A stretch of 59,761 nt of DNA from Desulfurivibrio dismutans (lineage in GTDB: Bacteria; Desulfobacterota; Desulfobulbia; Desulfobulbales; Desulfurivibrionaceae), in the NCBI RefSeq assembly GCF_029210385.1, contig NZ_JARGDQ010000012.1, positions 1-59,761 of the forward strand. The letters run 5' to 3'. Below are positions 1 through 59,761 of this stretch, one piece after another. Made by a program: the position numbers and the translations under genes. Numbering within the stretch: position 1 is the first letter of the stretch; every line of letters begins with the position of its first letter. The notes under the pieces were generated by a model that was not told where the DNA came from, made no database searches, and saw only the letters and a program-made list of their open reading frames with translations.

Positions 1-46
1 GTAGAACTTTGCCGAGCAAGGGGTCACCCATTAAAAAGGAAAATTG

Positions 47-167
47 GAAGAAAATTGGGGTCTGACCCCAATTTTATGACCCCAATTTCCAATTTGCTCA
101 AAACTGAGATGTGAAAAAAATCTGTAGTCGAGCAAAAAAAAGATTGACGCATCCGGCGGTCAGGCTT
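47..167. repeat. 121-bp direct repeat, copy 1, with GGGGTC-T-GACCCC palindrome
   Basis: This stretch matches 2258-2378 over 121 bases with two mismatches and no gaps. It begins with a perfect 12-bp inverted repeat (AAAATTGGGGTC, one base, then its complement) at 51-75. A second, related palindrome (GGGGTC-A-GACCCC) lies at 179-191, between the repeat and the Fic gene. Palindromes of this kind resemble the REP-like sequences that accompany IS200-like (RAYT) transposases, but no such transposase gene is seen here. The repeat marks the left side of the Fic segment. Confidence 0.85.
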
Positions 168-227
168 GAATAAAAATCGGGGTCAGACCCCAATTGCCTC
201 GATTTTCCGCCCGGGAATCGAATTGGC

Positions 228-1397
228 TTACCTGCCCGGCAGTTCCGTGCCGCGACTCATGATCTCGATGTAACCCGCGTAGCTGAACAGGCGGTTGCGT
301 TGCCGGGCGGTCAGCTCCTTGACGATGCCGAGTTGCTCCAGATGGCCGAGGGCCTTGTTGACCGTGGCCGGGGTGATGCCGGTCTTCTTCACCAGCGAGC
401 CCGAGGTGGCGATGGGATGTTCCATCAGCGCTCGGTGGACCTCCAGGGTGGAGGCCGCCGCCCGGCCGAGACCGCTGATCTGGTCACGGTCCCGGTTCGA
501 CAGCTCGAGGAGCTGTTGCGCCGCTTCCACCGCCTGGGTGGCGGTAGTGATCACCGCCTCGGCAAAGAAATCGAGCCAGGCTTCCCAGTCGCCGGTTAGT
601 CGCACGTTGTTGAGCAGTTCGTAGTAGTACTGCCGGTGCGTCTTGAAGTAGAGGCTGAGGTAGAGCATCGGCTTGCGCAGCACTGATCGTGAGCACAAGA
701 GCAAGGTGATCAGCAGACGACCGAGACGGCCGTTACCGTCCAGAAACGGGTGGATCGTCTCGAACTGGACATGGGCCAGCGCCGCCTTGAGCAGCACCGG
801 GGTCGGTTCCGGCTGGTCGTGCAGGAAAAGCTCCAGTTTACTCATGCACTCCGCTACCTCTTCGGCCGGGGGCGGAACGAAGGCCGCATTGCCCGGCCGG
901 GTGCCGCCGATCCAGTTCTGGCTGCGCCGAAACTCGCCCGGGGTCTGATTGCTGCCCCGGCCCTTGGCCAGCAAAACGCCATGAATTTCCCGGAACAGCC
1001 GCAACGATAGCGGCAGTCCTTCCGCCAGCAAATGCAGGCCGTGGTCTAGGGCGGCGACGTAGTTGCTGACCTCCCGCACATCATCCAGCGGCACGCCGGG
1101 TTCCTGGTCCATCTCGAACAGTAGCAGGTCGGACAGCGACGACTGGGTCCCCTCGATCATAGAGGAGAGCACCGCTTCCTTGCGGACGTACATGTAGAGA
1201 AACAGCGAAGTGTCCGGCAGCAGGGTTGAGACGCTGTCCAGCCGCCCGAGCGCCAGCAGCGCCTGATCAAACTTACTGCGCAACTCCGGCGTCCAATCAA
1301 TCGGCGGACGCGGCGGCAGCGGCGCGGGTACAAAAGCCTGGGCCTTCTCACCCACCGACGATATGGTAACGTATCTGCCTTGGAGTTCTCGTTTCAT
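228..1397 (-). CDS. Class II Fic family protein (predicted AMPylator) with C-terminal winged helix
   Basis: This 389-residue protein has the Fic core motif HPFLDGNGRLGR at residues 216-227. It provides the catalytic His and the phosphate-binding GNGR loop used to transfer AMP to a hydroxyl side chain. About 135 residues upstream, SSMIEGT (78-84) matches the class II inhibitory helix signature (S/T)xxxE(G/N), so the enzyme is probably self-inhibited through Glu82. The last 80 residues look like a winged helix-turn-helix (GSLVKKTGITPATVNKALGHLEQLG), suggesting DNA binding or autoregulation. The start lies 11 bases before a 7-bp inverted repeat that may be its operator. Related repeat DNA on both sides suggests an acquired cassette. 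The substrate cannot be told from sequence; chromosomal Fic-wHTH proteins often stand alone without a separate antitoxin. Confidence 0.93.
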   Translation of the reverse strand: MKRELQGRYVTISSVGEKAQAFVPAPLPPRPPIDWTPELRSKFDQALLALGRLDSVSTLLPDTSLFLYMYVRKEAVLSSMIEGTQSSLSDLLLFEMDQEPGVPLDDVREVSNYVAALDHGLHLLAEGLPLSLRLFREIHGVLLAKGRGSNQTPGEFRRSQNWIGGTRPGNAAFVPPPAEEVAECMSKLELFLHDQPEPTPVLLKAALAHVQFETIHPFLDGNGRLGRLLITLLLCSRSVLRKPMLYLSLYFKTHRQYYYELLNNVRLTGDWEAWLDFFAEAVITTATQAVEAAQQLLELSNRDRDQISGLGRAAASTLEVHRALMEHPIATSGSLVKKTGITPATVNKALGHLEQLGIVKELTARQRNRLFSYAGYIEIMSRGTELPGR

Positions 1398-1748
1398 CTT
1401 GCCTGCCTCGAATCTAAAATAAGATTCGTCTTTATTTTAACTTTAGCGTACAGATTAAAATAAAGGGGCATAAAGGGAAAATCAAGAAAAAATTGGGAGA
1501 AATTGGGGCCGGATCGATGTAAGAAGATCAAGCGCAGGGGTGGGGAAACCTTTTCTCTGGTGTACAAGAAAACCAGTCAATCACCCTTTGATATTCCGGG
1601 AATCACGACAAAAACCACGACAGCGGATATTCTTGACGCGATCAGAGAGTCGAGGGAAGGTTAATCCGAGGGCCGCCGTCCGGGCCTTGCCAGCCGGCGA
1701 GGATGGATTTGAAGGGTTTTTTTACTTCAGATATGTTAGGCAGATGGA
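1398..1748. other. Gene-free spacer between the Fic gene and the truncated transglycosylase
   Basis: Apart from the inverted repeat next to the Fic gene, this spacer is AT-rich at first. At 1485-1513 it holds two degenerate ATTGGG motifs resembling the arms of the 121-bp repeat, so it may be a decayed third copy on the right side of the Fic cassette. A short open frame at 1540-1755 has no recognisable protein features and is not annotated. Confidence 0.5.
1409..1428. promoter_or_regulatory. Inverted repeat upstream of the Fic gene (possible operator)
   Basis: CGAATCT and AGATTCG form a perfect 7-bp inverted repeat separated by six A/T bases, 11 bases upstream of the Fic start codon. The position fits autoregulation by the winged helix of the Fic protein. 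This is inference from position and symmetry only. Confidence 0.45.
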
Positions 1749-2276
1749 ATGCTGAAATCCATGCAGGCAAGAGGGCAATATCGCTGGCTGATCATTTTGC
1801 TCCTCGCCCTCGCCGTGGCCATCCCGGCGGTCGGGGTTGCCGGGGCCGAACCCTTGGGCGAGCGTGAGCGCCAACGCGAGATCTTCCGGCAGGGTTGGGC
1901 CGCGGCCGGCCGGGGCGACCAGACCGGCCTGCTCTTGGCCATCGGCGCCTTGCCTGACTATCCCCTGGTGCCCTACCTGGAATACGAGTTGCTGCGACAG
2001 CGGCTGGACAAGGTGCCGGCGGCGGTGCTGGCCAATTTTCTGGCCCGTTATCCCGACTGGTCCTTTGCCGCTACCCTGGAACTTGCCTGGTTGCGCAGCC
2101 TGGGCCAACGGGGGGAGGATGAGGCGCTGCTGCGTTACGGGCCGGATTCTGCCGACCCGGAGGTTCGCTGCTACCTGGCCCTAACCCGGATCGCGCGTCA
2201 GGAGTACGACGGGCTGGAGGATGAAATTGAGTTTTTGTGGCTGACCGGCCGTTCCGCGAAGAAAATTGGGGTCTGA
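1749..2276 (+). pseudogene. Soluble lytic transglycosylase (Slt type), 5' fragment truncated by a repeat
   Basis: The 175-residue product starts with a signal peptide (hydrophobic segment 13-32, ending AVGVAGA). It continues with helical repeats resembling the N-terminal U-domain of Slt-type murein transglycosylases, including PLVPYLEYELLRQRL, a PDWSFAATLELAWLRSLG block and LWLTGRS. The frame ends six codons into the 121-bp repeat at 2258-2378, exactly where homology to the family would continue. The catalytic C-terminal lysozyme-like domain is therefore absent and the protein should be inactive. The family assignment rests on pattern memory and could be another superhelical periplasmic protein. 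Confidence 0.65.
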
Positions 2277-2378
2277 CCCCAATTTTATGACCCCAATTTC
2301 CAATTTGCTCAAAACTGAGATGTGAAAAAAATCTGTAGTCGAGCAAAAAAAATATTGACGCATCTGGCGGTCAGGCTT
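2258..2378. repeat. 121-bp direct repeat, copy 2
   Basis: This is the second copy of the repeat at 47-167, in the same orientation and with two substitutions. It replaces the 3' part of the transglycosylase gene and supplies its last codons and stop. The two copies, 2,211 bp apart, enclose the Fic gene and the gene fragment. Confidence 0.85.
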
Positions 2379-2482
2379 TAGTTTTGGTGTCGACGGCGAC
2401 TGCTGGTTATGCGGGGCCGTTTTCGGTATGTGGAGGGGGCAGGGCGGGCTTCCGCCCGGGCATAACGATTACGGAGGTATTT

Positions 2483-2740
2483 ATGCTGAGAACACTGGTA
2501 CTTACTTTTTGTTTTGTGCTGTTCACCTTGGGGTCCGCTCTGGCGGGCCTGAATATCAACACCGCCGACCAGGAACAGTTGCAGGGCTTGACGGGCATTG
2601 GCCCGGTGACGGCGGCGGCCATTATCGAATACCGGGAAAACAACGGCGATTTCGCCAGCATCGACGAATTGGTGCAGGTGCGGGGGGTCGGCCCCCGCAC
2701 CTTGGAAAATTTGCGCGACAGCGTCACCGTGGAAGATTAA
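2483..2740 (+). CDS. ComEA-like helix-hairpin-helix protein, exported
   Basis: This 85-residue protein has a signal peptide (MLRTLVLTFCFVLFTLGSALA) and one ComEA-type helix-hairpin-helix unit. The unit reads LNINTADQEQLQGLTGIGPVTAAAII, then FASIDELVQVRGVGPRTLENL, with the two GIG/GVG hairpins. ComEA-family proteins bind double-stranded DNA in the periplasm and pull it in during natural transformation. Many proteobacterial genomes carry such short versions as stand-alone genes. I chose the ATG at 2483 because GGAGG lies six bases upstream and a signal peptide follows; an earlier in-frame start at 2384 would add an unlikely leader. A hairpin terminator follows at 2788-2830. Confidence 0.9.
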   Translation: MLRTLVLTFCFVLFTLGSALAGLNINTADQEQLQGLTGIGPVTAAAIIEYRENNGDFASIDELVQVRGVGPRTLENLRDSVTVED

Positions 2741-2787
2741 GCACCACGGCCGGAAGCCGGCCCTCCTCCAATGCCGGGCACCAACAA

Positions 2788-2831
2788 AAAACCGCCTGCC
2801 GGGGTTATCAGCCACGGCAAGCGGTTTTTTT
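2788..2831 (+). terminator. Rho-independent terminator of the comEA-like gene
   Basis: AAACCGC..TGCCG pairs with CGGCA..GCGGTTT around a short loop, followed by a run of seven T. It lies about 50 bases after the stop codon. Confidence 0.8.
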
Positions 2832-2903
2832 ATTCAGCGGCAAATCTACCGCGGCTGGATGGAATCGTAAATTAACATCAGCCGGCAAAAATACCTGGCA
2901 AAC

Positions 2904-3266
2904 TGGTGGAGGCGCCGGGAGTTGAACCCGGGTCCGGAAATACTCCGCATCAGGCGTCTACATGCTTAGCTCCGGGAGTGGGTTTATCGTGCCGGTCTGC
3001 CGCCGGAGCGCAGCAGCCGCGACACTATCCTGCTTTAGTTTCGCCTTCGTAACACAGGCCTTTACGAAGACTATCCCGCTAGTCGACGCCCTGGTTCTGA
3101 ACCCGCGAGAGCGGTTCAGCAGGACGGCAGTGCTCGCTGTTTAGGCGGCAGCTGCGTAAGCATAGTCATCTGCGACTATATTTAGTTCCACCGGATTTAC
3201 GAGGGTGATGGAGTCCTCGACATGCAGCCCGTACTTATATATCCCCGTCGAAGCCGTTTCGCCCCC
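2904..3266 (-). ncRNA. ssrA: tmRNA
   Basis: The minus strand starts GGGGGCGAAACGGCTTCGAC and ends with a T-arm (GGGTTCAACTCCC) and GCGCCTCCACCA, so the tRNA-like acceptor ends pair (GGGGGCG with CGCCTCC). CCA is encoded. The length is about 363 nt, normal for one-piece tmRNA. After the conserved TAGTC, the resume codon GCA opens a tag frame at 3173-3144, giving ADDYAYAAAA, then TAA at 3143-3141. With the Ala charged on the tmRNA the degradation tag is AADDYAYAAAA. The partner gene smpB lies 139 bases upstream on the same strand. Confidence 0.95.
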
Positions 3267-3404
3267 CTTGTTGTTGTGTCTGTGGGTTTGCCGGGCAAAG
3301 CGGTGGGAGCCGCCGCCCGGCATTTTATCTCATCCGATCATAGCCGGTTGTTATTATAAGACAACCAGTTTGTGGAAAAGGTTCGGTTTTTTGTAACCGT
3401 TCGG

Positions 3405-3872
3405 CTATCCCCGCCGCATAATCCGCTGCAGTTCGCGGTCGGTTTCCTTCTTCTTCAGGGACGCCCGCTTGTCGTACAGCTTCTTGCCCTTGGCCAGGCC
3501 CAGGGCAAGCTTGGCCCGGCCCTGGGGGCTGAGGTAGATTTTCAGCGGCACCAGGGTGTAGCCCTGCTCCTTGAGCTTGCCGATCAGCTTGTTGATCTCC
3601 CGCCGGTGCAGCAGCAGCTTGCGCACCCGCAGCGGGTCCGGCGGCACCATGCTGGCGTAGGGGTAAGGCGAGATGTGGACGTTATACAGGAAAAGTTCGT
3701 TGTTTCTGACCTGGGCGTAGCCGTCTTTCAGGTTGGCCTTGCCGGCGCGCAGCGATTTGATTTCCGGACCGTTCAGCACCATGCCGGCCTCGAACTCCTG
3801 CTCGATGGTGTAATCGTGATAAGCCTTTTTGTTGGTGCAGACCACCTTGCCGCCGGAATCCTTCTTTTTCAT
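3405..3872 (-). CDS. smpB: SsrA-binding protein SmpB
   Basis: This protein of about 155 residues binds tmRNA and brings it to stalled ribosomes. The family pattern is clear: [42 protein letters not shown], then HISPYPYAS, a [12 protein letters not shown] helix, and the basic C-terminal tail [21 protein letters not shown] that follows the mRNA path. I chose the ATG at 3872 (MKKKDSGG) because the family normally starts with a short lysine-rich stretch. An upstream start at 3917 would add 15 uncharacteristic residues. It sits beside its partner ssrA in the same direction. Confidence 0.96.
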
Positions 3873-3978
3873 GGCCCAAGCATAACATGAACCGAGCAGG
3901 GGAGCAATTGTAAGCAATCCGGGGCACCCCGTGATCGCTTACAATTTGATATCAAATAACCCAAAGCAATAAACAAAA

Positions 3979-4090
3979 ACGTAAACGGGCAGCAGTGCCG
4001 CAGGTTGCGGCAAGCGGCCCGGTGCCGCGTACCCTGGGTACGCAAGCCGGGGCGATCGTCGCAAAATGCGGTGCTGCTGCCCGTTTACGT
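3979..4090 (+). repeat. Long hairpin repeat, copy A
   Basis: A 17-bp perfect outer stem (3979-3995 with 4074-4090) is followed by a TG/TG step, the pair CCGCA/TGCGG, then TTGCG/CGCAA, and an apical stem GCGTACC-CTG-GGTACGC. Related copies lie at 16682-16791, 19721-19821, 20136-20212 and inside rsmB at 33306-33416. The outer arm sequence differs in each but stays self-complementary. The 3' arm contains the stop codon of the PilB-like gene (4085-4087), so the hairpin forms its transcript end. Its function is unknown. Confidence 0.85.
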
Positions 4091-5911
4091 GGTCACTCGT
4101 AAGGCGTCGTCCAGGCTGGTGATGCCGCTTTTCACCTTGCTCCAGGCATCTTCCCGCAGGGTCAGCATTCCTTCCTGGCGGGCCCGAGCCCGGATTTCGT
4201 CTTCCGGGGCCTGGGCGGCGATCAGTCGGCGGATCTCCTCGCTGACCGTAAATACCTCAAAAATGCCGCAGCGGCCCAGGTAGCCGGTGTTGCGGCAGGC
4301 CCGGCAACCCTTGCCCCGCCGCAGGGTCAGCTCGTCTCCTTCTTCCTCGGCCACCGGCAGCCCCAGGGCCCGCAACTCCGCCGCCGGCATCTGATAGCTT
4401 TCGGTGCAATGGGGGCAGATGCGGCGTACCAGCCGCTGGGCCATGATCCCCAGCAGGGTGGAAACGGCCAGGAAGGGCTGGATGCCCAGGTCCACCAGCC
4501 GGGTCAGCGACGAGACGGCATCGTTGGTGTGCAGGGTGGAAAATACCAGATGGCCGGTAAGAGCGGCCTGGATGGCGTTGGTGGCGGTCTCGTGGTCGCG
4601 GATCTCGCCTACCATAATCACGTCGGGGTCCTGGCGCAGAATGTTGCGCAACACCGAGGCAAAGGTAACCCCGGTCTGCGGCTGGACGGCGATCTGGTTG
4701 AACTCCTCGTGCACCATCTCCACCGGGTCTTCGATGGTCACGATATTGATCTCCGGCGAGGCGATCTCCTTGAGGGTGGAATAAAGGGTGGTGGATTTGC
4801 CGCTGCCGGTGGGGCCGGTGATCAGAATCATGCCGTGGGGAGCGTGGATCATCTGCTGGTAGCAGCGGTAGTCACGCGGGGAAAAGCCGCTTTCCTGCAG
4901 ATTTTGGAACATCACCTCGGGGTCGAGAATCCGCAGCACCGCTTTTTCACCGAAGGCCACCGGGATGGTGGAAACCCGGATTTCGGCCTCCTGGCCGCTC
5001 CGGTCGATCTTGATCCGTCCGTCCTGGGGCCGCCGTTTTTCGGCGATATTGAGGCGCGAGAGCGATTTAATCCGCGAAACCACCGCCGCGTGCACCACCT
5101 TGGGCAACTGGTAGACGGTGTGCAGGGCGCCGTCGATGCGAAGGCGCACCTGGCTGCATTCCCGTTTGGGTTCAATATGGATATCGCTGGCCCGCTGCTC
5201 GAAGGCGTAGTTAAAGAGATGATCCACTGCGGTGGTGATGTGGTGGTCGGTGGAGGCGGCCTCATCCGAGGAGGCGACCTTGACGTACTGTTCCAGGTTG
5301 CCCAGGTCGACTCCGGGGCCGGCCAGGTTGTCCTCGGCGGCGGAGATGGAGCTTTGAAAGTTGAAAAACTCCTGCAGCATCCGCAGAATGTCGCTGCGGG
5401 TGGCGAGATGGGGGCGCACCGTCATCTGTACGGCCCGCTCGATCTCGGCCAGCACACCGCGGTGGTCGGGGTCGTGGATCGCCACCTCCAGTACCCCGTT
5501 TTTCACCGCCAGGGGCAGAATCAGGTGCTTGACGGCGAAACCGCGAGGGATGGTCTTGGTCACCACCGCCAGATCCAGGTCCAGCGGGTCCAGTTTTTTG
5601 AAGGGGAGGCCGGCGGCTTCGGCCACCGCCCGGGTCACCTGCTCTTCGCTGAGCAACTCGCCGGGTTTGTCGCCGGTTTCAAAACGGAAGGCCAGCAGGG
5701 CGTCGAGCAGGTCCGGCCGCCCTGCGTTGCCCGGCCCCGGCCGCTGTTGCCGGCCGCCGCCGGCCTTGCGCAGGTTTTGCAACCGGCTTTCGACCTGCTC
5801 CCGGAAAAGATGCACCTGCTGCTGGTTGAGCAGGCGCCGGTCGTAGAGCAGATCGGCCAGCAGCGCTGCATCCTGCAAATATCGCAAGCCTGTTTCCCGG
5901 CTGTTCAGCAC
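4085..5911 (-). CDS. pilB: Type IV pilus assembly ATPase, PilB/GspE family
   Basis: This 608-residue hexameric motor powers pilin polymerisation at the inner membrane. An N-terminal GspE-II type domain (about 1-180) binds the platform complex. The ATPase core shows Walker A GPTGSGKST at 366-374, an Asp box around 396-400 (EDPVE), Walker B region RQDPDVIMVGEIRD (426-439) and the His box TGHLVFSTLHTND (452-464). A zinc-binding subdomain is indicated by CPHC (499-502) and CRAC (536-539), typical of PilB/GspE and absent from PilT. It lies 16 bases after pilY1 on the same strand, so the two are co-transcribed with the minor pilin genes. No pilC or pilT is in the window. MshE-type naming is a possible alternative. 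Confidence 0.92.
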   Translation of the reverse strand: MLNSRETGLRYLQDAALLADLLYDRRLLNQQQVHLFREQVESRLQNLRKAGGGRQQRPGPGNAGRPDLLDALLAFRFETGDKPGELLSEEQVTRAVAEAAGLPFKKLDPLDLDLAVVTKTIPRGFAVKHLILPLAVKNGVLEVAIHDPDHRGVLAEIERAVQMTVRPHLATRSDILRMLQEFFNFQSSISAAEDNLAGPGVDLGNLEQYVKVASSDEAASTDHHITTAVDHLFNYAFEQRASDIHIEPKRECSQVRLRIDGALHTVYQLPKVVHAAVVSRIKSLSRLNIAEKRRPQDGRIKIDRSGQEAEIRVSTIPVAFGEKAVLRILDPEVMFQNLQESGFSPRDYRCYQQMIHAPHGMILITGPTGSGKSTTLYSTLKEIASPEINIVTIEDPVEMVHEEFNQIAVQPQTGVTFASVLRNILRQDPDVIMVGEIRDHETATNAIQAALTGHLVFSTLHTNDAVSSLTRLVDLGIQPFLAVSTLLGIMAQRLVRRICPHCTESYQMPAAELRALGLPVAEEEGDELTLRRGKGCRACRNTGYLGRCGIFEVFTVSEEIRRLIAAQAPEDEIRARARQEGMLTLREDAWSKVKSGITSLDDALRVTT

Positions 5912-5927
5912 CGCTCACCTCGCCTTG

Positions 5928-8900
5928 CTAATCGGTTAAGATATGGCGGTACAGCTCCCGCCACCAGGCCCGGCCGGGGCGGTGATCCTCAAAGGGCAGC
6001 TCCGGCTGGTCGATGCTGATGATGGCCCCGGTGCTGGTCTGCAAAAAGGCCTTGGCGCCGGTATCGGCCCCCACGTGCAGGCTGGGGGTGGTGGCCAGGC
6101 CGGGCCCCACCAGCACCTGGTAGTCGACCCATTCCCCTTCCTCCAGTTGCTTGCCGAAGATCGAACGGTGCCAGGCGGTGCCGGTCTGGAAGTACAGGGC
6201 GTAAAGGTCCGAGGTGCCTTCCGGGTTGCAGACATCATCGTTGGGCAGGTAGGCGGAATAGGTCAGCAGCCCGCCCAGTACCGTGGCCTGGCCCAGGTTG
6301 CGCTCGCCTTCACGGTGGAACCGGCGGTACCAGCCGTCCAGCCCCTGTTCATCTGCGGGAAAGCTGCAGCCGAAGCCGGCGATGTAGTCTTGCAGTTGCT
6401 TGAAATATTCCACCCCGCTGGGCAGGCAAAGGCTGGCGTCGCTGCATTCCAGGGCGGCGGCACTGGCCAGGTGGTTGCTCTGCACCTCGATCTGGTCGAC
6501 CCGCAGCAGCCCGCGGTTGCCGATGTCGGTGGTGGTCACGTCGGCCAGGTAATCCTTATGGGCCACCGTGCCCCAGGTAAAGGTGCCGGGCACCTCGCAG
6601 TCCCGGGGTTCCTTGACGCCGTAATAGTGAAAAAAATCTTCGTCGTTGTAGTCGTTGCTGTTGAACAGCCGGCCGGTGCCGAAATAGATCCAGTAATTAT
6701 GGTAGTCGAAGGAAATGGAAGCCGCCGCGGTTACCGGTTGACCAACGTCGATCAGTTCCACCGGGTTGGGGCTGGTATCCAGCAAACCGGGCCACTGGTC
6801 CGGCTTGGTGGCCTCCTGATGACCGTCCAAGGTGCGGCTGTCGGTAACCAGCCGGTACATCTTGCCCCCCCAGCCCTCCGTAAAATTGCCGCTGACGGTA
6901 CCGAAGTACACCGCGTTGGCCAGGTAGTTGAGACCGAAGTCGGCGGTGATCAGTTCCGAAATCGAGGTGTTGGGGTCGGAAAGCATGAAGCTGCCGGTCT
7001 GCTTACCGGTGATTTCGCCCGGTTCGGTCTTGGGGATCCGGAAGGGGACGGGGTCGGTGTCATGAACCAGTTCCCGCAGGGAAATCACCCCGATGCCGGC
7101 TTGCTGGTTACTTTCACCCTTGACATTGGTGGGGCCGCTGCCCAGCACCAGGTACCATTCCGATTGAGTATCGTTGACCATGGGCACCACGGTGGGCACG
7201 GCGGTGGTAAAGCCCATGGCCATGGTGTCGGTTTCGTTGAAGGTCATCTCGGCCAGCAGCCGGGGCGGCTCTTCCGGATTGGTTATATCCAGGATGAAAA
7301 AGGCCGAAGAGAAGGTCTTGCCGTTGAGTTCCACCTTTTCGCCGCCGAAGCGCATGCCGCCCACCAAAATGGTGCCCCAGCCGTCGGTGTAAATATCGGG
7401 GTCCTGATCCTCGAAGATCTGCACGTCGAAGATGCGCGGCACCAGATCCACGTAGTACTTGTGGCCGTAGTCGGGATCGGTGAGGCACTTGAGGTGGGGC
7501 CAGAGGTTGTAGGGGACATAGGCCCACATCTCGGCCCCCAGGGGGAGGGCCTGGGCGCCGTCTTCGTCGATACAGTCCGGGGTCAGGCAGAACCGGTTCT
7601 GGCCCGGATCGAAGAAGCCGCCGTTGACCGCGTGCAGCATGCCGTCGTTGCCGCCGAAGTAGATCATGTGCCGGCGCTTGGTGTGCCGGTTGACGAAGCG
7701 GGCGTAGGAGGAGTCACGGTAGAGGAAGTGGTAGCCTTCCGCCGGCCGCGCCACCACGGTGGGGGTGGAATGGACCACGTCGCCCAGCCGCCAGGTGATG
7801 AGTTCGGCGTCGTTATTGAGGATCTCGCGGCTGCGCAGGCCAACCTGGTCCAGGCCGCGAATCCAGTTGATCACCTCCGCCGCCTCGGTTTCGTCGCTTA
7901 CCCCAAGGTCCTGGTATACGCCGGGACCCAGGCTGGTGATCTCGGCGGCTTCAAAGGGCAGCACTTCGCCGCCGGTTAAGACATCCTGGACCACGCCGTC
8001 GTTGTTGCTGTCGTGCCAGGTGAAGATATGGCGCCGGCGGTCGGTTTTGCTCAGGTAATCGCTGCGGTTGGTGGTAATGGAGCCGCCGCTGATGGAGGCC
8101 AGCCAGTCGTTGGCGTTCCAGAGGTACTTGACATCGGAGATTTCCCGGACCTCACCCTCGCACAAGCTGGTTTCTTCGTTCCATACCCCCAGGCAGGCTT
8201 TTGAGACGCTGTCGCCGGGATGGTGAAAGACGGTGACGGGCCGGTCACAGTCGCCGCTGTTGTCGGTGGGGTCGGCGCAGGGTTCCAGCCGGCGGCTCTG
8301 GGTGGTGTCCTCGTAGAGCCGGCCATGGGTGTCCACCAGCAGGGCCTGGACCTGGCCGGCCCAGTTGATCTCATTGTCGGCGTTGTCAAATTTATCCGGC
8401 CAGAAGATGGCCTGGTAAACCGCGCCTTCGCCGGAGCGGGTGGCGGAAATTACCGAGGCGGCGGAACCGGCCGCCGCCCCCGCCCGAATGTTACGGAAGG
8501 CGTCCCGCAGGTTGCCCTCCAGCTCGGCCAGGTTGGTGGCCTGGTACAACTCGGTGCCGCCGCTTTTAGCGCTTTCGGCCAGCAGGTTGTGGGGGCTGCA
8601 CTTGTCGGCGGCATCATCGCGGAAATCACCCACCGCCACCACGTGGGTGGTGATGGGCCGGTTGTAGCCCTCGGCAACGGCGTCCGGGGCGGCAAAGTTC
8701 AGGGTGGTATCCTCGGCCAGGCCGCTGTAGGCGTAGCGGGTCAGATCATCCAGCCAGGTGCTGCCGTGCAGGGCGTCGCAGGTGCCGCTGCCCAGGTTGT
8801 AATTGAGCGCCGAGGCGAAATCAACCATCTGCGGGGCGAGGTCGGCGGTTGGTGCCCCGTCGGTGATCAGCAGGATGTTGTTGGTCTGGCACCAGTCGGT

Positions 8901-10670
8901 GATGGGGGAGTGCCCCACCCCGATGTTGAAGTCGTCGGCGTGCAGGCGCATCTCAACGCCTGAAATAATACCCTGCTCCCCCTGGGTGAAATAGCCGATG
9001 GCGTTGTACATGGATTCCGCCAGCGGCGTCCAGGTGTCGGCGACAATGGCGTTGACCGCCGCCACCAGGCTGGTGGTGTGGGTCTCGCCCTGGCCGACGG
9101 GCTGGATGATCAGGCCGCCGTCGCGGACACCGTCGTCGCAGGCGTAAAGGGTGTCCGACAGGGTGCATTCGTAGGCGGCGCCGTCGCGATTGAAGGTCAT
9201 GGCGCCGATTCGCAGCTCGTTGGTAAATTCCTGTAGCAGGCCGGAGGGGGCCTCCGTTTGCGCCACCCGGCCCTGGAGCACCGCAATGGGGTGGCCGATC
9301 TGGCTGAGTACCCCGGAATCCACCAGTACCGCCGGCAGGTTCCAGAACTCGCCGGTGTCGTCGCCAACCCCGGTTACCTGATCGCTGGGGTCGGTAACCA
9401 CCGGCACATCGATGATTCCGCAGTAGCGCAGCAGGCCGTCGGCCACACAGGCGTTAACATCGGCATAGGTGTTCGGGGCCCAGCCGTCATTATCGATTTT
9501 GTCATTGGGGCGCCAGGTTACGGTGCTGTGGTCCCAGCAGTAGCCCACGTAACCGCTGACGTGCAAGGGGTGTTCGCCGCCGTGTCCCAGTCGCTTGGCT
9601 TCATAGTCTCCGAAACACATATAACCCATGTGGTCGGTGGTGATGTCCTTGGGGTCGATGCCGGGCGGGCCGTTGCCCTCGTAAATCTGTTCGCAGGCGT
9701 TGATGGTCCGGTTGATATCGCCCACCGTGATGGAATCGGGGTCATTGTGCTTGACGATGAACCAGCAGGTCTGGATGGCGTGGTTCAGGGCGGCCTGGGA
9801 AGAAACCTCGTGGTCGCCGGCGGTGCCGGAACGATAATCGAAACAGTCGTCGATGTAACCCTTCAGGGCGCCCAGGTTGGGGCTGTCTTTGCGCAGTTCC
9901 TCCACCGCGTTCTGGCAGGCCTGGTGATCGTAGGCGCCGGCGCTGTCGGTAACCGGAAAAATTTCGATGCGGGTGGTATGGTCGTCCGGATTGAGCAACC
10001 GCTCCATGGGGCTGGGGGGGCGCACCGCCACCGCCAGACGGTGGGTGCCGGCGCCGTCATTGCCGGCCGGGCTGATCACGGTTTGCTTGACAAACCGCTT
10101 TTCCAGGCAGCCCCGCGATTCCATTACCAGGGCACCGTCTTCATGCTTGCCCCCGGTAAGGATGCCCTTTTCGATATCCATCTTGGAGGCCGCCGCCCAG
10201 TTGAGGTAGTTGCCGCGGGCGGCGAAGCTCTCCAAAGTGACCACCGGGTCGCCGTCGATGTCGGTGGTGGTGGCGATGTCCAGGCAGATCTCGCGGGCCC
10301 CCGCCAACCCTTTGCGGTAATTGGCCGCAGTACAGCCGGTTTCCGTGGCTTCCGGCACGAAGCGCTCAGCGGTAAAATCGTACCGGTACCAGCCGTCGAT
10401 TTCGAAATAACCGGCGTAGGGCTGGGTTGCCGAGTAGGTTTCGTCGTAGCAGTAGCGGGGGTCATGGACGTAGGCCAGGTCGTACATGCTGGCCGAGTTG
10501 TCGATGATCATCAGCAGGTTGGGGTCCACCCCCGGGGTCAGGAAGGGAGGCACCTTGTCGGGGTCGTCGCTGTAGCAGTAGCCCGCTATCGCCTGGGCCG
10601 GCAGCAGGAGCAGCAGGGCCAGCAGGCCGGTGGTCAGTGCCGTCTTGATGCTTTGGTACATTGCCGTCAT
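5928..10670 (-). CDS. pilY1: PilY1-type pilus tip protein with vWA and beta-propeller domains
   Basis: This protein of about 1,580 residues is predicted to be secreted and to sit at the pilus tip, where PilY1 proteins act in adhesion, surface sensing and control of retraction. The signal peptide (hydrophobic stretch about 14-29, ending AQAIA) is followed by a von Willebrand A fold beginning with the metal site DNSAS (57-61). The C-terminal half has the PilC/PilY1 propeller signature, for example HMIYFGGNDGMLHAVNGGFFD, and a run of WYLVLGSGPT and YFGTVSGN strands. I chose the ATG at 10670 because GAGGGG precedes it; an upstream in-frame start at 10757 overlaps the previous gene. Start codon choice is the main uncertainty. 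Confidence 0.93.
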   Translation of the reverse strand: MTAMYQSIKTALTTGLLALLLLLPAQAIAGYCYSDDPDKVPPFLTPGVDPNLLMIIDNSASMYDLAYVHDPRYCYDETYSATQPYAGYFEIDGWYRYDFTAERFVPEATETGCTAANYRKGLAGAREICLDIATTTDIDGDPVVTLESFAARGNYLNWAAASKMDIEKGILTGGKHEDGALVMESRGCLEKRFVKQTVISPAGNDGAGTHRLAVAVRPPSPMERLLNPDDHTTRIEIFPVTDSAGAYDHQACQNAVEELRKDSPNLGALKGYIDDCFDYRSGTAGDHEVSSQAALNHAIQTCWFIVKHNDPDSITVGDINRTINACEQIYEGNGPPGIDPKDITTDHMGYMCFGDYEAKRLGHGGEHPLHVSGYVGYCWDHSTVTWRPNDKIDNDGWAPNTYADVNACVADGLLRYCGIIDVPVVTDPSDQVTGVGDDTGEFWNLPAVLVDSGVLSQIGHPIAVLQGRVAQTEAPSGLLQEFTNELRIGAMTFNRDGAAYECTLSDTLYACDDGVRDGGLIIQPVGQGETHTTSLVAAVNAIVADTWTPLAESMYNAIGYFTQGEQGIISGVEMRLHADDFNIGVGHSPITDWCQTNNILLITDGAPTADLAPQMVDFASALNYNLGSGTCDALHGSTWLDDLTRYAYSGLAEDTTLNFAAPDAVAEGYNRPITTHVVAVGDFRDDAADKCSPHNLLAESAKSGGTELYQATNLAELEGNLRDAFRNIRAGAAAGSAASVISATRSGEGAVYQAIFWPDKFDNADNEINWAGQVQALLVDTHGRLYEDTTQSRRLEPCADPTDNSGDCDRPVTVFHHPGDSVSKACLGVWNEETSLCEGEVREISDVKYLWNANDWLASISGGSITTNRSDYLSKTDRRRHIFTWHDSNNDGVVQDVLTGGEVLPFEAAEITSLGPGVYQDLGVSDETEAAEVINWIRGLDQVGLRSREILNNDAELITWRLGDVVHSTPTVVARPAEGYHFLYRDSSYARFVNRHTKRRHMIYFGGNDGMLHAVNGGFFDPGQNRFCLTPDCIDEDGAQALPLGAEMWAYVPYNLWPHLKCLTDPDYGHKYYVDLVPRIFDVQIFEDQDPDIYTDGWGTILVGGMRFGGEKVELNGKTFSSAFFILDITNPEEPPRLLAEMTFNETDTMAMGFTTAVPTVVPMVNDTQSEWYLVLGSGPTNVKGESNQQAGIGVISLRELVHDTDPVPFRIPKTEPGEITGKQTGSFMLSDPNTSISELITADFGLNYLANAVYFGTVSGNFTEGWGGKMYRLVTDSRTLDGHQEATKPDQWPGLLDTSPNPVELIDVGQPVTAAASISFDYHNYWIYFGTGRLFNSNDYNDEDFFHYYGVKEPRDCEVPGTFTWGTVAHKDYLADVTTTDIGNRGLLRVDQIEVQSNHLASAAALECSDASLCLPSGVEYFKQLQDYIAGFGCSFPADEQGLDGWYRRFHREGERNLGQATVLGGLLTYSAYLPNDDVCNPEGTSDLYALYFQTGTAWHRSIFGKQLEEGEWVDYQVLVGPGLATTPSLHVGADTGAKAFLQTSTGAIISIDQPELPFEDHRPGRAWWRELYRHILTD

Positions 10671-10757
10671 GTCTGATCCCCTCGATCTTGTTCTCTTGTT
10701 GTCCGTCGGCCGACGATGCAGGGCCACCAGTTTGTCTCGTAAACGGTTACCTTGCAA

Positions 10758-11516
10758 TTAATCCACCCGGCAGCCGCTTTCCAGCATACCGTAAGCGCGC
10801 CAGCGTACCTGCAACATCTTTTCGGTGTTCTGCGGTCCCTGGTGATGGACGTAGATGTCATAGACCAGGGACGAACTGTAGCCGCTGCCCGCCGCCTTGC
10901 CCACCCCGACATAGCCGGCGGCCATCTGCTGGGCGCCGCCAAAGGCCTCCACGCTTTGCCCGCCCATCCTGACGCTGGTGCGGCGGTTGGGGTCCGGGGT
11001 CTGCCAGGGGAAATCATTCATGATGAAATCGGCTTGCCCCACCGGGTCATCGGCAAAGGCCAGGATATCGGCGGGGAACTCCGGCGGGTCCTGTTCCCAG
11101 AAGCTAAGGGTATCGAAGTATACCAGAAGCGGGCCGATCTGGCGGTCGGTGTCGCCGGTGCCGGCCGCGAAACCGGCGCAGATGATATTCTCCTCCAGCA
11201 GCATGGTGGCCATTTCCACCCCGCCGTCGGTGTGGAAGAAGGTTTCGGTGTGGGATTTGTCCACCCCGGCGATCTGCAGCTCCAGGTTGGTGGAGGTGGT
11301 GGCGGAAATACCGATCAGTACCAGTACCAGCATGATCAGCAGGGCGCCCACCAGCACAAAGCCGCCTTCCTGGGGCCGGCGATGGCGAGCCGCCGCCGGT
11401 GACATTCCCTGGTCGCTTGCGGGCTTGGCGGCTTGCCGCCGACTTGCTCCACCGGTGGCGATTATGGCGCCGGCCGCTGGTATGTAATGATTTGGTTTCT
11501 GCATGGCGGCCTTCAT
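10758..11516 (-). CDS. PilX-like minor pilin
   Basis: The protein (up to 252 residues) carries a type III-like prepilin segment EGGFVLVGALLIMLVLVLIGISATTSTNLELQIAG, characteristic of PilX family minor pilins that prime pilus assembly and link PilY1. The glycine before FVLVGA would be the PilD cleavage site. About 50 residues precede it in this frame, longer than usual. The ATG at 11405 (MSPAAARHRRPQEGG) would give a normal leader of 15 residues and may be the true start. It is followed by pilY1 about 87 bases downstream and lies directly after the PilV-like gene. Confidence 0.82.
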   Translation of the reverse strand: MKAAMQKPNHYIPAAGAIIATGGASRRQAAKPASDQGMSPAAARHRRPQEGGFVLVGALLIMLVLVLIGISATTSTNLELQIAGVDKSHTETFFHTDGGVEMATMLLEENIICAGFAAGTGDTDRQIGPLLVYFDTLSFWEQDPPEFPADILAFADDPVGQADFIMNDFPWQTPDPNRRTSVRMGGQSVEAFGGAQQMAAGYVGVGKAAGSGYSSSLVYDIYVHHQGPQNTEKMLQVRWRAYGMLESGCRVD

Positions 11517-11983
11517 CAGAATTGCATCTTAATGTAGTCCATGGCCACGGTGCGCATTACGCCCCGGTCGTCGCGGCGGACGGTGACCCGGATGGTCTTG
11601 TTGTCCGGCAGGGGGTAGTCTTCCGCCACATGGTAAAAAATTTCGAAGCCATCTACCCCTGTGGGCCAGGTGGCGATATCCTCATGCTCCAGGTCGTTTA
11701 AAGCGTTGTTCAGGCTGGCGGCGTTCGCCGGGTCGTAGTCAGCCGGGGCGGTAAGGGTGGCGACCAGGGCCGGGTCGTCGTATTCCAGCCGCATCATTCC
11801 TTCAATGGTGGAGCCGGCCAGGGAGGAGGCGGTGGTGATCCGCATGGCCAGGTGGTTGCCCCCAAGGGCCGAAATCTGCATGGAGGCGGCGGCCAGAATG
11901 CCCACCGCCAGCATGGTGATGGCGATCAACACTTCGATCAGGGTGAACCCTTGTTGCTGTTTTAGGGTGCGGCTCATGTTCAT
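11516..11983 (-). CDS. PilV-like minor pilin
   Basis: The predicted prepilin of about 155 residues starts MNMSRTLKQQQGFTLIEVLIAITMLAVGILA. This is a short positively charged leader, the G/F cleavage site and the conserved Glu5, followed by the N-terminal helix typical of PilV (LAVGILAAASMQ). The start at 11983 overlaps the stop of the PilW-like gene (ATGA), which indicates translational coupling. Together with PilW-, PilX- and FimT-like proteins and PilY1 it would form the initiation complex at the pilus tip. Confidence 0.87.
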   Translation of the reverse strand: MNMSRTLKQQQGFTLIEVLIAITMLAVGILAAASMQISALGGNHLAMRITTASSLAGSTIEGMMRLEYDDPALVATLTAPADYDPANAASLNNALNDLEHEDIATWPTGVDGFEIFYHVAEDYPLPDNKTIRVTVRRDDRGVMRTVAMDYIKMQF

Positions 11984-12684
11984 AACCCCAGATTGCGGCC
12001 GTGGATGGTATGGATCAGCAGTCGGCGGCGGGTGTTGTCGTCGCGCAGCCACATCGTGCCGCCGGCGCTTACATACTCAATGGCGTTGCCGCCCGAGTTA
12101 AAACGCGGGTCCGGCTGCCCGGCCCGGGCCAGCAGGGAGACCACCACCGCCCGGATGTTGTCGAGATCATTGACGTCCGGGGCGGTGGTGGCGGTGCCGT
12201 CTGCCAGCAGGTAAAGAAACTCCGCTTCTTCGATGTTTTCCGCCAGCGGCGATTTGCCGGCATGCAGGGAGGCCAGGTTGCAGTCGCCTCCGGCCCAGGC
12301 CACATTGGAGCGGACGCGCCCCAGGACGGGGGACTGGGTGGAAGCGCTGTCGTACTGATCGTACATGACGCATTCCACGTTGCCGTCATCACCCACCCGG
12401 GAAAAAACCAGCCGGCTGGGGCTGTTGCTGATGGTGAAGCCCAGCCCCTGCTGCGCCTGGCCGGCGCCGGGAAAACCGGCGCTGCGGATTTCCCGACTCA
12501 CCATGTCCAGGGCCACCCGGATGTTCTGCTGCATCTCCACCGTATGGTCCTGGGCGATATAGGTGGCGTGCTGGCCGCGAAAGGAGAGCATCACCGCCGC
12601 CATCACCACCCCGCCGAGGGCCAGGGCGATCAGTACTTCCACCAGGGTGAAGCCTTGTTGTCTGCAGCGGTTTCCGTGGTTCAT
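11980..12684 (-). CDS. PilW-like minor pilin
   Basis: This 234-residue prepilin starts MNHGNRCRQQGFTLVEVLIALALGGVVMAAVM, with a GF cleavage site and Glu5. The region after the helix, VEMQQNIRVALDMVSREIRSAGFPG, is the PilW family hallmark. It lies between FimT-like and PilV-like genes in one minus-strand unit and overlaps PilV by four bases. The spacing to the upstream gene is 46 bases. Confidence 0.9.
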   Translation of the reverse strand: MNHGNRCRQQGFTLVEVLIALALGGVVMAAVMLSFRGQHATYIAQDHTVEMQQNIRVALDMVSREIRSAGFPGAGQAQQGLGFTISNSPSRLVFSRVGDDGNVECVMYDQYDSASTQSPVLGRVRSNVAWAGGDCNLASLHAGKSPLAENIEEAEFLYLLADGTATTAPDVNDLDNIRAVVVSLLARAGQPDPRFNSGGNAIEYVSAGGTMWLRDDNTRRRLLIHTIHGRNLGL

Positions 12685-12730
12685 GATTTTGCCGTCGGCT
12701 CATCGTTCATTGTATTTCCATTTTTCACGC

Positions 12731-13285
12731 TTACACTTCATCGTTGCCTTCATCATCGCCGTCGGCAACCTGGCCGTCCTGCAGGTTGATGTTGCCGGCC
12801 ACCGAAAGGGACATGGTGTACCACCGGGGAGTGCCGGCGGTGGTGCCCAAGGTGACGGAACGATCGACGGAGCCTAGCGGCAGGCCGCGGGAATTGTAAC
12901 CGGTGAGGTGGTCGAAGCCGCCGGTATTGAAAGTGGAGTTAACCAGTTCGGTCTGCGGCCGCAAGGTATGGTTGACCAGCTCCACATCGACCCCGACTTC
13001 GTAGATATTGTTGTCATTTATGTCGACAAAGATGCGGTACTCGTTGTCGGCCAGGTTGAACTCGATCAGCACGTTGCGGTTGCGTTTCACCGCCTCCAGG
13101 CGGGCCTTTTTGAAATTACTGACCAGCTCGCGGGCCTCGGCCCGCAGGCGGTAGTTGGGCAGACTGTTGTTGATCACCGGAATGGCCACCGCCCCCAGGA
13201 TCCCCAGGATGGCAACCACCACCATCAACTCCACCAGGGTGAAGCCCCCGGCGCCCGGCCTTGTTTTGTGTAGCTTGGTCAGCAT
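12731..13285 (-). CDS. FimT/GspH-type minor pilin
   Basis: The protein of about 184 residues starts MLTKLHKTRPGAGGFTLVELMVVVAILGILGAVAIPVINN, a classical prepilin leader, cleavage site and helix. A GspH/FimT body follows (LRAEARELVSNFKKARLEAVKRNRNVLIEF, with the conserved helix-strand pattern). The open frame extends upstream to 13645, but that part is low-complexity and the ATG at 13285 gives a normal 14-residue leader. It is the first gene of the minus-strand pilus unit, divergent from pilA across 970 bases of repeat-rich DNA. Confidence 0.87.
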   Translation of the reverse strand: MLTKLHKTRPGAGGFTLVELMVVVAILGILGAVAIPVINNSLPNYRLRAEARELVSNFKKARLEAVKRNRNVLIEFNLADNEYRIFVDINDNNIYEVGVDVELVNHTLRPQTELVNSTFNTGGFDHLTGYNSRGLPLGSVDRSVTLGTTAGTPRWYTMSLSVAGNINLQDGQVADGDDEGNDEV

Positions 13286-13629
13286 GCTCTGGTTTCCCGC
13301 CCCGGGTTGCCCGGGCATCGGTGAGGTAGCGTTCGCCGGCGTGGGGTTAAAATCATGCCGACAGGATTTCGTGGCCTGTAACCATTCCAAAGTATGTTGC
13401 AAAAAACGTTCCCGGGGTCCCGGACTGGCTGCCGACATCAACGCCCGGGCCGTTGGACAGGCGGGAAATGCTCCGGGAGTCGCGGGGTTATTATACCATG
13501 GCCGCTGGTGGTTGGTAATAGAGTTTTTGGATTGGCGCTGAAAAGGACACGAATTGGCGGGAGGTTGCTGACGGTCGTGGTTGCTTTGGGTGACATAAAT
13601 TGTCAGGCTTTGGGCGGCGGTTACGCAAC

Positions 13630-13960
13630 TTTGATAACCGCGCAAAAAACCGCCACGAGTGTTGGTCGGTAACGCACCAACAAGCAGTTACCAAGCGTGC
13701 CCAGTCGGCGACGCCGTTATTTGCGCCGCCGACAACCTTGACAACCTTGCAAAGACCAGCCACGAGTGTTGGTCGGTAACGCACCAACAAGCAGTTACCA
13801 ATCGCACCCAGTCGGCGACGCCGTTTTTTGCGCCGCCGACAACCTTGACAACCTTGCAAAGACCAGCCACGAGTGTTGGTCGGTAACGCACCAACAAGCA
13901 GTTACCAAGCGTGCCCAGTCGGCGACGCCGTTTTTTGCGCCGCCGACAACTTTTGCTGCC
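13630..13960. repeat. Three-unit 107-bp tandem repeat between fimT and pilA
   Basis: The unit containing GTTGGTCGGTAACGCACCAAC recurs at exactly 107-bp spacing (13661, 13768, 13875). Each unit has GTAAC..GTTAC pairing and a hairpin GTCGGCG..CGCCGAC. The unit ends resemble each other in inverted form (CGCAAAAAACCGCC at one end, GCCGTTTTTTGCG at the other). A diverged copy in opposite orientation lies at 23132-23226. No protein-coding sense is apparent. Confidence 0.9.
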
Positions 13961-13961
13961 C

Positions 13962-14001
13962 GTTGACACAAATTGGCAGCACACTGACAAAATGTGTCAA
14001 C
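13962..14001. promoter_or_regulatory. Inverted GTTGACAC/GTGTCAAC site, possible PilR binding region
   Basis: GTTGACAC (13962-13969) and GTGTCAAC (13994-14001) are perfect inverted copies 24 bases apart, with ACTGACA between. PilR of Pseudomonas recognises (C/G)TGTC-type half sites upstream of pilA. The position about 100-140 bases before the sigma-54 promoter is right for an enhancer. The assignment is inference. Confidence 0.5.
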
Positions 14002-14099
14002 TAAATGGGGCGACCGGCTCTTCGGGGGCGGTGGCCGATTTACGGTAAAAGCTGGTTAACTGTCGGTAAAAACGTAAAAATTAAAAAAATAAGCCGTAC

Positions 14100-14115
14100 T
14101 GGCACGAGTTGTGCT
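14100..14115 (+). promoter_or_regulatory. Sigma-54 promoter of pilA
   Basis: TGGCAC, five bases, then GTGCT matches the -24/-12 consensus TGGCAC-N5-TTGCW, with the GG and GC doublets at the required spacing. It lies about 145 bases before the pilA start and follows an A/T-rich stretch. RpoN-dependent pilA transcription with PilS/PilR is standard in related bacteria. Confidence 0.7.
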
Positions 14116-14258
14116 CTATGAAACTGACAAAGCCGGCACCCTGGCCCGTTGGTCGGGGTAATTGCCGGTACCGGTTTAAATTCCGGCAATCGGCCCGTCC
14201 CGGGTGGGGCGCCAGGCCGCAGGGTTGCCGCCAAAAGAACATTAAGGAGGTAAGGAAA

Positions 14259-14873
14259 ATGTTACAGCGCATGCATCAAAAAGGACAAGGGGGTTTTACC
14301 CTGGTGGAGCTGATGATCGTCGTAGCGATCATCGGTATTCTGGCGGCCGTCGCCATCCCGCAGTTCGCCCAGTACCGCATCCGGGGCTTCAACTCCTCGG
14401 CCCTGAGCGACATCCGCAACCTGACCACCGCCCAGGAGGCGTTCTTCGCCGACTGGCAGCGGTATGCGGTTACTTATAATAATACAGGTGGCCCACTTGC
14501 TGCGGTAGCAGAAGATGGAGCCTTGCTTGATGGACCAAGCAGTGCCGCAATGGTAATTGCACAGTTCGTTACCGGCACAGCAAGTCATGAAGAATTGCCG
14601 CTGGCCATCGGAAATGGTGTGTCGATGCAAGCCGATGTCGACGCTAACGCCGCTTCCTACACCGCCATTTCCAAGCATCTGCAGGGCAACACCATGTACG
14701 GTGCCGACAGCGACTCAACCGCCATTTATCGTGATCAAGAAAATCTTGATCCTGGTCAAGGTAGTTCTGACAGCGCCGTCGGAGAGCAAATCGCTGACTT
14801 TCTTCCCGCTCCGGTCGCTCAGCAGGATGACTTTGCAGAAATTCCGGCCCCGAACCCTTGGGCCGCCCAATAA
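14259..14873 (+). CDS. pilA: Type IV major pilin PilA
   Basis: The 204-residue prepilin has a 13-residue leader ending in G, then FTLVELMIVVAIIGILAAVAIPQFAQYRIRGFNSSALSDIRNLTTAQEAFFADWQRY. This is the class IVa helix as seen in geopilins of Desulfobacterota and Desulfuromonadota. Unlike the short Geobacter PilA-N it has a full globular C-terminal part, so it should be a conventional single-chain pilin. The start at 14259 follows a strong ribosome binding site (TAAGGAGG). A sigma-54 promoter lies upstream and a hairpin terminator downstream. The neighbouring ABC transporter genes recall the Myxococcus arrangement pilA-pilGHI. Confidence 0.94.
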   Translation: MLQRMHQKGQGGFTLVELMIVVAIIGILAAVAIPQFAQYRIRGFNSSALSDIRNLTTAQEAFFADWQRYAVTYNNTGGPLAAVAEDGALLDGPSSAAMVIAQFVTGTASHEELPLAIGNGVSMQADVDANAASYTAISKHLQGNTMYGADSDSTAIYRDQENLDPGQGSSDSAVGEQIADFLPAPVAQQDDFAEIPAPNPWAAQ

Positions 14874-14898
14874 ATCTGATCGGCTAACCGCATAACCA

Positions 14899-14940
14899 CA
14901 AAAAAGCACCAGTTGCCATCGGCACTGGTGCTTTTTTTGT
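14899..14940 (+). terminator. Rho-independent terminator of pilA
   Basis: AAAGCACCAGT and ACTGGTGCTTT pair perfectly around a 10-base loop and are followed by a run of T, 25 bases after the stop codon. Confidence 0.88.
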
Positions 14941-15122
14941 TTTGTGGCAGGCTGGGGTGACATTGGCAGGCATCCGATGGGCGCCGGCAACGGTGATGAA
15001 GTTTTGCCCGGTCCGCCGCCGTTACTCCGTAATATCGTCTTGTTTGCGGTTATTTTTTCCAGTAATATGGCTTCTTCCTGGACAGCCAGCAAAAACCACC
15101 TGTAACGGACCCGGCTGAAACG

Positions 15123-15872
15123 ATGATCGTCTTTAACGGTGTTGATAAAACCTATGCCAAGGAGTTGGGGCAGCGGGCCAAGCAGGCCCTGCGCGGGGTC
15201 TCCTTTTCGTTGGCGCCCGGAGAAACCATGGGGCTGGTGGGGGCCAACGGGGCCGGTAAATCCACCTGCATCAAGCTGCTGCTGGACTTCATCCGGGCCG
15301 ACCGGGGCGCGATCACCCTGCTGGGCTCGACCCCGAAAGATCCCGCCGTGCGGCGCCACATCGGCTACCTGCCGGAGACCGCCAACTTTCCGGCCAACCT
15401 GACGGTGCTGGACATGCTCCGTTTCAGTGGCCGCACCTGCGGCCTGAACCGGGGGCAGATCGCCGCCGGGGCGGAGAAATGGCTCTCCCGGCTGGGGCTC
15501 TGGCAGGACCGCAAGCGCCCCCTGCGCGATTACTCCAAGGGGATGCAGCAGCGGGCCAACTTCGCCCTTGCCCTGCTGCATGAGCCGGAATTGCTGATCC
15601 TGGATGAACCCATGAGCGGCCTGGACCCCATCGGCCGGGCCGACATGCTCGGCCTGATCGGCGAACTCAAGGCCCACGGGCGCTCCATTCTGTTCTGCTC
15701 CCATATTTTAGAAGACGTGGACCGGCTGGCCGACCGGGTGCTGGTGCTGCACCAGGGGCGCAAGCTCTTTGAGGGCACCCCGGCGGAGCTGAGAGCCCAG
15801 CGGGGCGGCGGGGATTTCACCGCCGGCTATCTCGACCTGGTGCACAGCGAGGGGGAGAGCCATGGCCGCTAA
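15123..15872 (+). CDS. ABC transporter ATP-binding protein (possible PilH counterpart)
   Basis: This 249-residue ATPase has Walker A GANGAGKST (about 38-46), Q-loop region GYLPETANFP, signature YSKGMQQR (a variant of LSGGQ), Walker B LLILDEPMSGLDP and the H-loop SH. It resembles ABC-2 type exporters of the CcmA/NatA group. Its stop overlaps the start of the permease gene by 11 bases. The position directly after pilA suggests it may serve pilus biogenesis like PilH of Myxococcus, but the sequence alone does not prove that. Confidence 0.9.
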   Translation: MIVFNGVDKTYAKELGQRAKQALRGVSFSLAPGETMGLVGANGAGKSTCIKLLLDFIRADRGAITLLGSTPKDPAVRRHIGYLPETANFPANLTVLDMLRFSGRTCGLNRGQIAAGAEKWLSRLGLWQDRKRPLRDYSKGMQQRANFALALLHEPELLILDEPMSGLDPIGRADMLGLIGELKAHGRSILFCSHILEDVDRLADRVLVLHQGRKLFEGTPAELRAQRGGGDFTAGYLDLVHSEGESHGR

Positions 15873-16680
15873 ACTGATCCGCATCGGGGCACTCTCCCGC
15901 CTGGTGCTGCTGGATGGCCTGCGCCGCCACGCCCTGATCGGGCTGGTGATCCTGGCGGTGGCCGGCCAGTTGGGGGCGCTGTTTTTCATCGACTTCATCC
16001 CCCGGGATATCGGCCGGGCGGCGGCGGATTTCGTGCTTTCCATGGCCTGGTTTGCCGGGCTGATCTTTCTCTTCTTCCACGCCGTGCAGGTGATGGCCCT
16101 GGATGAGGAAAAAAAGGTGATTTACGGCCTGTTGGCCCGCCCCCTGTCCCGCGGGGAGTACGTGCTGGGGGTTTTTGCCGGGCTGGCCCTGCTGCTGCTG
16201 CTGCTCAACCTGCTGCTGGGCGGGATGGGGCTGGGGACGCTGTACTTGATCAAGGGCATGGTATTGGCCAGCTATTTTCCGCAGCTTAGCCTGGCTGCCT
16301 ATCTGTTGGCCTGGGCTGGGCTTTTTGCCCTGCAGTTGCTCCTGCTGGCGGTGATTCTGCTCTTTTCCGGCCTGGTGCGGGGCAGTTTCCCGGTGCTGCT
16401 GCTGACCCTGGCCTATTACGCCATCTGTTCCGGTCTGCCGGTGGTGCGGCAGGCGGTGGCCCGACAGGCCGAGGAACTGCCGGTGCTGGTGGGGTTGCTT
16501 AAAGGGTTGGCGGCGCTGTTCCCCGATTATAATCACCTGGATTACAAGCACCTGATCGCCGTGGCCGGCCCCCTGCCGGCGGCGGGTGAGCTGCTGCTCA
16601 ACTTCGGCCTGGCCACGGCCTACATGGTCCTGGCCCTGTGGTTGGCCTGCGCGGTCTATCAGCGGCGGGACCTGCAATAA
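15862..16680 (+). CDS. ABC-2 type transporter permease
   Basis: The 272-residue membrane protein has about six hydrophobic segments (around 24-43, 58-76, 105-128, 146-172, 177-195 and 245-265) and no catalytic motifs, as expected for the membrane half of an ABC-2 exporter. The conserved cytoplasmic stretch DEEKKVIYGLLARPLSRGEYVLG between the second and third segments is typical of these permeases. Translation is probably coupled to the ATPase gene it overlaps. The substrate is unknown; a PilI-like role is possible from context. Confidence 0.85.
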   Translation: MAAKLIRIGALSRLVLLDGLRRHALIGLVILAVAGQLGALFFIDFIPRDIGRAAADFVLSMAWFAGLIFLFFHAVQVMALDEEKKVIYGLLARPLSRGEYVLGVFAGLALLLLLLNLLLGGMGLGTLYLIKGMVLASYFPQLSLAAYLLAWAGLFALQLLLLAVILLFSGLVRGSFPVLLLTLAYYAICSGLPVVRQAVARQAEELPVLVGLLKGLAALFPDYNHLDYKHLIAVAGPLPAAGELLLNFGLATAYMVLALWLACAVYQRRDLQ

Positions 16681-16681
16681 T

Positions 16682-16791
16682 GGTAACCGAACAGCCGCAC
16701 CGCACCTTCGGGCGATCAGCCAGGCTTGCGTACAGGGGGTACGCGGCACCTGGCTGCTTACCCGAATTTGCGGCACGGCTGTTCGGTTACG
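16682..16791 (-). repeat. Long hairpin repeat, copy D
   Basis: The outer arms at 16683-16697 and 16776-16790 are perfect 15-bp complements and unrelated in sequence to the arms of the other copies. Read on the minus strand it shows the family order: arm, TG/TG, CCGCA/TGCGG, TTCGGG/CCCGAA (TTGCG/CGCAA in copies A-C), apical GCGTAC/GTACGC. Confidence 0.85.
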
Positions 16792-16873
16792 ACCTGTTAA
16801 ATCAACAGGTTGCCAGCCCGGGTAAATGGTTGCCGGTAATCAAGCCCCGGTGGAAGCTTGAACGGGTGAAATC

Positions 16874-17686
16874 ATGAAAGTGGTATGGCCTCTTCTGGCT
16901 TTAGGTGTTCTGGCCCTGTACCTGCTGGCCTTCAGTCAGCAGGAGCGGGGGCTGGCGTCGGCGTCGGTGGAGTTGAGTCATCCGCTGCCGCCGCTGGTGC
17001 AGGAGGTCGGGCTGGGGTATCTTAAGCAACTGGGGGGCGAGATGCAGTTTGTCCGGGCCGCCGTCTTCCACGGCGGGGTGGACCCGGAGCGCGATCCCCT
17101 GGAGTACGCGGCGCCCCTGGCCGCCACCCTGGGGGCCGCGGTGCACCTGCACCCGCAATTTATCGACTCCTATTACCTGGTCCAGGCGACTTTGCCGATG
17201 CTCAACGAGCAGTACGCCCGGGAGGCCAACGATCTGCACCGGCGTGGCATGACGGCGCTGCCCGAGCGTTTCGATCTGCCCTTTTTTGCCGGCTTCAACA
17301 GCTTTTATTACCTGCAGGACCATGCCGCCGCCGCCAGTCATCTGCAGGAGGCCGCCCGGCGCCCCAAGGCCCCGGCCTGGTTTGGCCATCTGGCCGCCAC
17401 CTTGTCCGGCGAGGGCGGCGATCTTTACGGTGGCCTGCTGCTGCTGGAGGCCATGCTGGCCGGGGAGGAAGATGAATTGCGGCGGGAACGTTACCGCCAC
17501 AGTATCGTCATGTTCCAGCGGGCGATTGCGGTGCAGGAGGCCGTCGAGGCATATCGCGCCCGTCATGGCCGGCCGCCGGCCGAACTGGCCGAACTGGTGC
17601 CCGACTACCTGGCCGGTCTGCCCGAGTTCGAGTCGCCTTTCCGCCTTTCCTGGGAGCCGCCGGAGCTGCGCTTGCTGCGCCGCTAA
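16874..17686 (+). CDS. Membrane-anchored protein of unknown function following the ABC transporter
   Basis: The 270-residue protein has one N-terminal hydrophobic segment (about 4-20) without a clear cleavage site, so it is probably an inner-membrane-anchored periplasmic protein. The rest is helical and may form TPR-like pairs (AAVHLHPQFIDSYYLVQATLPML, FNSFYYLQDHAAAASHLQEAARRP). A C-terminal part, VEAYRARHGRPPAELAELVPDYLAGLPE, resembles the tail of some pseudopilin or GspG-like proteins. By position it could correspond to PilG of the Myxococcus PilGHI transporter, but I do not recognise it with certainty. A long hairpin separates it from the permease gene. Confidence 0.75.
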   Translation: MKVVWPLLALGVLALYLLAFSQQERGLASASVELSHPLPPLVQEVGLGYLKQLGGEMQFVRAAVFHGGVDPERDPLEYAAPLAATLGAAVHLHPQFIDSYYLVQATLPMLNEQYAREANDLHRRGMTALPERFDLPFFAGFNSFYYLQDHAAAASHLQEAARRPKAPAWFGHLAATLSGEGGDLYGGLLLLEAMLAGEEDELRRERYRHSIVMFQRAIAVQEAVEAYRARHGRPPAELAELVPDYLAGLPEFESPFRLSWEPPELRLLRR

Positions 17687-17788
17687 CAAGGCGAGCCAGC
17701 GATGTCTGCGGCCGAGATAAAGATGGGCAAAGATGGGAGCAGATCTGTGTGGCGCATCTTTGGGGAGAAACCTTGATGGGGATAGACA

Positions 17789-18001
17789 ATGCCTGCGGCA
17801 AGTAAGGTCAAGGTGTTGCTGGACACCTATGAATGCAACGGTTGCGGTGGTTGTGCCGAGCTCTGCCCGGAGGTTTTTCGCATGGATGAAACCGGGGAGA
17901 AGGCCGAACTGCTGAAGGCCGACTGCCGCCCGTTGACCCCGGAGCTGGCTGAGGCGGTAAAAATGTGCGCCCAGCAGTGCATCGAGCTGGAAACCTGCTA
18001 G
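17789..18001 (+). CDS. Single-cluster 4Fe-4S ferredoxin
   Basis: This 70-residue protein has CNGCGGCAELCP at residues 16-27, supplying three cluster cysteines and an extra one, with a further CAQQC near residue 60. The pattern fits a small one-[4Fe-4S] ferredoxin of the Desulfovibrio I or Thermotoga kind, an electron carrier in the cytoplasm. GGGGA lies nine bases before the ATG. The gene end overlaps the end of the convergent VTT-domain gene by four bases. Confidence 0.9.
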   Translation: MPAASKVKVLLDTYECNGCGGCAELCPEVFRMDETGEKAELLKADCRPLTPELAEAVKMCAQQCIELETC

Positions 18002-18606
18002 AGCATGGTTTTGAAGACCACAAAACCGCCGATCAGCAGGACCAGGAAGATGATGGTCAGCAGGTTGAAGTAGCGTTCGATGAAGCTGCGGATGGCCGGG
18101 CCGAAGTAATAAATGAAGGCCGCCACCATGAAAAAGCGGGCGCCGCGGGAGATCAGCGAGGCCAGGCAGAAGGTGGCGAAGTTGAGTTCAAAGGCCCCGG
18201 CGGTCAGGGTGAAGAGCTTGTAGGGCAGGGGGGTGAAGCCGGCGGCGCCCACCGCCCAGGCGTCGTAACGCTGGTACAGGGCCTGGACCTGCAGGTACTG
18301 GTCGGCCATGCCGTAAAAGGCAATGACCTGGTGGCCGATCAGCTCCATGAAAAAATAACCCAGGCCGTAGCCCAGCATGCCGCCCAGTACCGAGCCCGCC
18401 GTGCAGATCAGGGCAAAGCGGAAGGCTTTGGCGGGGACGGCGATGGCCAGGGCCATGAGAAAAACATCCGGCGGAATGGGAAAGACCGAAGACTCCACCA
18501 CCGCCACCCAGAACAGCACCCAGACGCCGCCGGGTTTGCTCATCAGGTACAGGCAGTAATCGTACAGGCGCCTTAACGGGCCGCGCCGGCTTGACTCCTC
18601 ACTCAT
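17998..18606 (-). CDS. YqaA/DedA-like VTT-domain membrane protein
   Basis: The 202-residue membrane protein has the SNARE-associated/VTT pattern: [20 protein letters not shown], then [16 protein letters not shown], and [17 protein letters not shown] with re-entrant loops, followed by two C-terminal hydrophobic helices. Such proteins are linked to lipid carrier or phospholipid translocation across the inner membrane. The YqaA subgroup fits the order of motifs and the size. Its start overlaps the pcm stop by four bases. Confidence 0.88.
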
Positions 18607-19256
18607 GAGTCATGTTGCCAACCGTGGGCCCCCAGCAGTTTGACAAAACGGACCTGTTCCGCCACCCGGCTGGTGACCTCGCCGCCTTCCTTGCGGACCA
18701 CGGTCAGGGCCTGCAGGTCGCGGTCGCCCACCGGAATAACCAAGATGCCGGGGTCGGCCAGTTGTGCCACCAGGGGTTCGGGAACCCGGGGGCCGCTGGC
18801 GGTGACGATGATCCGGTCAAAGGGGGCGTGTTCCGGCCAGCCTTCGGTGCCGTCGTCGGCCTTGCTTAAGATATGGAAAAAATGCAGCCGGTCGAAGGTG
18901 CGACGGGCCCGGGCCAGCAGGTTTTTGATCCGCTCCACGGTGTAGACCTGGGCCCCCATGGCGGCCAGTACCGCCGCCTGGTAGCCGCAGCCGGTGCCGA
19001 TCTCCAGTACCCGGTGGTGGGGTTGCAGCTCCAGCAGTTGGGTCATCAGGGCGACGATGTAAGGCTGGGAAATGGTCTGACCCTCGCCGATGGGCAGGGG
19101 GAAATCGCCGTAGGCCTGGGGCCGCAGGGCCTCCTCGACAAAGAGATGGCGCGGGACGGCGGCCATGGCTTCCAATACCGCGGGGTCATTAACCCCACGG
19201 GGGATCAGTTGCTCCTCCACCATGCGCTGCCGGGTTTTCTCGTAGCCGTTGTTCAT
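18603..19256 (-). CDS. pcm: Protein-L-isoaspartate O-methyltransferase
   Basis: This 217-residue SAM-dependent enzyme repairs isoaspartyl damage in proteins. It shows the family N-terminus [29 protein letters not shown], the substrate loop [23 protein letters not shown], and SAM motif [17 protein letters not shown], followed by YTVERI. Overlaps of four bases with both neighbours mark an operon of lipoprotein, pcm and VTT protein. Confidence 0.95.
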
Positions 19257-19660
19257 GGGGCCAATTCCGGGATCTGCCTGGGGTCATCCCGCAAACGTCG
19301 AAACTCCTCGGCGCTCAGGAGCCGGTAGGCCAGGTTGCTGACCCGCCCGTCGTGGAGGGTGACCACCGCCAGGTGAAAATCCTCGTTGCCCAGCCAGCTA
19401 AAGAGCAGGCTGCGCTTCATCCGGCTTTGGCGATGCTCCAGGTAAAGCAATTCGGCGCCGCCGTCGGCCAGGCTGCGGCGGTGGTCCGGCGGGCCCATCA
19501 TGGCCAGTACTTCCTGTTCGCGGTCGCCCCGCTCCAGCATGCTGATGTCGGAGGCCAGATGGCGGACCTGGTGGGTGCGGCCGGCGCAAGCGGCGACGGT
19601 CAGAAGAATCAGTGAAATCAGGCCCAAAATCAGGGTCCGGCGGTAAACAGCAGGCATCAA
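19253..19660 (-). CDS. Small SmpA/OmlA-like lipoprotein
   Basis: The 135-residue protein starts with a signal sequence ending in TVAAC, a lipobox. The mature part has [37 protein letters not shown], which fits the SmpA/OmlA (BamE-like) fold in which a loop 'G-x-P' follows the first helix. The last part, [14 protein letters not shown], agrees with this. The assignment is to a fold class only; it is probably an outer-membrane lipoprotein. Confidence 0.78.
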
Positions 19661-19720
19661 CTACTCCTTATAATCAAGGGTTTTGGGTCCAGGGTATCCC
19701 CGGCTACCGCCGAGGAGTAA

Positions 19721-19821
19721 GCGCCCGCGGGGTGCCCCAGATTGCGACAAGCAGCCCGGTGCCGCGCACATCAGTACGCCAGCCGGGCTGATCGCCGCAA
19801 GGTGGGGTGCCCCGCGGGCGC
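19721..19821 (+). repeat. Long hairpin repeat, copy B
   Basis: The outer arms GCGCCCGCGGGG (19721-19732) and CCCCGCGGGCGC (19810-19821) are perfect complements. They are followed by the TG/TG step, CCCCA/TGGGG and TTGCG/CGCAA. It lies upstream of the lipoprotein operon and the tRNA-Phe promoter. Confidence 0.85.
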
Positions 19822-19934
19822 TACAGCGCCGCCGTCAAAATAGTCGGATAGTCAAGCTTTGGCAACCGGATAAAGCGGTCCGGCGATCAGGGTCATGATC
19901 CCAGTGAATATTATCGCCGCCGGCGAGAAAAAGC

Positions 19935-19963
19935 TTGACATTCCGTCGGCATTTCAATAAATA
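19935..19963 (+). promoter_or_regulatory. Sigma-70 promoter of tRNA-Phe
   Basis: TTGACA at 19935-19940 and TAAATA at 19958-19963 are separated by 17 bases, close to the sigma-70 consensus. The predicted start is about 20 bases before the tRNA. Confidence 0.75.
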
Positions 19964-19991
19964 GACTCTTCTCGTTTCCATAAACGAGCCT

Positions 19992-20067
19992 GCCGGGATA
20001 GCTCAGTCGGTAGAGCATCGGACTGAAAATCCGAGTGTCCCTGGTTCGAATCCTGGTCCCGGCACCA
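19992..20067 (+). tRNA. tRNA-Phe (GAA)
   Basis: The 76-nt sequence starts GCCGGGA and ends TCCCGGCACCA, with D-arm GCTC..GAGC, anticodon stem-loop CGGACTGAAAATCCG and T-arm CTGGTTCGAATCCTG. The anticodon is GAA. CCA is encoded. A sigma-70 promoter precedes it and a strong terminator follows. Confidence 0.98.
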
Positions 20068-20077
20068 AGGTACAGAC

Positions 20078-20118
20078 AAGCCCGCCCTTCCGCCTGACGG
20101 GAAGGCGGGCTTTCTTTG
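20078..20118 (+). terminator. Terminator after tRNA-Phe
   Basis: AAGCCCGCC..CTTCC pairs with GGAAGGCGGGCTT around a short loop, followed by TCTTTG, 11 bases after the tRNA. Confidence 0.85.
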
Positions 20119-20135
20119 ATCGCATTGAAGGATAC

Positions 20136-20212
20136 GCAGCACCGCATCTTGCGGCGATTGGCCCGGCTGGTGCACGCGGCGCCGTTCCGCTTGCCGCAAC
20201 CTGGGGCACTGC
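20136..20212 (-). repeat. Long hairpin repeat, copy C
   Basis: On the minus strand this element has the family order GCAG, TG/TG, CCCCA, TTGCGGCAAGCGG, then GCCGGGC..ATCGCCGCAA and CTGC. The outer arms are much shorter than in copies A, B and D. It lies between the tRNA-Phe terminator and fusA. Confidence 0.75.
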
Positions 20213-20287
20213 TTAATCTTTCAATGACGGCATAATGCCAATACGGCATACTGCGAAAATATTCACGAAGTAAACGAGGAAAGCACC

Positions 20288-22375
20288 ATGAGAGACCTGG
20301 CCAAAGCCCGTAATATTGGAATCAGCGCCCACATCGACTCGGGCAAGACCACCCTGACCGAGCGTATTCTTTTTTATACCCAGCGGATTCATGCCATCCA
20401 CGAGGTTCGCGGCAAGGACGGGGTCGGCGCCACCATGGACTCCATGGAACTGGAGCGGGAGCGCGGGATTACCATCGCTTCGGCGGCCACCTTCTGCGAC
20501 TGGAAGGACTATACCATTAACATCATCGACACCCCCGGCCATGTCGACTTCACCATCGAGGTGGAGCGAGCCCTGCGGGTGCTGGACGGCGCCATCCTGG
20601 TGCTCTGCTCGGTGGGCGGGGTACAGTCCCAGAGTATCACCGTCAACCGGCAGATGACCCGTTACCGGGTGCCGCGCATGGCCTTCATCAACAAGTGCGA
20701 CCGCACCGGCGCCAATCCCGACCGGGTGACCCAGCAGTTGCGCGACAAGCTCAACCTCAACGCCGTGCCCCTGCAGGTACCCATCGGCCTGGAAAGCGAC
20801 CTGGCCGGAGTGGTGGACTTGGTGAGCATGAAGGCCCTGTACTTTGAGGGTGACCAGGGCGAGATTATCCGCGAGGCGGAAATTCCCGACAACCTGAGCG
20901 AGGAAGTAGCAACTAAGCGCGAGGCCCTGCTGGACGCCGCCTCCATGTTTTCCGACGAACTGATGGAAGCGATTCTGGAAGGCGAGCCCAACGAAGAGAT
21001 GATCCGAGCTGCCATCCGCAAGGGCACCCTGGCCCGGGAACTGACCCCGGTGCTGGTGGGTTCGGCCTACAAAAATAAAGGCATCCAGCCGCTGCTGGAC
21101 GCCGTCACCTATTATTTGCCCAATCCCCAGGAGGTCACCAACTACGCCCTGGACCTGAACAACGAGGAGGCCGAGTTTCGGGTGACCAACGATCCCAAGG
21201 ATCCCCTCATCGCCCTGGCCTTCAAACTGGAGGACGGCCGTTACGGTCAGCTTACCTACCTGCGCACCTACCAGGGAACCATGAGGAAAGGCGACAGCAT
21301 CGTCAACATTCGCACCGGTAAGAAGATCAAGGTGGGTCGCTTGGTGCGGATGCACGCCGACCAGATGGAGGATATCGAGGAAACCGGCGCCGGCGACATT
21401 GTCGCCCTGTTCGGGGTGGACTGTGCCTCCGGTGACACCTTCACCGACGGCAGCGTCAACTACTCCATGAGCTCCATGCACGTGCCGGCTCCGGTTATCT
21501 CCCTGGCCATCCGGCCGGTGGACAACAAGGCCCAGGGCAACATGTCCAAGGCCCTCAACCGCTTCACCAAAGAAGACCCCACCTTTAAAACTTTTGTTGA
21601 TACCGAGACCAACGAGACCATCATCTCCGGCATGGGTGAGCTGCACCTGGAAGTATACATCGAGCGGATGAAACGGGAGTACAAGGCCGAAGTGGAGGTG
21701 GGCGCCCCCCAGGTGGCCTACCGCGAAACCGTGACCCAGAAGGCCGAGTTCAACTACACCCACAAGAAACAGACCGGTGGCAGTGGCCAGTTCGGCCGGG
21801 TGGCCGGTTACCTGGAGCCCCTGGAAGAGGGCGAATACGAGTTTGTCGACAAGATTGTCGGCGGCGTAATCCCCAGGGAGTTCATCAGCTCCTGTGACAA
21901 GGGTTTCCAAAAGGCCATGGCTAAGGGTTCGCTGGTGGGTGCTCCCATCACCGGCATCCGCTGCGTGATCAACGATGGGTCATCCCACGCCGTGGACTCC
22001 TCCGACGTGGCCTTCCAGCAGGCGGCTCTGGGGGCCTTCCGGGACGGTTATCTCAAGGCCAAGCCGGTGATCATGGAGCCCATCATGAAGGTGGCGGTGG
22101 AAGGCCCCACCGAGTTCCAGGGCGGGATCATGGGCAGTCTCAATCAGCGCCGGGGCATGATCATCGGCACCACCGAGGAAGAAGATTACACGGTGGTGGA
22201 GGCCGAGGTGCCGCTGTCCGAGATGTTCGGTTACTCCACCGATCTGCGCTCCTTGACCCAGGGCAAGGCGGAGTTTACCATGGAGTTTGCCGCCTACCGG
22301 CCGGTGCCCAAGAGCGTGGCCGAAGAGCTGGTCGCCAAGGCCAAGAAAGAAAAGGAACAACAGGATAAAAAATAG
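20288..22375 (+). CDS. fusA: Elongation factor G (variant P-loop, spd/mitochondrial-type)
   Basis: This 695-residue translational GTPase moves tRNAs and mRNA through the ribosome. The G1 motif is AHIDSGKTT (14-22), with Ser instead of the usual Ala. G2 region [11 protein letters not shown]3 DTPGHVDF and G4 NKCD are intact, and domains II-V follow with [17 protein letters not shown] and [13 protein letters not shown]-like [29 protein letters not shown] is known from mitochondrial EFG1 and its bacterial relatives in spirochaetes, planctomycetes and deltaproteobacteria (spdEFG1). It may therefore be a specialised translocase with a second EF-G elsewhere. No str operon genes surround it. A P-loop gene follows after 11 bases. 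Confidence 0.95.
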
Positions 22376-22386
22376 GAGACCCCATC

Positions 22387-23094
22387 ATGCTTAAGCAGGA
22401 ATTGATTGCCAAGAACCCGATTCGTCACCTGAAAGCCGGGTCCGAAGGCCAGGCCCGCGCGCAGATGGGGCTGGTCATGGCCCGGGCGGGGCTGGGCAAA
22501 ACCGCCATGCTGGTGCAGATCGCCCTGGATTCGCTGCTCAACGGCAAGCAGGTGATTCACGTCAGTATCGGCCAGAGCCTGGAAAAAACCCGCATCTGGT
22601 ACGATGACATCTTCAAGGACATCGTTGAAGGCTGTAAGTTGGCCAGCCCCTACGAGATTTACGACGAAATCATGCGTAACCGGATGATCATGACTTTCAA
22701 GGAGTCATCCTTCAGCCGGGCCCGCCTGGAAGAACGCCTCAACGACCTGGTTTACCAGAACCTGATCCGCCCTGGCTGCATGGTGGTGGACGGTTATGAC
22801 TTTACCGTCGTCGATCACCAAACCCTGCAAGACCTTGGAGAAATGGCCAGGGCCATGGACCTGGAGGTCTGGTTTTCAGCAGTCAGCCACCAGGAAGATG
22901 AAGAGGCCAAGGGTGGAGGGGTGCCGGCGCCATGTCACGAGGTGGCCGATTTGTTCGACACCGTGGTGTTGCTGCAGCCGGCCGCCGGCAGCGAGTGCAT
23001 CGACCTCAACATCCTCAAGGATACCACCGGCAAGGCCGGGGACAGGGTGCTGCAGCTGGATCCGATCACCTTCATGGTCAAAGAAGGTTGTTAG
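22387..23094 (+). CDS. RecA/KaiC-like P-loop ATPase of unknown function
   Basis: The 235-residue protein has a Walker A variant RAGLGKTA near residues 33-40 and a Walker B-like hydrophobic strand CMVVDGYDF. The beginning, GLVMARAGLGKTAMLVQIALDSLLNGKQVIHVSIGQS, is typical of RecA/DnaB/KaiC-type ATPases. Towards the end, VADLFDTVVLLQPAAGSECIDLNILKD resembles the C-terminal strand pair of such domains. Its start follows fusA by 11 bases after a GGAG motif, so the two are co-transcribed. I do not recognise its substrate or partner. Confidence 0.8.
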   Translation: MLKQELIAKNPIRHLKAGSEGQARAQMGLVMARAGLGKTAMLVQIALDSLLNGKQVIHVSIGQSLEKTRIWYDDIFKDIVEGCKLASPYEIYDEIMRNRMIMTFKESSFSRARLEERLNDLVYQNLIRPGCMVVDGYDFTVVDHQTLQDLGEMARAMDLEVWFSAVSHQEDEEAKGGGVPAPCHEVADLFDTVVLLQPAAGSECIDLNILKDTTGKAGDRVLQLDPITFMVKEGC

Positions 23095-23124
23095 TTCAGT
23101 GGGTGGCATGGCCGTCCACTGAAC
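23094..23124 (+). terminator. Hairpin after the P-loop ATPase gene
   Basis: GTTCAGTGG (23094-23102) and CCACTGAAC (23116-23124) pair perfectly directly after the stop codon. No T-run follows, so termination by this hairpin alone is uncertain. Confidence 0.5.
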
Positions 23125-23131
23125 GATAATT

Positions 23132-23226
23132 GTCGGCGTCGCAAAAAGCGGCGCCGTCGACTGGGCACGCTTGGTAACTGCTTGTTTTCGCATTCCCGAC
23201 CAACCTGCTTGGCGGTTTTTTGCGAC
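23132..23226 (-). repeat. Diverged inverted copy of the 107-bp repeat unit
   Basis: Read on the minus strand, this segment matches the unit at 13640-13960: GCAAAAAACCGCCA, then GTTGGTCGG, AACAAGCAGTTACCAAGCGTGCCCAGTCG and GCGCCGCTTTTTGCG, with several substitutions. The segment runs from one CGCAAAAAA-type end to the other, which suggests a single unit is the mobile or transferable form. Confidence 0.85.
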
Positions 23227-23301
23227 ATCATCATAATTAGCTGTGGCAAGTGGGGGCGGGTTTTGCCGTCCGGCCCCCTTTATGTTTTTGGGGTGGGTGC
23301 T

Positions 23302-24069
23302 ATGAAGTTTCGGCCTTGTATTGATTTGCATGAGGGCAAGGTCAAGCAGATCGTCGGCTCCACCCTTTCCGACTCCGACCAGGGTTCCCTGGCCACCAAT
23401 TTTGTCGCCGAACAGCCCCCCTCCTACTATGCCGAGCTCTATCGGCGCGATAAGCTCACCGGCGGACATGTGATCATGCTGGGGCCGGGTAACGAGGCGG
23501 CGGCGACCGATGCCCTGGCCGCCTGGCCCGGCGGCTTGCAGCTGGGCGGCGGGATCAACGCCGCCAACGCCGGCCGATGGCTCGATCGGGGTGCGGCGGC
23601 GGTTATCGTCACCTCTTATGTCTTCCGCGACGGCCAGGTGCTGGAAGAGCGTTTGCGCCACCTGGTCAAGGCCGTGGGGCGGGAGCGGCTGGTGCTGGAC
23701 CTCAGCTGCCGCCAACGCGATGGCCGCTACCTGGTGGTCACCGACCGCTGGCAAAAATTTACCTCCATGGCGGTGGACGCCGCCTCGCTTGATTACTTTT
23801 CCCGCTTCTGCAACGAATTTCTTATCCATGCGGTGGATGTGGAGGGCAAATGCGCCGGGGTGGCGGAAGATCTGCTGGAACTGCTGGCCGCCGCCACGCC
23901 CCTGCCCACAACTTACGCCGGCGGCGTAGCCACCTTGGCCGACCTTCACCGGATCAGGGAACTGGGCCGTGATCGCCTGGACGCCACCATCGGCAGCGCA
24001 CTGGACATTTTTGGTGGAAACGGGGTAATGTATCGGGATGCGGTGGCTTTCAACCAAGAGGGCCAGTGA
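23302..24069 (+). CDS. hisA: Phosphoribosylformimino-AICAR ribotide isomerase, eukaryotic-type HisA
   Basis: This 255-residue TIM barrel catalyses the fourth step of histidine synthesis, an Amadori rearrangement of ProFAR to PRFAR. The start FRPCIDLHEGKVKQIVGSTLSD with the long insertion (NFVAEQPPSYYAELYRRDKLTGGHVIML) is the plant/fungal HIS6 pattern rather than the common bacterial HisA. The phosphate motifs LGGGINAAN and TYAGGVATLADL are present, and the catalytic Asp is D9. The ATG at 23302 starts directly with this pattern. No other his genes are nearby. Confidence 0.9.
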   Translation: MKFRPCIDLHEGKVKQIVGSTLSDSDQGSLATNFVAEQPPSYYAELYRRDKLTGGHVIMLGPGNEAAATDALAAWPGGLQLGGGINAANAGRWLDRGAAAVIVTSYVFRDGQVLEERLRHLVKAVGRERLVLDLSCRQRDGRYLVVTDRWQKFTSMAVDAASLDYFSRFCNEFLIHAVDVEGKCAGVAEDLLELLAAATPLPTTYAGGVATLADLHRIRELGRDRLDATIGSALDIFGGNGVMYRDAVAFNQEGQ

Positions 24070-24165
24070 TCCCGGAGGCTCAGCCTGGAGTGGGCCCGCG
24101 TTTATCCGCCGCCGATAAGAAGTGATGCGGTTGAGCGTTTATGCCTGTTGCAGAGGGGAGGGCGA

Positions 24166-25056
24166 GTGAGCAACGCGGACCAGGAAAAAAAGATTCGCCG
24201 CTTCATCGAGCGTATGCCCAGCCTTTCCACCACCGTTACCAAGGTGCTGGATGTCTGCAATCAGCCCACTACCTCGGCCAACGATCTCAACCGGGTGATC
24301 GCCCTGGACCCGGTGCTCACCGGCCAGGTGCTCAAACTGATCAACTCCGCCTATTATTCCCTGCCTAATCAGATCGGTTCGTTGACCCGGGCCATCATCC
24401 TGCTGGGGGTCAACACCATCAAGAACCTGGCTCTGAGCACTGCGGTGCTGGGCGGGATCGGCCGTGAAGACTCTTTTCAATCCCTGGATATGGATAAGTT
24501 CTGGACTCACTCTCTGGGAGTGGGGGTGACCGCCAAGATGCTGGCCGGCCGGCGGGGGGGGCTGCGGCAGCAGCAAGAGGAATATTTTGTGGCCGGGTTG
24601 CTGCACGACCTGGGAAAAATCCCTCTCAACGCCTGTTTCCCTCAGGAGTACCGGAAGGTGCAGGAGCTGGCCGCTGTCCGGCGTCTGCCGCTGGACCGGG
24701 CCGAGGCGGCGGTGCTGGGGCTGGACCATGGCCGGGTGGGGCGGATGATCGGCGAGAAATGGCAACTCAACTCCGACCTGGTGGAACTGCTGGCTGGCCA
24801 CCATCGCGCCTCGGCCGAGGTGCGGGAAGATGTTCGTGCCCTGGCGGCCCTGGTGGCGGTGGCCGATGCCTTCATCAACCTGCGGGGGCCCGGGGCCGCA
24901 GGCAATTATTACCCCGACAAGGAAAATCTTAAGGCCCTGCTGCAGCAAGAAAAAATAAACTGGCGGGCCCTGGCCGGACTGCTGCCCGAGGTGGAGGCGG
25001 AAATCGAAAAGGCGCAGGTTTTTCTGACGGTGGCCCAGAGCAAGGAGAGCTTATGA
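24166..25056 (+). CDS. HDOD domain protein (signal output regulator)
   Basis: The 296-residue protein is mostly one HDOD domain: MPSLSTTVTKVLDVCNQPTTSANDLNRVIALDPVLTGQVLKLINSAYYSLPNQIGSLTRAIILLG, then DKFWTHSLGVGVTAKML and GLLHDLGK. HD-type residues HDLGK are present, but the family usually lacks phosphodiesterase activity and works as a protein interaction module in signalling. I chose the GTG at 24166 because GAGGGGAGGG lies directly upstream; a TTG at 24148 is the alternative. The stop overlaps the next start by four bases (ATGA). Confidence 0.88.
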   Translation: MSNADQEKKIRRFIERMPSLSTTVTKVLDVCNQPTTSANDLNRVIALDPVLTGQVLKLINSAYYSLPNQIGSLTRAIILLGVNTIKNLALSTAVLGGIGREDSFQSLDMDKFWTHSLGVGVTAKMLAGRRGGLRQQQEEYFVAGLLHDLGKIPLNACFPQEYRKVQELAAVRRLPLDRAEAAVLGLDHGRVGRMIGEKWQLNSDLVELLAGHHRASAEVREDVRALAALVAVADAFINLRGPGAAGNYYPDKENLKALLQQEKINWRALAGLLPEVEAEIEKAQVFLTVAQSKESL

Positions 25057-25979
25057 ATAAGAAGATCAAGTTAAAATTCTGGGGGGTGCGGGGGTCGGTG
25101 CCCTGTCCGGGGGCGGAAACCGTGCGCTACGGCGGTAATACCGCCTGCCTGGAGATCCGCTTTCCCGAACTGGATGATCGCCTGCTGATCATCGACGCCG
25201 GCAGCGGCCTGCGCAGTCTGGGCAACCAGATGATGGCCAAGGATTTTGTGCAGGGCCCCATTGACGCCTCCATCTTCCTCACCCACACCCACTGGGACCA
25301 CATCATGGGCTTTCCTTTTTTCGTGCCCATCTACGTGCCGGGCAACAAGCTCACCATTTACGGGCCGGTGAGCTACGAGGAAGATACCCTGCAGGGCATT
25401 GTCGGTGGGCAGTTAACCTACCGCTACTTTCCAGTGCGGGAGGCGGAACTGGCCGCCGATATCAATTATGTGGAACTGAAGGAAGGGCGACTGGACCTGG
25501 GTGACGGGATCACGCTGGTGACCAGATATCTCAATCACCCCGTGCTCTGTCTGGGGTACCGCATCGAGTTCGGCGGCCGGGTGCTGTGCACCGCTTATGA
25601 TACCGAACCCTACCGCAACCTCTTTGTGACCGATCCCGCCGACCCCGGCTACGATGCCGAAATGGCCAGGGAGGGGGAAGAGGTGGCGGCGGATCAGAAC
25701 CGGCTCCAGCAAGATTTTTTTGCCGGGGCCGATCTGTTGATTCACGACAGCCAGTACACCGAAAAGGAGTACCGGGTCGGCAAGCTGGGCTGGGGTCATT
25801 CCAGCTTCGAGCACGCCATTGCCGTGGCGCGTCGGGCCGAAGTAAAGCGCCTGGCCCTTTTTCATCACGATCCCGAACGCACCGACGACCAGTTGGATCA
25901 ACTGGCCGCCGACTACTGCGGTGGCCAGGAAGGCCCGGATATTTTCATGGCCCGGGAGGGTATGGAGGTGGAGATCTGA
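25053..25979 (+). CDS. Metallo-beta-lactamase fold hydrolase
   Basis: This 308-residue protein has FWGVRGSVPCPG and YGGNTACLEI at the start and the metal motif THTHWDHIMGFPFF near residues 77-90. Later it has YLNHPVLCLGYRI, a metal-binding Asp in AYDTEPY, and LFHHDPERTD. The order resembles MBL proteins related to RNase Z or the PhnP group that are often found next to signalling genes. The target could be a phosphodiester or cyclic nucleotide; this is not resolvable here. It is translationally coupled to the HDOD gene, suggesting a shared signalling role. Confidence 0.87.
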   Translation: MNKKIKLKFWGVRGSVPCPGAETVRYGGNTACLEIRFPELDDRLLIIDAGSGLRSLGNQMMAKDFVQGPIDASIFLTHTHWDHIMGFPFFVPIYVPGNKLTIYGPVSYEEDTLQGIVGGQLTYRYFPVREAELAADINYVELKEGRLDLGDGITLVTRYLNHPVLCLGYRIEFGGRVLCTAYDTEPYRNLFVTDPADPGYDAEMAREGEEVAADQNRLQQDFFAGADLLIHDSQYTEKEYRVGKLGWGHSSFEHAIAVARRAEVKRLALFHHDPERTDDQLDQLAADYCGGQEGPDIFMAREGMEVEI

Positions 25980-26032
25980 ACCGTTAAAAAAAAGACTGGA
26001 CAAACCAGGAGTTATTGCCGAAAAGATAAGCA

Positions 26033-26539
26033 GTGCAGGGGCTGACCGGCGATGGCCGGCAGCCGAACTCCGGCCCTGGGCCGGTTATGTTTCCGGGCAA
26101 CACCGGTGACGGTATGGTTATCTCCGACGAGTTCAAATTTCCCCGGGTACTGCCGGTGGATTCCTTCCGCAAGCGCCGCCGGGTCGAGGAAGTCGATCCG
26201 GTGCCGCCGGTGGCCCGCATCGGCGCCTTCAAGCAGGAGTGGAATCGCCGCCGGGGTGAGCAGCGGCAGTCGCCACGGCCCCGGAGCCTTAATGCGGAAC
26301 AGGAGCGGGAGGTGCGTCGGCAGCTCCGCTACGCCAATGGTAAGCTTGAGGAACAGGGTATTTTACTGCGCCTGGTGTTGAGCCGGCAGGAGGATGGTTT
26401 CCACCTTGATGTCTACGACTGCACCGATGATACAATGTGTCATCTGGCGGCCGATCTGGTCATCACCCTCGATGAGCTGCCCATGCTGCTCCGCAACCTG
26501 GAAGAAGAGGCGGGGTTGCTGGTGGACACCCGTACTTGA
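26033..26539 (+). CDS. Hypothetical protein with FlaG-like C-terminal domain
   Basis: The frame allows up to 168 residues. The GTG at 26033 has no clear ribosome binding site; ATGs at 26087 and 26114 are alternatives, and the conserved part starts after 26114. The basic middle part is probably disordered. The last 70 residues (ANGKLEEQGILLRLVLSR, VDVYDC-like LDVYDCTDD, ITLDELPMLLRNLEEEAGLLVDTR) align with the C-terminus of the protein at 50623-51837. The beta-strand and helix order recalls the FlaG family. The function is unknown; it lies between signalling genes and the dsr operon. Confidence 0.7.
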   Translation: MQGLTGDGRQPNSGPGPVMFPGNTGDGMVISDEFKFPRVLPVDSFRKRRRVEEVDPVPPVARIGAFKQEWNRRRGEQRQSPRPRSLNAEQEREVRRQLRYANGKLEEQGILLRLVLSRQEDGFHLDVYDCTDDTMCHLAADLVITLDELPMLLRNLEEEAGLLVDTRT

Positions 26540-26709
26540 TAGCCCCGCTTTTTTGTGTTCCCTTCCTCTTTTTTTGTCTTGAAATCCCCGGTCGAACGTG
26601 CTACCAATGCCTCTTAATTTCTGAATCGGTATTCAGAATCACCGCTTTCGCCTTGTCTTTATCTGTAATGGCGGGCGGAATAAAAGAGGGAGAGGGAGGA
26701 ACTCGGGGG

Positions 26710-27288
26710 ATGACGCTGGAGCAATTTCTAGCTGAAAACAAGGGGGAGCTGCAGGATCGCTGGGTCAACCGGGTTCTGGATAGCTATGCCGAAGACGCCG
26801 CCACCATTTTCAAGGGTGAGCAGGATCGTTTTGCCAACCCGGTGGGTTACAACACCCGCCACACTCTCACCGCCATCTATTCCCTGCTTTTTGATCAGCC
26901 GGAAGTGGATTTCAAGCGGCTCAAGGACGAACTTGAGACCTTTATCAAAATCCGGGCGGTGCAGACCTTTACCCCCGCCTCGGCGGTGGGGTTCATCTAC
27001 GACCTGAAAGCCGTGGTCCGCAAGGCCGTCGGCAAGCAGCGTGATCTGAAAGTCAGCTCGGAAGAGTGGGCCAACTTCCACGACACCCTGGACCAGTTGG
27101 CCCTGGTGGTTTTCGACCTCTACATGGCCAGCCGGGAGCGCCTCTTTCAGGCCCATCTGAACGAAATTAAAACGATGAATCATATGCTTACCAAGCACGG
27201 CTGTCCATCGGCCGGGCTGGCGGATAAAACCACGCAGTTAATGGCGGATGTTAAACCTCTTCACACTCAAAGCAACGAAGCGAGGTAA
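26710..27288 (+). CDS. RsbRD N-terminal domain protein upstream of dsrM
   Basis: This protein of about 192 residues starts MTLEQFLAENKGELQDRWVNRVLDSYAEDAATIF, the start of the RsbRD-type (RsbT co-antagonist, N-terminal) domain, and is entirely helical. In Desulfobacterota such a gene commonly precedes dsrM. A longer frame from 26536 exists, but the ATG at 26710 follows GGAGGAACTCGGGGG and begins the domain. Only six bases separate its stop from dsrM, so it is part of the operon. It may sense or regulate the complex; direct evidence is lacking. Confidence 0.85.
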   Translation: MTLEQFLAENKGELQDRWVNRVLDSYAEDAATIFKGEQDRFANPVGYNTRHTLTAIYSLLFDQPEVDFKRLKDELETFIKIRAVQTFTPASAVGFIYDLKAVVRKAVGKQRDLKVSSEEWANFHDTLDQLALVVFDLYMASRERLFQAHLNEIKTMNHMLTKHGCPSAGLADKTTQLMADVKPLHTQSNEAR

Positions 27289-27294
27289 TGGTCA

Positions 27295-28362
27295 ATGAGA
27301 GTTCTGAAAGCCTTTATCGCGGTCGTGGCACTGGTCCTGGTCGCCCTGGTGGTGGCCCAGGTGCCTGGCGGGCAAAGCCTGCTCGGGATAGTGCTGCCCT
27401 ACCTGGCATTTGCCATTTTCCTGGGCGGCTTTATCTACAGGGTGATGTATTGGGCCAAATCACCGGTGCCCTTTCGCATTCCCACCACTTGCGGGCAGGA
27501 AAGTTCGCTGTCCTTCATCAAGCAGAATAAGCTGGACTGCCCCACCACCAAGACCCAGGTAGTGGGCCGGATGCTGCTGGAGGTGCTGCTGTTCCGCTCC
27601 CTGTTCCGTAACACCCGGGCCTCCATCCACGACGGTCCGAAGCTGGCTTACGGCTCCAATAAGTGGCTGTGGCTCTTCGCCATCCTCTTTCATTACAGCT
27701 TTCTGGTGATTATCCTGCGCCACATGCGACTGTTCACCGACCCCATCGCCGGCTTCGTGCCCATGTTGGAGTTTGGCGACGGCTTCCTGGAAGTGGGTGC
27801 CACCACCATCTATCAGAGCAGCTTTATTCTGCTGGCGGCGGTGACCTTCCTCTTCCTGCGCCGGGTGTTGCGGCCCTACCTGCGCTACATCTCGCTGCCC
27901 GCCGATTACTTTCCGCTGCTGCTGATCTTCGGCATCGGCGTAAGCGGTATCCTGATGCGCCACGTCTTTCGGGTCGACATCGTTTCCGTCAAGGAGCTGA
28001 CCATGGGGCTGGTGACCTTTTCACCCTCCATTGAGGGGCAGATCGGCGCCATCTTCTTTGTTCACCTTTTCCTGGTCTGTGTGCTGCTGGCCTACTTCCC
28101 CTTCAGCAAGTTGATGCACCTGGGCGGGGTCTTCATGAGCCCCACCCGCAACATGGCCAACAACAGCCGCATGGTACGCCACGAGAATCCGTGGAACGAT
28201 CCCAACATCAAGCCGCACTCCTATGCGGCTTACGAAGATGAGTTCCGCGAGTTCATGGTCGATGCCGGTCTGCCGGTGGAGAAAGAGCCGGAACCCGCAC
28301 CCGCCGAGCCGGAAGTTGAAGAAGCCGCTCCGGCCGACGCCGAGGAAAAGCCCAAGGCGTGA
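27295..28362 (+). CDS. dsrM: Sulfite reduction-associated complex protein DsrM (cytochrome b)
   Basis: The 355-residue membrane protein has about six hydrophobic helices, including one at 8-24 and one at 35-52. DsrM is a NarI-like dihaem cytochrome b that oxidises menaquinol and passes electrons through DsrK to DsrC trisulfide in dissimilatory sulfite reduction. Histidines in helices (FHYSFLVIILRHMRLF and LMRHVFRVDI) are candidates for haem ligands. The C-terminus ends in an Ala/Glu/Pro-rich tail (EKEPEPAPAEPEVEEA) likely to be disordered. It is the first of five contiguous dsr genes. Confidence 0.95.
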   Translation: MRVLKAFIAVVALVLVALVVAQVPGGQSLLGIVLPYLAFAIFLGGFIYRVMYWAKSPVPFRIPTTCGQESSLSFIKQNKLDCPTTKTQVVGRMLLEVLLFRSLFRNTRASIHDGPKLAYGSNKWLWLFAILFHYSFLVIILRHMRLFTDPIAGFVPMLEFGDGFLEVGATTIYQSSFILLAAVTFLFLRRVLRPYLRYISLPADYFPLLLIFGIGVSGILMRHVFRVDIVSVKELTMGLVTFSPSIEGQIGAIFFVHLFLVCVLLAYFPFSKLMHLGGVFMSPTRNMANNSRMVRHENPWNDPNIKPHSYAAYEDEFREFMVDAGLPVEKEPEPAPAEPEVEEAAPADAEEKPKA

Positions 28363-28415
28363 CGGGGTCGGCCTTGCCAACAGTGCATAAAATCTTCAGA
28401 TAAGGAACGACGACA

Positions 28416-30062
28416 ATGGCAGATACCAAAGCAGCAGAAATGAAGGTTAAGGTGGTCAAGGAGCCGTCGCTGATGACCGGCGCCGTCCCCACCCGCGACT
28501 GGTGGGATGTGGAGGCGATCTTTAAGCCGGGCAATTACTGCTATCCGGCCAAAAAGAGTATCGCTGAATATCACGGCAAGAATCTCCCCGGCCTGTTCGG
28601 CGAGCCGCGCGACTGGGAAATTGAAAGTGATGACTGGCAGCTTCCGGAGAACTGGAAGGAGATCATCATCAACGGCATCAAGGAGCGGCTGGACAAGTTC
28701 CGTTCGTTGAAGATATTCATGGACTGCTGTGTCCGCTGCGGCGCCTGTGCCGACAAGTGCCACTTCTTCCTGGGCACCGGTGACCCCAAGAACATGCCGG
28801 TGTTGCGGGCCGAACTCTTCCGCTCGGTCTACCGTAACGACTTCACCACCGCCGGCCGGATTCTGGGCGAGATCGCCGGGGCCCGGCCCATGACCTTCAA
28901 GGTGCTGAAAGAGTGGTTCATGTATTTCTACCAGTGCACCGAGTGTCGCCGCTGTTCCGTGTTCTGCCCCTACGGCATCGACACCGCTGAGGTGACCATG
29001 ATGGGCCGGGAGTTGCTGCATCTGGTGGGGGTCAACACCAACTGGATTCTCGAGCCGGCGGCCAACTCCAACCGCACCGGCAACCATCTGGGCCTGCAGC
29101 CCCATACCTTCAAGGAAAACGCCGAGTTCCTAATTGATGATATCGAGGATGCCACCGGGGTGCGGTTGCAGAATCTCAACTTCAACCGCAAAGGGGCCGA
29201 GGTGCTTTTTATCATCCCCTCGGCGGATGTTTTTGCCGACCCCGGCATCTTCACCTTCATGGGCTACATCATGCTTTTCGAGCATATTGGCCTGGATTAC
29301 ACCATCAGCACCTACGCCTCGGAGGGGGGGAACTTCGGGCTGTTTACCCACAACAGTCTGATGAAGAAGCTCAACGCCAAGATGTATGCCGAGGCCAAGC
29401 GTTTGGGCGTGAAATGGATCCTGGGCGGTGAGTGCGGCCACATGTGGCGGGTCATTCACCAGTACATGAACACCATGAACGGCCCGGCGGATTTCCTGGA
29501 GATGCCCAAGAGCCCCATCACCGGCACGGTGTTTGATAATGCCGCCGCCACCAAGATGGTGCATATCAGCGAATTCACCGCCGATCTGATCCACCACGGC
29601 AAGCTCAAAATCGACAAGAGCCGCAACGACAACCAGATCGTGACCTTCCACGATTCCTGCAACACTGCCCGCGGCATGGGGTTGATGGAGGAACCGCGCT
29701 ATATCTTGAACAGTGTCTGCAACAACTTCCATGAGATGCCGGAGAACACCATCCGGGATAAGACCTTCTGCTGCGGCAGTGGCACCGGCCTCAATACCGG
29801 CGAGATCATGGACCTGCGGATGCGCGCCGGGCTGCCCCGGGCCAACGCGGTCAAGTACGTGGCCGAGCGCCACGGGGTCAACATGCTCTCCTGTGTCTGC
29901 GCCATTGACCGGGCTACCCTGCTGGCCCTCAATCAATACTGGAACCCGGAAGTGCAGGTTTGCGGCGTTTCGGAACTGGTCGGCAACGCCCTCATCATGG
30001 AGGGAGAAAAAGAGCGGGAAACGGACCTGCGGGGCGAACCCCTGCCGGGAATGGAGGGTTAA
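28416..30062 (+). CDS. dsrK: DsrK, HdrD-like iron-sulfur subunit
   Basis: The 548-residue cytoplasmic protein has two [4Fe-4S] ligand sets, CVRCGACADKCH (C105-C115) and CTECRRCSVFCP (C174-C184), and a CCG-type cluster domain with CCGSGTGLNTGEIM near residue 452. DsrK resembles the catalytic subunit HdrD of heterodisulfide reductase and is thought to reduce the DsrC trisulfide at a special [4Fe-4S] cluster. It follows dsrM by 53 bases and precedes dsrJ by three. The length and domain order are as expected for sulfate reducers. Confidence 0.96.
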   Translation: MADTKAAEMKVKVVKEPSLMTGAVPTRDWWDVEAIFKPGNYCYPAKKSIAEYHGKNLPGLFGEPRDWEIESDDWQLPENWKEIIINGIKERLDKFRSLKIFMDCCVRCGACADKCHFFLGTGDPKNMPVLRAELFRSVYRNDFTTAGRILGEIAGARPMTFKVLKEWFMYFYQCTECRRCSVFCPYGIDTAEVTMMGRELLHLVGVNTNWILEPAANSNRTGNHLGLQPHTFKENAEFLIDDIEDATGVRLQNLNFNRKGAEVLFIIPSADVFADPGIFTFMGYIMLFEHIGLDYTISTYASEGGNFGLFTHNSLMKKLNAKMYAEAKRLGVKWILGGECGHMWRVIHQYMNTMNGPADFLEMPKSPITGTVFDNAAATKMVHISEFTADLIHHGKLKIDKSRNDNQIVTFHDSCNTARGMGLMEEPRYILNSVCNNFHEMPENTIRDKTFCCGSGTGLNTGEIMDLRMRAGLPRANAVKYVAERHGVNMLSCVCAIDRATLLALNQYWNPEVQVCGVSELVGNALIMEGEKERETDLRGEPLPGMEG

Positions 30063-30065
30063 AAC

Positions 30066-30449
30066 ATGTACGGAAGCGGACGAATCATTCCAGCATTGAT
30101 CATCTTTGTCGGCCTGATGACCTTTCCCATCTGGTACAACGCCGGCAAGGCCCAGCAGCCGCCGGAGTTGGTGCTGCCCAGCGAGTACAGTGAATGTGTG
30201 CGCGACACCCAATTCATGCGCGAGAGCCACATGGTGCTGCTGCACGAATGGCGCGACGACATTCTCCGGAAAAGCGGCCCTCGCTCCGGGGTGACCGCCA
30301 GCGGCATGCAGTATGAGCGCAGTCTGCAGAAGGGTTGCATGAGCTGTCACTACGATAAGAAAAACTTCTGCGACCAGTGCCACGATTACACCGCCGTGGT
30401 CCCCGACTGCTGGGCTTGTCATCTCGAACCGACCAAGGAGGCCATCTAA
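30066..30449 (+). CDS. dsrJ: DsrJ, triheme cytochrome c
   Basis: This 127-residue protein has an uncleaved N-terminal membrane anchor (about 6-25) and three c-type haem motifs, CMSCH (91-95), CDQCH (102-106) and CWACH (115-119). Cys44 lies where DsrJ proteins have the cysteine that serves as an unusual distal haem ligand. DsrJ sits on the periplasmic face of the DsrMKJOP complex. Only three bases separate dsrK and dsrJ, and one base separates it from dsrO. Confidence 0.96.
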   Translation: MYGSGRIIPALIIFVGLMTFPIWYNAGKAQQPPELVLPSEYSECVRDTQFMRESHMVLLHEWRDDILRKSGPRSGVTASGMQYERSLQKGCMSCHYDKKNFCDQCHDYTAVVPDCWACHLEPTKEAI

Positions 30450-30450
30450 G

Positions 30451-31266
30451 ATGAAGAAGGACAGGCGAGATTTTCTTAAACTTGCGGGCTGTGCGGCGGT
30501 CGCCGGGGTTGGCTCATCCACCGCCTTTCACTCGCTGCTGCGCGGCGAGGCCGAGGCCGCCGGCCTGAAAAGGGCCGGCACCAAGAAGGACAAGAGTGGC
30601 ACCCGCCTGGGGATGGTGATCGATATCCAGAAGTTCATCGATAACCGCGACCTGGCCCAACGCTGCATCCGGGTCTGCCATCAGATTCACAACGTGCCGG
30701 ATTTCGGCAACCCCAAAGATGAGATCAAGTGGCTGTGGACCGACAGGTTCGAACATGTCTTTGTCAAGGACACCCACTATCGCCAGGCCCAGCATCTGCA
30801 GGGCATGCCGGTGCTGAGCCTCTGCAACCACTGCGATAACCCGCCCTGTGTGCGGGCCTGCCCCACCAAGGCGACCTTCAAGAAGGACGACGGGGTGGTG
30901 GGGATGGACTACCATCGCTGCATCGGCTGCCGCTTTTGCATGGCGGCCTGCCCCTACGGCGCCCGGAGCTTCAACTGGCGTGATCCGCGGGGCATGGATG
31001 AGCATGGCCGCTCCTTCATCAGTGAGATCAACCCCGAGTATCCGGCCCGGACCATGGGGGTGGTGGAAAAGTGCAATTTTTGCACCGAGCGGCTGGCGGT
31101 GGGCAAGATTCCCGCCTGTGTCGAGGAAGCGGCGGCGGCCGAGGCCATGTTTTTTGGTGATCTTAACGATCCCGACTCCGAAGTCAGCCGGGTGCTGCGG
31201 GAGAAGTTCACCATTCAGCGGCGACCGTCCCTGGGAACCTATCCATCCGTCTTCTATATCATTTAA
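30451..31266 (+). CDS. dsrO: DsrO, periplasmic ferredoxin-like subunit
   Basis: The 271-residue protein begins with a Tat signal (DRRDFLKLAGCAAVAGVGSS, twin-arginine RRDFLK). Iron-sulfur ligand sets CNHCDNPPCVRACP and CIGCRFCMAACP follow, then CNFC, consistent with several [4Fe-4S] clusters. DsrO is the periplasmic partner of DsrP, as in NrfCD or PhsBC pairs. Export in folded form by Tat fits cluster assembly in the cytoplasm. The distance to dsrP is 11 bases. Confidence 0.96.
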   Translation: MKKDRRDFLKLAGCAAVAGVGSSTAFHSLLRGEAEAAGLKRAGTKKDKSGTRLGMVIDIQKFIDNRDLAQRCIRVCHQIHNVPDFGNPKDEIKWLWTDRFEHVFVKDTHYRQAQHLQGMPVLSLCNHCDNPPCVRACPTKATFKKDDGVVGMDYHRCIGCRFCMAACPYGARSFNWRDPRGMDEHGRSFISEINPEYPARTMGVVEKCNFCTERLAVGKIPACVEEAAAAEAMFFGDLNDPDSEVSRVLREKFTIQRRPSLGTYPSVFYII

Positions 31267-31277
31267 GGTGAGCCGTC

Positions 31278-32447
31278 ATGATTGAAAAAGCGTTACAGGG
31301 GAGCAAAGGATACTGGACGTGGATAGCTTGTCTGCTGGCGGTTATCGCCATCGGGGGCATGTTCTACGTGCAGCAGTGGAACTACGGTTTGGGAGTCACC
31401 GGGATGAGCCGGGACGTATCCTGGGGGCTTTACATTTCCCAGTTTACCTTCCTGGTCGGGGTCGCCGCCGGCGGCCTGATGCTGGTGTTGCCCTATTATC
31501 TGCATAATTACAAGGAATTCGGACGGATCACCATCCTTGGCGAATTCATGGCCATTGCCGCCATCATCATGTGCCTGATGTTCATCATCGCCGACCTTGG
31601 TCAGCCGATGCGGGCGCTTAACGTGCTGCTGTATCCGACCCCGCAGTCCATGCTGTTCTGGGACATGGTGGTGCTCAACGGCTACCTGGCCCTGAACCTG
31701 GTCTGCGGCTGGGCCATTCTCCATTCCGAGTACAAAGGGGTGAAGTACGCCAACTGGGTCAAGCCCTTTATCTATCTCTCCATTCCCTGGGCCATCAGTA
31801 TCCATACCGTCACCGCTTTTCTCTATGCCGGTCTGCCCGGGCGGGATTACTGGCTCACCGCCATCCTGGCGCCGCGCTTTCTGGCCTCGGCCTTTGCCGC
31901 CGGGCCGGCCCTGCTGCTGATCATCGCCCTGATCATCGAGCGCAACACCCTGTTTAGGGTGGGGCAGGTGGCCAAGGACAAGCTGGTGACCATTATCTCT
32001 TATGCCGCCATCATCAACTTCTTCTTCCTGGCCTGCGAGTTCTTCAGCGCTTACTACAGCCAGTACCCGAGCAAGATGTACACCAAAGACTACCTCTTCT
32101 TCGGGCTGGAGAAGGACGGTAATATCTTCAACAACCTGGTGCCCTACATGCAGGCCTCGGTGGTGATCGGGGTCATCGGTATTGCCATGATCTTCTACGC
32201 CCGTTCCCGCAAGTCCGATATCCTGCTGGGTATCTCCTGCGCCCTGATCTTTTTGTCACTGTGGATCGACAAGGGCCTGGGCATGGTGCTGGGCGGTTTT
32301 GTCCCCAACCCCATGGGGCAGGTAACCCAGTACTATCCATCCATTCAGGAGCTTGGGATTACCGCCGCCGTGTGGGCCACCGGCTTCCTGGTGGTGACCC
32401 TCCTCTATAAGGTGGCCATTAGCGTCAAGCTGGAGAAGGAGCTGTAG
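31278..32447 (+). CDS. dsrP: DsrP, NrfD-like quinone-interacting membrane protein
   Basis: The 389-residue protein has about ten hydrophobic helices and the NrfD/PsrC pattern (GMSRDVSWGLYISQFTFLVGVAAGG; IADLGQPMRALNVLLYPTPQSMLFWDM). It forms the quinone module with DsrO. No cofactor ligands are expected. It is the last gene of the operon and is followed by a strong terminator. Confidence 0.95.
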   Translation: MIEKALQGSKGYWTWIACLLAVIAIGGMFYVQQWNYGLGVTGMSRDVSWGLYISQFTFLVGVAAGGLMLVLPYYLHNYKEFGRITILGEFMAIAAIIMCLMFIIADLGQPMRALNVLLYPTPQSMLFWDMVVLNGYLALNLVCGWAILHSEYKGVKYANWVKPFIYLSIPWAISIHTVTAFLYAGLPGRDYWLTAILAPRFLASAFAAGPALLLIIALIIERNTLFRVGQVAKDKLVTIISYAAIINFFFLACEFFSAYYSQYPSKMYTKDYLFFGLEKDGNIFNNLVPYMQASVVIGVIGIAMIFYARSRKSDILLGISCALIFLSLWIDKGLGMVLGGFVPNPMGQVTQYYPSIQELGITAAVWATGFLVVTLLYKVAISVKLEKEL

Positions 32448-32479
32448 AAAAAACGCTTGCACCAAAACCGTACCCCCCT

Positions 32480-32530
32480 TATGAAGCAGGTAGGAGCTAA
32501 GCAGCTCCTACCTGCTTCATTTTTTTTGGA
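32480..32530 (+). terminator. Terminator of the dsrMKJOP operon
   Basis: ATGAAGCAGGTAGGAGCT pairs perfectly with AGCTCCTACCTGCTTCAT around AAGC, followed by eight T. This is an 18-bp stem and an unusually strong end of operon. Confidence 0.93.
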
Positions 32531-32539
32531 TTTGTACTG

Positions 32540-33271
32540 ATGAAAATTATCCGCTACCGTAATTTTACTGATCTGAGCCCGGCTCCGGTGCATGGTTCTT
32601 TTGGCCGCTGGGGTGGGGTCAGCAGCGGGGCGCTGGCCGAGTTGAATGTCGGGTTCGGAGTGGGCGATGAGCCGACCCGGGTGGCGGCGAATCGCCGGCG
32701 GGTGCGGGAGGCTTTGGGCTTGTCGGTGCTGGTTGCGGCCAAGCAGGTTCATGGCGACCGGGTGGCGGTGGTGGAGCGGGTGCCGGATACGGACCTGGAG
32801 CTTGCCGCTTGCGACGCCCTGGTCTGTGCCCATCCCGGGGTGGGGTTGCTGATCTGTCAGGCCGATTGCCAGGCGGTAATGCTCTATGACCCCCGGCAAC
32901 GGGTGGTGGCCAATATCCATGCCGGGTGGCGGGGCAGTGCTTTGAACATTATCGCCGCCACTGTTAAGGTGATGGTTGATACTTTTGGCTGCGCTCCCGG
33001 CCAGTTGCGGGCTGCCGTCAGTCCTTCGCTGGGCCCCTGCTGCGCCGAGTTTATTAATTACCGCCGCGAGTTGCCGCCAGGCTTTCAAGCCTACCAGGTA
33101 CGGGAGAACTATTTTGATTTCTGGGCCATTAGCCGGGATCAACTGCAAGGCGCCGGCCTGGCGCCGAAAAATATCGAACCGGCCGGGATCTGCACCCGCT
33201 GCGATGAGGACTTTTTTTCCTATCGCCGCGATCGCGCCGGTGGTCGTAACGGCTCGGTGATTGCGGCATGA
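32540..33271 (+). CDS. pgeF: Peptidoglycan editing factor PgeF (YfiH family)
   Basis: The 243-residue protein shows the YfiH/DUF152 metal-binding pattern: an early VLVAAKQVHGDRVAVV, then LLICQADCQAVMLYD, HAGWRGSALNIIAATVKVM and SPSLGPCCAEF. These supply the His/Cys ligands of the site. PgeF enzymes remove L-serine from misassembled muropeptides; purine nucleosidase or laccase activity has also been reported for relatives. The start follows the dsr terminator by few bases, with an unimpressive ribosome binding site. The stop overlaps the start of rsmB by four bases. Confidence 0.9.
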   Translation: MKIIRYRNFTDLSPAPVHGSFGRWGGVSSGALAELNVGFGVGDEPTRVAANRRRVREALGLSVLVAAKQVHGDRVAVVERVPDTDLELAACDALVCAHPGVGLLICQADCQAVMLYDPRQRVVANIHAGWRGSALNIIAATVKVMVDTFGCAPGQLRAAVSPSLGPCCAEFINYRRELPPGFQAYQVRENYFDFWAISRDQLQGAGLAPKNIEPAGICTRCDEDFFSYRRDRAGGRNGSVIAA

Positions 33272-34881
33272 AGCAAACCGGCAAGGGTAAAGCAACTGAT
33301 CACAGGGTAAGCGGTTCCGGGGGGCCGCCGAAAGCAGCAAGCGGAACGGCGAAGCGTACCACCGTACGTGAGCCGGCCCGATCGCCGCTTTCGGCGGTGC
33401 CCCGGGATCGCTTACGTCTTAGTCCCCGGCAGGTGGCGCTGGAGCTGCTGGTGCAACAGGAACAGCAGGGCCGGCCGCTCGATCAGGTGCTGGCTGAATA
33501 TCCGCCCGGGCGTTGGCCGGTCGACCGGCGTGACCGGCAACTGGTACGGGCCCTGGTGTACGAAGTGCTGCGCCGCCGCGGTTTTCTCGATCAGGTGCTG
33601 GCCCGTTACGCCAAACACCCGCTGGCCAAAATGAAACCTCTTACCCTGGCGGCCCTGCGCCTGGGGTTGGCGCAACTGCTCTTTTTTGAACGCCTGCCGC
33701 CGGCGGCGGCCATTGATGAAACCATCCGCGCCTTGAAGGCGGCCCATCAGCCCCGCTGGCTCACCGGCTTTGTCAACGGGCTGTTGCGCAATACGGCACG
33801 CGAGCGTGAGGATTTGCTGGGCCAGGCTGCCCAGCAGGCTGACTGGCTCAGCGTTCCTCCCTGGCTGCGGCAACGGCGGGAACAACAACTTGGGCCGGAG
33901 TTGGCCCGCCGCCGCAGCCAGGCGGAAAACCAGGCACCGCCTCTGGTGCTGCGGGTCAATCCTGTCAAAATCCAGCCCCCGGAGCTGGCTGCCCGCCTGC
34001 GGGCCGCCGGTCTCGAGGTGGAAGAAGGATATCTGACCCCGGCGGCGTTACGCTTACCGACTTACCATGGCCGGGTGGAGGAGCTGCCGGGCTTTGCCGA
34101 CGGCTGGTTGGCGGTGCAGGACGAGGCGGCGCAACTGGTGACCATGCTGCTGGCTGGCGCTCCCTCCGCCGACCAGTCGGCAACGCCGCTAAATACAACG
34201 TCGTTGTACCTTGACGCCTGCGCCGGGCTGGGCGGCAAGACCGCCCACCTGGCCGAGCTGCTGCCCCTTGGCGCCGGGCTGGTGGCCCTGGAGCCCCACG
34301 CCGGTCGTTTTGCCCTGCTGGGCGATAACCTGCACCGCCTGGGTATTAAGTTTGCTCAGTTGCCGCCCCATGTCGCGTCGGAAGAATTGGCCCGCCGGTT
34401 GCCGACTTCGGCTGCCCACCAGCACCCGGTAATGCTTGGCCGGCAAACCCTGGAAAGCTTTGCCGCCCTGCTTGATTCGGCTTCCGTTACTCGTCCCTTT
34501 CAGGGTATACTGCTGGATGCTCCCTGTTCCGGCCTGGGGGTGGTGCGGCGGCATCCCGATATCCGCTGGAATCGCCGGCCCGAAGATCTGCGGCGCTATC
34601 AGCAGCAGCAGATCGCCCTGCTGCAAAAGGCCGTCGAACTGCTGGCCCCCGGCGGCATGGTGGTGTACGTGGTCTGCAGCAATGAGCCGGAGGAAAACCG
34701 GGAGGTGATTGATGCGGTTATGCGCCGCGTGCCGGGCCTTGCCATCACCGATCCCCGGGCCTTGCTGCCGCCGGCCGCCGCCGCGCTGGTGGACCGGGAA
34801 GGTTTCTTCCGCTGCGGGCCGGAAACCGGTCTGGACGGTTTTTTTGCCGCCCGCCTGACCCTGGTCGCAAATGATGCTTAA
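33268..34881 (+). CDS. rsmB: 16S rRNA (cytosine-967-C5)-methyltransferase RsmB
   Basis: This 537-residue enzyme is longer than the usual 430-450. A NusB-like RNA-binding domain starts near residue 52 ([30 protein letters not shown]). The SAM site is [18 protein letters not shown] and the catalytic cysteine is in [22 protein letters not shown]; the second conserved motif [10 protein letters not shown] follows. Residues about 13-50 are encoded by a copy of the long hairpin repeat (33306-33416), which explains a basic, low-complexity N-terminal extension. Two further insertions, near [15 protein letters not shown] and around [15 protein letters not shown], are unusual. An internal start after the repeat (for example GTG at 33397, before the NusB domain) may be used instead. 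Confidence 0.9.
33306..33416 (+). repeat. Long hairpin repeat, copy E, inside rsmB
   Basis: The arms GGTAAGCG..CCGGGG (33306-33322) and CCCCGGGATCGCTTAC (33400-33415) pair with a few mismatches, and the inner stem CCGCCGAAAGC/GCTTTCGGCGG is perfect. The apical GCGTAC-CACC-GTACGT matches the other copies. It lies within the first 50 codons of rsmB without breaking the reading frame. Confidence 0.8.
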
Positions 34882-34913
34882 AATCGGGCCAACCGCCCGT
34901 TGCTGGTAACTGC

Positions 34914-37754
34914 TTGATGGAACCGCAATATCTCCGCATCCGGGGTGCCCGGATGCATAATCTGCAAAATATTGATGTCGACCTGCCTCGCAACCGACTG
35001 GTGGTCTTCAGCGGCCTGTCGGGATCCGGCAAGTCGTCGCTGGCCTTTGATACCCTTTATGCCGAAGGGCAGCGGCGTTATGTGGAGTCTCTCTCCACCT
35101 ATGCCCGCCAGTTTCTCGGCCAGATGGACAAACCCGAGGTTGATCTGCTGGAGGGCCTGTCGCCGGCTGTTTCCATCGAGCAGCGCACCACCAGCCGCAA
35201 TCCCCGCTCCACCGTGGGCACCATCACCGAAATATACGATCACCTGCGGCTGCTTTTCGCCCGGGTGGGCCAGGCCCACTGCCCCCATTGCGGCGAGGCC
35301 ATCCAGCCCCAGTCTTTGCAGGACATGGTCAAAACCCTGCTGGACTATCCCGCAGGCAGCAAGCTGATCCTGCTGGCCCCGTTGATCGATGATAAAAAGG
35401 GCGAACACCAGGGGGTCTTACAAAAACTCCGTCGCGACGGCTTTGTTCGGGCCCGGATCGATGGTGAAATAGTTGGTCTCGACCAGGAGATCAACCTGGC
35501 CAAGACCAAAAAGCACACCATTGAGGCGGTGGTGGATCGGCTGATCATCAAGGAGGGGGTGGCCCGGCGCCTGGCCGATTCGGTGGGAACCGCCCTGCGC
35601 CTGGCCGAGGGCAAGTTGCTGGCCCATTTCCCCGACCTGGCGGGAGGGGAACAGGAACGGCTGTTCAGCGAACTGGCCGCCTGCATCAGTTGCGGCCGCA
35701 GCCTGCCGGAACTCTCGCCCCAGCTTTTTTCCTTCAATAACCCCAAGGGTGCCTGTGCCGAATGTGGCGGCTTGGGCGTCAAGCAGGTCTTCGACCCGGA
35801 TCGGGTGGTGGCCGACCCCCAGCTCAGCCTCAACCAGGGGGCGCTGCTGCCCTGGAGCGGACGCAGCTCCGGCTCCTATGTCCGCAACCTGATCAAGGCC
35901 CTGGCCGAACGTTACGGTTTCGATCCCGACCGCCCCTTTGGCCGGCTGCCCCAGGCAGCCAAAGAGCTTATTTTTAACGGCAGCGGCGATGAGGCGATTA
36001 CCTTCAGCTACACCCGTTTCCGCCGCCGCCGCACCCACAGCAAGCCCTTTGAGGGCCTGCTGTCGCAGCTTACCCGCCGGTATCTGGAAACCGAATCGGC
36101 GGCGGTGCGGGAAGAACTGGAGCAGTACATGAACGAGCAGCCCTGCCCGGCCTGCCACGGCGCCCGCCTGCGGCCCGAGGCCCTGGCGGTGATGGTCGGC
36201 GGCTATTCCATCGCCCGGCTGTGTGCCTTAAGTATCGAAGAGCTGCTGGCCGCCCTGCCGGCCCTGGAGTTCGCCCCGGCCCGGGCGCCGGTGGCCGCCC
36301 GGATCATCAAGGAGATTCACGACCGGCTGACCTTCCTCCACGACGTGGGCCTGGGGTACATTACCCTGGCCCGGCGGGCTTCCACCCTTTCCGGCGGCGA
36401 GGCCCAACGGATTCGGCTGGCCTCCCAGATCGGGGCGCGGCTGGCCGGAGTGCTTTATATCCTCGATGAGCCCAGTATCGGCCTGCACCAGCGCGACAAC
36501 CGCCGGCTGATCAACACCCTGCTGCGGCTGCGGGATCTGGGCAACACGGTGATCGTGGTGGAACACGACGAAGATACCATCCGCGCCGCCGACCATGTGC
36601 TGGACATGGGCCCCGGCGCCGGGGTGCACGGCGGCCGGGTGGTTTATAACGGCGATGTTCCGGGGCTGCTGGCGGCGGAGCAGTCGCTAACCGGTGGCTA
36701 TCTTGCCGGCCGGCTGGCCATTGCGGTGCCGGCCAAGCGCCGCCGGCCGGGTAAAAAAAGTGCCTGGATAAAGCTCAGCGGGGCGGCGGCCAACAACCTG
36801 CAGAATCTGGAAGTGGCCCTGCCGTTGGGGCTTTTTACCTGTGTCACCGGGGTGTCGGGCTCGGGCAAGTCCTCGCTGGTCATCGAGACCCTGTTCAAGG
36901 CGGCGGCCCGTCACCTTTACGGCTCCCGGGACACACCGGGGGAGTATAAAAAAATCAGCGGTCTGGAGCAGATCGACAAGGTCATCGATATCGATCAAAG
37001 CCCCATCGGCCGCACCCCGCGCTCCAATCCCGCCACCTACACCGGGGTGCTGACCCCGGCACGGGAACTCTTTGCCCGCCTGCCGGAGGCCCGCACCCGG
37101 GGCTACAAGCCCGGCCGCTTCAGCTTCAACCTCAAGGGAGGGCGCTGCGAGGCTTGCGAGGGCGACGGGGTGATCAAGATCGCCATGCACTTTCTGCCCG
37201 ACCTGTATGTGACCTGCGAGGCCTGTAACGGCAAGCGCTACAACGAAGAGACCCTGGATATCCGTTACAAAGATAAAAATATTGCCGAGGTGCTGGCGAT
37301 GACGGTGGAGGAAGGGCGGGATTTTTTCAGCGCCGTGCCGGCCATCCGCAACAAGCTGGAGACCCTGTTTGAGGTGGGCTTGGGTTATCTGCCCCTGGGG
37401 CAGTCCTCGGTGACCCTGTCCGGCGGCGAGGCCCAGCGGATCAAGCTGTCCCGGGAGTTGAGCAAACGCCAGACCGGCCGTACCCTCTACATCCTCGATG
37501 AACCCACCACCGGCCTGCACCCCGCTGACATCGAGCATCTGCTGCATGTCTTGAACCGCCTGGTGGATGGCGGCAACACGGTGGTGGTGATCGAGCACAA
37601 CCTGGATGTGATCAAGACCGCCGACTACCTCATTGACCTGGGGCCGGAAGGCGGCGAGGGCGGCGGCCGGGTGGTGGCCGCCGGTCCCCCGGAAAAGGTG
37701 GCGGCCTGCCCCGAGTCCCACACCGGCAAGTACCTCAAGCCACTGCTGGGTTGA
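34914..37754 (+). CDS. uvrA: UvrABC excinuclease subunit A
   Basis: This 946-residue DNA damage sensor of nucleotide excision repair contains two ABC ATPase modules. The first starts [27 protein letters not shown] with zinc motif CPHCGEAI and signature [16 protein letters not shown]. The second starts [14 protein letters not shown] with CEACEGDG, the C-terminal zinc module CEAC, and [29 protein letters not shown] and [14 protein letters not shown] are the Walker B regions. Length and order are standard. The start codon lies 32 bases after rsmB. A long perfect hairpin follows the gene. Confidence 0.98.
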
Positions 37755-37791
37755 GCCGGGTTGACCAGGTCATTGGTTGTGGGTAGGGGGT

Positions 37792-37923
37792 GGGTGCCGA
37801 TAAAACCGGTAGCGGCTCATTCTCGGCGGGCATCCCTGCCCGCCTCCGAGGCGGCGGCGGCCTCCTGCGCGTCCATGCGCTCGGCCGCCGCCGAACCCGC
37901 CGCTACCGGTTTTATCGGCACCC
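37792..37923. repeat. Long inverted repeat after uvrA (24-bp perfect stem, branched interior)
   Basis: The arms 37792-37815 and 37900-37923 are perfect 24-bp complements. The interior folds into two more hairpins, GGCGGGC-ATCCCT-GCCCGCC and GGCGGCGGCC paired with GGCCGCCGCC. The outer stem is unrelated to the A-E family. It may act as the uvrA transcript terminator, but there is no T-run. Confidence 0.85.
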
Positions 37924-38003
37924 GTCCAAGCGCAAGATGACTTTGACGTTGCCCGGTGGGCTGACAGGTAAGGCTTGGCATTCGGGGTGATATTCGCTAT
38001 ATA

Positions 38004-38169
38004 TGATGACTTCGCAAGAAGTCATCAACGCGCCCATGGATGGGCGCGCAAATCAATAGCTTGCGGGGTAAGCTATTGATTTGTAAGGAAAGCGGAAACC
38101 GCGTTTTCGCTTTCCGGGGAGCAAAAAGTCCATGGACGGACTTTTTGCGACATCGTCATATATGATGAC
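38004..38169. repeat. Array of five consecutive perfect hairpins upstream of secB
   Basis: Stems follow each other with few bases between: 10 bp with GCAA loop (38004-38027), 9 bp (38029-38048), 13 bp (38050-38082), about 13 bp with CGC loop (38087-38115) and 11 bp (38121-38148). A GTCAT..ATGAC repeat follows at 38155-38169. The sequence TTTTTTGCGACATC-TCAT at the end also occurs at the end of the repeat near 23226. No coding sense is seen. Confidence 0.85.
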
Positions 38170-38221
38170 TTAACCCTGCGGGGATCATGAAAAAATAACC
38201 GACTGAGCAAGGAGATGAGCA

Positions 38222-38746
38222 ATGAGCGAGGAACAAAAAGGTAGTGCGGCGGCAGGTCAGGGCCAGGGGCAGCAGCAGGCCGCGGCCCCGGTATTTCGGC
38301 TGCAGAAGATGTACCTCAAGGATCTTTCCTTTGAAAGCCCCACCGCCCCGGAGATCTTCACCGAGCAGGGGGTTGACCCCAAGGCCGACGTGCAGTTGAA
38401 GCTGGAAAACCGCAAGCTGGACAGTGCCGATCAGTACGAGGTGACAATCAAGATCACCGCCACGGTGACCAACAACAAAACCGGCAAAAACATGTTCATC
38501 GTCGAGGTGGAGCACGGGGCGGTCTTCCTGCTCCAGAACATTCCGCCCGAGCACATGCCAGCGGTGCTGGCGGTGGAATGCCCGGCCACCCTGTTCCCCT
38601 TCACCCGCCAGATCATCAGCCAGACCACCGCCGACGGCGGCTTCATGCCCTTCCTGATGGACCCGGTCAACTTCCTGGCCCTGTATGAAAACTCCCGCAA
38701 GCAGCAGCAACAGCAGCAGGAGGGTGCCGCCGCTCCCCAGCAGTAG
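38222..38746 (+). CDS. secB: Protein-export chaperone SecB
   Basis: The 174-residue protein matches SecB: FRLQKMYLKDLSFESPTAPEIF, then VKLENRKLDSADQYEVTIKITATV-type strands, FIVEVEHGAVFLLQNIPPEHMPAVLAVECPATLFPFTRQIISQTTADGGFMPFLMDPVNFLALY. It holds preproteins unfolded in the cytoplasm and delivers them to SecA. Low-complexity Gln-rich tails occur at both ends (GQGQGQQQ and KQQQQQQEG), which are longer than in Escherichia coli. AAGGAGATGAGCA precedes the ATG. A hairpin terminator follows. Confidence 0.96.
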   Translation: MSEEQKGSAAAGQGQGQQQAAAPVFRLQKMYLKDLSFESPTAPEIFTEQGVDPKADVQLKLENRKLDSADQYEVTIKITATVTNNKTGKNMFIVEVEHGAVFLLQNIPPEHMPAVLAVECPATLFPFTRQIISQTTADGGFMPFLMDPVNFLALYENSRKQQQQQQEGAAAPQQ

Positions 38747-38772
38747 GGAAAAATCGGCAGAAATCAAAGGTA

Positions 38773-38812
38773 AAAGGCCGTGAACCGGGGTGTAGGTTCA
38801 CGGCCTTTGGTC
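38773..38812. terminator. Bidirectional terminator between secB and the Ig-repeat lipoprotein gene
   Basis: AAAGGCCGTGAACC and GGTTCACGGCCTTT form a perfect 14-bp stem with an 8-base loop. It lies between the two convergent gene ends, with A and T runs on its sides. Confidence 0.82.
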
Positions 38813-38845
38813 TTATCTCAGCCGGCGGGAGAGACGGGCCTATAA

Positions 38846-40738
38846 CTATAACGTGTCAGAACAACTGCCGGACTCACCAAAAGGACTGGGATTACCCGGC
38901 GGGTTGATGCCGCTGTCGCTCAGGTCATCGGCCAGCATGGGGAGGCGGAAATAGCGGGTTCTTTTGCCTTCACTGCCGCCCACCATGGCCCTGGCGGTCA
39001 GTTCAACCCGGATCCAGTGACCAAGTTCCCGGAAATAACGAAGGTCGAAGTGGGCAAAGCCGTCATCGCCGGTGATGGCTTCGACGGTGGTTGAAGTGCC
39101 CGCCTCATTGGACAGGGTCACCACGTTGCCAGGGGTCAGGTTGCCGCTGTTGTTCTGATCTTCCCCGGCGTCCAGTATACCGTCTCGGTTGACATCTTCA
39201 TTGTCGCATGTGGCGGTGGTGGTTGGCGTCCAGTAGGTCCCGCCCCAGGTGTAGGAACCTTTGTAATAGTGGGTGGGCCAGATGCTCAGGGTTACCTTGG
39301 CGCCGGCCACCGGGCCGCCGGCCGAGTCGGTTACCAGTACCCCGTAGGGCAGGGCGTAGGTCAGCAAGTTATATTCTTCAATGACGTTGCTGGTGCCCAA
39401 GGTAATAAACAGCGCCGAGCCGCCAACGGTAATGGTAACGGTTTTGGTAATCGCCGAGGTGTCGGCCACCTGGGCGGTGATCTCCACGGCTTCATCCAGA
39501 GCGCTTGAGGAATCGCCGGCATAGTAAATGGTTCTGGCCCGGCCATAGCGGTCGGTAACCGCCGAAACAGGGTCGATCACACCGCTGGTGTTATCGGCCA
39601 GGCTGAAGTTGACGGTTTTGTTTTTAACCAGGTTGTTCTGCGGATCACGTACCGTGGCGATGATTTCACTCTGTTCCCCGGGGGCAATAATGGCCGGATC
39701 GGCCTGGAGGGTCATGGAGTCGGCGATGGTGGCAACAAACAGCACCTCGGTTTCGGCCTTCATTCCGGTTTCAGTATAATCGGCGATGATTTTAGCCAAA
39801 CCGGCTCCGTCGGCCCCGGTGGCGGTGAGAGTGACGGTGGCCTTACCCTCGGCGTCGGTGGTGGCGGTGGTTGACGAAAGGGTGCCGCGAGCGGTGTGGA
39901 AAACGATCTCTGCCCCCGTCACCGGGTTGCCGGCATCGGTCCATTGTAGGGTTACCTCATAGGACTCGCCCAAATCCAGCTCCGGCCATTCTTCGCCGTC
40001 GTCTGCTGTTGGTGCAATAAAAACAAAGATATCCGGAGTAACCTGGAAAGAGTGGGTGATGGCGGTACCGGCACCACTGATGGTAATGATGTCGTCATCA
40101 TCGCTGGTTACTTCGATGGTGATGGTAGTCCGGCCGTCGGTGTTGGTGGGAGGCACTTCCGCGATGTTGTTTTCCGCCGCCGATTCGGCGGTTAGAGTGA
40201 CGCCTTGAATCCCGGCCCCGGCCGAGTCCCGCAGGGCCACCTCCAGTTGGAGGGTGCTGTCAAAGGTAGCGGTACTGGGAGCAGTAAGCAGTGATAGCTC
40301 TGTGCCGGTGACCATGACACTGACCGTATCGCTTACGGTCCCGGCGCTGGCCCTGACCTGGATTTCCCGGTTGCTTTTGTCGCCGGGGGTGGAAAGGCGG
40401 GCCTGGGCCCGGCCGGCCTCATCGGTGGTAGCATTGACCACGGCTAAACTGCCGCTGTAGCCATCAACGATGGCAAAACTGACATTGACTCCTTCCATCA
40501 GGACGTTACCGGTATCATAAACGATGGCGTCCAGGGTTACCGGTTCGGTGTCGGCGGAAGGCAACTGGGGGCTGCTGGCCAGCAGGGTAATGCTGCCGAC
40601 ATCGGCAAATTCACCATTGTCGATGTCGATGTCGTTGTCGTCATCGTCGCCGTTCTTGTTTTCCGCGCAGGCGCTGAACATGAACAGAAGCAGGAGCAGC
40701 AGGGCTCCGTGGCCAGCTATTTTTGCTGCTTTAAGCAT
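38846..40738 (-). CDS. Lipoprotein with bacterial Ig-like (invasin-type) repeats
   Basis: The 630-residue protein begins with a signal sequence ending in FSAC (lipobox) and an acidic linker (NGDDDDNDIDIDNGE). At least four Big_1-like domains of about 100 residues follow, each with a 'D..G..V.G..V.F....G.......TD..G.A...' pattern (for example GVNVSFAIVDGYSGS..TTDEAGRAQARLSTPG; VTGAEIVFHTARGTLSSTTATTDAEGKATVTLT). The C-terminal domain contains DVNRDGILDAGED, a calcium-binding-like loop. Invasin-type Ig repeats are usually surface-exposed adhesins. As the last gene of the pilMNOP operon it may help secretin placement or act as an outer-membrane component of the pilus machine. Confidence 0.85.
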   Translation of the reverse strand: MLKAAKIAGHGALLLLLLFMFSACAENKNGDDDDNDIDIDNGEFADVGSITLLASSPQLPSADTEPVTLDAIVYDTGNVLMEGVNVSFAIVDGYSGSLAVVNATTDEAGRAQARLSTPGDKSNREIQVRASAGTVSDTVSVMVTGTELSLLTAPSTATFDSTLQLEVALRDSAGAGIQGVTLTAESAAENNIAEVPPTNTDGRTTITIEVTSDDDDIITISGAGTAITHSFQVTPDIFVFIAPTADDGEEWPELDLGESYEVTLQWTDAGNPVTGAEIVFHTARGTLSSTTATTDAEGKATVTLTATGADGAGLAKIIADYTETGMKAETEVLFVATIADSMTLQADPAIIAPGEQSEIIATVRDPQNNLVKNKTVNFSLADNTSGVIDPVSAVTDRYGRARTIYYAGDSSSALDEAVEITAQVADTSAITKTVTITVGGSALFITLGTSNVIEEYNLLTYALPYGVLVTDSAGGPVAGAKVTLSIWPTHYYKGSYTWGGTYWTPTTTATCDNEDVNRDGILDAGEDQNNSGNLTPGNVVTLSNEAGTSTTVEAITGDDGFAHFDLRYFRELGHWIRVELTARAMVGGSEGKRTRYFRLPMLADDLSDSGINPPGNPSPFGESGSCSDTL

Positions 40739-40757
40739 TGATGTTCCCCCTCCGGCA

Positions 40758-42353
40758 TCAAATAATGGTGGGCTGCAGCAGAATGACCAGCTCCCGTTTG
40801 CGGGAGGTCTTGGTTTCGTGGCTGAACAGTTTTCCTAAAATGGGAATATTGCCCAGAATCGGCACCTGGTTACTGGTGGTGTCCTGCACGTTGTCGATCA
40901 GGCCGCCGATCATCAGGGTGTCGCCATTCCGGATCTTTACCACGCTGTTGAGTTCGCGGATGTTGATCTGGGGCAGTTGGACGATCATGCCCTGGAAGGA
41001 CCGCTCCTGCATGGGTTGGGTCAGGCTCGAAGTCACCGGGGTGAGGCTCAGGACGATTTCATCTTCGTCGGTGATGGTGGGCAGCACCGCCAGCCCCAGG
41101 CCGGACATCACGGTGTCGGTGGTGACGCTGGTCGAGACGCCGCCGCCGGTGTCGGTGGTGGTTTCCACCTGGGAGATGTAGCGGAAGGTTTCACCCACCG
41201 TGATCATTGCCGGTTGGCCGTTCATGACGCTGATCTTGGGGTTGGCCAGAACATCGGCGGAGCCTTGTGACTCAATGGCGTCGAGCAGTATCTGAAAAGG
41301 GTTGGGACCGATGGTGGCCTGGGTCACCCCGCCGCCGGCGGCGTCCCAGGGATAAATTATGCCCTGGGGGCCGAACAGTTCGAAGTTGAGATGCTTGCCG
41401 CTTAACACCCCGCGCCAGTCAATACCGCTCTTGTGCTGTTCGTCCAGGTTGACCTCGACGATCTTGGCCTCGATGGAGATCTGGCGGAACAGGCGGCTTT
41501 TCAGGTTGTCCAGATACTCTTCAATTTTGTTGACCAGTGGCCGGGGGGCGGTGACGGTGATCAGGCCGATAGGCTTGTCGATGGCGTAATAACCCTTGCC
41601 GCCCTTGACATCCCGCCGCCGGGTGGTGGTCACCTCGCCGTTGGTGCCCGGGGCCGGGCTGGTCTGCACCGTTTCATCCCAGATCTCCAGGAGCTGGTCC
41701 AGGTTTTGGCGGATGTTGTCCCAGATGTCGAATTCGTTGCCGTCACTGGTCAGTTGGATATTGCCCACCAGGGCCCCGGAGCCGCCGCCAATGCCGCCGG
41801 CGCCCAGCACATCGCCGCCCACCCCGGTGCTGTAGGTGGAGCGCATAAAGGGCATGGCCACGTGAAAGGCCCGGGTTTCCTGGTACCTGACCACGATGGT
41901 GTTGCGTTCCATCTCATGGAAATAGTCAACCTGGCGCAGGAGGTTGTTGATGGCCTGGTAAAAATCATCCTCGGCCCGGATGTCCACATCCACCGGTACG
42001 TGCTGATCAACATCGCTGGCCCAGCTGATGTTCATCCCTTTCAGGTTGGCCAGTTTACGCAGGATCTCCCGCAGCGGTACCGGCCCGACGGTGGAGGAAA
42101 TGTCGGCCCCCACTGGCACCCGGACCTCGGGTTCATCCCCCACATCCAACTGCCGCCGGGCATCCTGGGTGCGGAGGGCATAAGCCGGGCGCTGGAAGCG
42201 CGCCGGCAATTCGGCGGCGGTTTCCTGCTCAACGGCCGGGGCTTCACGTTCCACGGGGTCGGGGGGGGCAGGGGAGCAAGCGGCCAGACCAAAAGTCAGG
42301 GCGATGATTCCCAGTAAGGCCGGTAATTTTTTCAGGCTGTTTAGTACTCGCAT
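40758..42353 (-). CDS. Type IV pilus secretin, MshL-type lipoprotein
   Basis: The 531-residue protein has a lipobox signal (FGLAAC) and a secretin core. The N0-like domain (VPLREILRKLANLKGMNISWASDVDQHVPVDVDI) and N1/N2 are followed by the secretin domain with VLANPKISVMNGQPAMITVGE, LSLTPVTSSLTQP and the end VPILGNIPILGKLFSHET. It forms the outer-membrane ring through which the pilus passes. It is smaller than PilQ and resembles MshL. The AMIN part is encoded separately in the preceding gene, 14 bases away. Confidence 0.92.
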   Translation of the reverse strand: MRVLNSLKKLPALLGIIALTFGLAACSPAPPDPVEREAPAVEQETAAELPARFQRPAYALRTQDARRQLDVGDEPEVRVPVGADISSTVGPVPLREILRKLANLKGMNISWASDVDQHVPVDVDIRAEDDFYQAINNLLRQVDYFHEMERNTIVVRYQETRAFHVAMPFMRSTYSTGVGGDVLGAGGIGGGSGALVGNIQLTSDGNEFDIWDNIRQNLDQLLEIWDETVQTSPAPGTNGEVTTTRRRDVKGGKGYYAIDKPIGLITVTAPRPLVNKIEEYLDNLKSRLFRQISIEAKIVEVNLDEQHKSGIDWRGVLSGKHLNFELFGPQGIIYPWDAAGGGVTQATIGPNPFQILLDAIESQGSADVLANPKISVMNGQPAMITVGETFRYISQVETTTDTGGGVSTSVTTDTVMSGLGLAVLPTITDEDEIVLSLTPVTSSLTQPMQERSFQGMIVQLPQINIRELNSVVKIRNGDTLMIGGLIDNVQDTTSNQVPILGNIPILGKLFSHETKTSRKRELVILLQPTII

Positions 42354-42367
42354 GGTCCTGGTCTCCT

Positions 42368-44032
42368 CTACTCTCCGGTCTCGGCGATTCGCTTCCGGAT
42401 AAAGAGCCGCAGATCCTGGGGCAGCTCGTAACCGGAATGCAGAATGGCGCGGTATTGCTCTCGGGCCTGTTGCACGGCACCGGTGCGGTCAAAAAGTCGG
42501 GCTTTGGCGATCATGGTTTCCAGGTCATCGCCGAACAGCTGGCTGTAGCGTTGCAGCAAAGCCAGGGCTCCTTTGGGGCTGTCGTGTTCTTCAGCGAAAG
42601 CGGCGTAGCTGATCAGGGCCTCGGCCGCGGGTTGAGGCTGGCTGATCGACTGGTCGAACAACTCCTTGGCCTCGGCGCCCCGCTGCATATTGGCGGCGGC
42701 GATGGCGGCCAGCAGGGCGACGTGGTCGTTGGTTTCGTCATGCCGCAGCGTCGTCCGGCCAAAATGCAGGGCCCGAGCATTGTTGCCCAGTTCCACCAGG
42801 TAGATGGTGGCAATTCGCTCCGCCAGCCGGGAATTTTCCGGCCACAACTCCAGAGCCTTTTCATAAACGGTCAGGGCTCCGGCATGGTTGCCCGTTTCTT
42901 CCAGTTCAGTCCCCTGGCGGATCAACTCCCGGGCCCGGACATGTTCCGGCGGCAGTTCCATCCGCTGGCGCACCGCAATCTGCGGGGCGGCGGCCCGCAC
43001 CTGCAGTTGCTGCTGCTCGACGGTTTCCTCCCTCTCCGGCCAGACAAACTCCTTGGCCCGGGGAGAGATGACAATGGTGTTGTGACGTTCTTCCTTTTGC
43101 AGATCCTTGAGGTTGAGGATGATGTTCAGGGCGAAATCCCATGGCACATCCTTAAGGGTCAGGGTCAGTTGCCCCCGCACCCCTTCGTCTACCACCACGT
43201 TGCGGCCGGTGGCCATGGCAAAAAAGCGAAAGACGTTATGCAGGTCGGTTTTAAAAAACTCCACATTAACCCGCATGGGGCTCTCTTCCTCGGCCTCGAT
43301 CACTTCGGCCACCATGGTCGGTGGCTCCGGCTCCGCTTCGGTTACGGCGGCGTCGGAGAGATCATAGGCCGGGGTTTCCGGTTCCTGGCGGGGGCGAGTG
43401 TGGAATTCCAGGGGCGGAATCTTGGGCACCACCGGCTCGGCCGTTGCCAACGGCGGCTGGGCCTTTTTCAGGTCGGCCAGGATGGCGGCGGCAGGATCAT
43501 CGGGCTTTGGCGCCGGCGGCTGCTTGGTCTTGGGGGCGGGGATGGTCTTGCTGACCTCTTCCTCCCGGACCGGCCCTGGTTTGGCCTTGCCGGCGGTCAT
43601 GACCCGCGGCGGGGTGGCCAGGGTCACCAGGATGTCGTGGTTTTCCGCCGTGGTGCGGTAATCCAGGGTGCTGGTCAGGATCGCCTCCAGCCGGATGATG
43701 TTCTGTTGCGTCAGGGTGCGGCGGCGGAGTTCCTGCAGCTCACCCCGGGGTAAGCCCGGCGGGGTGGCAAGATCTTCGGCCCAGCCGGCGTCGGCAATGT
43801 CGACCACCACTCGGGGCGGGTCGAACAGCAGGTAGCTGGTAAAGGTCGGCGACGAACTGCCGGAGATTCGCAGCAACATGGCATCGTCTTTTTGCTCCAG
43901 GGTAATGGCATCCACCAGATAGTCGGCAGCCGGGGCGGCGGCGACATTCTGGTGGCCGCCCAGCAGCCCGCCCAGCAGCAGCGCCAGCGCAATAGCCTTG
44001 ATATGTCGGGGGATGGGTGTCATCACGGTCAA
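42368..44032 (-). CDS. AMIN/STN/TPR protein of the pilus machine (separate PilQ N-terminal part)
   Basis: The 554-residue exported protein has a signal peptide (ALALLLGGLLGG..AAA), an AMIN domain (VDAITLEQKDDAMLLRISGS..LLFDPPRVVVDIADAGW), a Pro-rich linker and a secretin N0/STN domain (VNVEFFKTDLHNVFRFFAMATGRNVVVDEGVRGQLTLTLKDVPWDFALNIIL) identical in type to PilQ. Its C-terminal 180 residues are TPR repeats (TELEETGNHAGALTVYEKALELWPENSRLAERIATIYL). It lacks the beta-barrel part. It probably docks the separate secretin to PilP and peptidoglycan. It overlaps pilP by four bases. Confidence 0.87.
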   Translation of the reverse strand: MTVMTPIPRHIKAIALALLLGGLLGGHQNVAAAPAADYLVDAITLEQKDDAMLLRISGSSSPTFTSYLLFDPPRVVVDIADAGWAEDLATPPGLPRGELQELRRRTLTQQNIIRLEAILTSTLDYRTTAENHDILVTLATPPRVMTAGKAKPGPVREEEVSKTIPAPKTKQPPAPKPDDPAAAILADLKKAQPPLATAEPVVPKIPPLEFHTRPRQEPETPAYDLSDAAVTEAEPEPPTMVAEVIEAEEESPMRVNVEFFKTDLHNVFRFFAMATGRNVVVDEGVRGQLTLTLKDVPWDFALNIILNLKDLQKEERHNTIVISPRAKEFVWPEREETVEQQQLQVRAAAPQIAVRQRMELPPEHVRARELIRQGTELEETGNHAGALTVYEKALELWPENSRLAERIATIYLVELGNNARALHFGRTTLRHDETNDHVALLAAIAAANMQRGAEAKELFDQSISQPQPAAEALISYAAFAEEHDSPKGALALLQRYSQLFGDDLETMIAKARLFDRTGAVQQAREQYRAILHSGYELPQDLRLFIRKRIAETGE

Positions 44033-44589
44033 TCTCCCTCTTGGGTTAGAAACATTTCGATGGTGCGGTATTCCGTTTCGCCCGCCGGGGTCATCGTGGA
44101 CTCTTTAATGATGACCCGGCCGGGGGTGATGCTTTCCACCCGCCCCTTGCGTCCGATCAAATCACCGGGCCGGAGGAAATAGCCGCGCCCGGTGGAATCT
44201 TCGGCCATGGCCATGGTCTCCCGGTCGCTCACGAAGATGGCGGTCAGGCTCAACTGGCCGGGCTCTAAACGGCGCAGGCCGGTGAGAACTTCTTCTTCCC
44301 CGTCTTCTACGGGCTCGCCCGGTGCCGGGACGGGAGCGGTTTCCACAAAGGGCATGAAAGGGTCCGGACGCCCCACCAGGCGATAGACGAAAGCGCTGTC
44401 CTGTCCCGGCTGCAACCCTGGTGTGCCGGTCAGTTCCGGCGGCACCGGGACTTCCAGGATGGCCTCCGGCGCGATTTCGCCGCCGGCCGGTAACGCTTCC
44501 GCGACGGCCCGCGGCGACCAGGAAAGGTTGCAAGCCATGACCACTGCCAGGGTGGAAAGGAAAATTATTTTGCTTGCCGGGTAACGCAT
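44029..44589 (-). CDS. pilP: Pilus assembly protein PilP
   Basis: This 186-residue exported protein starts with a hydrophobic segment ending VVMAC, possibly a lipobox. The C-terminal part has YRLVGRPDPFMPF and LRRLEPGQLSLTAIF..DSTGRGYFLRPGDLIGRKGRVESITPGRVII, the PilP (HR domain) pattern of strands. PilP links the PilNO periplasmic complex to the secretin. It lies six bases after pilO. Confidence 0.9.
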   Translation of the reverse strand: MRYPASKIIFLSTLAVVMACNLSWSPRAVAEALPAGGEIAPEAILEVPVPPELTGTPGLQPGQDSAFVYRLVGRPDPFMPFVETAPVPAPGEPVEDGEEEVLTGLRRLEPGQLSLTAIFVSDRETMAMAEDSTGRGYFLRPGDLIGRKGRVESITPGRVIIKESTMTPAGETEYRTIEMFLTQEGD

Positions 44590-44595
44590 GGTCTT

Positions 44596-45240
44596 CTATC
44601 GCCTCCGCGAGCGGGCCGGGGGTGGCGGCGCCGTTTCCGGTTCGATGAAGCGGTAAGTCAGCAACGTGATGTTGGTGGTCAGGTACATCCGATTGCCGGT
44701 GCGGGTCGGTGAGGTCATGTTGAGATCCTGCACGGTAACGATGCGCGGCAGTTTGCTGATGCGGTCGAGAAAGGCGCCGACATTATGGTACGGCCCACGA
44801 ACCGAGATACTGACCGGGATTTCGGCGTAAAACTCTTGTCGCACCTCACTCTGGGGCCGGAACAGCATAAAATCAAGGCCGGAGTTGGTACCAAGATTGG
44901 AGATGCTGGTCAGCAGCAGGGGAATCTCTTTTTCCTCCGGCAGCAGGAGGGAGAGCTCTTCCAGCCGTAGTTCAACCTCCCGGGTTTCTTCCCGGTGCCG
45001 GTCCAGTTCCCGGGCCACTCGAGCCAGCCGGGCGATCTCGCTTTCAAGATTCTGAATGCGGTCGCGGGCCTGATCCATTTCGCCGGCCTTGGGGATGAAC
45101 ACCAGGAAGGTGAAGATCGCCACCGGCAGGGCGCAGACCCCGACCAGGATCAGCAGTTTGTGCAGGCCGGTGAGCATGCCGGTCTTGGTTTCCAGCAGCA
45201 CATCCAGCTTTCTGAGCAGCGGTTTGAGTTTCTGGTTCAT
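44596..45240 (-). CDS. pilO: Pilus assembly protein PilO
   Basis: The protein of about 214 residues starts MNQKLKPLLRKLDVLLETKTGM, has one hydrophobic segment (about 28-46), a coiled coil (AGEMDQARDRIQNLESEIARLARVARELD) and a ferredoxin-like fold (VSISVRGPYHNVGAFLDRISKLPRIV). PilO forms the inner-membrane periplasmic scaffold with PilN. I chose the ATG at 45240 because it overlaps the pilN stop (ATGA) and starts at the family N-terminus; the frame extends further upstream. Confidence 0.92.
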   Translation of the reverse strand: MNQKLKPLLRKLDVLLETKTGMLTGLHKLLILVGVCALPVAIFTFLVFIPKAGEMDQARDRIQNLESEIARLARVARELDRHREETREVELRLEELSLLLPEEKEIPLLLTSISNLGTNSGLDFMLFRPQSEVRQEFYAEIPVSISVRGPYHNVGAFLDRISKLPRIVTVQDLNMTSPTRTGNRMYLTTNITLLTYRFIEPETAPPPPARSRRR

Positions 45241-45806
45241 TCCGCTTCCTCCGTTTCCGGCGGGGGGGGGGTTACCCGGATAACCAGGGAAAAGGACTTG
45301 AGCCGGTTGCCGCCCACCTCGGTCTGGGTGGAACTGGTCAGATCGGCGCTGCCGAAATAGGGGGAGCGTTCCAGGGCCTGCATGTACTGGGCGATGGTGG
45401 GGTTGTCCAGGCCGATTCCGGCCAGATTGATGGTGTTGCCGGCCAGCCGCAGGGAGGTGAGCCACATTCTGGCGCTCGGGGTCAGGTTGCTGAGCTCGTC
45501 CAGAATGCGGACCGTGATTTGGGAGTCAGTGCGCAAGTTATTGATCGCCCCGATTTTGACTTCCAGCTCTTCCCGCTTTCTTTTCAGGGAGTCGATTTCC
45601 CGCTGGATGGCGACATAGGACGCCCGTTCCGTCTCAAGCTCACTGATTTTCGCTTCCAGCCGCCCGGCCTGGATGGCCATGACCATGGCGACGCCGCCCA
45701 AAACCACCAGTACCGCGGCCAAGGCTCCGAACAGCCCGAAAAACTCGTAGCGCCGGCGCAGCTTTTGCCTGATTTCTTTGATTGGCAGCAGGTTGATCTT
45801 AATCAT
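45237..45806 (-). CDS. pilN: Pilus assembly protein PilN
   Basis: The 189-residue protein begins MIKINLLPIKEIRQKLRRRYEF, the conserved INLLP motif that binds PilM. A membrane segment (about 27-47), a coiled coil (LEAKISELETERASYVAIQREIDSL) and the C-terminal alpha-beta domain follow (LDELSNLTPSARMWLTSLRLAGNTINLAGIGLDNPTIAQYMQALE). It pairs with PilO in the inner membrane. The distance to pilM is nine bases. Confidence 0.95.
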   Translation of the reverse strand: MIKINLLPIKEIRQKLRRRYEFFGLFGALAAVLVVLGGVAMVMAIQAGRLEAKISELETERASYVAIQREIDSLKRKREELEVKIGAINNLRTDSQITVRILDELSNLTPSARMWLTSLRLAGNTINLAGIGLDNPTIAQYMQALERSPYFGSADLTSSTQTEVGGNRLKSFSLVIRVTPPPPETEEAE

Positions 45807-45815
45807 GGCCTTCCC

Positions 45816-46937
45816 CTAAAACTCCACCGACCGGGTGGCCAGACCGAAGGCCTGGCCCATCTCCGGGGCGGCGGCCTGCAGGTACTTGGGGTCGATTTTT
45901 AGTGGGTCGTACTCAGTCCTGGCGAAGGGGTTGAATACAGAGCAGGGCAACTCACACTGGTGGGCGAGATAATCGGCCAGGCCGGTGATTCTGGCGCTGC
46001 CGCCGCTGATTACGATCCGGCTTATGGGGTGCTCTTCGTTGGTGGACATGTAGAAGGCGATGGCCCGTTTAATCTCCTCGCTCCACTGCCGACAGGTGTC
46101 CTGTACGACGCCCACCGCTTTCTGCTGCAATTCTTCCGTGGGTGCCGGCGTTTTGCCGGTCTTCAGATCCTCGGCTTCATCGAAGGAAAGCCCCAGGGCG
46201 TTTTGCAGTTGAATGGTAAGATCCCGACCGCCAAGGGTGACATCCCTGGTCAGGGCCGAACTGCCACCGCTGAGCAGATTGATGTTCATCTTGCCGGCAC
46301 CGATGTCCACCAGGGCAACGTTTTCCGTTGTCACTCGGGGTTCGCCAGCCGCAAAGGCATTTTCCAGGGCAAAGGCGTCCACGTCCACCACCACTGTTTG
46401 CAGGCCCAGACCTTCCAGTAGATCCAGGTAGCCGTCCACCAGTTCTTTCTTGGCCGCCACCAGCATGACGTCGGTGTTTTCGTCGCCTTCCCGGTTGGTC
46501 TGCAGGTCGTGGAAGTCCAGATAAACATCATCGATATCGAAGGGGATGTACTGTTCTGCCTCTTCGACGATGTGCTTTTCCAACTCTTCGGTGCTCATCA
46601 CCTGGAGGTTGATTTTTTTTACGATTACTGAGTAGCCGGAAACGGAAATGGCCACCTTGCGGTTTTTGCTTTTCAGGTTGGCCAGCAAAGGAGAGATGAC
46701 TCCGGCCACGGCCTCGGCGTCGGTAAGGGCGCCGTCCTCGGTGGCATCGGGCGGCATCAGGGAGCTGCCCAGGGTCAGCAGCCGGTAGCCCCTGGTAAGC
46801 CGGTGCAGTTCGCAGACCTTGACCGCGTGGGAGCCGATGTCCAGCCCCAGCGCCAAGGGGGGACCGCCGCGACCGGGCAGGGTCAGTCGCCCGAAGGAAG
46901 GCAGGCTTATTTTGATCTTAGGCAGGGTTAGGGCCAT
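45816..46937 (-). CDS. pilM: Pilus assembly protein PilM (actin-like ATPase)
   Basis: This 373-residue actin-fold protein shows LALGLDIGSHAVKVCELHR (phosphate loop 1), VALVDIGAGKMNINLLSGG (phosphate loop 2), and VISGGSARITGLADYLA near the end. It sits on the cytoplasmic face of the inner membrane and binds the PilN tail. It is the first gene of the seven-gene operon pilM-N-O-P, AMIN protein, secretin and Ig lipoprotein. Confidence 0.95.
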   Translation of the reverse strand: MALTLPKIKISLPSFGRLTLPGRGGPPLALGLDIGSHAVKVCELHRLTRGYRLLTLGSSLMPPDATEDGALTDAEAVAGVISPLLANLKSKNRKVAISVSGYSVIVKKINLQVMSTEELEKHIVEEAEQYIPFDIDDVYLDFHDLQTNREGDENTDVMLVAAKKELVDGYLDLLEGLGLQTVVVDVDAFALENAFAAGEPRVTTENVALVDIGAGKMNINLLSGGSSALTRDVTLGGRDLTIQLQNALGLSFDEAEDLKTGKTPAPTEELQQKAVGVVQDTCRQWSEEIKRAIAFYMSTNEEHPISRIVISGGSARITGLADYLAHQCELPCSVFNPFARTEYDPLKIDPKYLQAAAPEMGQAFGLATRSVEF

Positions 46938-47275
46938 TACTGATCCTGTACCAGACTTGCACGTTTTTTATGTCATCGGGCAACTTCCCGTTGCCTTTCT
47001 TTATACTTCCGGGTACTTCCGGGCTTTTCACCCTAACGTGATGTTCGCATTAAGGACATAAAAGGGCCGCGATGTCAAGGGTAAAGCTTGAATATCAAGC
47101 GGTTGCTTGTCTTTTTTTGCGCTTTGCGGTATAGCTAACAAGGTTTACCGGCCGCCGCCGGCGGCGGCCAAAAACCCTGATGGTTGCAGGGTTTTGTCGG
47201 TACTGTTCGGTAACCGCAGGGCGGCTGGCCGTAAAATAAACCGAGTCTTTTAAAAATCTTGCTGGAGGAAAAAGT
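46938..47275. other. Divergent intergenic region between pilM and lepB
   Basis: This 338-base gene-free region should hold the promoters for the pil operon (leftward) and for lepB-pyrBC (rightward). It contains an A/T-rich stretch around 47100-47120 and the two hairpins at 47150-47169 and 47171-47195. I could not identify promoters with confidence. Confidence 0.5.
47150..47195 (+). promoter_or_regulatory. Two leader hairpins upstream of lepB-pyrBC
   Basis: A 20-base perfect palindrome of GGC/GCC triplets (47150-47169) is followed directly by AAAACCCTG-7 bases-CAGGGTTTT (47171-47195). In a transcript for lepB, the second hairpin with its 3' T-run could act as an attenuator. The role is inference. 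Confidence 0.45.
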
Positions 47276-47905
47276 TTGGCCGATACAACTCGGGACTCTT
47301 CACGGAAATCCGTTTTTCGTGAATATGCAGAGGCCATTATTGTTGCCCTGGTGCTGGCCCTGCTGATTCGCACCTTTGTGGTGCAGGCCTTCAAAATTCC
47401 CTCCGGCTCCATGGAACCGACCCTGTTGATCGGCGATCATCTGCTGGTCAACAAGTTCACCTACGGGGTGCGCAACCCCTTCAACGGGGAAGTCTGGATC
47501 AGTCTGCAGGAGCCGGCGCGCTATGACGTGGTGGTTTTTCGTTATCCCCGTAATCCCAGCCAGGACTATATCAAGCGGATCATCGGGTTGCCGGGTGAGA
47601 CGGTGGAGATCCGCGACAAAAAGGTGTATATCGACGGTGAACCGCTGGATGATCCCCGGGCGGTCTTTCGCGATGACGACATCCTGCCGCCCTCCCGCCA
47701 GCCCCGGGACAACTTCGGCCCGGTGACGGTGGGGCCCGATGAGCTGTTCACCTTGGGAGACAATCGGGACAACAGCCACGACGGCCGGTTCTGGGGCATG
47801 GTGGAAACCACCGCGCTAAGAGGCAAGGCCTTCGTTCTTTACTGGTCCTGGGACCGGGAGGAAACCGGGGTGCGCTGGAACCGACTGGGGCAGAGGATTG
47901 AGTAA
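47276..47905 (+). CDS. lepB: Signal peptidase I
   Basis: The 209-residue membrane protease removes signal peptides from exported proteins. One N-terminal helix (about 19-33) is followed by [20 protein letters not shown] (catalytic Ser in SGSM), then [15 protein letters not shown] with the catalytic Lys in the RIIGLPG box, and [15 protein letters not shown]. The start codon is TTG, with GGAGG 10 bases upstream. It heads an apparent unit with pyrB (two bases apart) and pyrC. Confidence 0.95.
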
Positions 47906-47907
47906 CC

Positions 47908-48840
47908 ATGAGCGCTGATTACCTGTTTCCGCATCGACATATCCTGGGGCTTGGTGACTTGGCCGCCGCCGATATCGATTTCATTCTTAAAACCGCCGAG
48001 AGTTTCAAGGAAATATCCCAGCGTTCGATCAAAAAGGTTCCCACCCTGCGGGGCAAGACGGTAATCAACCTGTTTCTGGAACCCTCCACCCGGACCCGGC
48101 TCTCCTTTGAGATTGCCGCCAAGCGGATGAGCGCCGACACCTTTAATATCTCCGGGGCCGGCAGCAGTACGGTCAAAGGGGAGACCATGGTGGATACGGC
48201 CCGTAACCTGGCGGCCATGAACCCCGACTGTATCATCATTCGCCATGCCTGCTCCGGTTCCCCTGGGCTGCTGGCCCGCCACATCGACGCATCGGTGATC
48301 AACGCTGGCGACGGCGCCCACGAACACCCCAGCCAGGCCCTGCTTGACCTGATGACGGTGCGGGAGCACAAGGGCCGGATCGAAGGCCTGAAGGTGGCGA
48401 TCATCGGCGATATCACCCACAGCCGGGTGGCCCACTCCAATATCATCGGATTTGCTAAAATGGGGGCCGAAGTTCGGGTGGCCGGGCCCGCCACCTTGAT
48501 TCCCCCGGGGATTGCCGCCATGGGGGCACAGCACTGCCGGTCGGTGCGCCAGGCGGTGAGCGGGGCCGATGTGGTGATGGCCCTGCGCATCCAGAAGGAG
48601 CGCCAGCAGGATCCCCTGCTGCCCTCGCTCCGGGAGTACGCCATTTTTTACGGGATTACGCCGGAAGTCATGATACATGCCGCATCCGACGCCATCATCA
48701 TGCACCCCGGTCCCATCAACCGCGGCATCGAGCTCGATCCTGCCCTGGCCGACGGTCCCCGTTCGGTGATTCTGGACCAGGTGACCAACGGGGTGGCGAT
48801 CCGAATGGCGCTTCTGTATTTGATCATGGGCGGCGAGTAG
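47908..48840 (+). CDS. pyrB: Aspartate carbamoyltransferase catalytic chain
   Basis: This 310-residue enzyme condenses carbamoyl phosphate and aspartate in pyrimidine synthesis. The carbamoyl phosphate motif [20 protein letters not shown] (STRTR), the loop [33 protein letters not shown] and [15 protein letters not shown] are in the expected order. The short length and lack of a pyrI partner fit the class with an inactive or active dihydroorotase partner such as the PyrC that follows after eight bases. Confidence 0.97.
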
Positions 48841-48848
48841 GGAGAATT

Positions 48849-50162
48849 ATGTCTGTTGATAATTTGGAATCCGTGATTTTGCTGGAAAATGCCCGGCTGC
48901 TTGACCCGGCTGGCGGTTTGGATGCGCTGGGCTACGTGCTGGTGCGGGACGGCATAATCGCCGCGGTGGCGGCGGGGCGGCCCGAGGGGGTCGAGCTGCC
49001 GGCGGAACTGCGGCGGCTGGATGCCGGCGGTCGCTGGCTGACCCCCGGCCTGATCGACCTCCATGTGCACCTGCGGGAGCCTGGCGACGAGCATAAGGAA
49101 ACGGTGGTCAGCGGGGCGGCGGCCGCCGCCGCCGGCGGTTTCACCGCCGTGGTCTGCATGCCCAACACCCGACCGTTCAATGACTGTGCCGCAGTGACGT
49201 TGCAAATACTGGCGGCGGCGGCCGGGGCGGCGGCCCGGGTCTATCCGGTGGGGAGCATCAGTGTCGGGCTGCAGGGTGAAACCCTGGCGCCTTTTGGCGA
49301 GATGCGCCGGGCCGGGGTGCGGGCGGTCAGCGACGACGGCCGCCCGGTGGTCAACAGCCAGCTTATGCGGCGGGCCCTGGAATATGCCGGTGACCACGAC
49401 CTGCTGGTGATCAGCCACGCCGAAGAGGAAAGTTTAAGCCGCAACGGGGCGATGAACGAGGGGGCAACCGCCACCCGTCTGGGTCTGCGGGGGATTCCGG
49501 CGGTGGCCGAGGAGATCATGGTTCACCGGGAACTGGCCCTGGCCGAGTACACCGGTCGGCCCGTCCACATCGCCCACGTCAGCACCGCCGGTTCGGTGGA
49601 CCTGATCCGGCGGGCCAAGGCGCGGGGGGTGAAGGCGACGGCGGAAACCGCCCCCCATTACTTCACTCTCACCGAAGAGGCGGTGGGCCTTTACGATACA
49701 CGGGCCAAGATGAATCCGCCCCTGCGCACCGCCGCCGATGTGGCGGCGATCCGGGAGGCCCTGGCCGACGGCACCCTGGAGGTGATTGCCACCGACCATG
49801 CCCCCCACAGCGATCTGGAAAAGGATCTGGAGTTTGAGCTGGCGGCCAACGGCATCATCGGCCTGGAAAGCGCCCTGCCTTTAAGCCTGGCCCTGGTCCG
49901 GGACGGCCTGCTGACCCCCTTGCAACTGGTGGCTCGGCTGAGCACTAACCCCGCCCGCATCCTGGGCGTACCGGGCGGCCGGCTGGCGGTGGGTGAGCCG
50001 GCAGACCTGACCCTCATCGACCCGGACTATAAATTCACCTTCCGGGCCGACGAACTCAAGTCGCGCAGCCGTAACTCACCGTTTATCGATTGGGAAATGC
50101 AGGGTAAGGCCATGCTGACCATCATGGATGGCCGCATTACGCATCAGGAGATCAGCTTTTGA
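48849..50162 (+). CDS. pyrC: Dihydroorotase
   Basis: This 437-residue amidohydrolase of the type I (long) class cyclises carbamoyl aspartate. Metal residues are in LIDLHVHLREPGDEHKET, VISHAEEES, HIAHVST and ATDHAPHS. ATGs upstream give a natural start near GGGAGAA. It follows pyrB closely. The last 11 bases overlap the end of the convergent flagellar-like gene. Confidence 0.95.
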   Translation: MSVDNLESVILLENARLLDPAGGLDALGYVLVRDGIIAAVAAGRPEGVELPAELRRLDAGGRWLTPGLIDLHVHLREPGDEHKETVVSGAAAAAAGGFTAVVCMPNTRPFNDCAAVTLQILAAAAGAAARVYPVGSISVGLQGETLAPFGEMRRAGVRAVSDDGRPVVNSQLMRRALEYAGDHDLLVISHAEEESLSRNGAMNEGATATRLGLRGIPAVAEEIMVHRELALAEYTGRPVHIAHVSTAGSVDLIRRAKARGVKATAETAPHYFTLTEEAVGLYDTRAKMNPPLRTAADVAAIREALADGTLEVIATDHAPHSDLEKDLEFELAANGIIGLESALPLSLALVRDGLLTPLQLVARLSTNPARILGVPGGRLAVGEPADLTLIDPDYKFTFRADELKSRSRNSPFIDWEMQGKAMLTIMDGRITHQEISF

Positions 50163-50508
50163 TGTTCAGCAGACTCCCCAGCCGCTCATCCTCGCTCTGG
50201 ACAACCTTGAGGTTGGCCTGAAAGTAGCGGCGGCTGAGCATCAGGTTGGGCATCTCTTCCGCCAGGTCGACGTTTGATTTCTCCACCATTTCCGTTCCCG
50301 CAGCGGTCTGCTCCTGGACCACCGGGCCGGGGGTCTCGATCTTTTCCGCCCGGGCCTCGATGGTGCCCACCGGGGTGCCTTCAGACAGGGTTACCTTAAC
50401 CTTTTTATAGCCGTCGGTATTGACGTTGGCGGTGTTATGGGCAGTGGCCGCCGTCTTTTTCTGCAGGGCCATAAGGCCGGACAGTGCCGATTGAATGCCG
50501 GAAACCAT
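50152..50508 (-). CDS. FlgC-like rod-domain protein, isolated
   Basis: The 118-residue protein has the N-terminal rod pattern GIQSALSGLMALQKKTAATAHNTANVNTDGYKK and the C-terminal half VEKSNVDLAEEMPNLMLSRRYFQANLKVVQSEDERLGSLLNI, as in flagellar rod and hook proteins (FlgC, FlgG). It lacks the central hook domain. No other flagellar gene is seen in the window. The upstream neighbour encodes a protein with a FlaG-like end. It may be a rod-like part of an otherwise remote flagellum. Confidence 0.78.
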   Translation of the reverse strand: MVSGIQSALSGLMALQKKTAATAHNTANVNTDGYKKVKVTLSEGTPVGTIEARAEKIETPGPVVQEQTAAGTEMVEKSNVDLAEEMPNLMLSRRYFQANLKVVQSEDERLGSLLNIKS

Positions 50509-50622
50509 CGCCTGTCTCCTTTGGGGTTTAAGGTTAAGAAAGGCTCTCTTGTTTCGCGAAGAGAAGCACGTTCCAAGTATACCTTCCAGTTACTGAAAAA
50601 TCATCAGAAAAGCTCGGTTGGC

Positions 50623-51837
50623 TCAAGATCGTCGGTTGACGATGATTCCGGTTTCGTGCTGCAGGTGGTCCAGGGTCTCGGTCAGGTTCTCCAGGCTGAT
50701 CGGGGCATGGTACGAAACCCGACAGATCTGGTAGTCGGAGCAATCGTAGACATCCACCCCCGGGCCGCCGGGACTCCTGGTAAACACCAGGTGCAAGGGT
50801 AATCCCTGGGTGCTGATATCCTCATTGGCCAAGGCCAGGGTGTGGCGAATTGATTTTTCCGCCTGAGCAAGGGTGGTTGTGGCGGTGCCGTATTCAACCT
50901 TGTCCTGGCGTGCACTTTTGCCCCGAGACAGCAACTGCCGGCTGAAGGCATCGCCAATCGGCCGGGAGGCGGCGATGGGCCGCACCGGCGTTACTTGCCG
51001 CTCCATGGGGGCCGGTTTGGATGGAAAAGTTGAAGGGTCATGGGGTTGTATCACGACCAGCACATAGGGGGTGCGATCCGGAAAGCGGCTTACCGGCAGG
51101 GTGGCCGGCGTCAGGTCCGGAGGCAGAAAGGCCGCCGTCAGGGTAACCGGTTCCGCCGGCGTTGGCGCCGGTGAAGGCGCAACCGCTGTTGCGTGGGGCG
51201 GTCCGGTTGGCGGCACGGCTTCCCGTGCGGGCGGTTCGGTAACGGCGGCGGGAGGAACCGCTCGATCAACCTGTTCTGCCGGCGGTGAAGAAGCGGCGAC
51301 CGGGGTGATGGCGGGCGGCGGTGGGCTTGCCGGTGGCATTGGCGTGGGGGGGGCCAGTGTCTGGAGCATGGCGCTGATCCGCAGAGCGCTTTGCGCGGCG
51401 GCGGGTAGTTCACCCTCAAAGCCGATGAATTCCAGGGTGGTGGGGATATCCGGCAGCAGAAACGGGTGCTGCGCGGCCTCCGGCCGGGCTCCCAGGGTGA
51501 GCAAGGCTTGGCTGAGGATCTGCTCCCTTTGCACGGGAGGCTCCAATTCCCGGCCTTCAAGCAGGTTGGCCAAGGTCGGCGGCAGGGACGAAGGTGCCGG
51601 CGGGGACGGGAAGGCGATCCGGCGTAACACCTCAAGTTGCTGGAAGTTGATGTCGACCGCCGGGGGGGTCGGGTTGACGATATCGCCGACCGGAGCCTGG
51701 CCGGTTGTGGGCGCCGCCTCCGTGCCGGATTCCGGGGCGGTCTCTTGAGCGGTCGGCGGATTCCAGGGCATCCCCGGCCGGGTACCGAGAAGAGCCAGCG
51801 GTAGCGGGTTGTTGCCGGTAATGCCGTTCACGTTCAT
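50623..51837 (-). CDS. Proline-rich protein with FlaG-like C-terminal domain
   Basis: The protein of about 404 residues is largely Pro/Ala-rich and disordered. The last 70 residues (ALANEDISTQGLPLHLVFTR, VDVYDCSDYQICRV, ISLENLTETLDHLQHETGIIVNRR) align with those of the protein at 26033-26539. The Pro-rich middle part with a small conserved end recalls FliK-type hook-length proteins, but this is only a resemblance. I chose the ATG at 51837 because GGGGAG lies seven bases upstream; the frame extends to 51921. It lies upstream of the FlgC-like gene. Confidence 0.72.
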   Translation of the reverse strand: MNVNGITGNNPLPLALLGTRPGMPWNPPTAQETAPESGTEAAPTTGQAPVGDIVNPTPPAVDINFQQLEVLRRIAFPSPPAPSSLPPTLANLLEGRELEPPVQREQILSQALLTLGARPEAAQHPFLLPDIPTTLEFIGFEGELPAAAQSALRISAMLQTLAPPTPMPPASPPPPAITPVAASSPPAEQVDRAVPPAAVTEPPAREAVPPTGPPHATAVAPSPAPTPAEPVTLTAAFLPPDLTPATLPVSRFPDRTPYVLVVIQPHDPSTFPSKPAPMERQVTPVRPIAASRPIGDAFSRQLLSRGKSARQDKVEYGTATTTLAQAEKSIRHTLALANEDISTQGLPLHLVFTRSPGGPGVDVYDCSDYQICRVSYHAPISLENLTETLDHLQHETGIIVNRRS

Positions 51838-51925
51838 ATTGCCACTCCCCGTGCCGTGGCCAGCCACCGTTTCGCTCCAGAACGGGACGATTCCCGACCC
51901 GGCCGCAAAACGGCGCGCCACTCAT

Positions 51926-51969
51926 CAGTCCGTTGAAAAAGCCATCTCTGACTTTTTTTCAACGGACTG
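51926..51969. terminator. Inverted repeat between the topA tail and the Pro-rich gene
   Basis: CAGTCCGTTGAAAAA (51926-51940) and TTTTTTTCAACGGACTG (51953-51969) form a long stem with A/T at its apex. It lies 65 bases after the topA stop, so it may terminate topA. Confidence 0.6.
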
Positions 51970-52034
51970 TCATACACTAGAAGATAGTTCTGCTGGGGAA
52001 TGTTTGTCAAGGCGGCCCGGCCGGGGGCGGCGGC

Positions 52035-52395
52035 TTACTCTTCTTCCGGCAGTTCCTCGGAGTAGCGGCACTCTTTGTCCGGGCAGACCAGGCGGCGGCC
52101 CTTCTTGTTGCTTTTTTCTACCAGGAAGGGGGAGTTGCACAGCGGGCAGGGTTTGGCCACTGGTTTGTCCCATAGGGCGAAGGTGCACTTGGGGTAGCGG
52201 TTGCAACTGTAGAAGACCTTGCCCCTTTTGGAGACCTTCTGCACGAGTTCCCCGTCGCAGCCCTCTTCCGGGCAGCCCACCCCGGTGCTGATGGCCCGGA
52301 CGTTTTTGCAGTCCGGGTAACCCGAACAGGCCAGAAATTTTCCGAAGCGGCCATGTTTGTAGACCATGGGGCGGCCGCATTTATCGCAACTCTCG
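52035..52395 (-). pseudogene. topA: DNA topoisomerase I, 3' end only (zinc-ribbon tail)
   Basis: The frame reads CESCDKCGRPMVYKHGRFGKFLACSGYPDCKN, then CPEEGCDGELVQKV, FYSCNRYPKCTFA, CPLCNSPFLVEK and VCPDKECRYSEE. These are three type IA topoisomerase zinc ribbons. At 52396 the gene meets the terminal inverted repeat of an IS element, and the coding frame meets a stop inside the IS. The catalytic part is not in the window. Either an IS-mediated rearrangement split the gene or the assembly joins two IS copies. Confidence 0.92.
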
Positions 52396-54184
52396 CAGGA
52401 GTTTAACCACTCAGCTCATACCAGAGCGACAAAACAACGCATATTCAAAAAAATGTCACTGCCCGGGCTGTAAGGCCCCATTCATCACTTTATAGCCCAA
52501 AGCCTGGAGAATTGCCGCCTGTTTTTCGTTGGGTTCCTCCAGGCGGCGTTGGGCCTTTCGTGCACCGGTCGGCCAGAGCAGGCAGGAATGGAGGGTGCGC
52601 AGGCTCTCCATGGCCTCGGCGGCGGAGATCCTGAGCCCGTTACGGGCCAGGCGGATTTCCAGCAGACGCAGATAGGCCAGGGCAACCACGCAGGTGAAGA
52701 TATGGCACCTGATCTTGCCGTCGGTCCAGTGGCGCAGGGGCAGCATGGCAACCATTTCGTGATCCTTGCTCTGGCGGAAGCTCTGCTCCACCACGTAGCG
52801 GTCCAGGCCGGCCTGGACGATCTCGTCGGTGTTCCAGTCGGGATGATCGGTGACCAAGATGTTCTTGCCGAAGTAGTCGATATGGCGACCGATCCGATAG
52901 TGGTTTTTGCGACAGTTCATCCGTAAGCGCTTGCCGTCTCTAAACAGCTCCACTCGGTAAAGATCATCCGGCAGGTGCAGTTCCCGGCAGAGGTTGAGAT
53001 AACGCTCCTGCACCGTTGCGAGGTTACGCCACTGGGCTGCCTGGCCGTTGACCTTGTGGCGCATCAGATGCACTTCCTCCTCCAAACGCAGCATTTTCTG
53101 CTCGAAAGCGTAACGCTGCTTGGTGGCGGTGCGGGGATTATAGGTGACCACCACACTGCGCTCCCTGCCCCACAACTCCCGGCTGGTCCGCCAGGCCAGC
53201 AACAGGTCGTCATCGCGGCCTTTGGCCTTGAGCTGCCGGTTCTTGGCGGTATCGACCACCTGGAAATGCTTGCGATCCACGTGGATCAGCTCTTCGGCGT
53301 AATGGGGCGAATAGCTGGTGACGAAATGGAGCCGGTCATTGGCGTCGATGGCGGCGATATTCGCCTCGGCGTTGATCCCTTTGTCGAAAACGATGGTCAT
53401 GGTGCCTTGGCCGCCACGGCCGGCGACCTTGAACAGCTCCTGGGCCAGCTTGAGGAAAACCTTGGAGTCGTGACGATTGCCTTCATACTCTCGGTAAAAC
53501 AGCGGCAGCCGATTGTCTCTGGCGACCAGTAAGGCCACCCCGACCTGCCGCAGCCAGTGCCGCCCCTCTTTGTTCCGACCACGTTGGGCCAGTTCCGAAG
53601 AGGTGTTGCCGGCCATGAAGGTGTAGTAGTTGGTGGTATCGAACATCACCGCGTCCGCCGATGAGGGCTCCAGCTCCGCCAGCTTACGGAAAAAGAGATC
53701 GGCCACCGCTGCCAGCTTGGCACTGTCCATCTTCTCCCACTGCTTCCAATAGGCCTGGGAACTCAAGGCATCAAGGGCCACCGGCCGGATCTGCTGGATG
53801 GCGGTGGTGCGATACCATTCCGCCAAGGCCCGTTTGGACCTGGGGGCCACCATCCGGTTGGCGATGGCATAGAAGAAATAATCCCCCACCGAAGGCGAGC
53901 CTTTTCGCTCCGCCGGCGACAGCACCGAATCAACCAGGCCGGCAATGTTAATCTCCCGATCCAGCAACTCGGCCAGCCACAACGAGCCGAACTCCTGCAC
54001 CTGGATGCGCTCGACCTCCCGGCTACCAGCACCCTTGGCCAACTCCAGCAACCGCTCGGGGCTGCCGAGATAAACCTGGTTGACCACCTTGGGCTTGCCA
54101 TCCACTCGGGCGATCTCCCGCAGGTAATAGTAGGGTCTGCCTTTTTTGATTTTCTTGTGTATGTGCGCCATGGTTAAACTCCTG
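52396..54184 (-). mobile_element. IS1634-like insertion sequence (IS4 superfamily)
   Basis: The element is 1,789 bp. Its ends are the 14-bp inverted repeats CAGGAGTTTAACCA (52396-52409 as read on plus) and TGGTTAAACTCCTG (54171-54184). The flanks differ (ACTCTCG on the left, TCATAGT on the right), so no target duplication is visible. It carries a single transposase gene on the minus strand. The left flank is topA, the right flank an Rhs gene. Confidence 0.92.
52456..54171 (-). CDS. IS1634-family transposase
   Basis: The 571-residue protein starts MAHIHKKIKKGRPYYYLREIARVDGKPKVVNQVYLGSPERL, the common N-terminus of IS1634-like transposases. The DDE catalytic residues are likely in DAVMFDTTNYYTF, the middle MTIVFDKGINAEANIAAI, and the C-terminal VEQSFRQSKDHEMVAMLPLRHW. 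ALAYLRLLEIRLARNG follows. The start codon overlaps the terminal repeat, whose sequence CAGGAG acts as the ribosome binding site. The frame is continuous with the upstream Rhs gene, giving an 827-codon open frame, but no fusion is needed for expression. Confidence 0.93.
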   Translation of the reverse strand: MAHIHKKIKKGRPYYYLREIARVDGKPKVVNQVYLGSPERLLELAKGAGSREVERIQVQEFGSLWLAELLDREINIAGLVDSVLSPAERKGSPSVGDYFFYAIANRMVAPRSKRALAEWYRTTAIQQIRPVALDALSSQAYWKQWEKMDSAKLAAVADLFFRKLAELEPSSADAVMFDTTNYYTFMAGNTSSELAQRGRNKEGRHWLRQVGVALLVARDNRLPLFYREYEGNRHDSKVFLKLAQELFKVAGRGGQGTMTIVFDKGINAEANIAAIDANDRLHFVTSYSPHYAEELIHVDRKHFQVVDTAKNRQLKAKGRDDDLLLAWRTSRELWGRERSVVVTYNPRTATKQRYAFEQKMLRLEEEVHLMRHKVNGQAAQWRNLATVQERYLNLCRELHLPDDLYRVELFRDGKRLRMNCRKNHYRIGRHIDYFGKNILVTDHPDWNTDEIVQAGLDRYVVEQSFRQSKDHEMVAMLPLRHWTDGKIRCHIFTCVVALAYLRLLEIRLARNGLRISAAEAMESLRTLHSCLLWPTGARKAQRRLEEPNEKQAAILQALGYKVMNGALQPGQ

Positions 54185-55130
54185 TCATAGTAACGGGCGC
54201 GGTAGAAGTACAGGCCGATTTCGGGGTCGTACTCGCGGCCGGTGTAGCGGTAGGGCTGTTTGATCCGGTTGCCGCCGCCGGGGGCGAGGTTGCCGATATG
54301 GCCATTGGCGTCGGTTTCCAGCACGATATCCTCGTGGTCGTAGACGTAGCGGGTGGTGGTCTCCACCCCTTCGGGATCGACAAGCCGTTTTTCCAGCCGG
54401 CGGCCGAAGGGGTCGTAGGCAAACTCCACCCTGGTGCCGTCGGGCATCACCACCTCACGCAACCGGTTGGCAAAATCCCAGCGGTAACTGGTCTCGCCCT
54501 CGGCGGTCACCTTGCTGATCAGGTTGCCGTTGGCGTCGTAATCGTACCGGTCCTGATCGGAACTCAGCAACCGGTTGTTCGGGTCGTGGCGGTAATCGTC
54601 GTGGCGGTGGCTGGCCTGGCGGTTGCCGGCGGGATCGTATTGGTAGAACTCCGGCTGTTGCGGCCCGCCCTGGGGTGCTCCGCCTTGCTCCATCCCCCGG
54701 CCCTGTCCCCGGCTCTGGCCCTGGCCGGGGGTGGCCGGCCTGCCGCCGGGAGAGGCCGGGTTGGCCTCCAGCAGCCGGTGGGTGCGATCGTAGCGATAGT
54801 CGATCTCCTGATCCGCTCCGGTCAGACGCAAGCGGTTGCCGACCGGGTCGAGATCGTAGACGGCGGCGGCGATGACGGCGGTGCCTGACCGGTGGACAAG
54901 GCCCGTTAAGCGACCGGCGGGATCGTAATCGTAATCCACCCATCGGCCGTCGGGAGTCAGGGCGCCGGTGCGCCGACCGGCGGCGTCGTAGCTGTATTCC
55001 AGGGTCCAGCCCCGGGAGTCGCTGACTCCGGCGATCCGCCCGGCGTCATCGTAGTTGAAGCTGTAGCTGATCTCGGGATTGGCAGCCCGGGTGATCCGAG
55101 GACGGCTCCGTCGGGATCGACACGTTCCAC
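54185..55130 (-). pseudogene. Rhs fragment 1 (interrupted by the IS, with frame change and deletion)
   Basis: YD-repeat protein sequence (YDYDPAGRLTGLVHRSGTAVIAAAVYDLDPVGNRL; YRYTGREYDPEIGLYFYRARYYD) is almost identical to the Rhs gene at 55477-57297. The open part starts at 54939; upstream the same repeats continue in another frame to about 55090, where the homology ends abruptly. About 45 codons (GPGIDEPLALYHGREIYYY region) are missing between IGN and APGGGNRIK. The IS cuts it right after RARYYD, so the core end and toxin tip are lost. Confidence 0.88.
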
Positions 55131-55198
55131 CAAGTTGCCGACCGTGAGATAAATAGTATTTTGCACCATTTTATTCCCAGATCGGGAATAGTCAAACT

Positions 55199-55450
55199 TC
55201 ACTCAACTTCAGAACGAGACTTTTTTAGTTTGCATTTACTGCAATAGTAAAAATACCTTTCTTTTTTTAAAAGCAATAAAATTCCAGAAATAACTGCAAA
55301 TAAAATATATAAAAATGGAATTATTGTGCCATAAGCAATAAACATCAACAAAGGAAACATTGGCAAACAACTTATGAGAACAATAAGTCCATATTTTTTG
55401 TAATATTTTACCTCTAGTTCATTACTACATATTTTGCATATTGCAGCCAT
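55199..55450 (-). CDS. Small zinc-ribbon/membrane protein, possible immunity protein of Rhs tip 1
   Basis: The 83-residue product has CKIC near the start and YYCSKC near the end, flanking two hydrophobic segments (about 22-40 and 44-61). It is AT-rich compared with the Rhs core. It starts 26 bases after the stop of the Rhs gene on the same strand, the usual place for an immunity gene. I do not recognise the family; the immunity role is inferred from position. Confidence 0.65.
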   Translation of the reverse strand: MAAICKICSNELEVKYYKKYGLIVLISCLPMFPLLMFIAYGTIIPFLYILFAVISGILLLLKKERYFYYCSKCKLKKSRSEVE

Positions 55451-55476
55451 GATTATTTTTCCTGCTCTGATTTATC

Positions 55477-57297
55477 CTATTTGCATGGTGTACTGCTATC
55501 ACCTGGTGCATCAATGATCGAGTTAAAAAAATTGTCAATTATTTCATTTGTAAGTTCCTCAATAGACTGTCCCAATCCTACAACCTCAAACCCTGTTTGA
55601 ATTAGTAGACCTCCACTGAATCCAGCAGCACCCCCGACTATCGCTGAAGGAACAGTCCCAATGCCCAAGGCGGGAACACCAACGATTGCACCGCCAACTG
55701 CACCAGCAGCAGCACCGCCAAGACCGGCACTAATAATTCTTCTCCCTGCTGGATCAATATCTCGCATATAGCTTTGAGAAATGCTTCTAATTGTTTTATC
55801 AACAAATTGCTTGATTAAAAATGTTCGGGTCAGCCCCCACGGATCAATCCAATTAACCGGATTATTCAGGACATACCCATACAGATTAACATCACCTCCC
55901 GCAAAGCCGATGGGGTCTTGGGAGATGAACCGGCCGATATCCGGATCGTAGTAGCGGGCGCGGTAGAAGTACAGGCCGATGTCGGGGTCGTACTCGCGGC
56001 CGGTGTAGCGGTAAGGCTGCTTGATCCGGTTGCCGCCGCCGGGGGCGGGGTTGCCGAAGGCGTCGTACTGGTAGCTCTGCACCAACCGGGCCCGCTGGTC
56101 GCTGAGGGCGGTGATCGTGCCCAGGCCGTCGGAGTGATAGTAATAGATCTCGCGGCCATGGTAAAGGGCCAGGGGTTCGTCGATGCCGGGGCCGTGGAGG
56201 TAACGGTTGCCGATCTGGCCATTGGCGTCGGTCTCCAGCACGATATCCTCGTGGTCGTAAACGTAGCGGGTGGTGGTCTCGGCCCCTTCGGGATCGGCAA
56301 GCCGTTTTTCCAGCCGGCGGCCGAAGGGGTCGTAGGCAAACTCCACCTTGGTGCCGTCGGGCATCACCACCTCACGCAACCGGTTGGCAAAATCCCAGCG
56401 ATAAATGGTCTCGCCCTCGGCGGTCACCTTGCTGATCAGGTTGCTGTTGGCGTCGTAATCGTACCGGGCCTGATCGGCGCTCAGCAACCGGTTGTTCCGG
56501 TCGTGGCGGTATTCGTCGTGGCGGTGGCTGGCCTGGCGGTTGCCGGCGGGATCGTATTGGTAGAACTCCGGCTGTTGCGGCCCGCCCTGGGGTGCTCCGC
56601 CTTGCTCCAGCCCCCGGCCCTGTCCCCGGCCCTGTCCCTCCTGGCCGGGGGTGGCCGGCCTGCCGCCGGGAGCGACCGGGTTGGCCTCCAGCAGCCGGTG
56701 GGTGCGATCGTAGCGATAGTCGATCTCCTGATCCGCTCCGGTCAGACGCAAGCGGTTGCCGACCGGGTCGAGATCGTAGACGGCGGCGGCGATGACGGCG
56801 GTGCCTGACCGGTGGACAAGGCCCGTTAAGCGACCGGCAGGATCGTAATCGTAGTCTGCCTTGACCCCGTTGGGGTAAACCAGGGCGGCACGCCGGCCAG
56901 CCGGGTCATAGCGGAAACTGAAGGTGCGGCCGCTGTCGTTGATCTCGGCGAGCCGACCGGCGGGATCGTAACCGTAATCCACCCATCGGCCGTCGGGAGT
57001 CAGGGCGCCGGTGCGCCGACCGGCGGCGTCGTAGCTGTATTCCAGGTTCCAGCCCCGGGAGTCGCTGACCCCGGTGATCCGCCCGGCGTCATCGTAGTTG
57101 AAGCTGTAGCTGATCTCGGGATTGGCAGCCCGGGTGATCCGCCCCTGGGCGTTATAGCTGAACGTGGTTTCGGTGCCGTCGGGGTACTGCTTGACCAGCA
57201 GCCGACCCAGGGCATCGTGATGATAACCGATGCAGAAAATGGGGTCAGACACCATTTTGGCCCGCCATTTTCGCCCGATTTTCGATTTGCAAGTCAA
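55477..57297 (-). CDS. Rhs/YD-repeat protein with C-terminal tip 1 (5'-truncated orphan module)
   Basis: The 606-residue frame starts directly in YD repeats (YHHDALGRLLVKQYPDGTETTFSYNAQGRI) without signal, PAAR or N-terminal plug. It ends with the Rhs core hallmark RARYYDPDIGRFISQDPIGFAGGDVNLYGYVLNNPVNWIDPWGL. The following 117 residues (encoded by 55477-55830) are unrelated to the other Rhs tip and include a long glycine/alanine-rich hydrophobic stretch (SAGLGGAAAGAVGGAIVGVPALGIGTV..). Such a tip is the toxin part of polymorphic Rhs systems. The lack of a proper N-terminus suggests an orphan module displaced by recombination. Its upstream border contains a GGGGTC palindrome like those at 51 and 2262. 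Confidence 0.85.
   Translation of the reverse strand: MTCKSKIGRKWRAKMVSDPIFCIGYHHDALGRLLVKQYPDGTETTFSYNAQGRITRAANPEISYSFNYDDAGRITGVSDSRGWNLEYSYDAAGRRTGALTPDGRWVDYGYDPAGRLAEINDSGRTFSFRYDPAGRRAALVYPNGVKADYDYDPAGRLTGLVHRSGTAVIAAAVYDLDPVGNRLRLTGADQEIDYRYDRTHRLLEANPVAPGGRPATPGQEGQGRGQGRGLEQGGAPQGGPQQPEFYQYDPAGNRQASHRHDEYRHDRNNRLLSADQARYDYDANSNLISKVTAEGETIYRWDFANRLREVVMPDGTKVEFAYDPFGRRLEKRLADPEGAETTTRYVYDHEDIVLETDANGQIGNRYLHGPGIDEPLALYHGREIYYYHSDGLGTITALSDQRARLVQSYQYDAFGNPAPGGGNRIKQPYRYTGREYDPDIGLYFYRARYYDPDIGRFISQDPIGFAGGDVNLYGYVLNNPVNWIDPWGLTRTFLIKQFVDKTIRSISQSYMRDIDPAGRRIISAGLGGAAAGAVGGAIVGVPALGIGTVPSAIVGGAAGFSGGLLIQTGFEVVGLGQSIEELTNEIIDNFFNSIIDAPGDSSTPCK
57235..57259. repeat. GGGGTCAGAC palindrome at the start of the Rhs orphan module
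   Basis: AAAATGG and CCATTTT flank GGTCAGACA, a diverged form of the GGGGTC-N-GACCCC palindrome seen at 51-75, 179-191 and 2262-2286. It marks the 5' limit of the Rhs homology. Confidence 0.6.
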
Positions 57298-57362
57298 ATA
57301 AACAACAAACTTGCCCTGCCCCAGCGACGCACGAGAAGCGCGGCTTGGATGCGTGCTCTCTT

Positions 57363-57626
57363 CTATTCATAGTGGGTCCACATCCGCAGCACCTTCACCG
57401 TGCGAAGATCCTCGAAAACTTGATAGACAAGCCGATGTTTGATGTTGATGCGCCGCGAACAGGCACCAGCCAAATCACCAACGAGCTTTTCGTATGGTGG
57501 TGGATTTTGGAAGGGATTGTCGGCGAGGATATCAAGTAATTGCTGTGTTTTCGGCTTCAAGCCGGAAGCGGCAAGCTTTTTCGCATCTTTTTGGGCGTGT
57601 TTGGTGTAGACCAGCTTCCAGTTCAC
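57363..57626 (-). CDS. yoeB: YoeB-family mRNA interferase toxin
   Basis: The 87-residue protein matches YoeB throughout, including KLVYTKHAQKDAKKL, YEKLVGDLAGACSRRINIKHRLVYQV and VKVLRMWTHYE. Catalytic residues of YoeB correspond to Glu46, Arg65, His85 and Tyr86 here. The toxin cuts mRNA at the ribosomal A site. It overlaps the antitoxin gene by four bases, the usual arrangement. Confidence 0.95.
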   Translation of the reverse strand: MNWKLVYTKHAQKDAKKLAASGLKPKTQQLLDILADNPFQNPPPYEKLVGDLAGACSRRINIKHRLVYQVFEDLRTVKVLRMWTHYE

Positions 57627-57865
57627 CAGTCCAATTCCTCATCACACTCTTCAACTGGCGTCTTCATACCGTCAAGGATCGATTCCTTCAGTTCGGGAAC
57701 GGAATGCAGGTAGAGGGTCTCCTGCACGGCACGCCAGTCGTCTTCAGACACCAGGACCGCGTTGTTGCGCTTGCCGGTGATCTGAATGGGATCGTGCGAC
57801 TCGGCTACATCGTCGAGTAGCTTGTAGAGATGCTTTCTGGCTTCGGTTGCAGTAATTGTGGTCAT
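57623..57865 (-). CDS. yefM: YefM/Phd-family antitoxin
   Basis: This 80-residue protein starts MTTITATEARKHLYKLLDDVAESHDPIQITGKRNNAVLVSEDDWRAVQETLYL, the Phd/YefM DNA-binding N-terminal domain. The acidic C-terminus (PVEECDEELDW) wraps the toxin. I chose the ATG at 57865 (GGGAGG upstream); the open frame continues to 58033. An inverted-repeat operator lies at 57880-57897. Confidence 0.95.
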   Translation of the reverse strand: MTTITATEARKHLYKLLDDVAESHDPIQITGKRNNAVLVSEDDWRAVQETLYLHSVPELKESILDGMKTPVEECDEELDW

Positions 57866-57879
57866 TGACGCCTCCCTAA

Positions 57880-57897
57880 CGTACGTCAAATCGTACG
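57880..57897. promoter_or_regulatory. Operator of the yefM-yoeB pair
   Basis: Two CGTACG palindromes are separated by six bases, 15 bases upstream of the yefM start. YefM operators typically carry TGTACA-core palindromes, so this is the likely autorepression site. Confidence 0.65.
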
Positions 57898-57936
57898 CTA
57901 CCTGTAGTAACCTTGTCAACCAGAATGATTTCTCTT

Positions 57937-58189
57937 TTTTCTTGCCCGCCAATAAGCGGCGTAAACCCCTGGTGCTGCGAGGCGCCAGAAAAGTCGGCAA
58001 GTCAACCCTGATGCGGCGCTTTGCTCGGGGCAAGGTGGCGGTGCGCTTTGACCTGGATCCGCCAAATTGTCAGGAAGTGGCCCACACAATAACCATCGGA
58101 ACCGGCGGCGAGGAGACAAGATTCTCGCTGCCCCCCCTCCCCTCTATGAGGTGGACGAACTGCTGCGAATTATCGGCGACCAGCCTTAG
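57937..58189 (+). pseudogene. Remnant of an AAA ATPase with DUF4143
   Basis: RRKPLVLRGARKVGKSTLMRRFA is the P-loop start of this ATPase family. It is followed after few residues by FDLDPPNCQEVAHTITIGTGGEETRFSL and, in another frame, by PLYEVDELLRIIGDQP and a stop. The last part is the C-terminal end of the family. About 300 codons in the middle are missing and there is a frameshift, so the gene is dead. Confidence 0.75.
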
Positions 58190-58217
58190 CACCTGTCCGG
58201 AAATTGGTGACCACCTC

Positions 58218-58251
58218 TCAGGGCGCCGGTGCGCCGACCGGCGGCGTCGTA
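58218..58251 (-). repeat. 34-bp exact copy of an Rhs segment
   Basis: The stretch from TCAGGGCGCCGG to GGCGGCGTCGTA is identical to 57000-57033 and to 54957-54990 in the two Rhs genes, in the same orientation. It is a remnant of a lost Rhs copy or the footprint of a recombination event. Confidence 0.75.
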
Positions 58252-58259
58252 AAGGTCGC

Positions 58260-58757
58260 TCAGTAATTCAACCTGATCGTCAGATCTATGTTTTGCCCAT
58301 CGTATGGAAAGCTGGCGGCAGAAAACGCAGGGGCGCCGAATTCGTCAACGGTCGTATTTGAAAAGCCGTAGCCTTCCTTGGGGACACCAAGCCAATTGGT
58401 GTCGAGCTCCCCGTTCATGTTCTCATCATGGATGACGGCGATCGCATAGGTTCCCGGCGGGATATCCGAAAAGACGCATTGCGCTTTTGTCTTCTGAATT
58501 TTCCTTATTATAATTGCCTTTGCCGAACCCAAAAATTTATTGGGAAAACCCTCTGGTGATTCGAAAATCCCACAAGCTATATTTCCAGTACTGTTTTTTA
58601 TATTCGGAATTTTCACGTGAATTCCCGGGCATGATGATTGGGCGAAGGCGATGGTGGGAAAATTCGCAAACACCAGCACTGCAGACAATGCACATCGAAC
58701 GCCCATGGAGACCAACGCGGACTTCCGATGAGTTGACTTACCCATGATTTTCCTCAT
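58260..58757 (-). CDS. DUF2141 family exported protein
   Basis: The protein has up to 182 residues in frame. It shows a signal peptide (hydrophobic segment VLVFANFPTIAFA) and the DUF2141 pattern: VKIPNIKNSTGNIACGIFESPEGFPN, then VFSDIPPGTYAIAVIHDENMNGELDTNWLGVPKEGYGFSN. The D.N.NG.LDTN.LG.P.EGYGFS part is the family core. I prefer a start at 58757 or 58745, since the signal peptide would be preceded by too many residues from 58808. The function is unknown. Confidence 0.85.
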   Translation of the reverse strand: MRKIMGKSTHRKSALVSMGVRCALSAVLVFANFPTIAFAQSSCPGIHVKIPNIKNSTGNIACGIFESPEGFPNKFLGSAKAIIIRKIQKTKAQCVFSDIPPGTYAIAVIHDENMNGELDTNWLGVPKEGYGFSNTTVDEFGAPAFSAASFPYDGQNIDLTIRLNY

Positions 58758-58830
58758 AGTTCCGATCTCCGTGACATGATGGAGACAACCCAATCTCGCT
58801 CCGCCCAACCCATCGAGAAAAAATAGATCT

Positions 58831-58912
58831 GTCCCGGTTTTACCGGGTTTTCCGCGGTTTTCCGCGCGGTTTTCCGGTCCCGGTTTTCCGGTTTTCCGTT
58901 TTCTGGTTTTCC
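58831..58912. repeat. Low-complexity GGTTTTCC repeats
   Basis: The motif GGTTTTCCG recurs about seven times with variable spacers (CG, CGCG, TCCC). It lies between the DUF2141 gene and the small membrane protein gene. Confidence 0.8.
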
Positions 58913-59143
58913 TTATTTGTCCTTCATTCCAGATAGTTTACGATAAAAATTGATGATACTTATAACGCATGCCAATGAAATGACGGTGCTAATAAAAATT
59001 ACTTCCCCCAAGGTCGGGGTTATATCAAATAATCTGGCCAAAATCAGGGACACAAATATACCTATCGCTACACCTATAGGTAGGTAGACAAATGAATTAA
59101 GGAGAAAACGTTTTTTCTGGTTTTTTGGAATGCGATTTAACAT
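58913..59143 (-). CDS. Small two-helix membrane protein, possible immunity protein of Rhs tip 2
   Basis: The 76-residue protein has two hydrophobic segments (about 15-35 and 46-64) and a basic start MLNRIPKNQKKRF. It starts nine bases after the Rhs stop on the same strand. It is not similar to the 83-residue protein at 55199, as expected if each protects against its own tip. The immunity role is inferred. Confidence 0.65.
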   Translation of the reverse strand: MLNRIPKNQKKRFLLNSFVYLPIGVAIGIFVSLILARLFDITPTLGEVIFISTVISLACVISIINFYRKLSGMKDK

Positions 59144-59152
59144 TGATATGCC

Positions 59153-59761
59153 CTAATTTTCACATTTTTCCTTTTCTATTATTTCTATCTGCTTAAACCC
59201 TTGCATCATCACCCAAGAACCAAAAGCCATTCCTGTTACCCCAGTCGCTATGGGGACAATTCCTTTTGGCCCCATAAAGACTCCATAACTCAAAAGTTTC
59301 GCATTTACAGAAGTAATGGCTGCGCCGGCAGCAATTAAGTCCCATGCCCCCGGGGCTGAGATATTGTAACTCTCAAAAAAACCTGGCGGTGGCTTCTTGC
59401 CGTACATATCTGCGATCTCTCGATAACCTCCATCGCCCCAGACCGGTCCGATCATGGTCAATCCATATGGATCAATCCAATTAACCGGATTATTCAGGAC
59501 ATACCCATACAGATTAACATCACCTCCCGCAAAGCCAATGGGGTCTTGGGAGATGAACCGGCCGATATCCGGATCGTAGTAGCGGGCGCGATAGAAGTAC
59601 AGGCCGATTTCGGGGTCGTACTCGCGGCCGGTGTAGCGGTAGGGCTGTTTGATCCGGTTGCCGCCGCCGGGGGCGGGGTTGCCGAAGGCGTCGTACTGGT
59701 AGTTCTGCACCACCCGGGCCCGCTGGTCGCTGAGGGCGGTGATCGTGCCCAGGCCATCGGA
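59153..59761 (-). CDS. Rhs/YD-repeat protein with C-terminal tip 2 (continues beyond the window)
   Basis: The last 203 codons of an Rhs gene are present; the start lies beyond the right edge. The core ends RARYYDPDIGRFISQDPIGFAGGDVNLYGYVLNNPVNWIDPYGL, nearly identical in DNA to 55830-56140. The following 101 residues (59153-59458) are unrelated to tip 1. They are AT-richer and hydrophobic in parts (LIAAGAAITSVNAKLLSYGVFM; GVTGMAFGSWVMMQGF). The main, intact Rhs gene may be this one. Confidence 0.88.
   Translation of the reverse strand, partial: SDGLGTITALSDQRARVVQNYQYDAFGNPAPGGGNRIKQPYRYTGREYDPEIGLYFYRARYYDPDIGRFISQDPIGFAGGDVNLYGYVLNNPVNWIDPYGLTMIGPVWGDGGYREIADMYGKKPPPGFFESYNISAPGAWDLIAAGAAITSVNAKLLSYGVFMGPKGIVPIATGVTGMAFGSWVMMQGFKQIEIIEKEKCEN

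What the first reader, a model, noticed from the sequence alone, without database searches (positions are those of the whole stretch)
58913..59458. Rhs tip 2 and its 76-residue two-helix partner: second candidate pair
The 101-residue tip after DPYGL differs from tip 1 but also carries hydrophobic segments, and the next gene nine bases later encodes a small two-helix membrane protein unrelated to the first partner. Two different pairs with the same kind of design in one locus suggest a class of Rhs effectors aimed at membranes.
Basis: inference. Interest (0 to 1): 0.65.

Follow-up and report, generated by a model that had tools for sequence, protein, structure and literature searches.

The report
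Rhs toxin tip with membrane guard
A relative of the soda-lake bacterium Desulfurivibrio carries a small, so far unseen toxin tip on an Rhs protein, followed by a tiny two-helix membrane protein that probably protects its maker; the tip may make membranes leak, which is a known kind of weapon in a new sequence.

Summary
On the minus strand an Rhs core ends in DPYGL and is followed by a 101-residue tip (59156-59458). Nine bases after its stop lies a 76-residue gene (58913-59143) with two clear transmembrane segments. The core is 95.8% identical in DNA to the copy before tip 1; identity collapses within one codon of the DPxGL boundary. Tip and partner are unrelated to tip 1 and its partner, and lower in GC than the core: an exchangeable Rhs toxin/immunity module. 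The partner is very probably immunity.

That the tip attacks membranes is plausible but inferred. Its helices are only moderately hydrophobic, its fold could not be predicted, and no homologue of tip or partner was found, so co-inheritance between strains could not be tested. In a sample of related Rhs loci, 22 of 38 small downstream genes have two or more transmembrane segments (control ORFs 2.6%), but tip hydrophobicity does not track this.

Rhs and CDI toxin tips with two-helix membrane immunity proteins are already known (Tse5/Tsi5, CDI ionophores). New are the two sequences. The setting is less usual: no T6SS found, and the genome's only other Rhs contig encodes a signal-peptide-bearing Rhs front half.

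The parts
59459..59761 (-). C-terminal end of an Rhs core (DPIG-X20-DPYGL plug), cut by the contig end
   Evidence: TIGR03696 98.2 bits; matches solved Rhs shells incl. Tse5 8cp6 at 1.6e-13, match ends at residue 101 = DPYGL
59156..59458 (-). tip 2: 101-residue Rhs C-terminal toxin candidate; two Gly/Ala-rich moderately hydrophobic stretches (residues 41-61, 67-85); no His, one Cys
   Evidence: no family or homologue
59144..59152 (-). nine-base gap between tip stop (TAG) and partner ATG, with a Shine-Dalgarno-like TAGGG overlapping the stop
   Evidence: sequence, read by eye
58913..59143 (-). partner 2: 76-residue two-helix membrane protein, predicted immunity protein, N-in/C-in by positive-inside rule
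   Evidence: no homologue; only weak chance-like matches
55831..56133 (-). second copy of the same core end, 95.8% identical DNA
55480..55830 (-). tip 1 (117 residues), unrelated to tip 2
55199..55450 (-). partner 1 (83 residues, two TM segments), unrelated to partner 2
52035..52396 (-). copy of the 3' end of topA; a full-length topA lies next to the front half of an Rhs gene on contig C33, so the Rhs island appears bracketed by topA ends (inference)
   Evidence: (365-column match, 98.9%)

Best explanation
The pair is an exchangeable Rhs toxin/immunity module. The 101-residue tip sits inside the Rhs shell, is cut off after DPYGL by the shell's own aspartyl-protease plug, and on delivery to a neighbouring cell its two Gly/Ala-rich helices (residues about 38-90) insert as a hairpin into the inner membrane and make it leaky. 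The 76-residue partner sits in the producer's inner membrane with both ends in the cytoplasm and pairs with the incoming hairpin to stop it. Shown: module anatomy, sharp recombination boundary, lower GC of tip and partner, two TM segments in the partner. By homology: shell and cleavage. Inferred: target membrane, insertion, immunity function, topology, and export by Sec. The last rests on the front half of an Rhs gene on contig C33, which has a signal peptide (judged by eye); that it belongs to this tip is inferred from orientation and the topA ends.
For: Core/tip boundary: 95.8% over 306 nt, then 9-11 of 30 bases per block, within one codon of DPxGL; GC 59.7% core, 46.5% tip, 34.6% partner, window 60.5%. 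Partner: two TM segments, rare in the window (2 of 312 ORFs). In related loci 22 of 38 small downstream ORFs have two or more TM segments against 56 of 2173 control ORFs. Tip: no match in Pfam, NCBIfam, PHROGs, no His, one Cys. In a read-through tip+partner model the tip becomes two helices (36-61, 63-102) with block-mean pLDDT up to 70, better than alone: weak support. Known parallels: Tse5-CT pores with two-TM Tsi5, CDI ionophores with 72-100-residue two-helix immunity proteins.
Against: The tip's stretches are below the usual TM threshold and not above shuffles of itself. Tip hydrophobicity does not differ between loci with two-TM and other partners, nor does the position of the hydrophobic stretch. 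AlphaFold2 on the tip alone gave pLDDT 40.7; the fused model had pLDDT 53.7, and Foldseek on it found nothing at E <= 0.001. No glycine zipper GxxxGxxxG. A two-TM immunity family has been listed against a predicted RNase tip. No homologue, so no conservation evidence that either protein is under selection; residue shuffles of the partner still give two TM segments in 763 of 5000, so composition explains part of it.
Confidence: 0.5

Rival explanations
1. The pair is toxin/immunity, but the hydrophobic stretch of the tip only helps entry, and the two-helix partner protects by blocking uptake at the membrane rather than a pore.
For: [quoted passage not shown] tip hydrophobicity does not track partner type.
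Against: The hydrophobic part reaches to within 16 residues of the tip's end, so little is left to be a separate toxin; only about 40 residues before it remain.
Confidence: 0.2
2. The tip is a small enzyme or protein binder of an unrecognised fold acting in the cytoplasm or periplasm.
For: No fold could be assigned; in relatives some tips whose partner has two or more TM segments are not hydrophobic (e.g. L037 KDmax 0.36, L113 0.53).
Against: 101 residues, about half moderately hydrophobic; no histidine and a single cysteine at residue 99; no family match.
Confidence: 0.15
3. The tip or module is a decaying or truncated remnant without activity.
For: The locus is worn: a third core copy runs on into other sequence (52456-54939), and a topA fragment lies at the edge; the contig ends inside the gene.
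Against: Core, tip and partner frames are open up to the contig end; short gap with a Shine-Dalgarno-like site; sharp boundary.
Confidence: 0.1

Closest known systems
Tse5 / Tsi5 of Pseudomonas aeruginosa (Rhs pore-forming effector and two-TM immunity)
   Same: Rhs shell with DPxG...DPxG plug (shell match 8cp6 E 1.6e-13); short C-terminal tip without predicted enzymatic function; immunity protein with two predicted TM regions (passages)
   Different: Tse5 is delivered by T6SS; in this genome no T6SS sheath protein or Hcp was found. Tse5-CT is 149 residues; no sequence relation could be shown (the Tse5 chain matched ends with the shell).
CDI ionophore CdiA-CT / CdiI pairs
   Same: Immunity proteins of 72-100 residues, predicted two-helix hairpins with both ends in the cytoplasm, highly polymorphic (abstract)
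   Different: Those CTs have an entry domain plus a predicted five-helix bundle and share a GxxxGxxxG zipper; tip 2 lacks the zipper, and its carrier is Rhs, not CdiA.
Tox-WTIP (predicted two-TM pore-forming tip found with RHS repeats)
   Same: Predicted small two-helix membrane tip on polymorphic toxins (passages)
   Different: Defining RxxR and Wx[ST]IP motifs absent (sequence); no Pfam match.
rhs-CT/rhsI and orphan modules (PMC3150448)
   Same: Variable tip plus adjacent immunity gene after DPxGL, with orphan modules downstream (passages)
   Different: Only the sequence content of the module is new.

Membership tests
Rhs polymorphic toxin with C-terminal tip | Rhs-associated core ending in PxxxxDPxGL | tested here: met
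   TIGR03696 98.2 bits, cut-off 32.5; NPVNWIDPYGL
Rhs polymorphic toxin with C-terminal tip | Tip and following gene vary together behind a conserved core | tested here: met
   Within this genome only: two copies, core 95.8% identical, tips and partners unrelated; between strains not testable, no homologue found
Rhs polymorphic toxin with C-terminal tip | Tip toxic, following gene neutralises it | not testable with these tools
   needs an expression experiment
Tse5-type pore-forming Rhs effector | T6SS delivery | tested here: not met
   No PF05591 or PF05638 match (nor PF04984, phage-type sheath) in the 99.99% complete genome; E. coli rings in each control
Tse5-type pore-forming Rhs effector | Homology of tip to Tse5-CT | tested here: inconclusive
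   No hit of the tip to any solved chain beyond chance (best E 0.031), but the Tse5 chain matched is 1121 residues and ends with the shell
Tse5-type pore-forming Rhs effector | Small two-TM immunity protein | tested here: met
   two TM segments by hydropathy
CDI ionophore toxin | Glycine zipper GxxxGxxxG | tested here: not met
   Only isolated GxxxG at tip residues 4, 59 and 76
CDI ionophore toxin | Five-helix bundle ionophore domain | tested here: inconclusive
   AlphaFold2 pLDDT 40.7
CDI ionophore toxin | 72-100-residue two-helix immunity protein, N-in/C-in | tested here: met
   76 residues, two segments, basic flanks; topology by positive-inside rule only
Tox-WTIP | RxxR in helix 1 and Wx[ST]IP in helix 2 | tested here: not met
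   Single Arg in the tip, no WxTIP/WxSIP (sequence); no Pfam hit

The most novel reading that the evidence does not exclude
Desulfobulbales without a T6SS carry Sec-exported, partly teneurin-like Rhs proteins whose tips are in large part membrane-acting toxins guarded by tiny two-helix immunity proteins: a CDI-ionophore-like arsenal on an Rhs chassis. Tip 2 would be the founding member of a new hairpin-toxin family with an active part of only about 60 residues.
Probability: 0.25. Interest if true: 0.6.

Novelty: new member of a known kind. Interest (0 to 1): 0.35.

Why it matters
If the tip is a hairpin ionophore it would be a very short Rhs toxin and a simple model for how a two-helix immunity protein blocks a two-helix toxin. 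More broadly, in the sample taken here 22 of 38 small genes behind Rhs tips of this bacterial class carry two or more TM segments, so membrane-level immunity may be common there, in bacteria whose way of delivering Rhs toxins is unknown. One related full-length protein appears to be the Desulfurivibrio alkaliphilus YD protein that a review (PMC6297184, passage) compares with the ancestor of animal teneurins.

Tried and rejected
Homology hunts that found nothing for tip 2 outside its own genome: 97 genomes including the own one, 257 including the own one and overlapping the former, 395 of the phylum, own one included, with tip+partner as one query, the pattern scan of genome contigs, 84,980 species (57 pattern matches, none confirmed), plasmids, phages, viral contigs (1 pattern match, not confirmed), solved structures (best E 0.031). 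For the partner: solved structures none, PADLOC none, genome contigs 414 pattern matches, none confirmed; one search listed 17 of 257 genomes, one of them the own genome and the other 16 at E 9.5e-4 or worse; Pfam best E 0.14 and PHROGs best E 0.023. I take the weak ones as chance matches between membrane segments.

Structure: AlphaFold2 on the tip alone was unusable; the tip+partner read-through was only slightly better, and its Foldseek list (50 of 93 rows shown, best E 1.0, alpha-pore-forming toxins AhlB/SmhB) is not evidence. The solved 'teneurin-like protein' 9pt5 aligns 48 residues into the tip, but with poor column confidence; rejected as an overextension. Promoter- and terminator-like sites near the pair were no more than shuffles give.

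Statistical ideas that failed: tip hydrophobicity versus two-TM partner (P = 0.15, 59 tips; P = 0.29, 48 tips), and position of the hydrophobic stretch near the tip's end versus partner type (P = 1 at three cut-offs). Relatedness of partners given related tips: 15 tip pairs match at E <= 1e-10; 4 lack a partner; of the other 11, 6 have partners related at E <= 0.01 and 5 do not. Against co-inheritance, 5 further partner pairs match at E <= 0.01 although their tips do not (only one direction of each comparison was printed). A search for papers on DUF6861, which matches tip 1, found none. A search for papers naming both Desulfurivibrio and Rhs found 3, all on teneurins.

Limits of the census: tips were found by pattern matching and the downstream ORF by a length rule; one search's hit list was cut and only part of it was fetched; some loci overlap. 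The control pool of 2173 ORFs was not curated; it is six-frame ORFs of the fetched loci, may hold real genes, and includes loci L072-L080, which were brought in by partner-like matches.

Full report
What is there. The window is the whole of contig C4 of a 2.84 Mb draft genome of 33 contigs, 99.99% complete. Its right end lies inside an Rhs gene on the minus strand. The Rhs core ends at DPYGL (TIGR03696, 98.2 bits against a cut-off of 32.5). A 101-residue tip follows (59156-59458), then a TAG stop, nine bases, and a 76-residue gene (58913-59143). A TAGGG overlapping the stop, seven bases before the ATG, looks like a ribosome binding site (sequence, read by eye).

Module boundary. 306 nt at the end of the core (the last three being the tip's first codon) are 95.8% identical to the copy in front of tip 1, and identity then drops to 9-11 of 30 bases per block. 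The two tips (E = 3.6) and the two partners (E = 3.1) are unrelated. GC content is 59.7% in the core, 46.5% in tip 2, 34.6% in partner 2, 43.9% in tip 1, 27.0% in partner 1, and 60.5% in the window. This is the known signature of exchangeable rhs-CT/rhsI modules (PMC3150448, passages).

Partner. It has two 19-residue segments of mean hydropathy 2.46 (18-36, 48-66), with basic flanks at both ends (MLNRIPKNQKKR......YRKLSGMKDK) and a weakly charged loop, so by the positive-inside rule both ends are cytoplasmic. 2 of 312 ORFs of 45-130 aa in the window have two such segments, and both lie directly behind the two Rhs tips. A caution: 763 of 5000 residue shuffles of the partner also have two segments, so composition contributes.

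Tip. It has no match in Pfam, NCBIfam or PHROGs. It has no histidine and one cysteine. Two Gly/Ala-rich stretches are the most hydrophobic part: 67-85 scores 1.46 and 41-61 scores 1.37. That is below the usual threshold, not above shuffles of the tip (P = 0.26), and at the 83rd percentile of 48 tips. AlphaFold2 on the tip alone gave pLDDT 40.7. With the partner attached by reading the TAG as Gln, the tip part became two helices (36-61, 63-102) with block means of 52-70 over residues 31-100, and the whole model had pLDDT 53.7 and pTM 0.43. Foldseek found nothing at E <= 0.001. The fold is therefore unknown.

Homologues. For the tip, none outside its own genome among 97, 257 and 395 genomes (overlapping sets that include the own genome), in the pattern scan of 84,980 species, plasmids, phages, viral contigs or solved structures. 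For the partner, none convincing (weak chance-like matches). Pattern scans find only close relatives, so distant ones may exist.

Census of related Rhs loci. The core was found in 33 of 97 relatives and 96 of 257 class genomes, the own genome counted in both. From loci and regions fetched (the list was cut and only part of it was fetched), 76 tips were extracted, this genome's two included. Of these, 67 have a downstream ORF by my rule; 40 of those ORFs are 45-130 aa long, and 24 of the 40 have at least two TM segments (21 exactly two). Without this window's two pairs it is 22 of 38, against 56 of 2173 other ORFs of that size in fetched loci, an uncurated control. Two-TM partners are thus a common feature here. 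But tip hydrophobicity does not differ between partner classes, nor does the position of the hydrophobic stretch. A membrane partner therefore does not by itself prove a membrane-acting tip.

Do tip and partner change together in relatives? Of 11 tip pairs related at E <= 1e-10 with both partners visible, 6 have partners related at E <= 0.01 and 5 do not; 5 other partner pairs match although their tips do not. So the support is mixed.

One tip family makes the pairing concrete. Eight Cys-Cys tips (L008, L016, L040, L047, L114, L131, L141, L143) all have a small two-TM partner, in L131 after a gap of 148 bases. A ninth (L030) is cut by the contig end, and two remote members (L039, L041) have a one-TM and a three-TM partner. 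Those scanned have no Pfam match at E <= 0.01 (L008, L016 and L141 of the eight) and no NCBIfam match (all eight). Tip 2 does not belong to this family.

Delivery. The genome has no match to the T6SS sheath protein (PF05591), Hcp (PF05638) or phage-type sheath (PF04984), with E. coli ringing in each control. RHS repeats were found only on C4 and at the start of C33. C33 begins with the front of an Rhs gene that runs off the contig (DUF6531 plus ten RHS repeats) with a Sec-type leader (MKTRRHSASKFITTICMFFFCLVPQMLQAAS, by eye), next to topA; a 365-column, 98.9% identical copy of the topA 3' end lies at 52035-52396 of the window. Orientation and these ends suggest that C33 carries the front of the tip-2 gene, but the gap was not closed or joined. 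Full-length Rhs proteins of relatives G002, G008 and G009 also begin with leader-like sequences (by eye). G002 is in the same genus as the window's genome, and its contig length, 3,097,763, equals the genome size of Desulfurivibrio alkaliphilus AHT2 (passage of PMC5016858), so the window's organism is very probably of that genus. G002's Rhs has teneurin-type domains, and a review names the YD protein of this species as teneurin-like with an uncharacterised toxin domain (PMC6297184, passage); that the two are the same protein is inferred.

How it most likely works. Rhs shells cut off their tip at the DPxG plug; here the plug motif is present (DPIG-X20-DPYG, counted by eye) and the core matches solved shells including Tse5. 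For Tse5 the released tip forms pores and the two-TM Tsi5 protects (PMC9637101, PMC10684867; passages). CDI ionophores are countered by 72-100-residue two-helix proteins (PMC11630599, abstract and one section). By analogy tip 2 inserts a helical hairpin in the target's inner membrane and partner 2 blocks it there. I put this at 0.5. That the pair is toxin and immunity of some kind I put at about 0.9. The main rival is that the partner acts at uptake, as PMC3482391 suggests for two-TM immunity proteins; that paper also lists one of them, Imm-CdiI, against a predicted RNase tip (passages).

Compared with the known. The kind is known: Rhs or CDI toxin tip plus two-helix immunity. Membership in the Tse5 group fails on T6SS delivery, in the CDI ionophores on the glycine zipper, and in Tox-WTIP on both motifs; it can still work like any of them. 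New, as far as the searches above reach, are the two sequences and their setting. I score interest 0.35.

Noticed in passing
L008, L016, L040, L047, L114, L131, L141, L143 (alignment A1): A family of 123-160-residue Rhs tips with an invariant Cys-Cys pair, no NCBIfam match, and no Pfam match at E <= 0.01 for the three scanned, each followed by a small two-TM gene (8 of 8; a ninth is cut, two remote members differ). Possibly an undescribed Rhs-CT family with membrane-hairpin immunity.
   Followed up: partly
window 52035-52396 and L172 3032-3396: A near-identical copy of the topA 3' end lies at the far edge of the Rhs island, while full-length topA lies beside the Rhs front half on contig C33: the island seems bracketed by topA ends.
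   Followed up: partly
window 52456-54939 (-): A third Rhs core copy runs on in frame into about 570 residues of other sequence that looked transposase-like to me by memory; Pfam at E <= 0.001 matched only RHS repeats.
   Followed up: partly
window 55480-55830 (-): Tip 1 matches DUF6861 (PF21724, E 3.7e-7) over a stretch that includes its glycine-rich segment; no paper in the library names DUF6861.
   Followed up: partly
window 58835-58912: Imperfect tandem repeat of CGGTTTTC-like units directly behind partner 2, with a short inverted repeat seen by eye.
   Followed up: no
window 57363-58033 (-): A YefM/YoeB-like toxin-antitoxin pair between the two Rhs modules; next to it a DUF2141 protein (58260-58808).
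   Followed up: partly
L173 2864-10213: The full-length Rhs of the same-genus complete genome matches teneurin NHL, TTR-like, YD-shell and (below cut-off) FN-plug models and ends in a glycine-rich tip of unknown function.
   Followed up: partly
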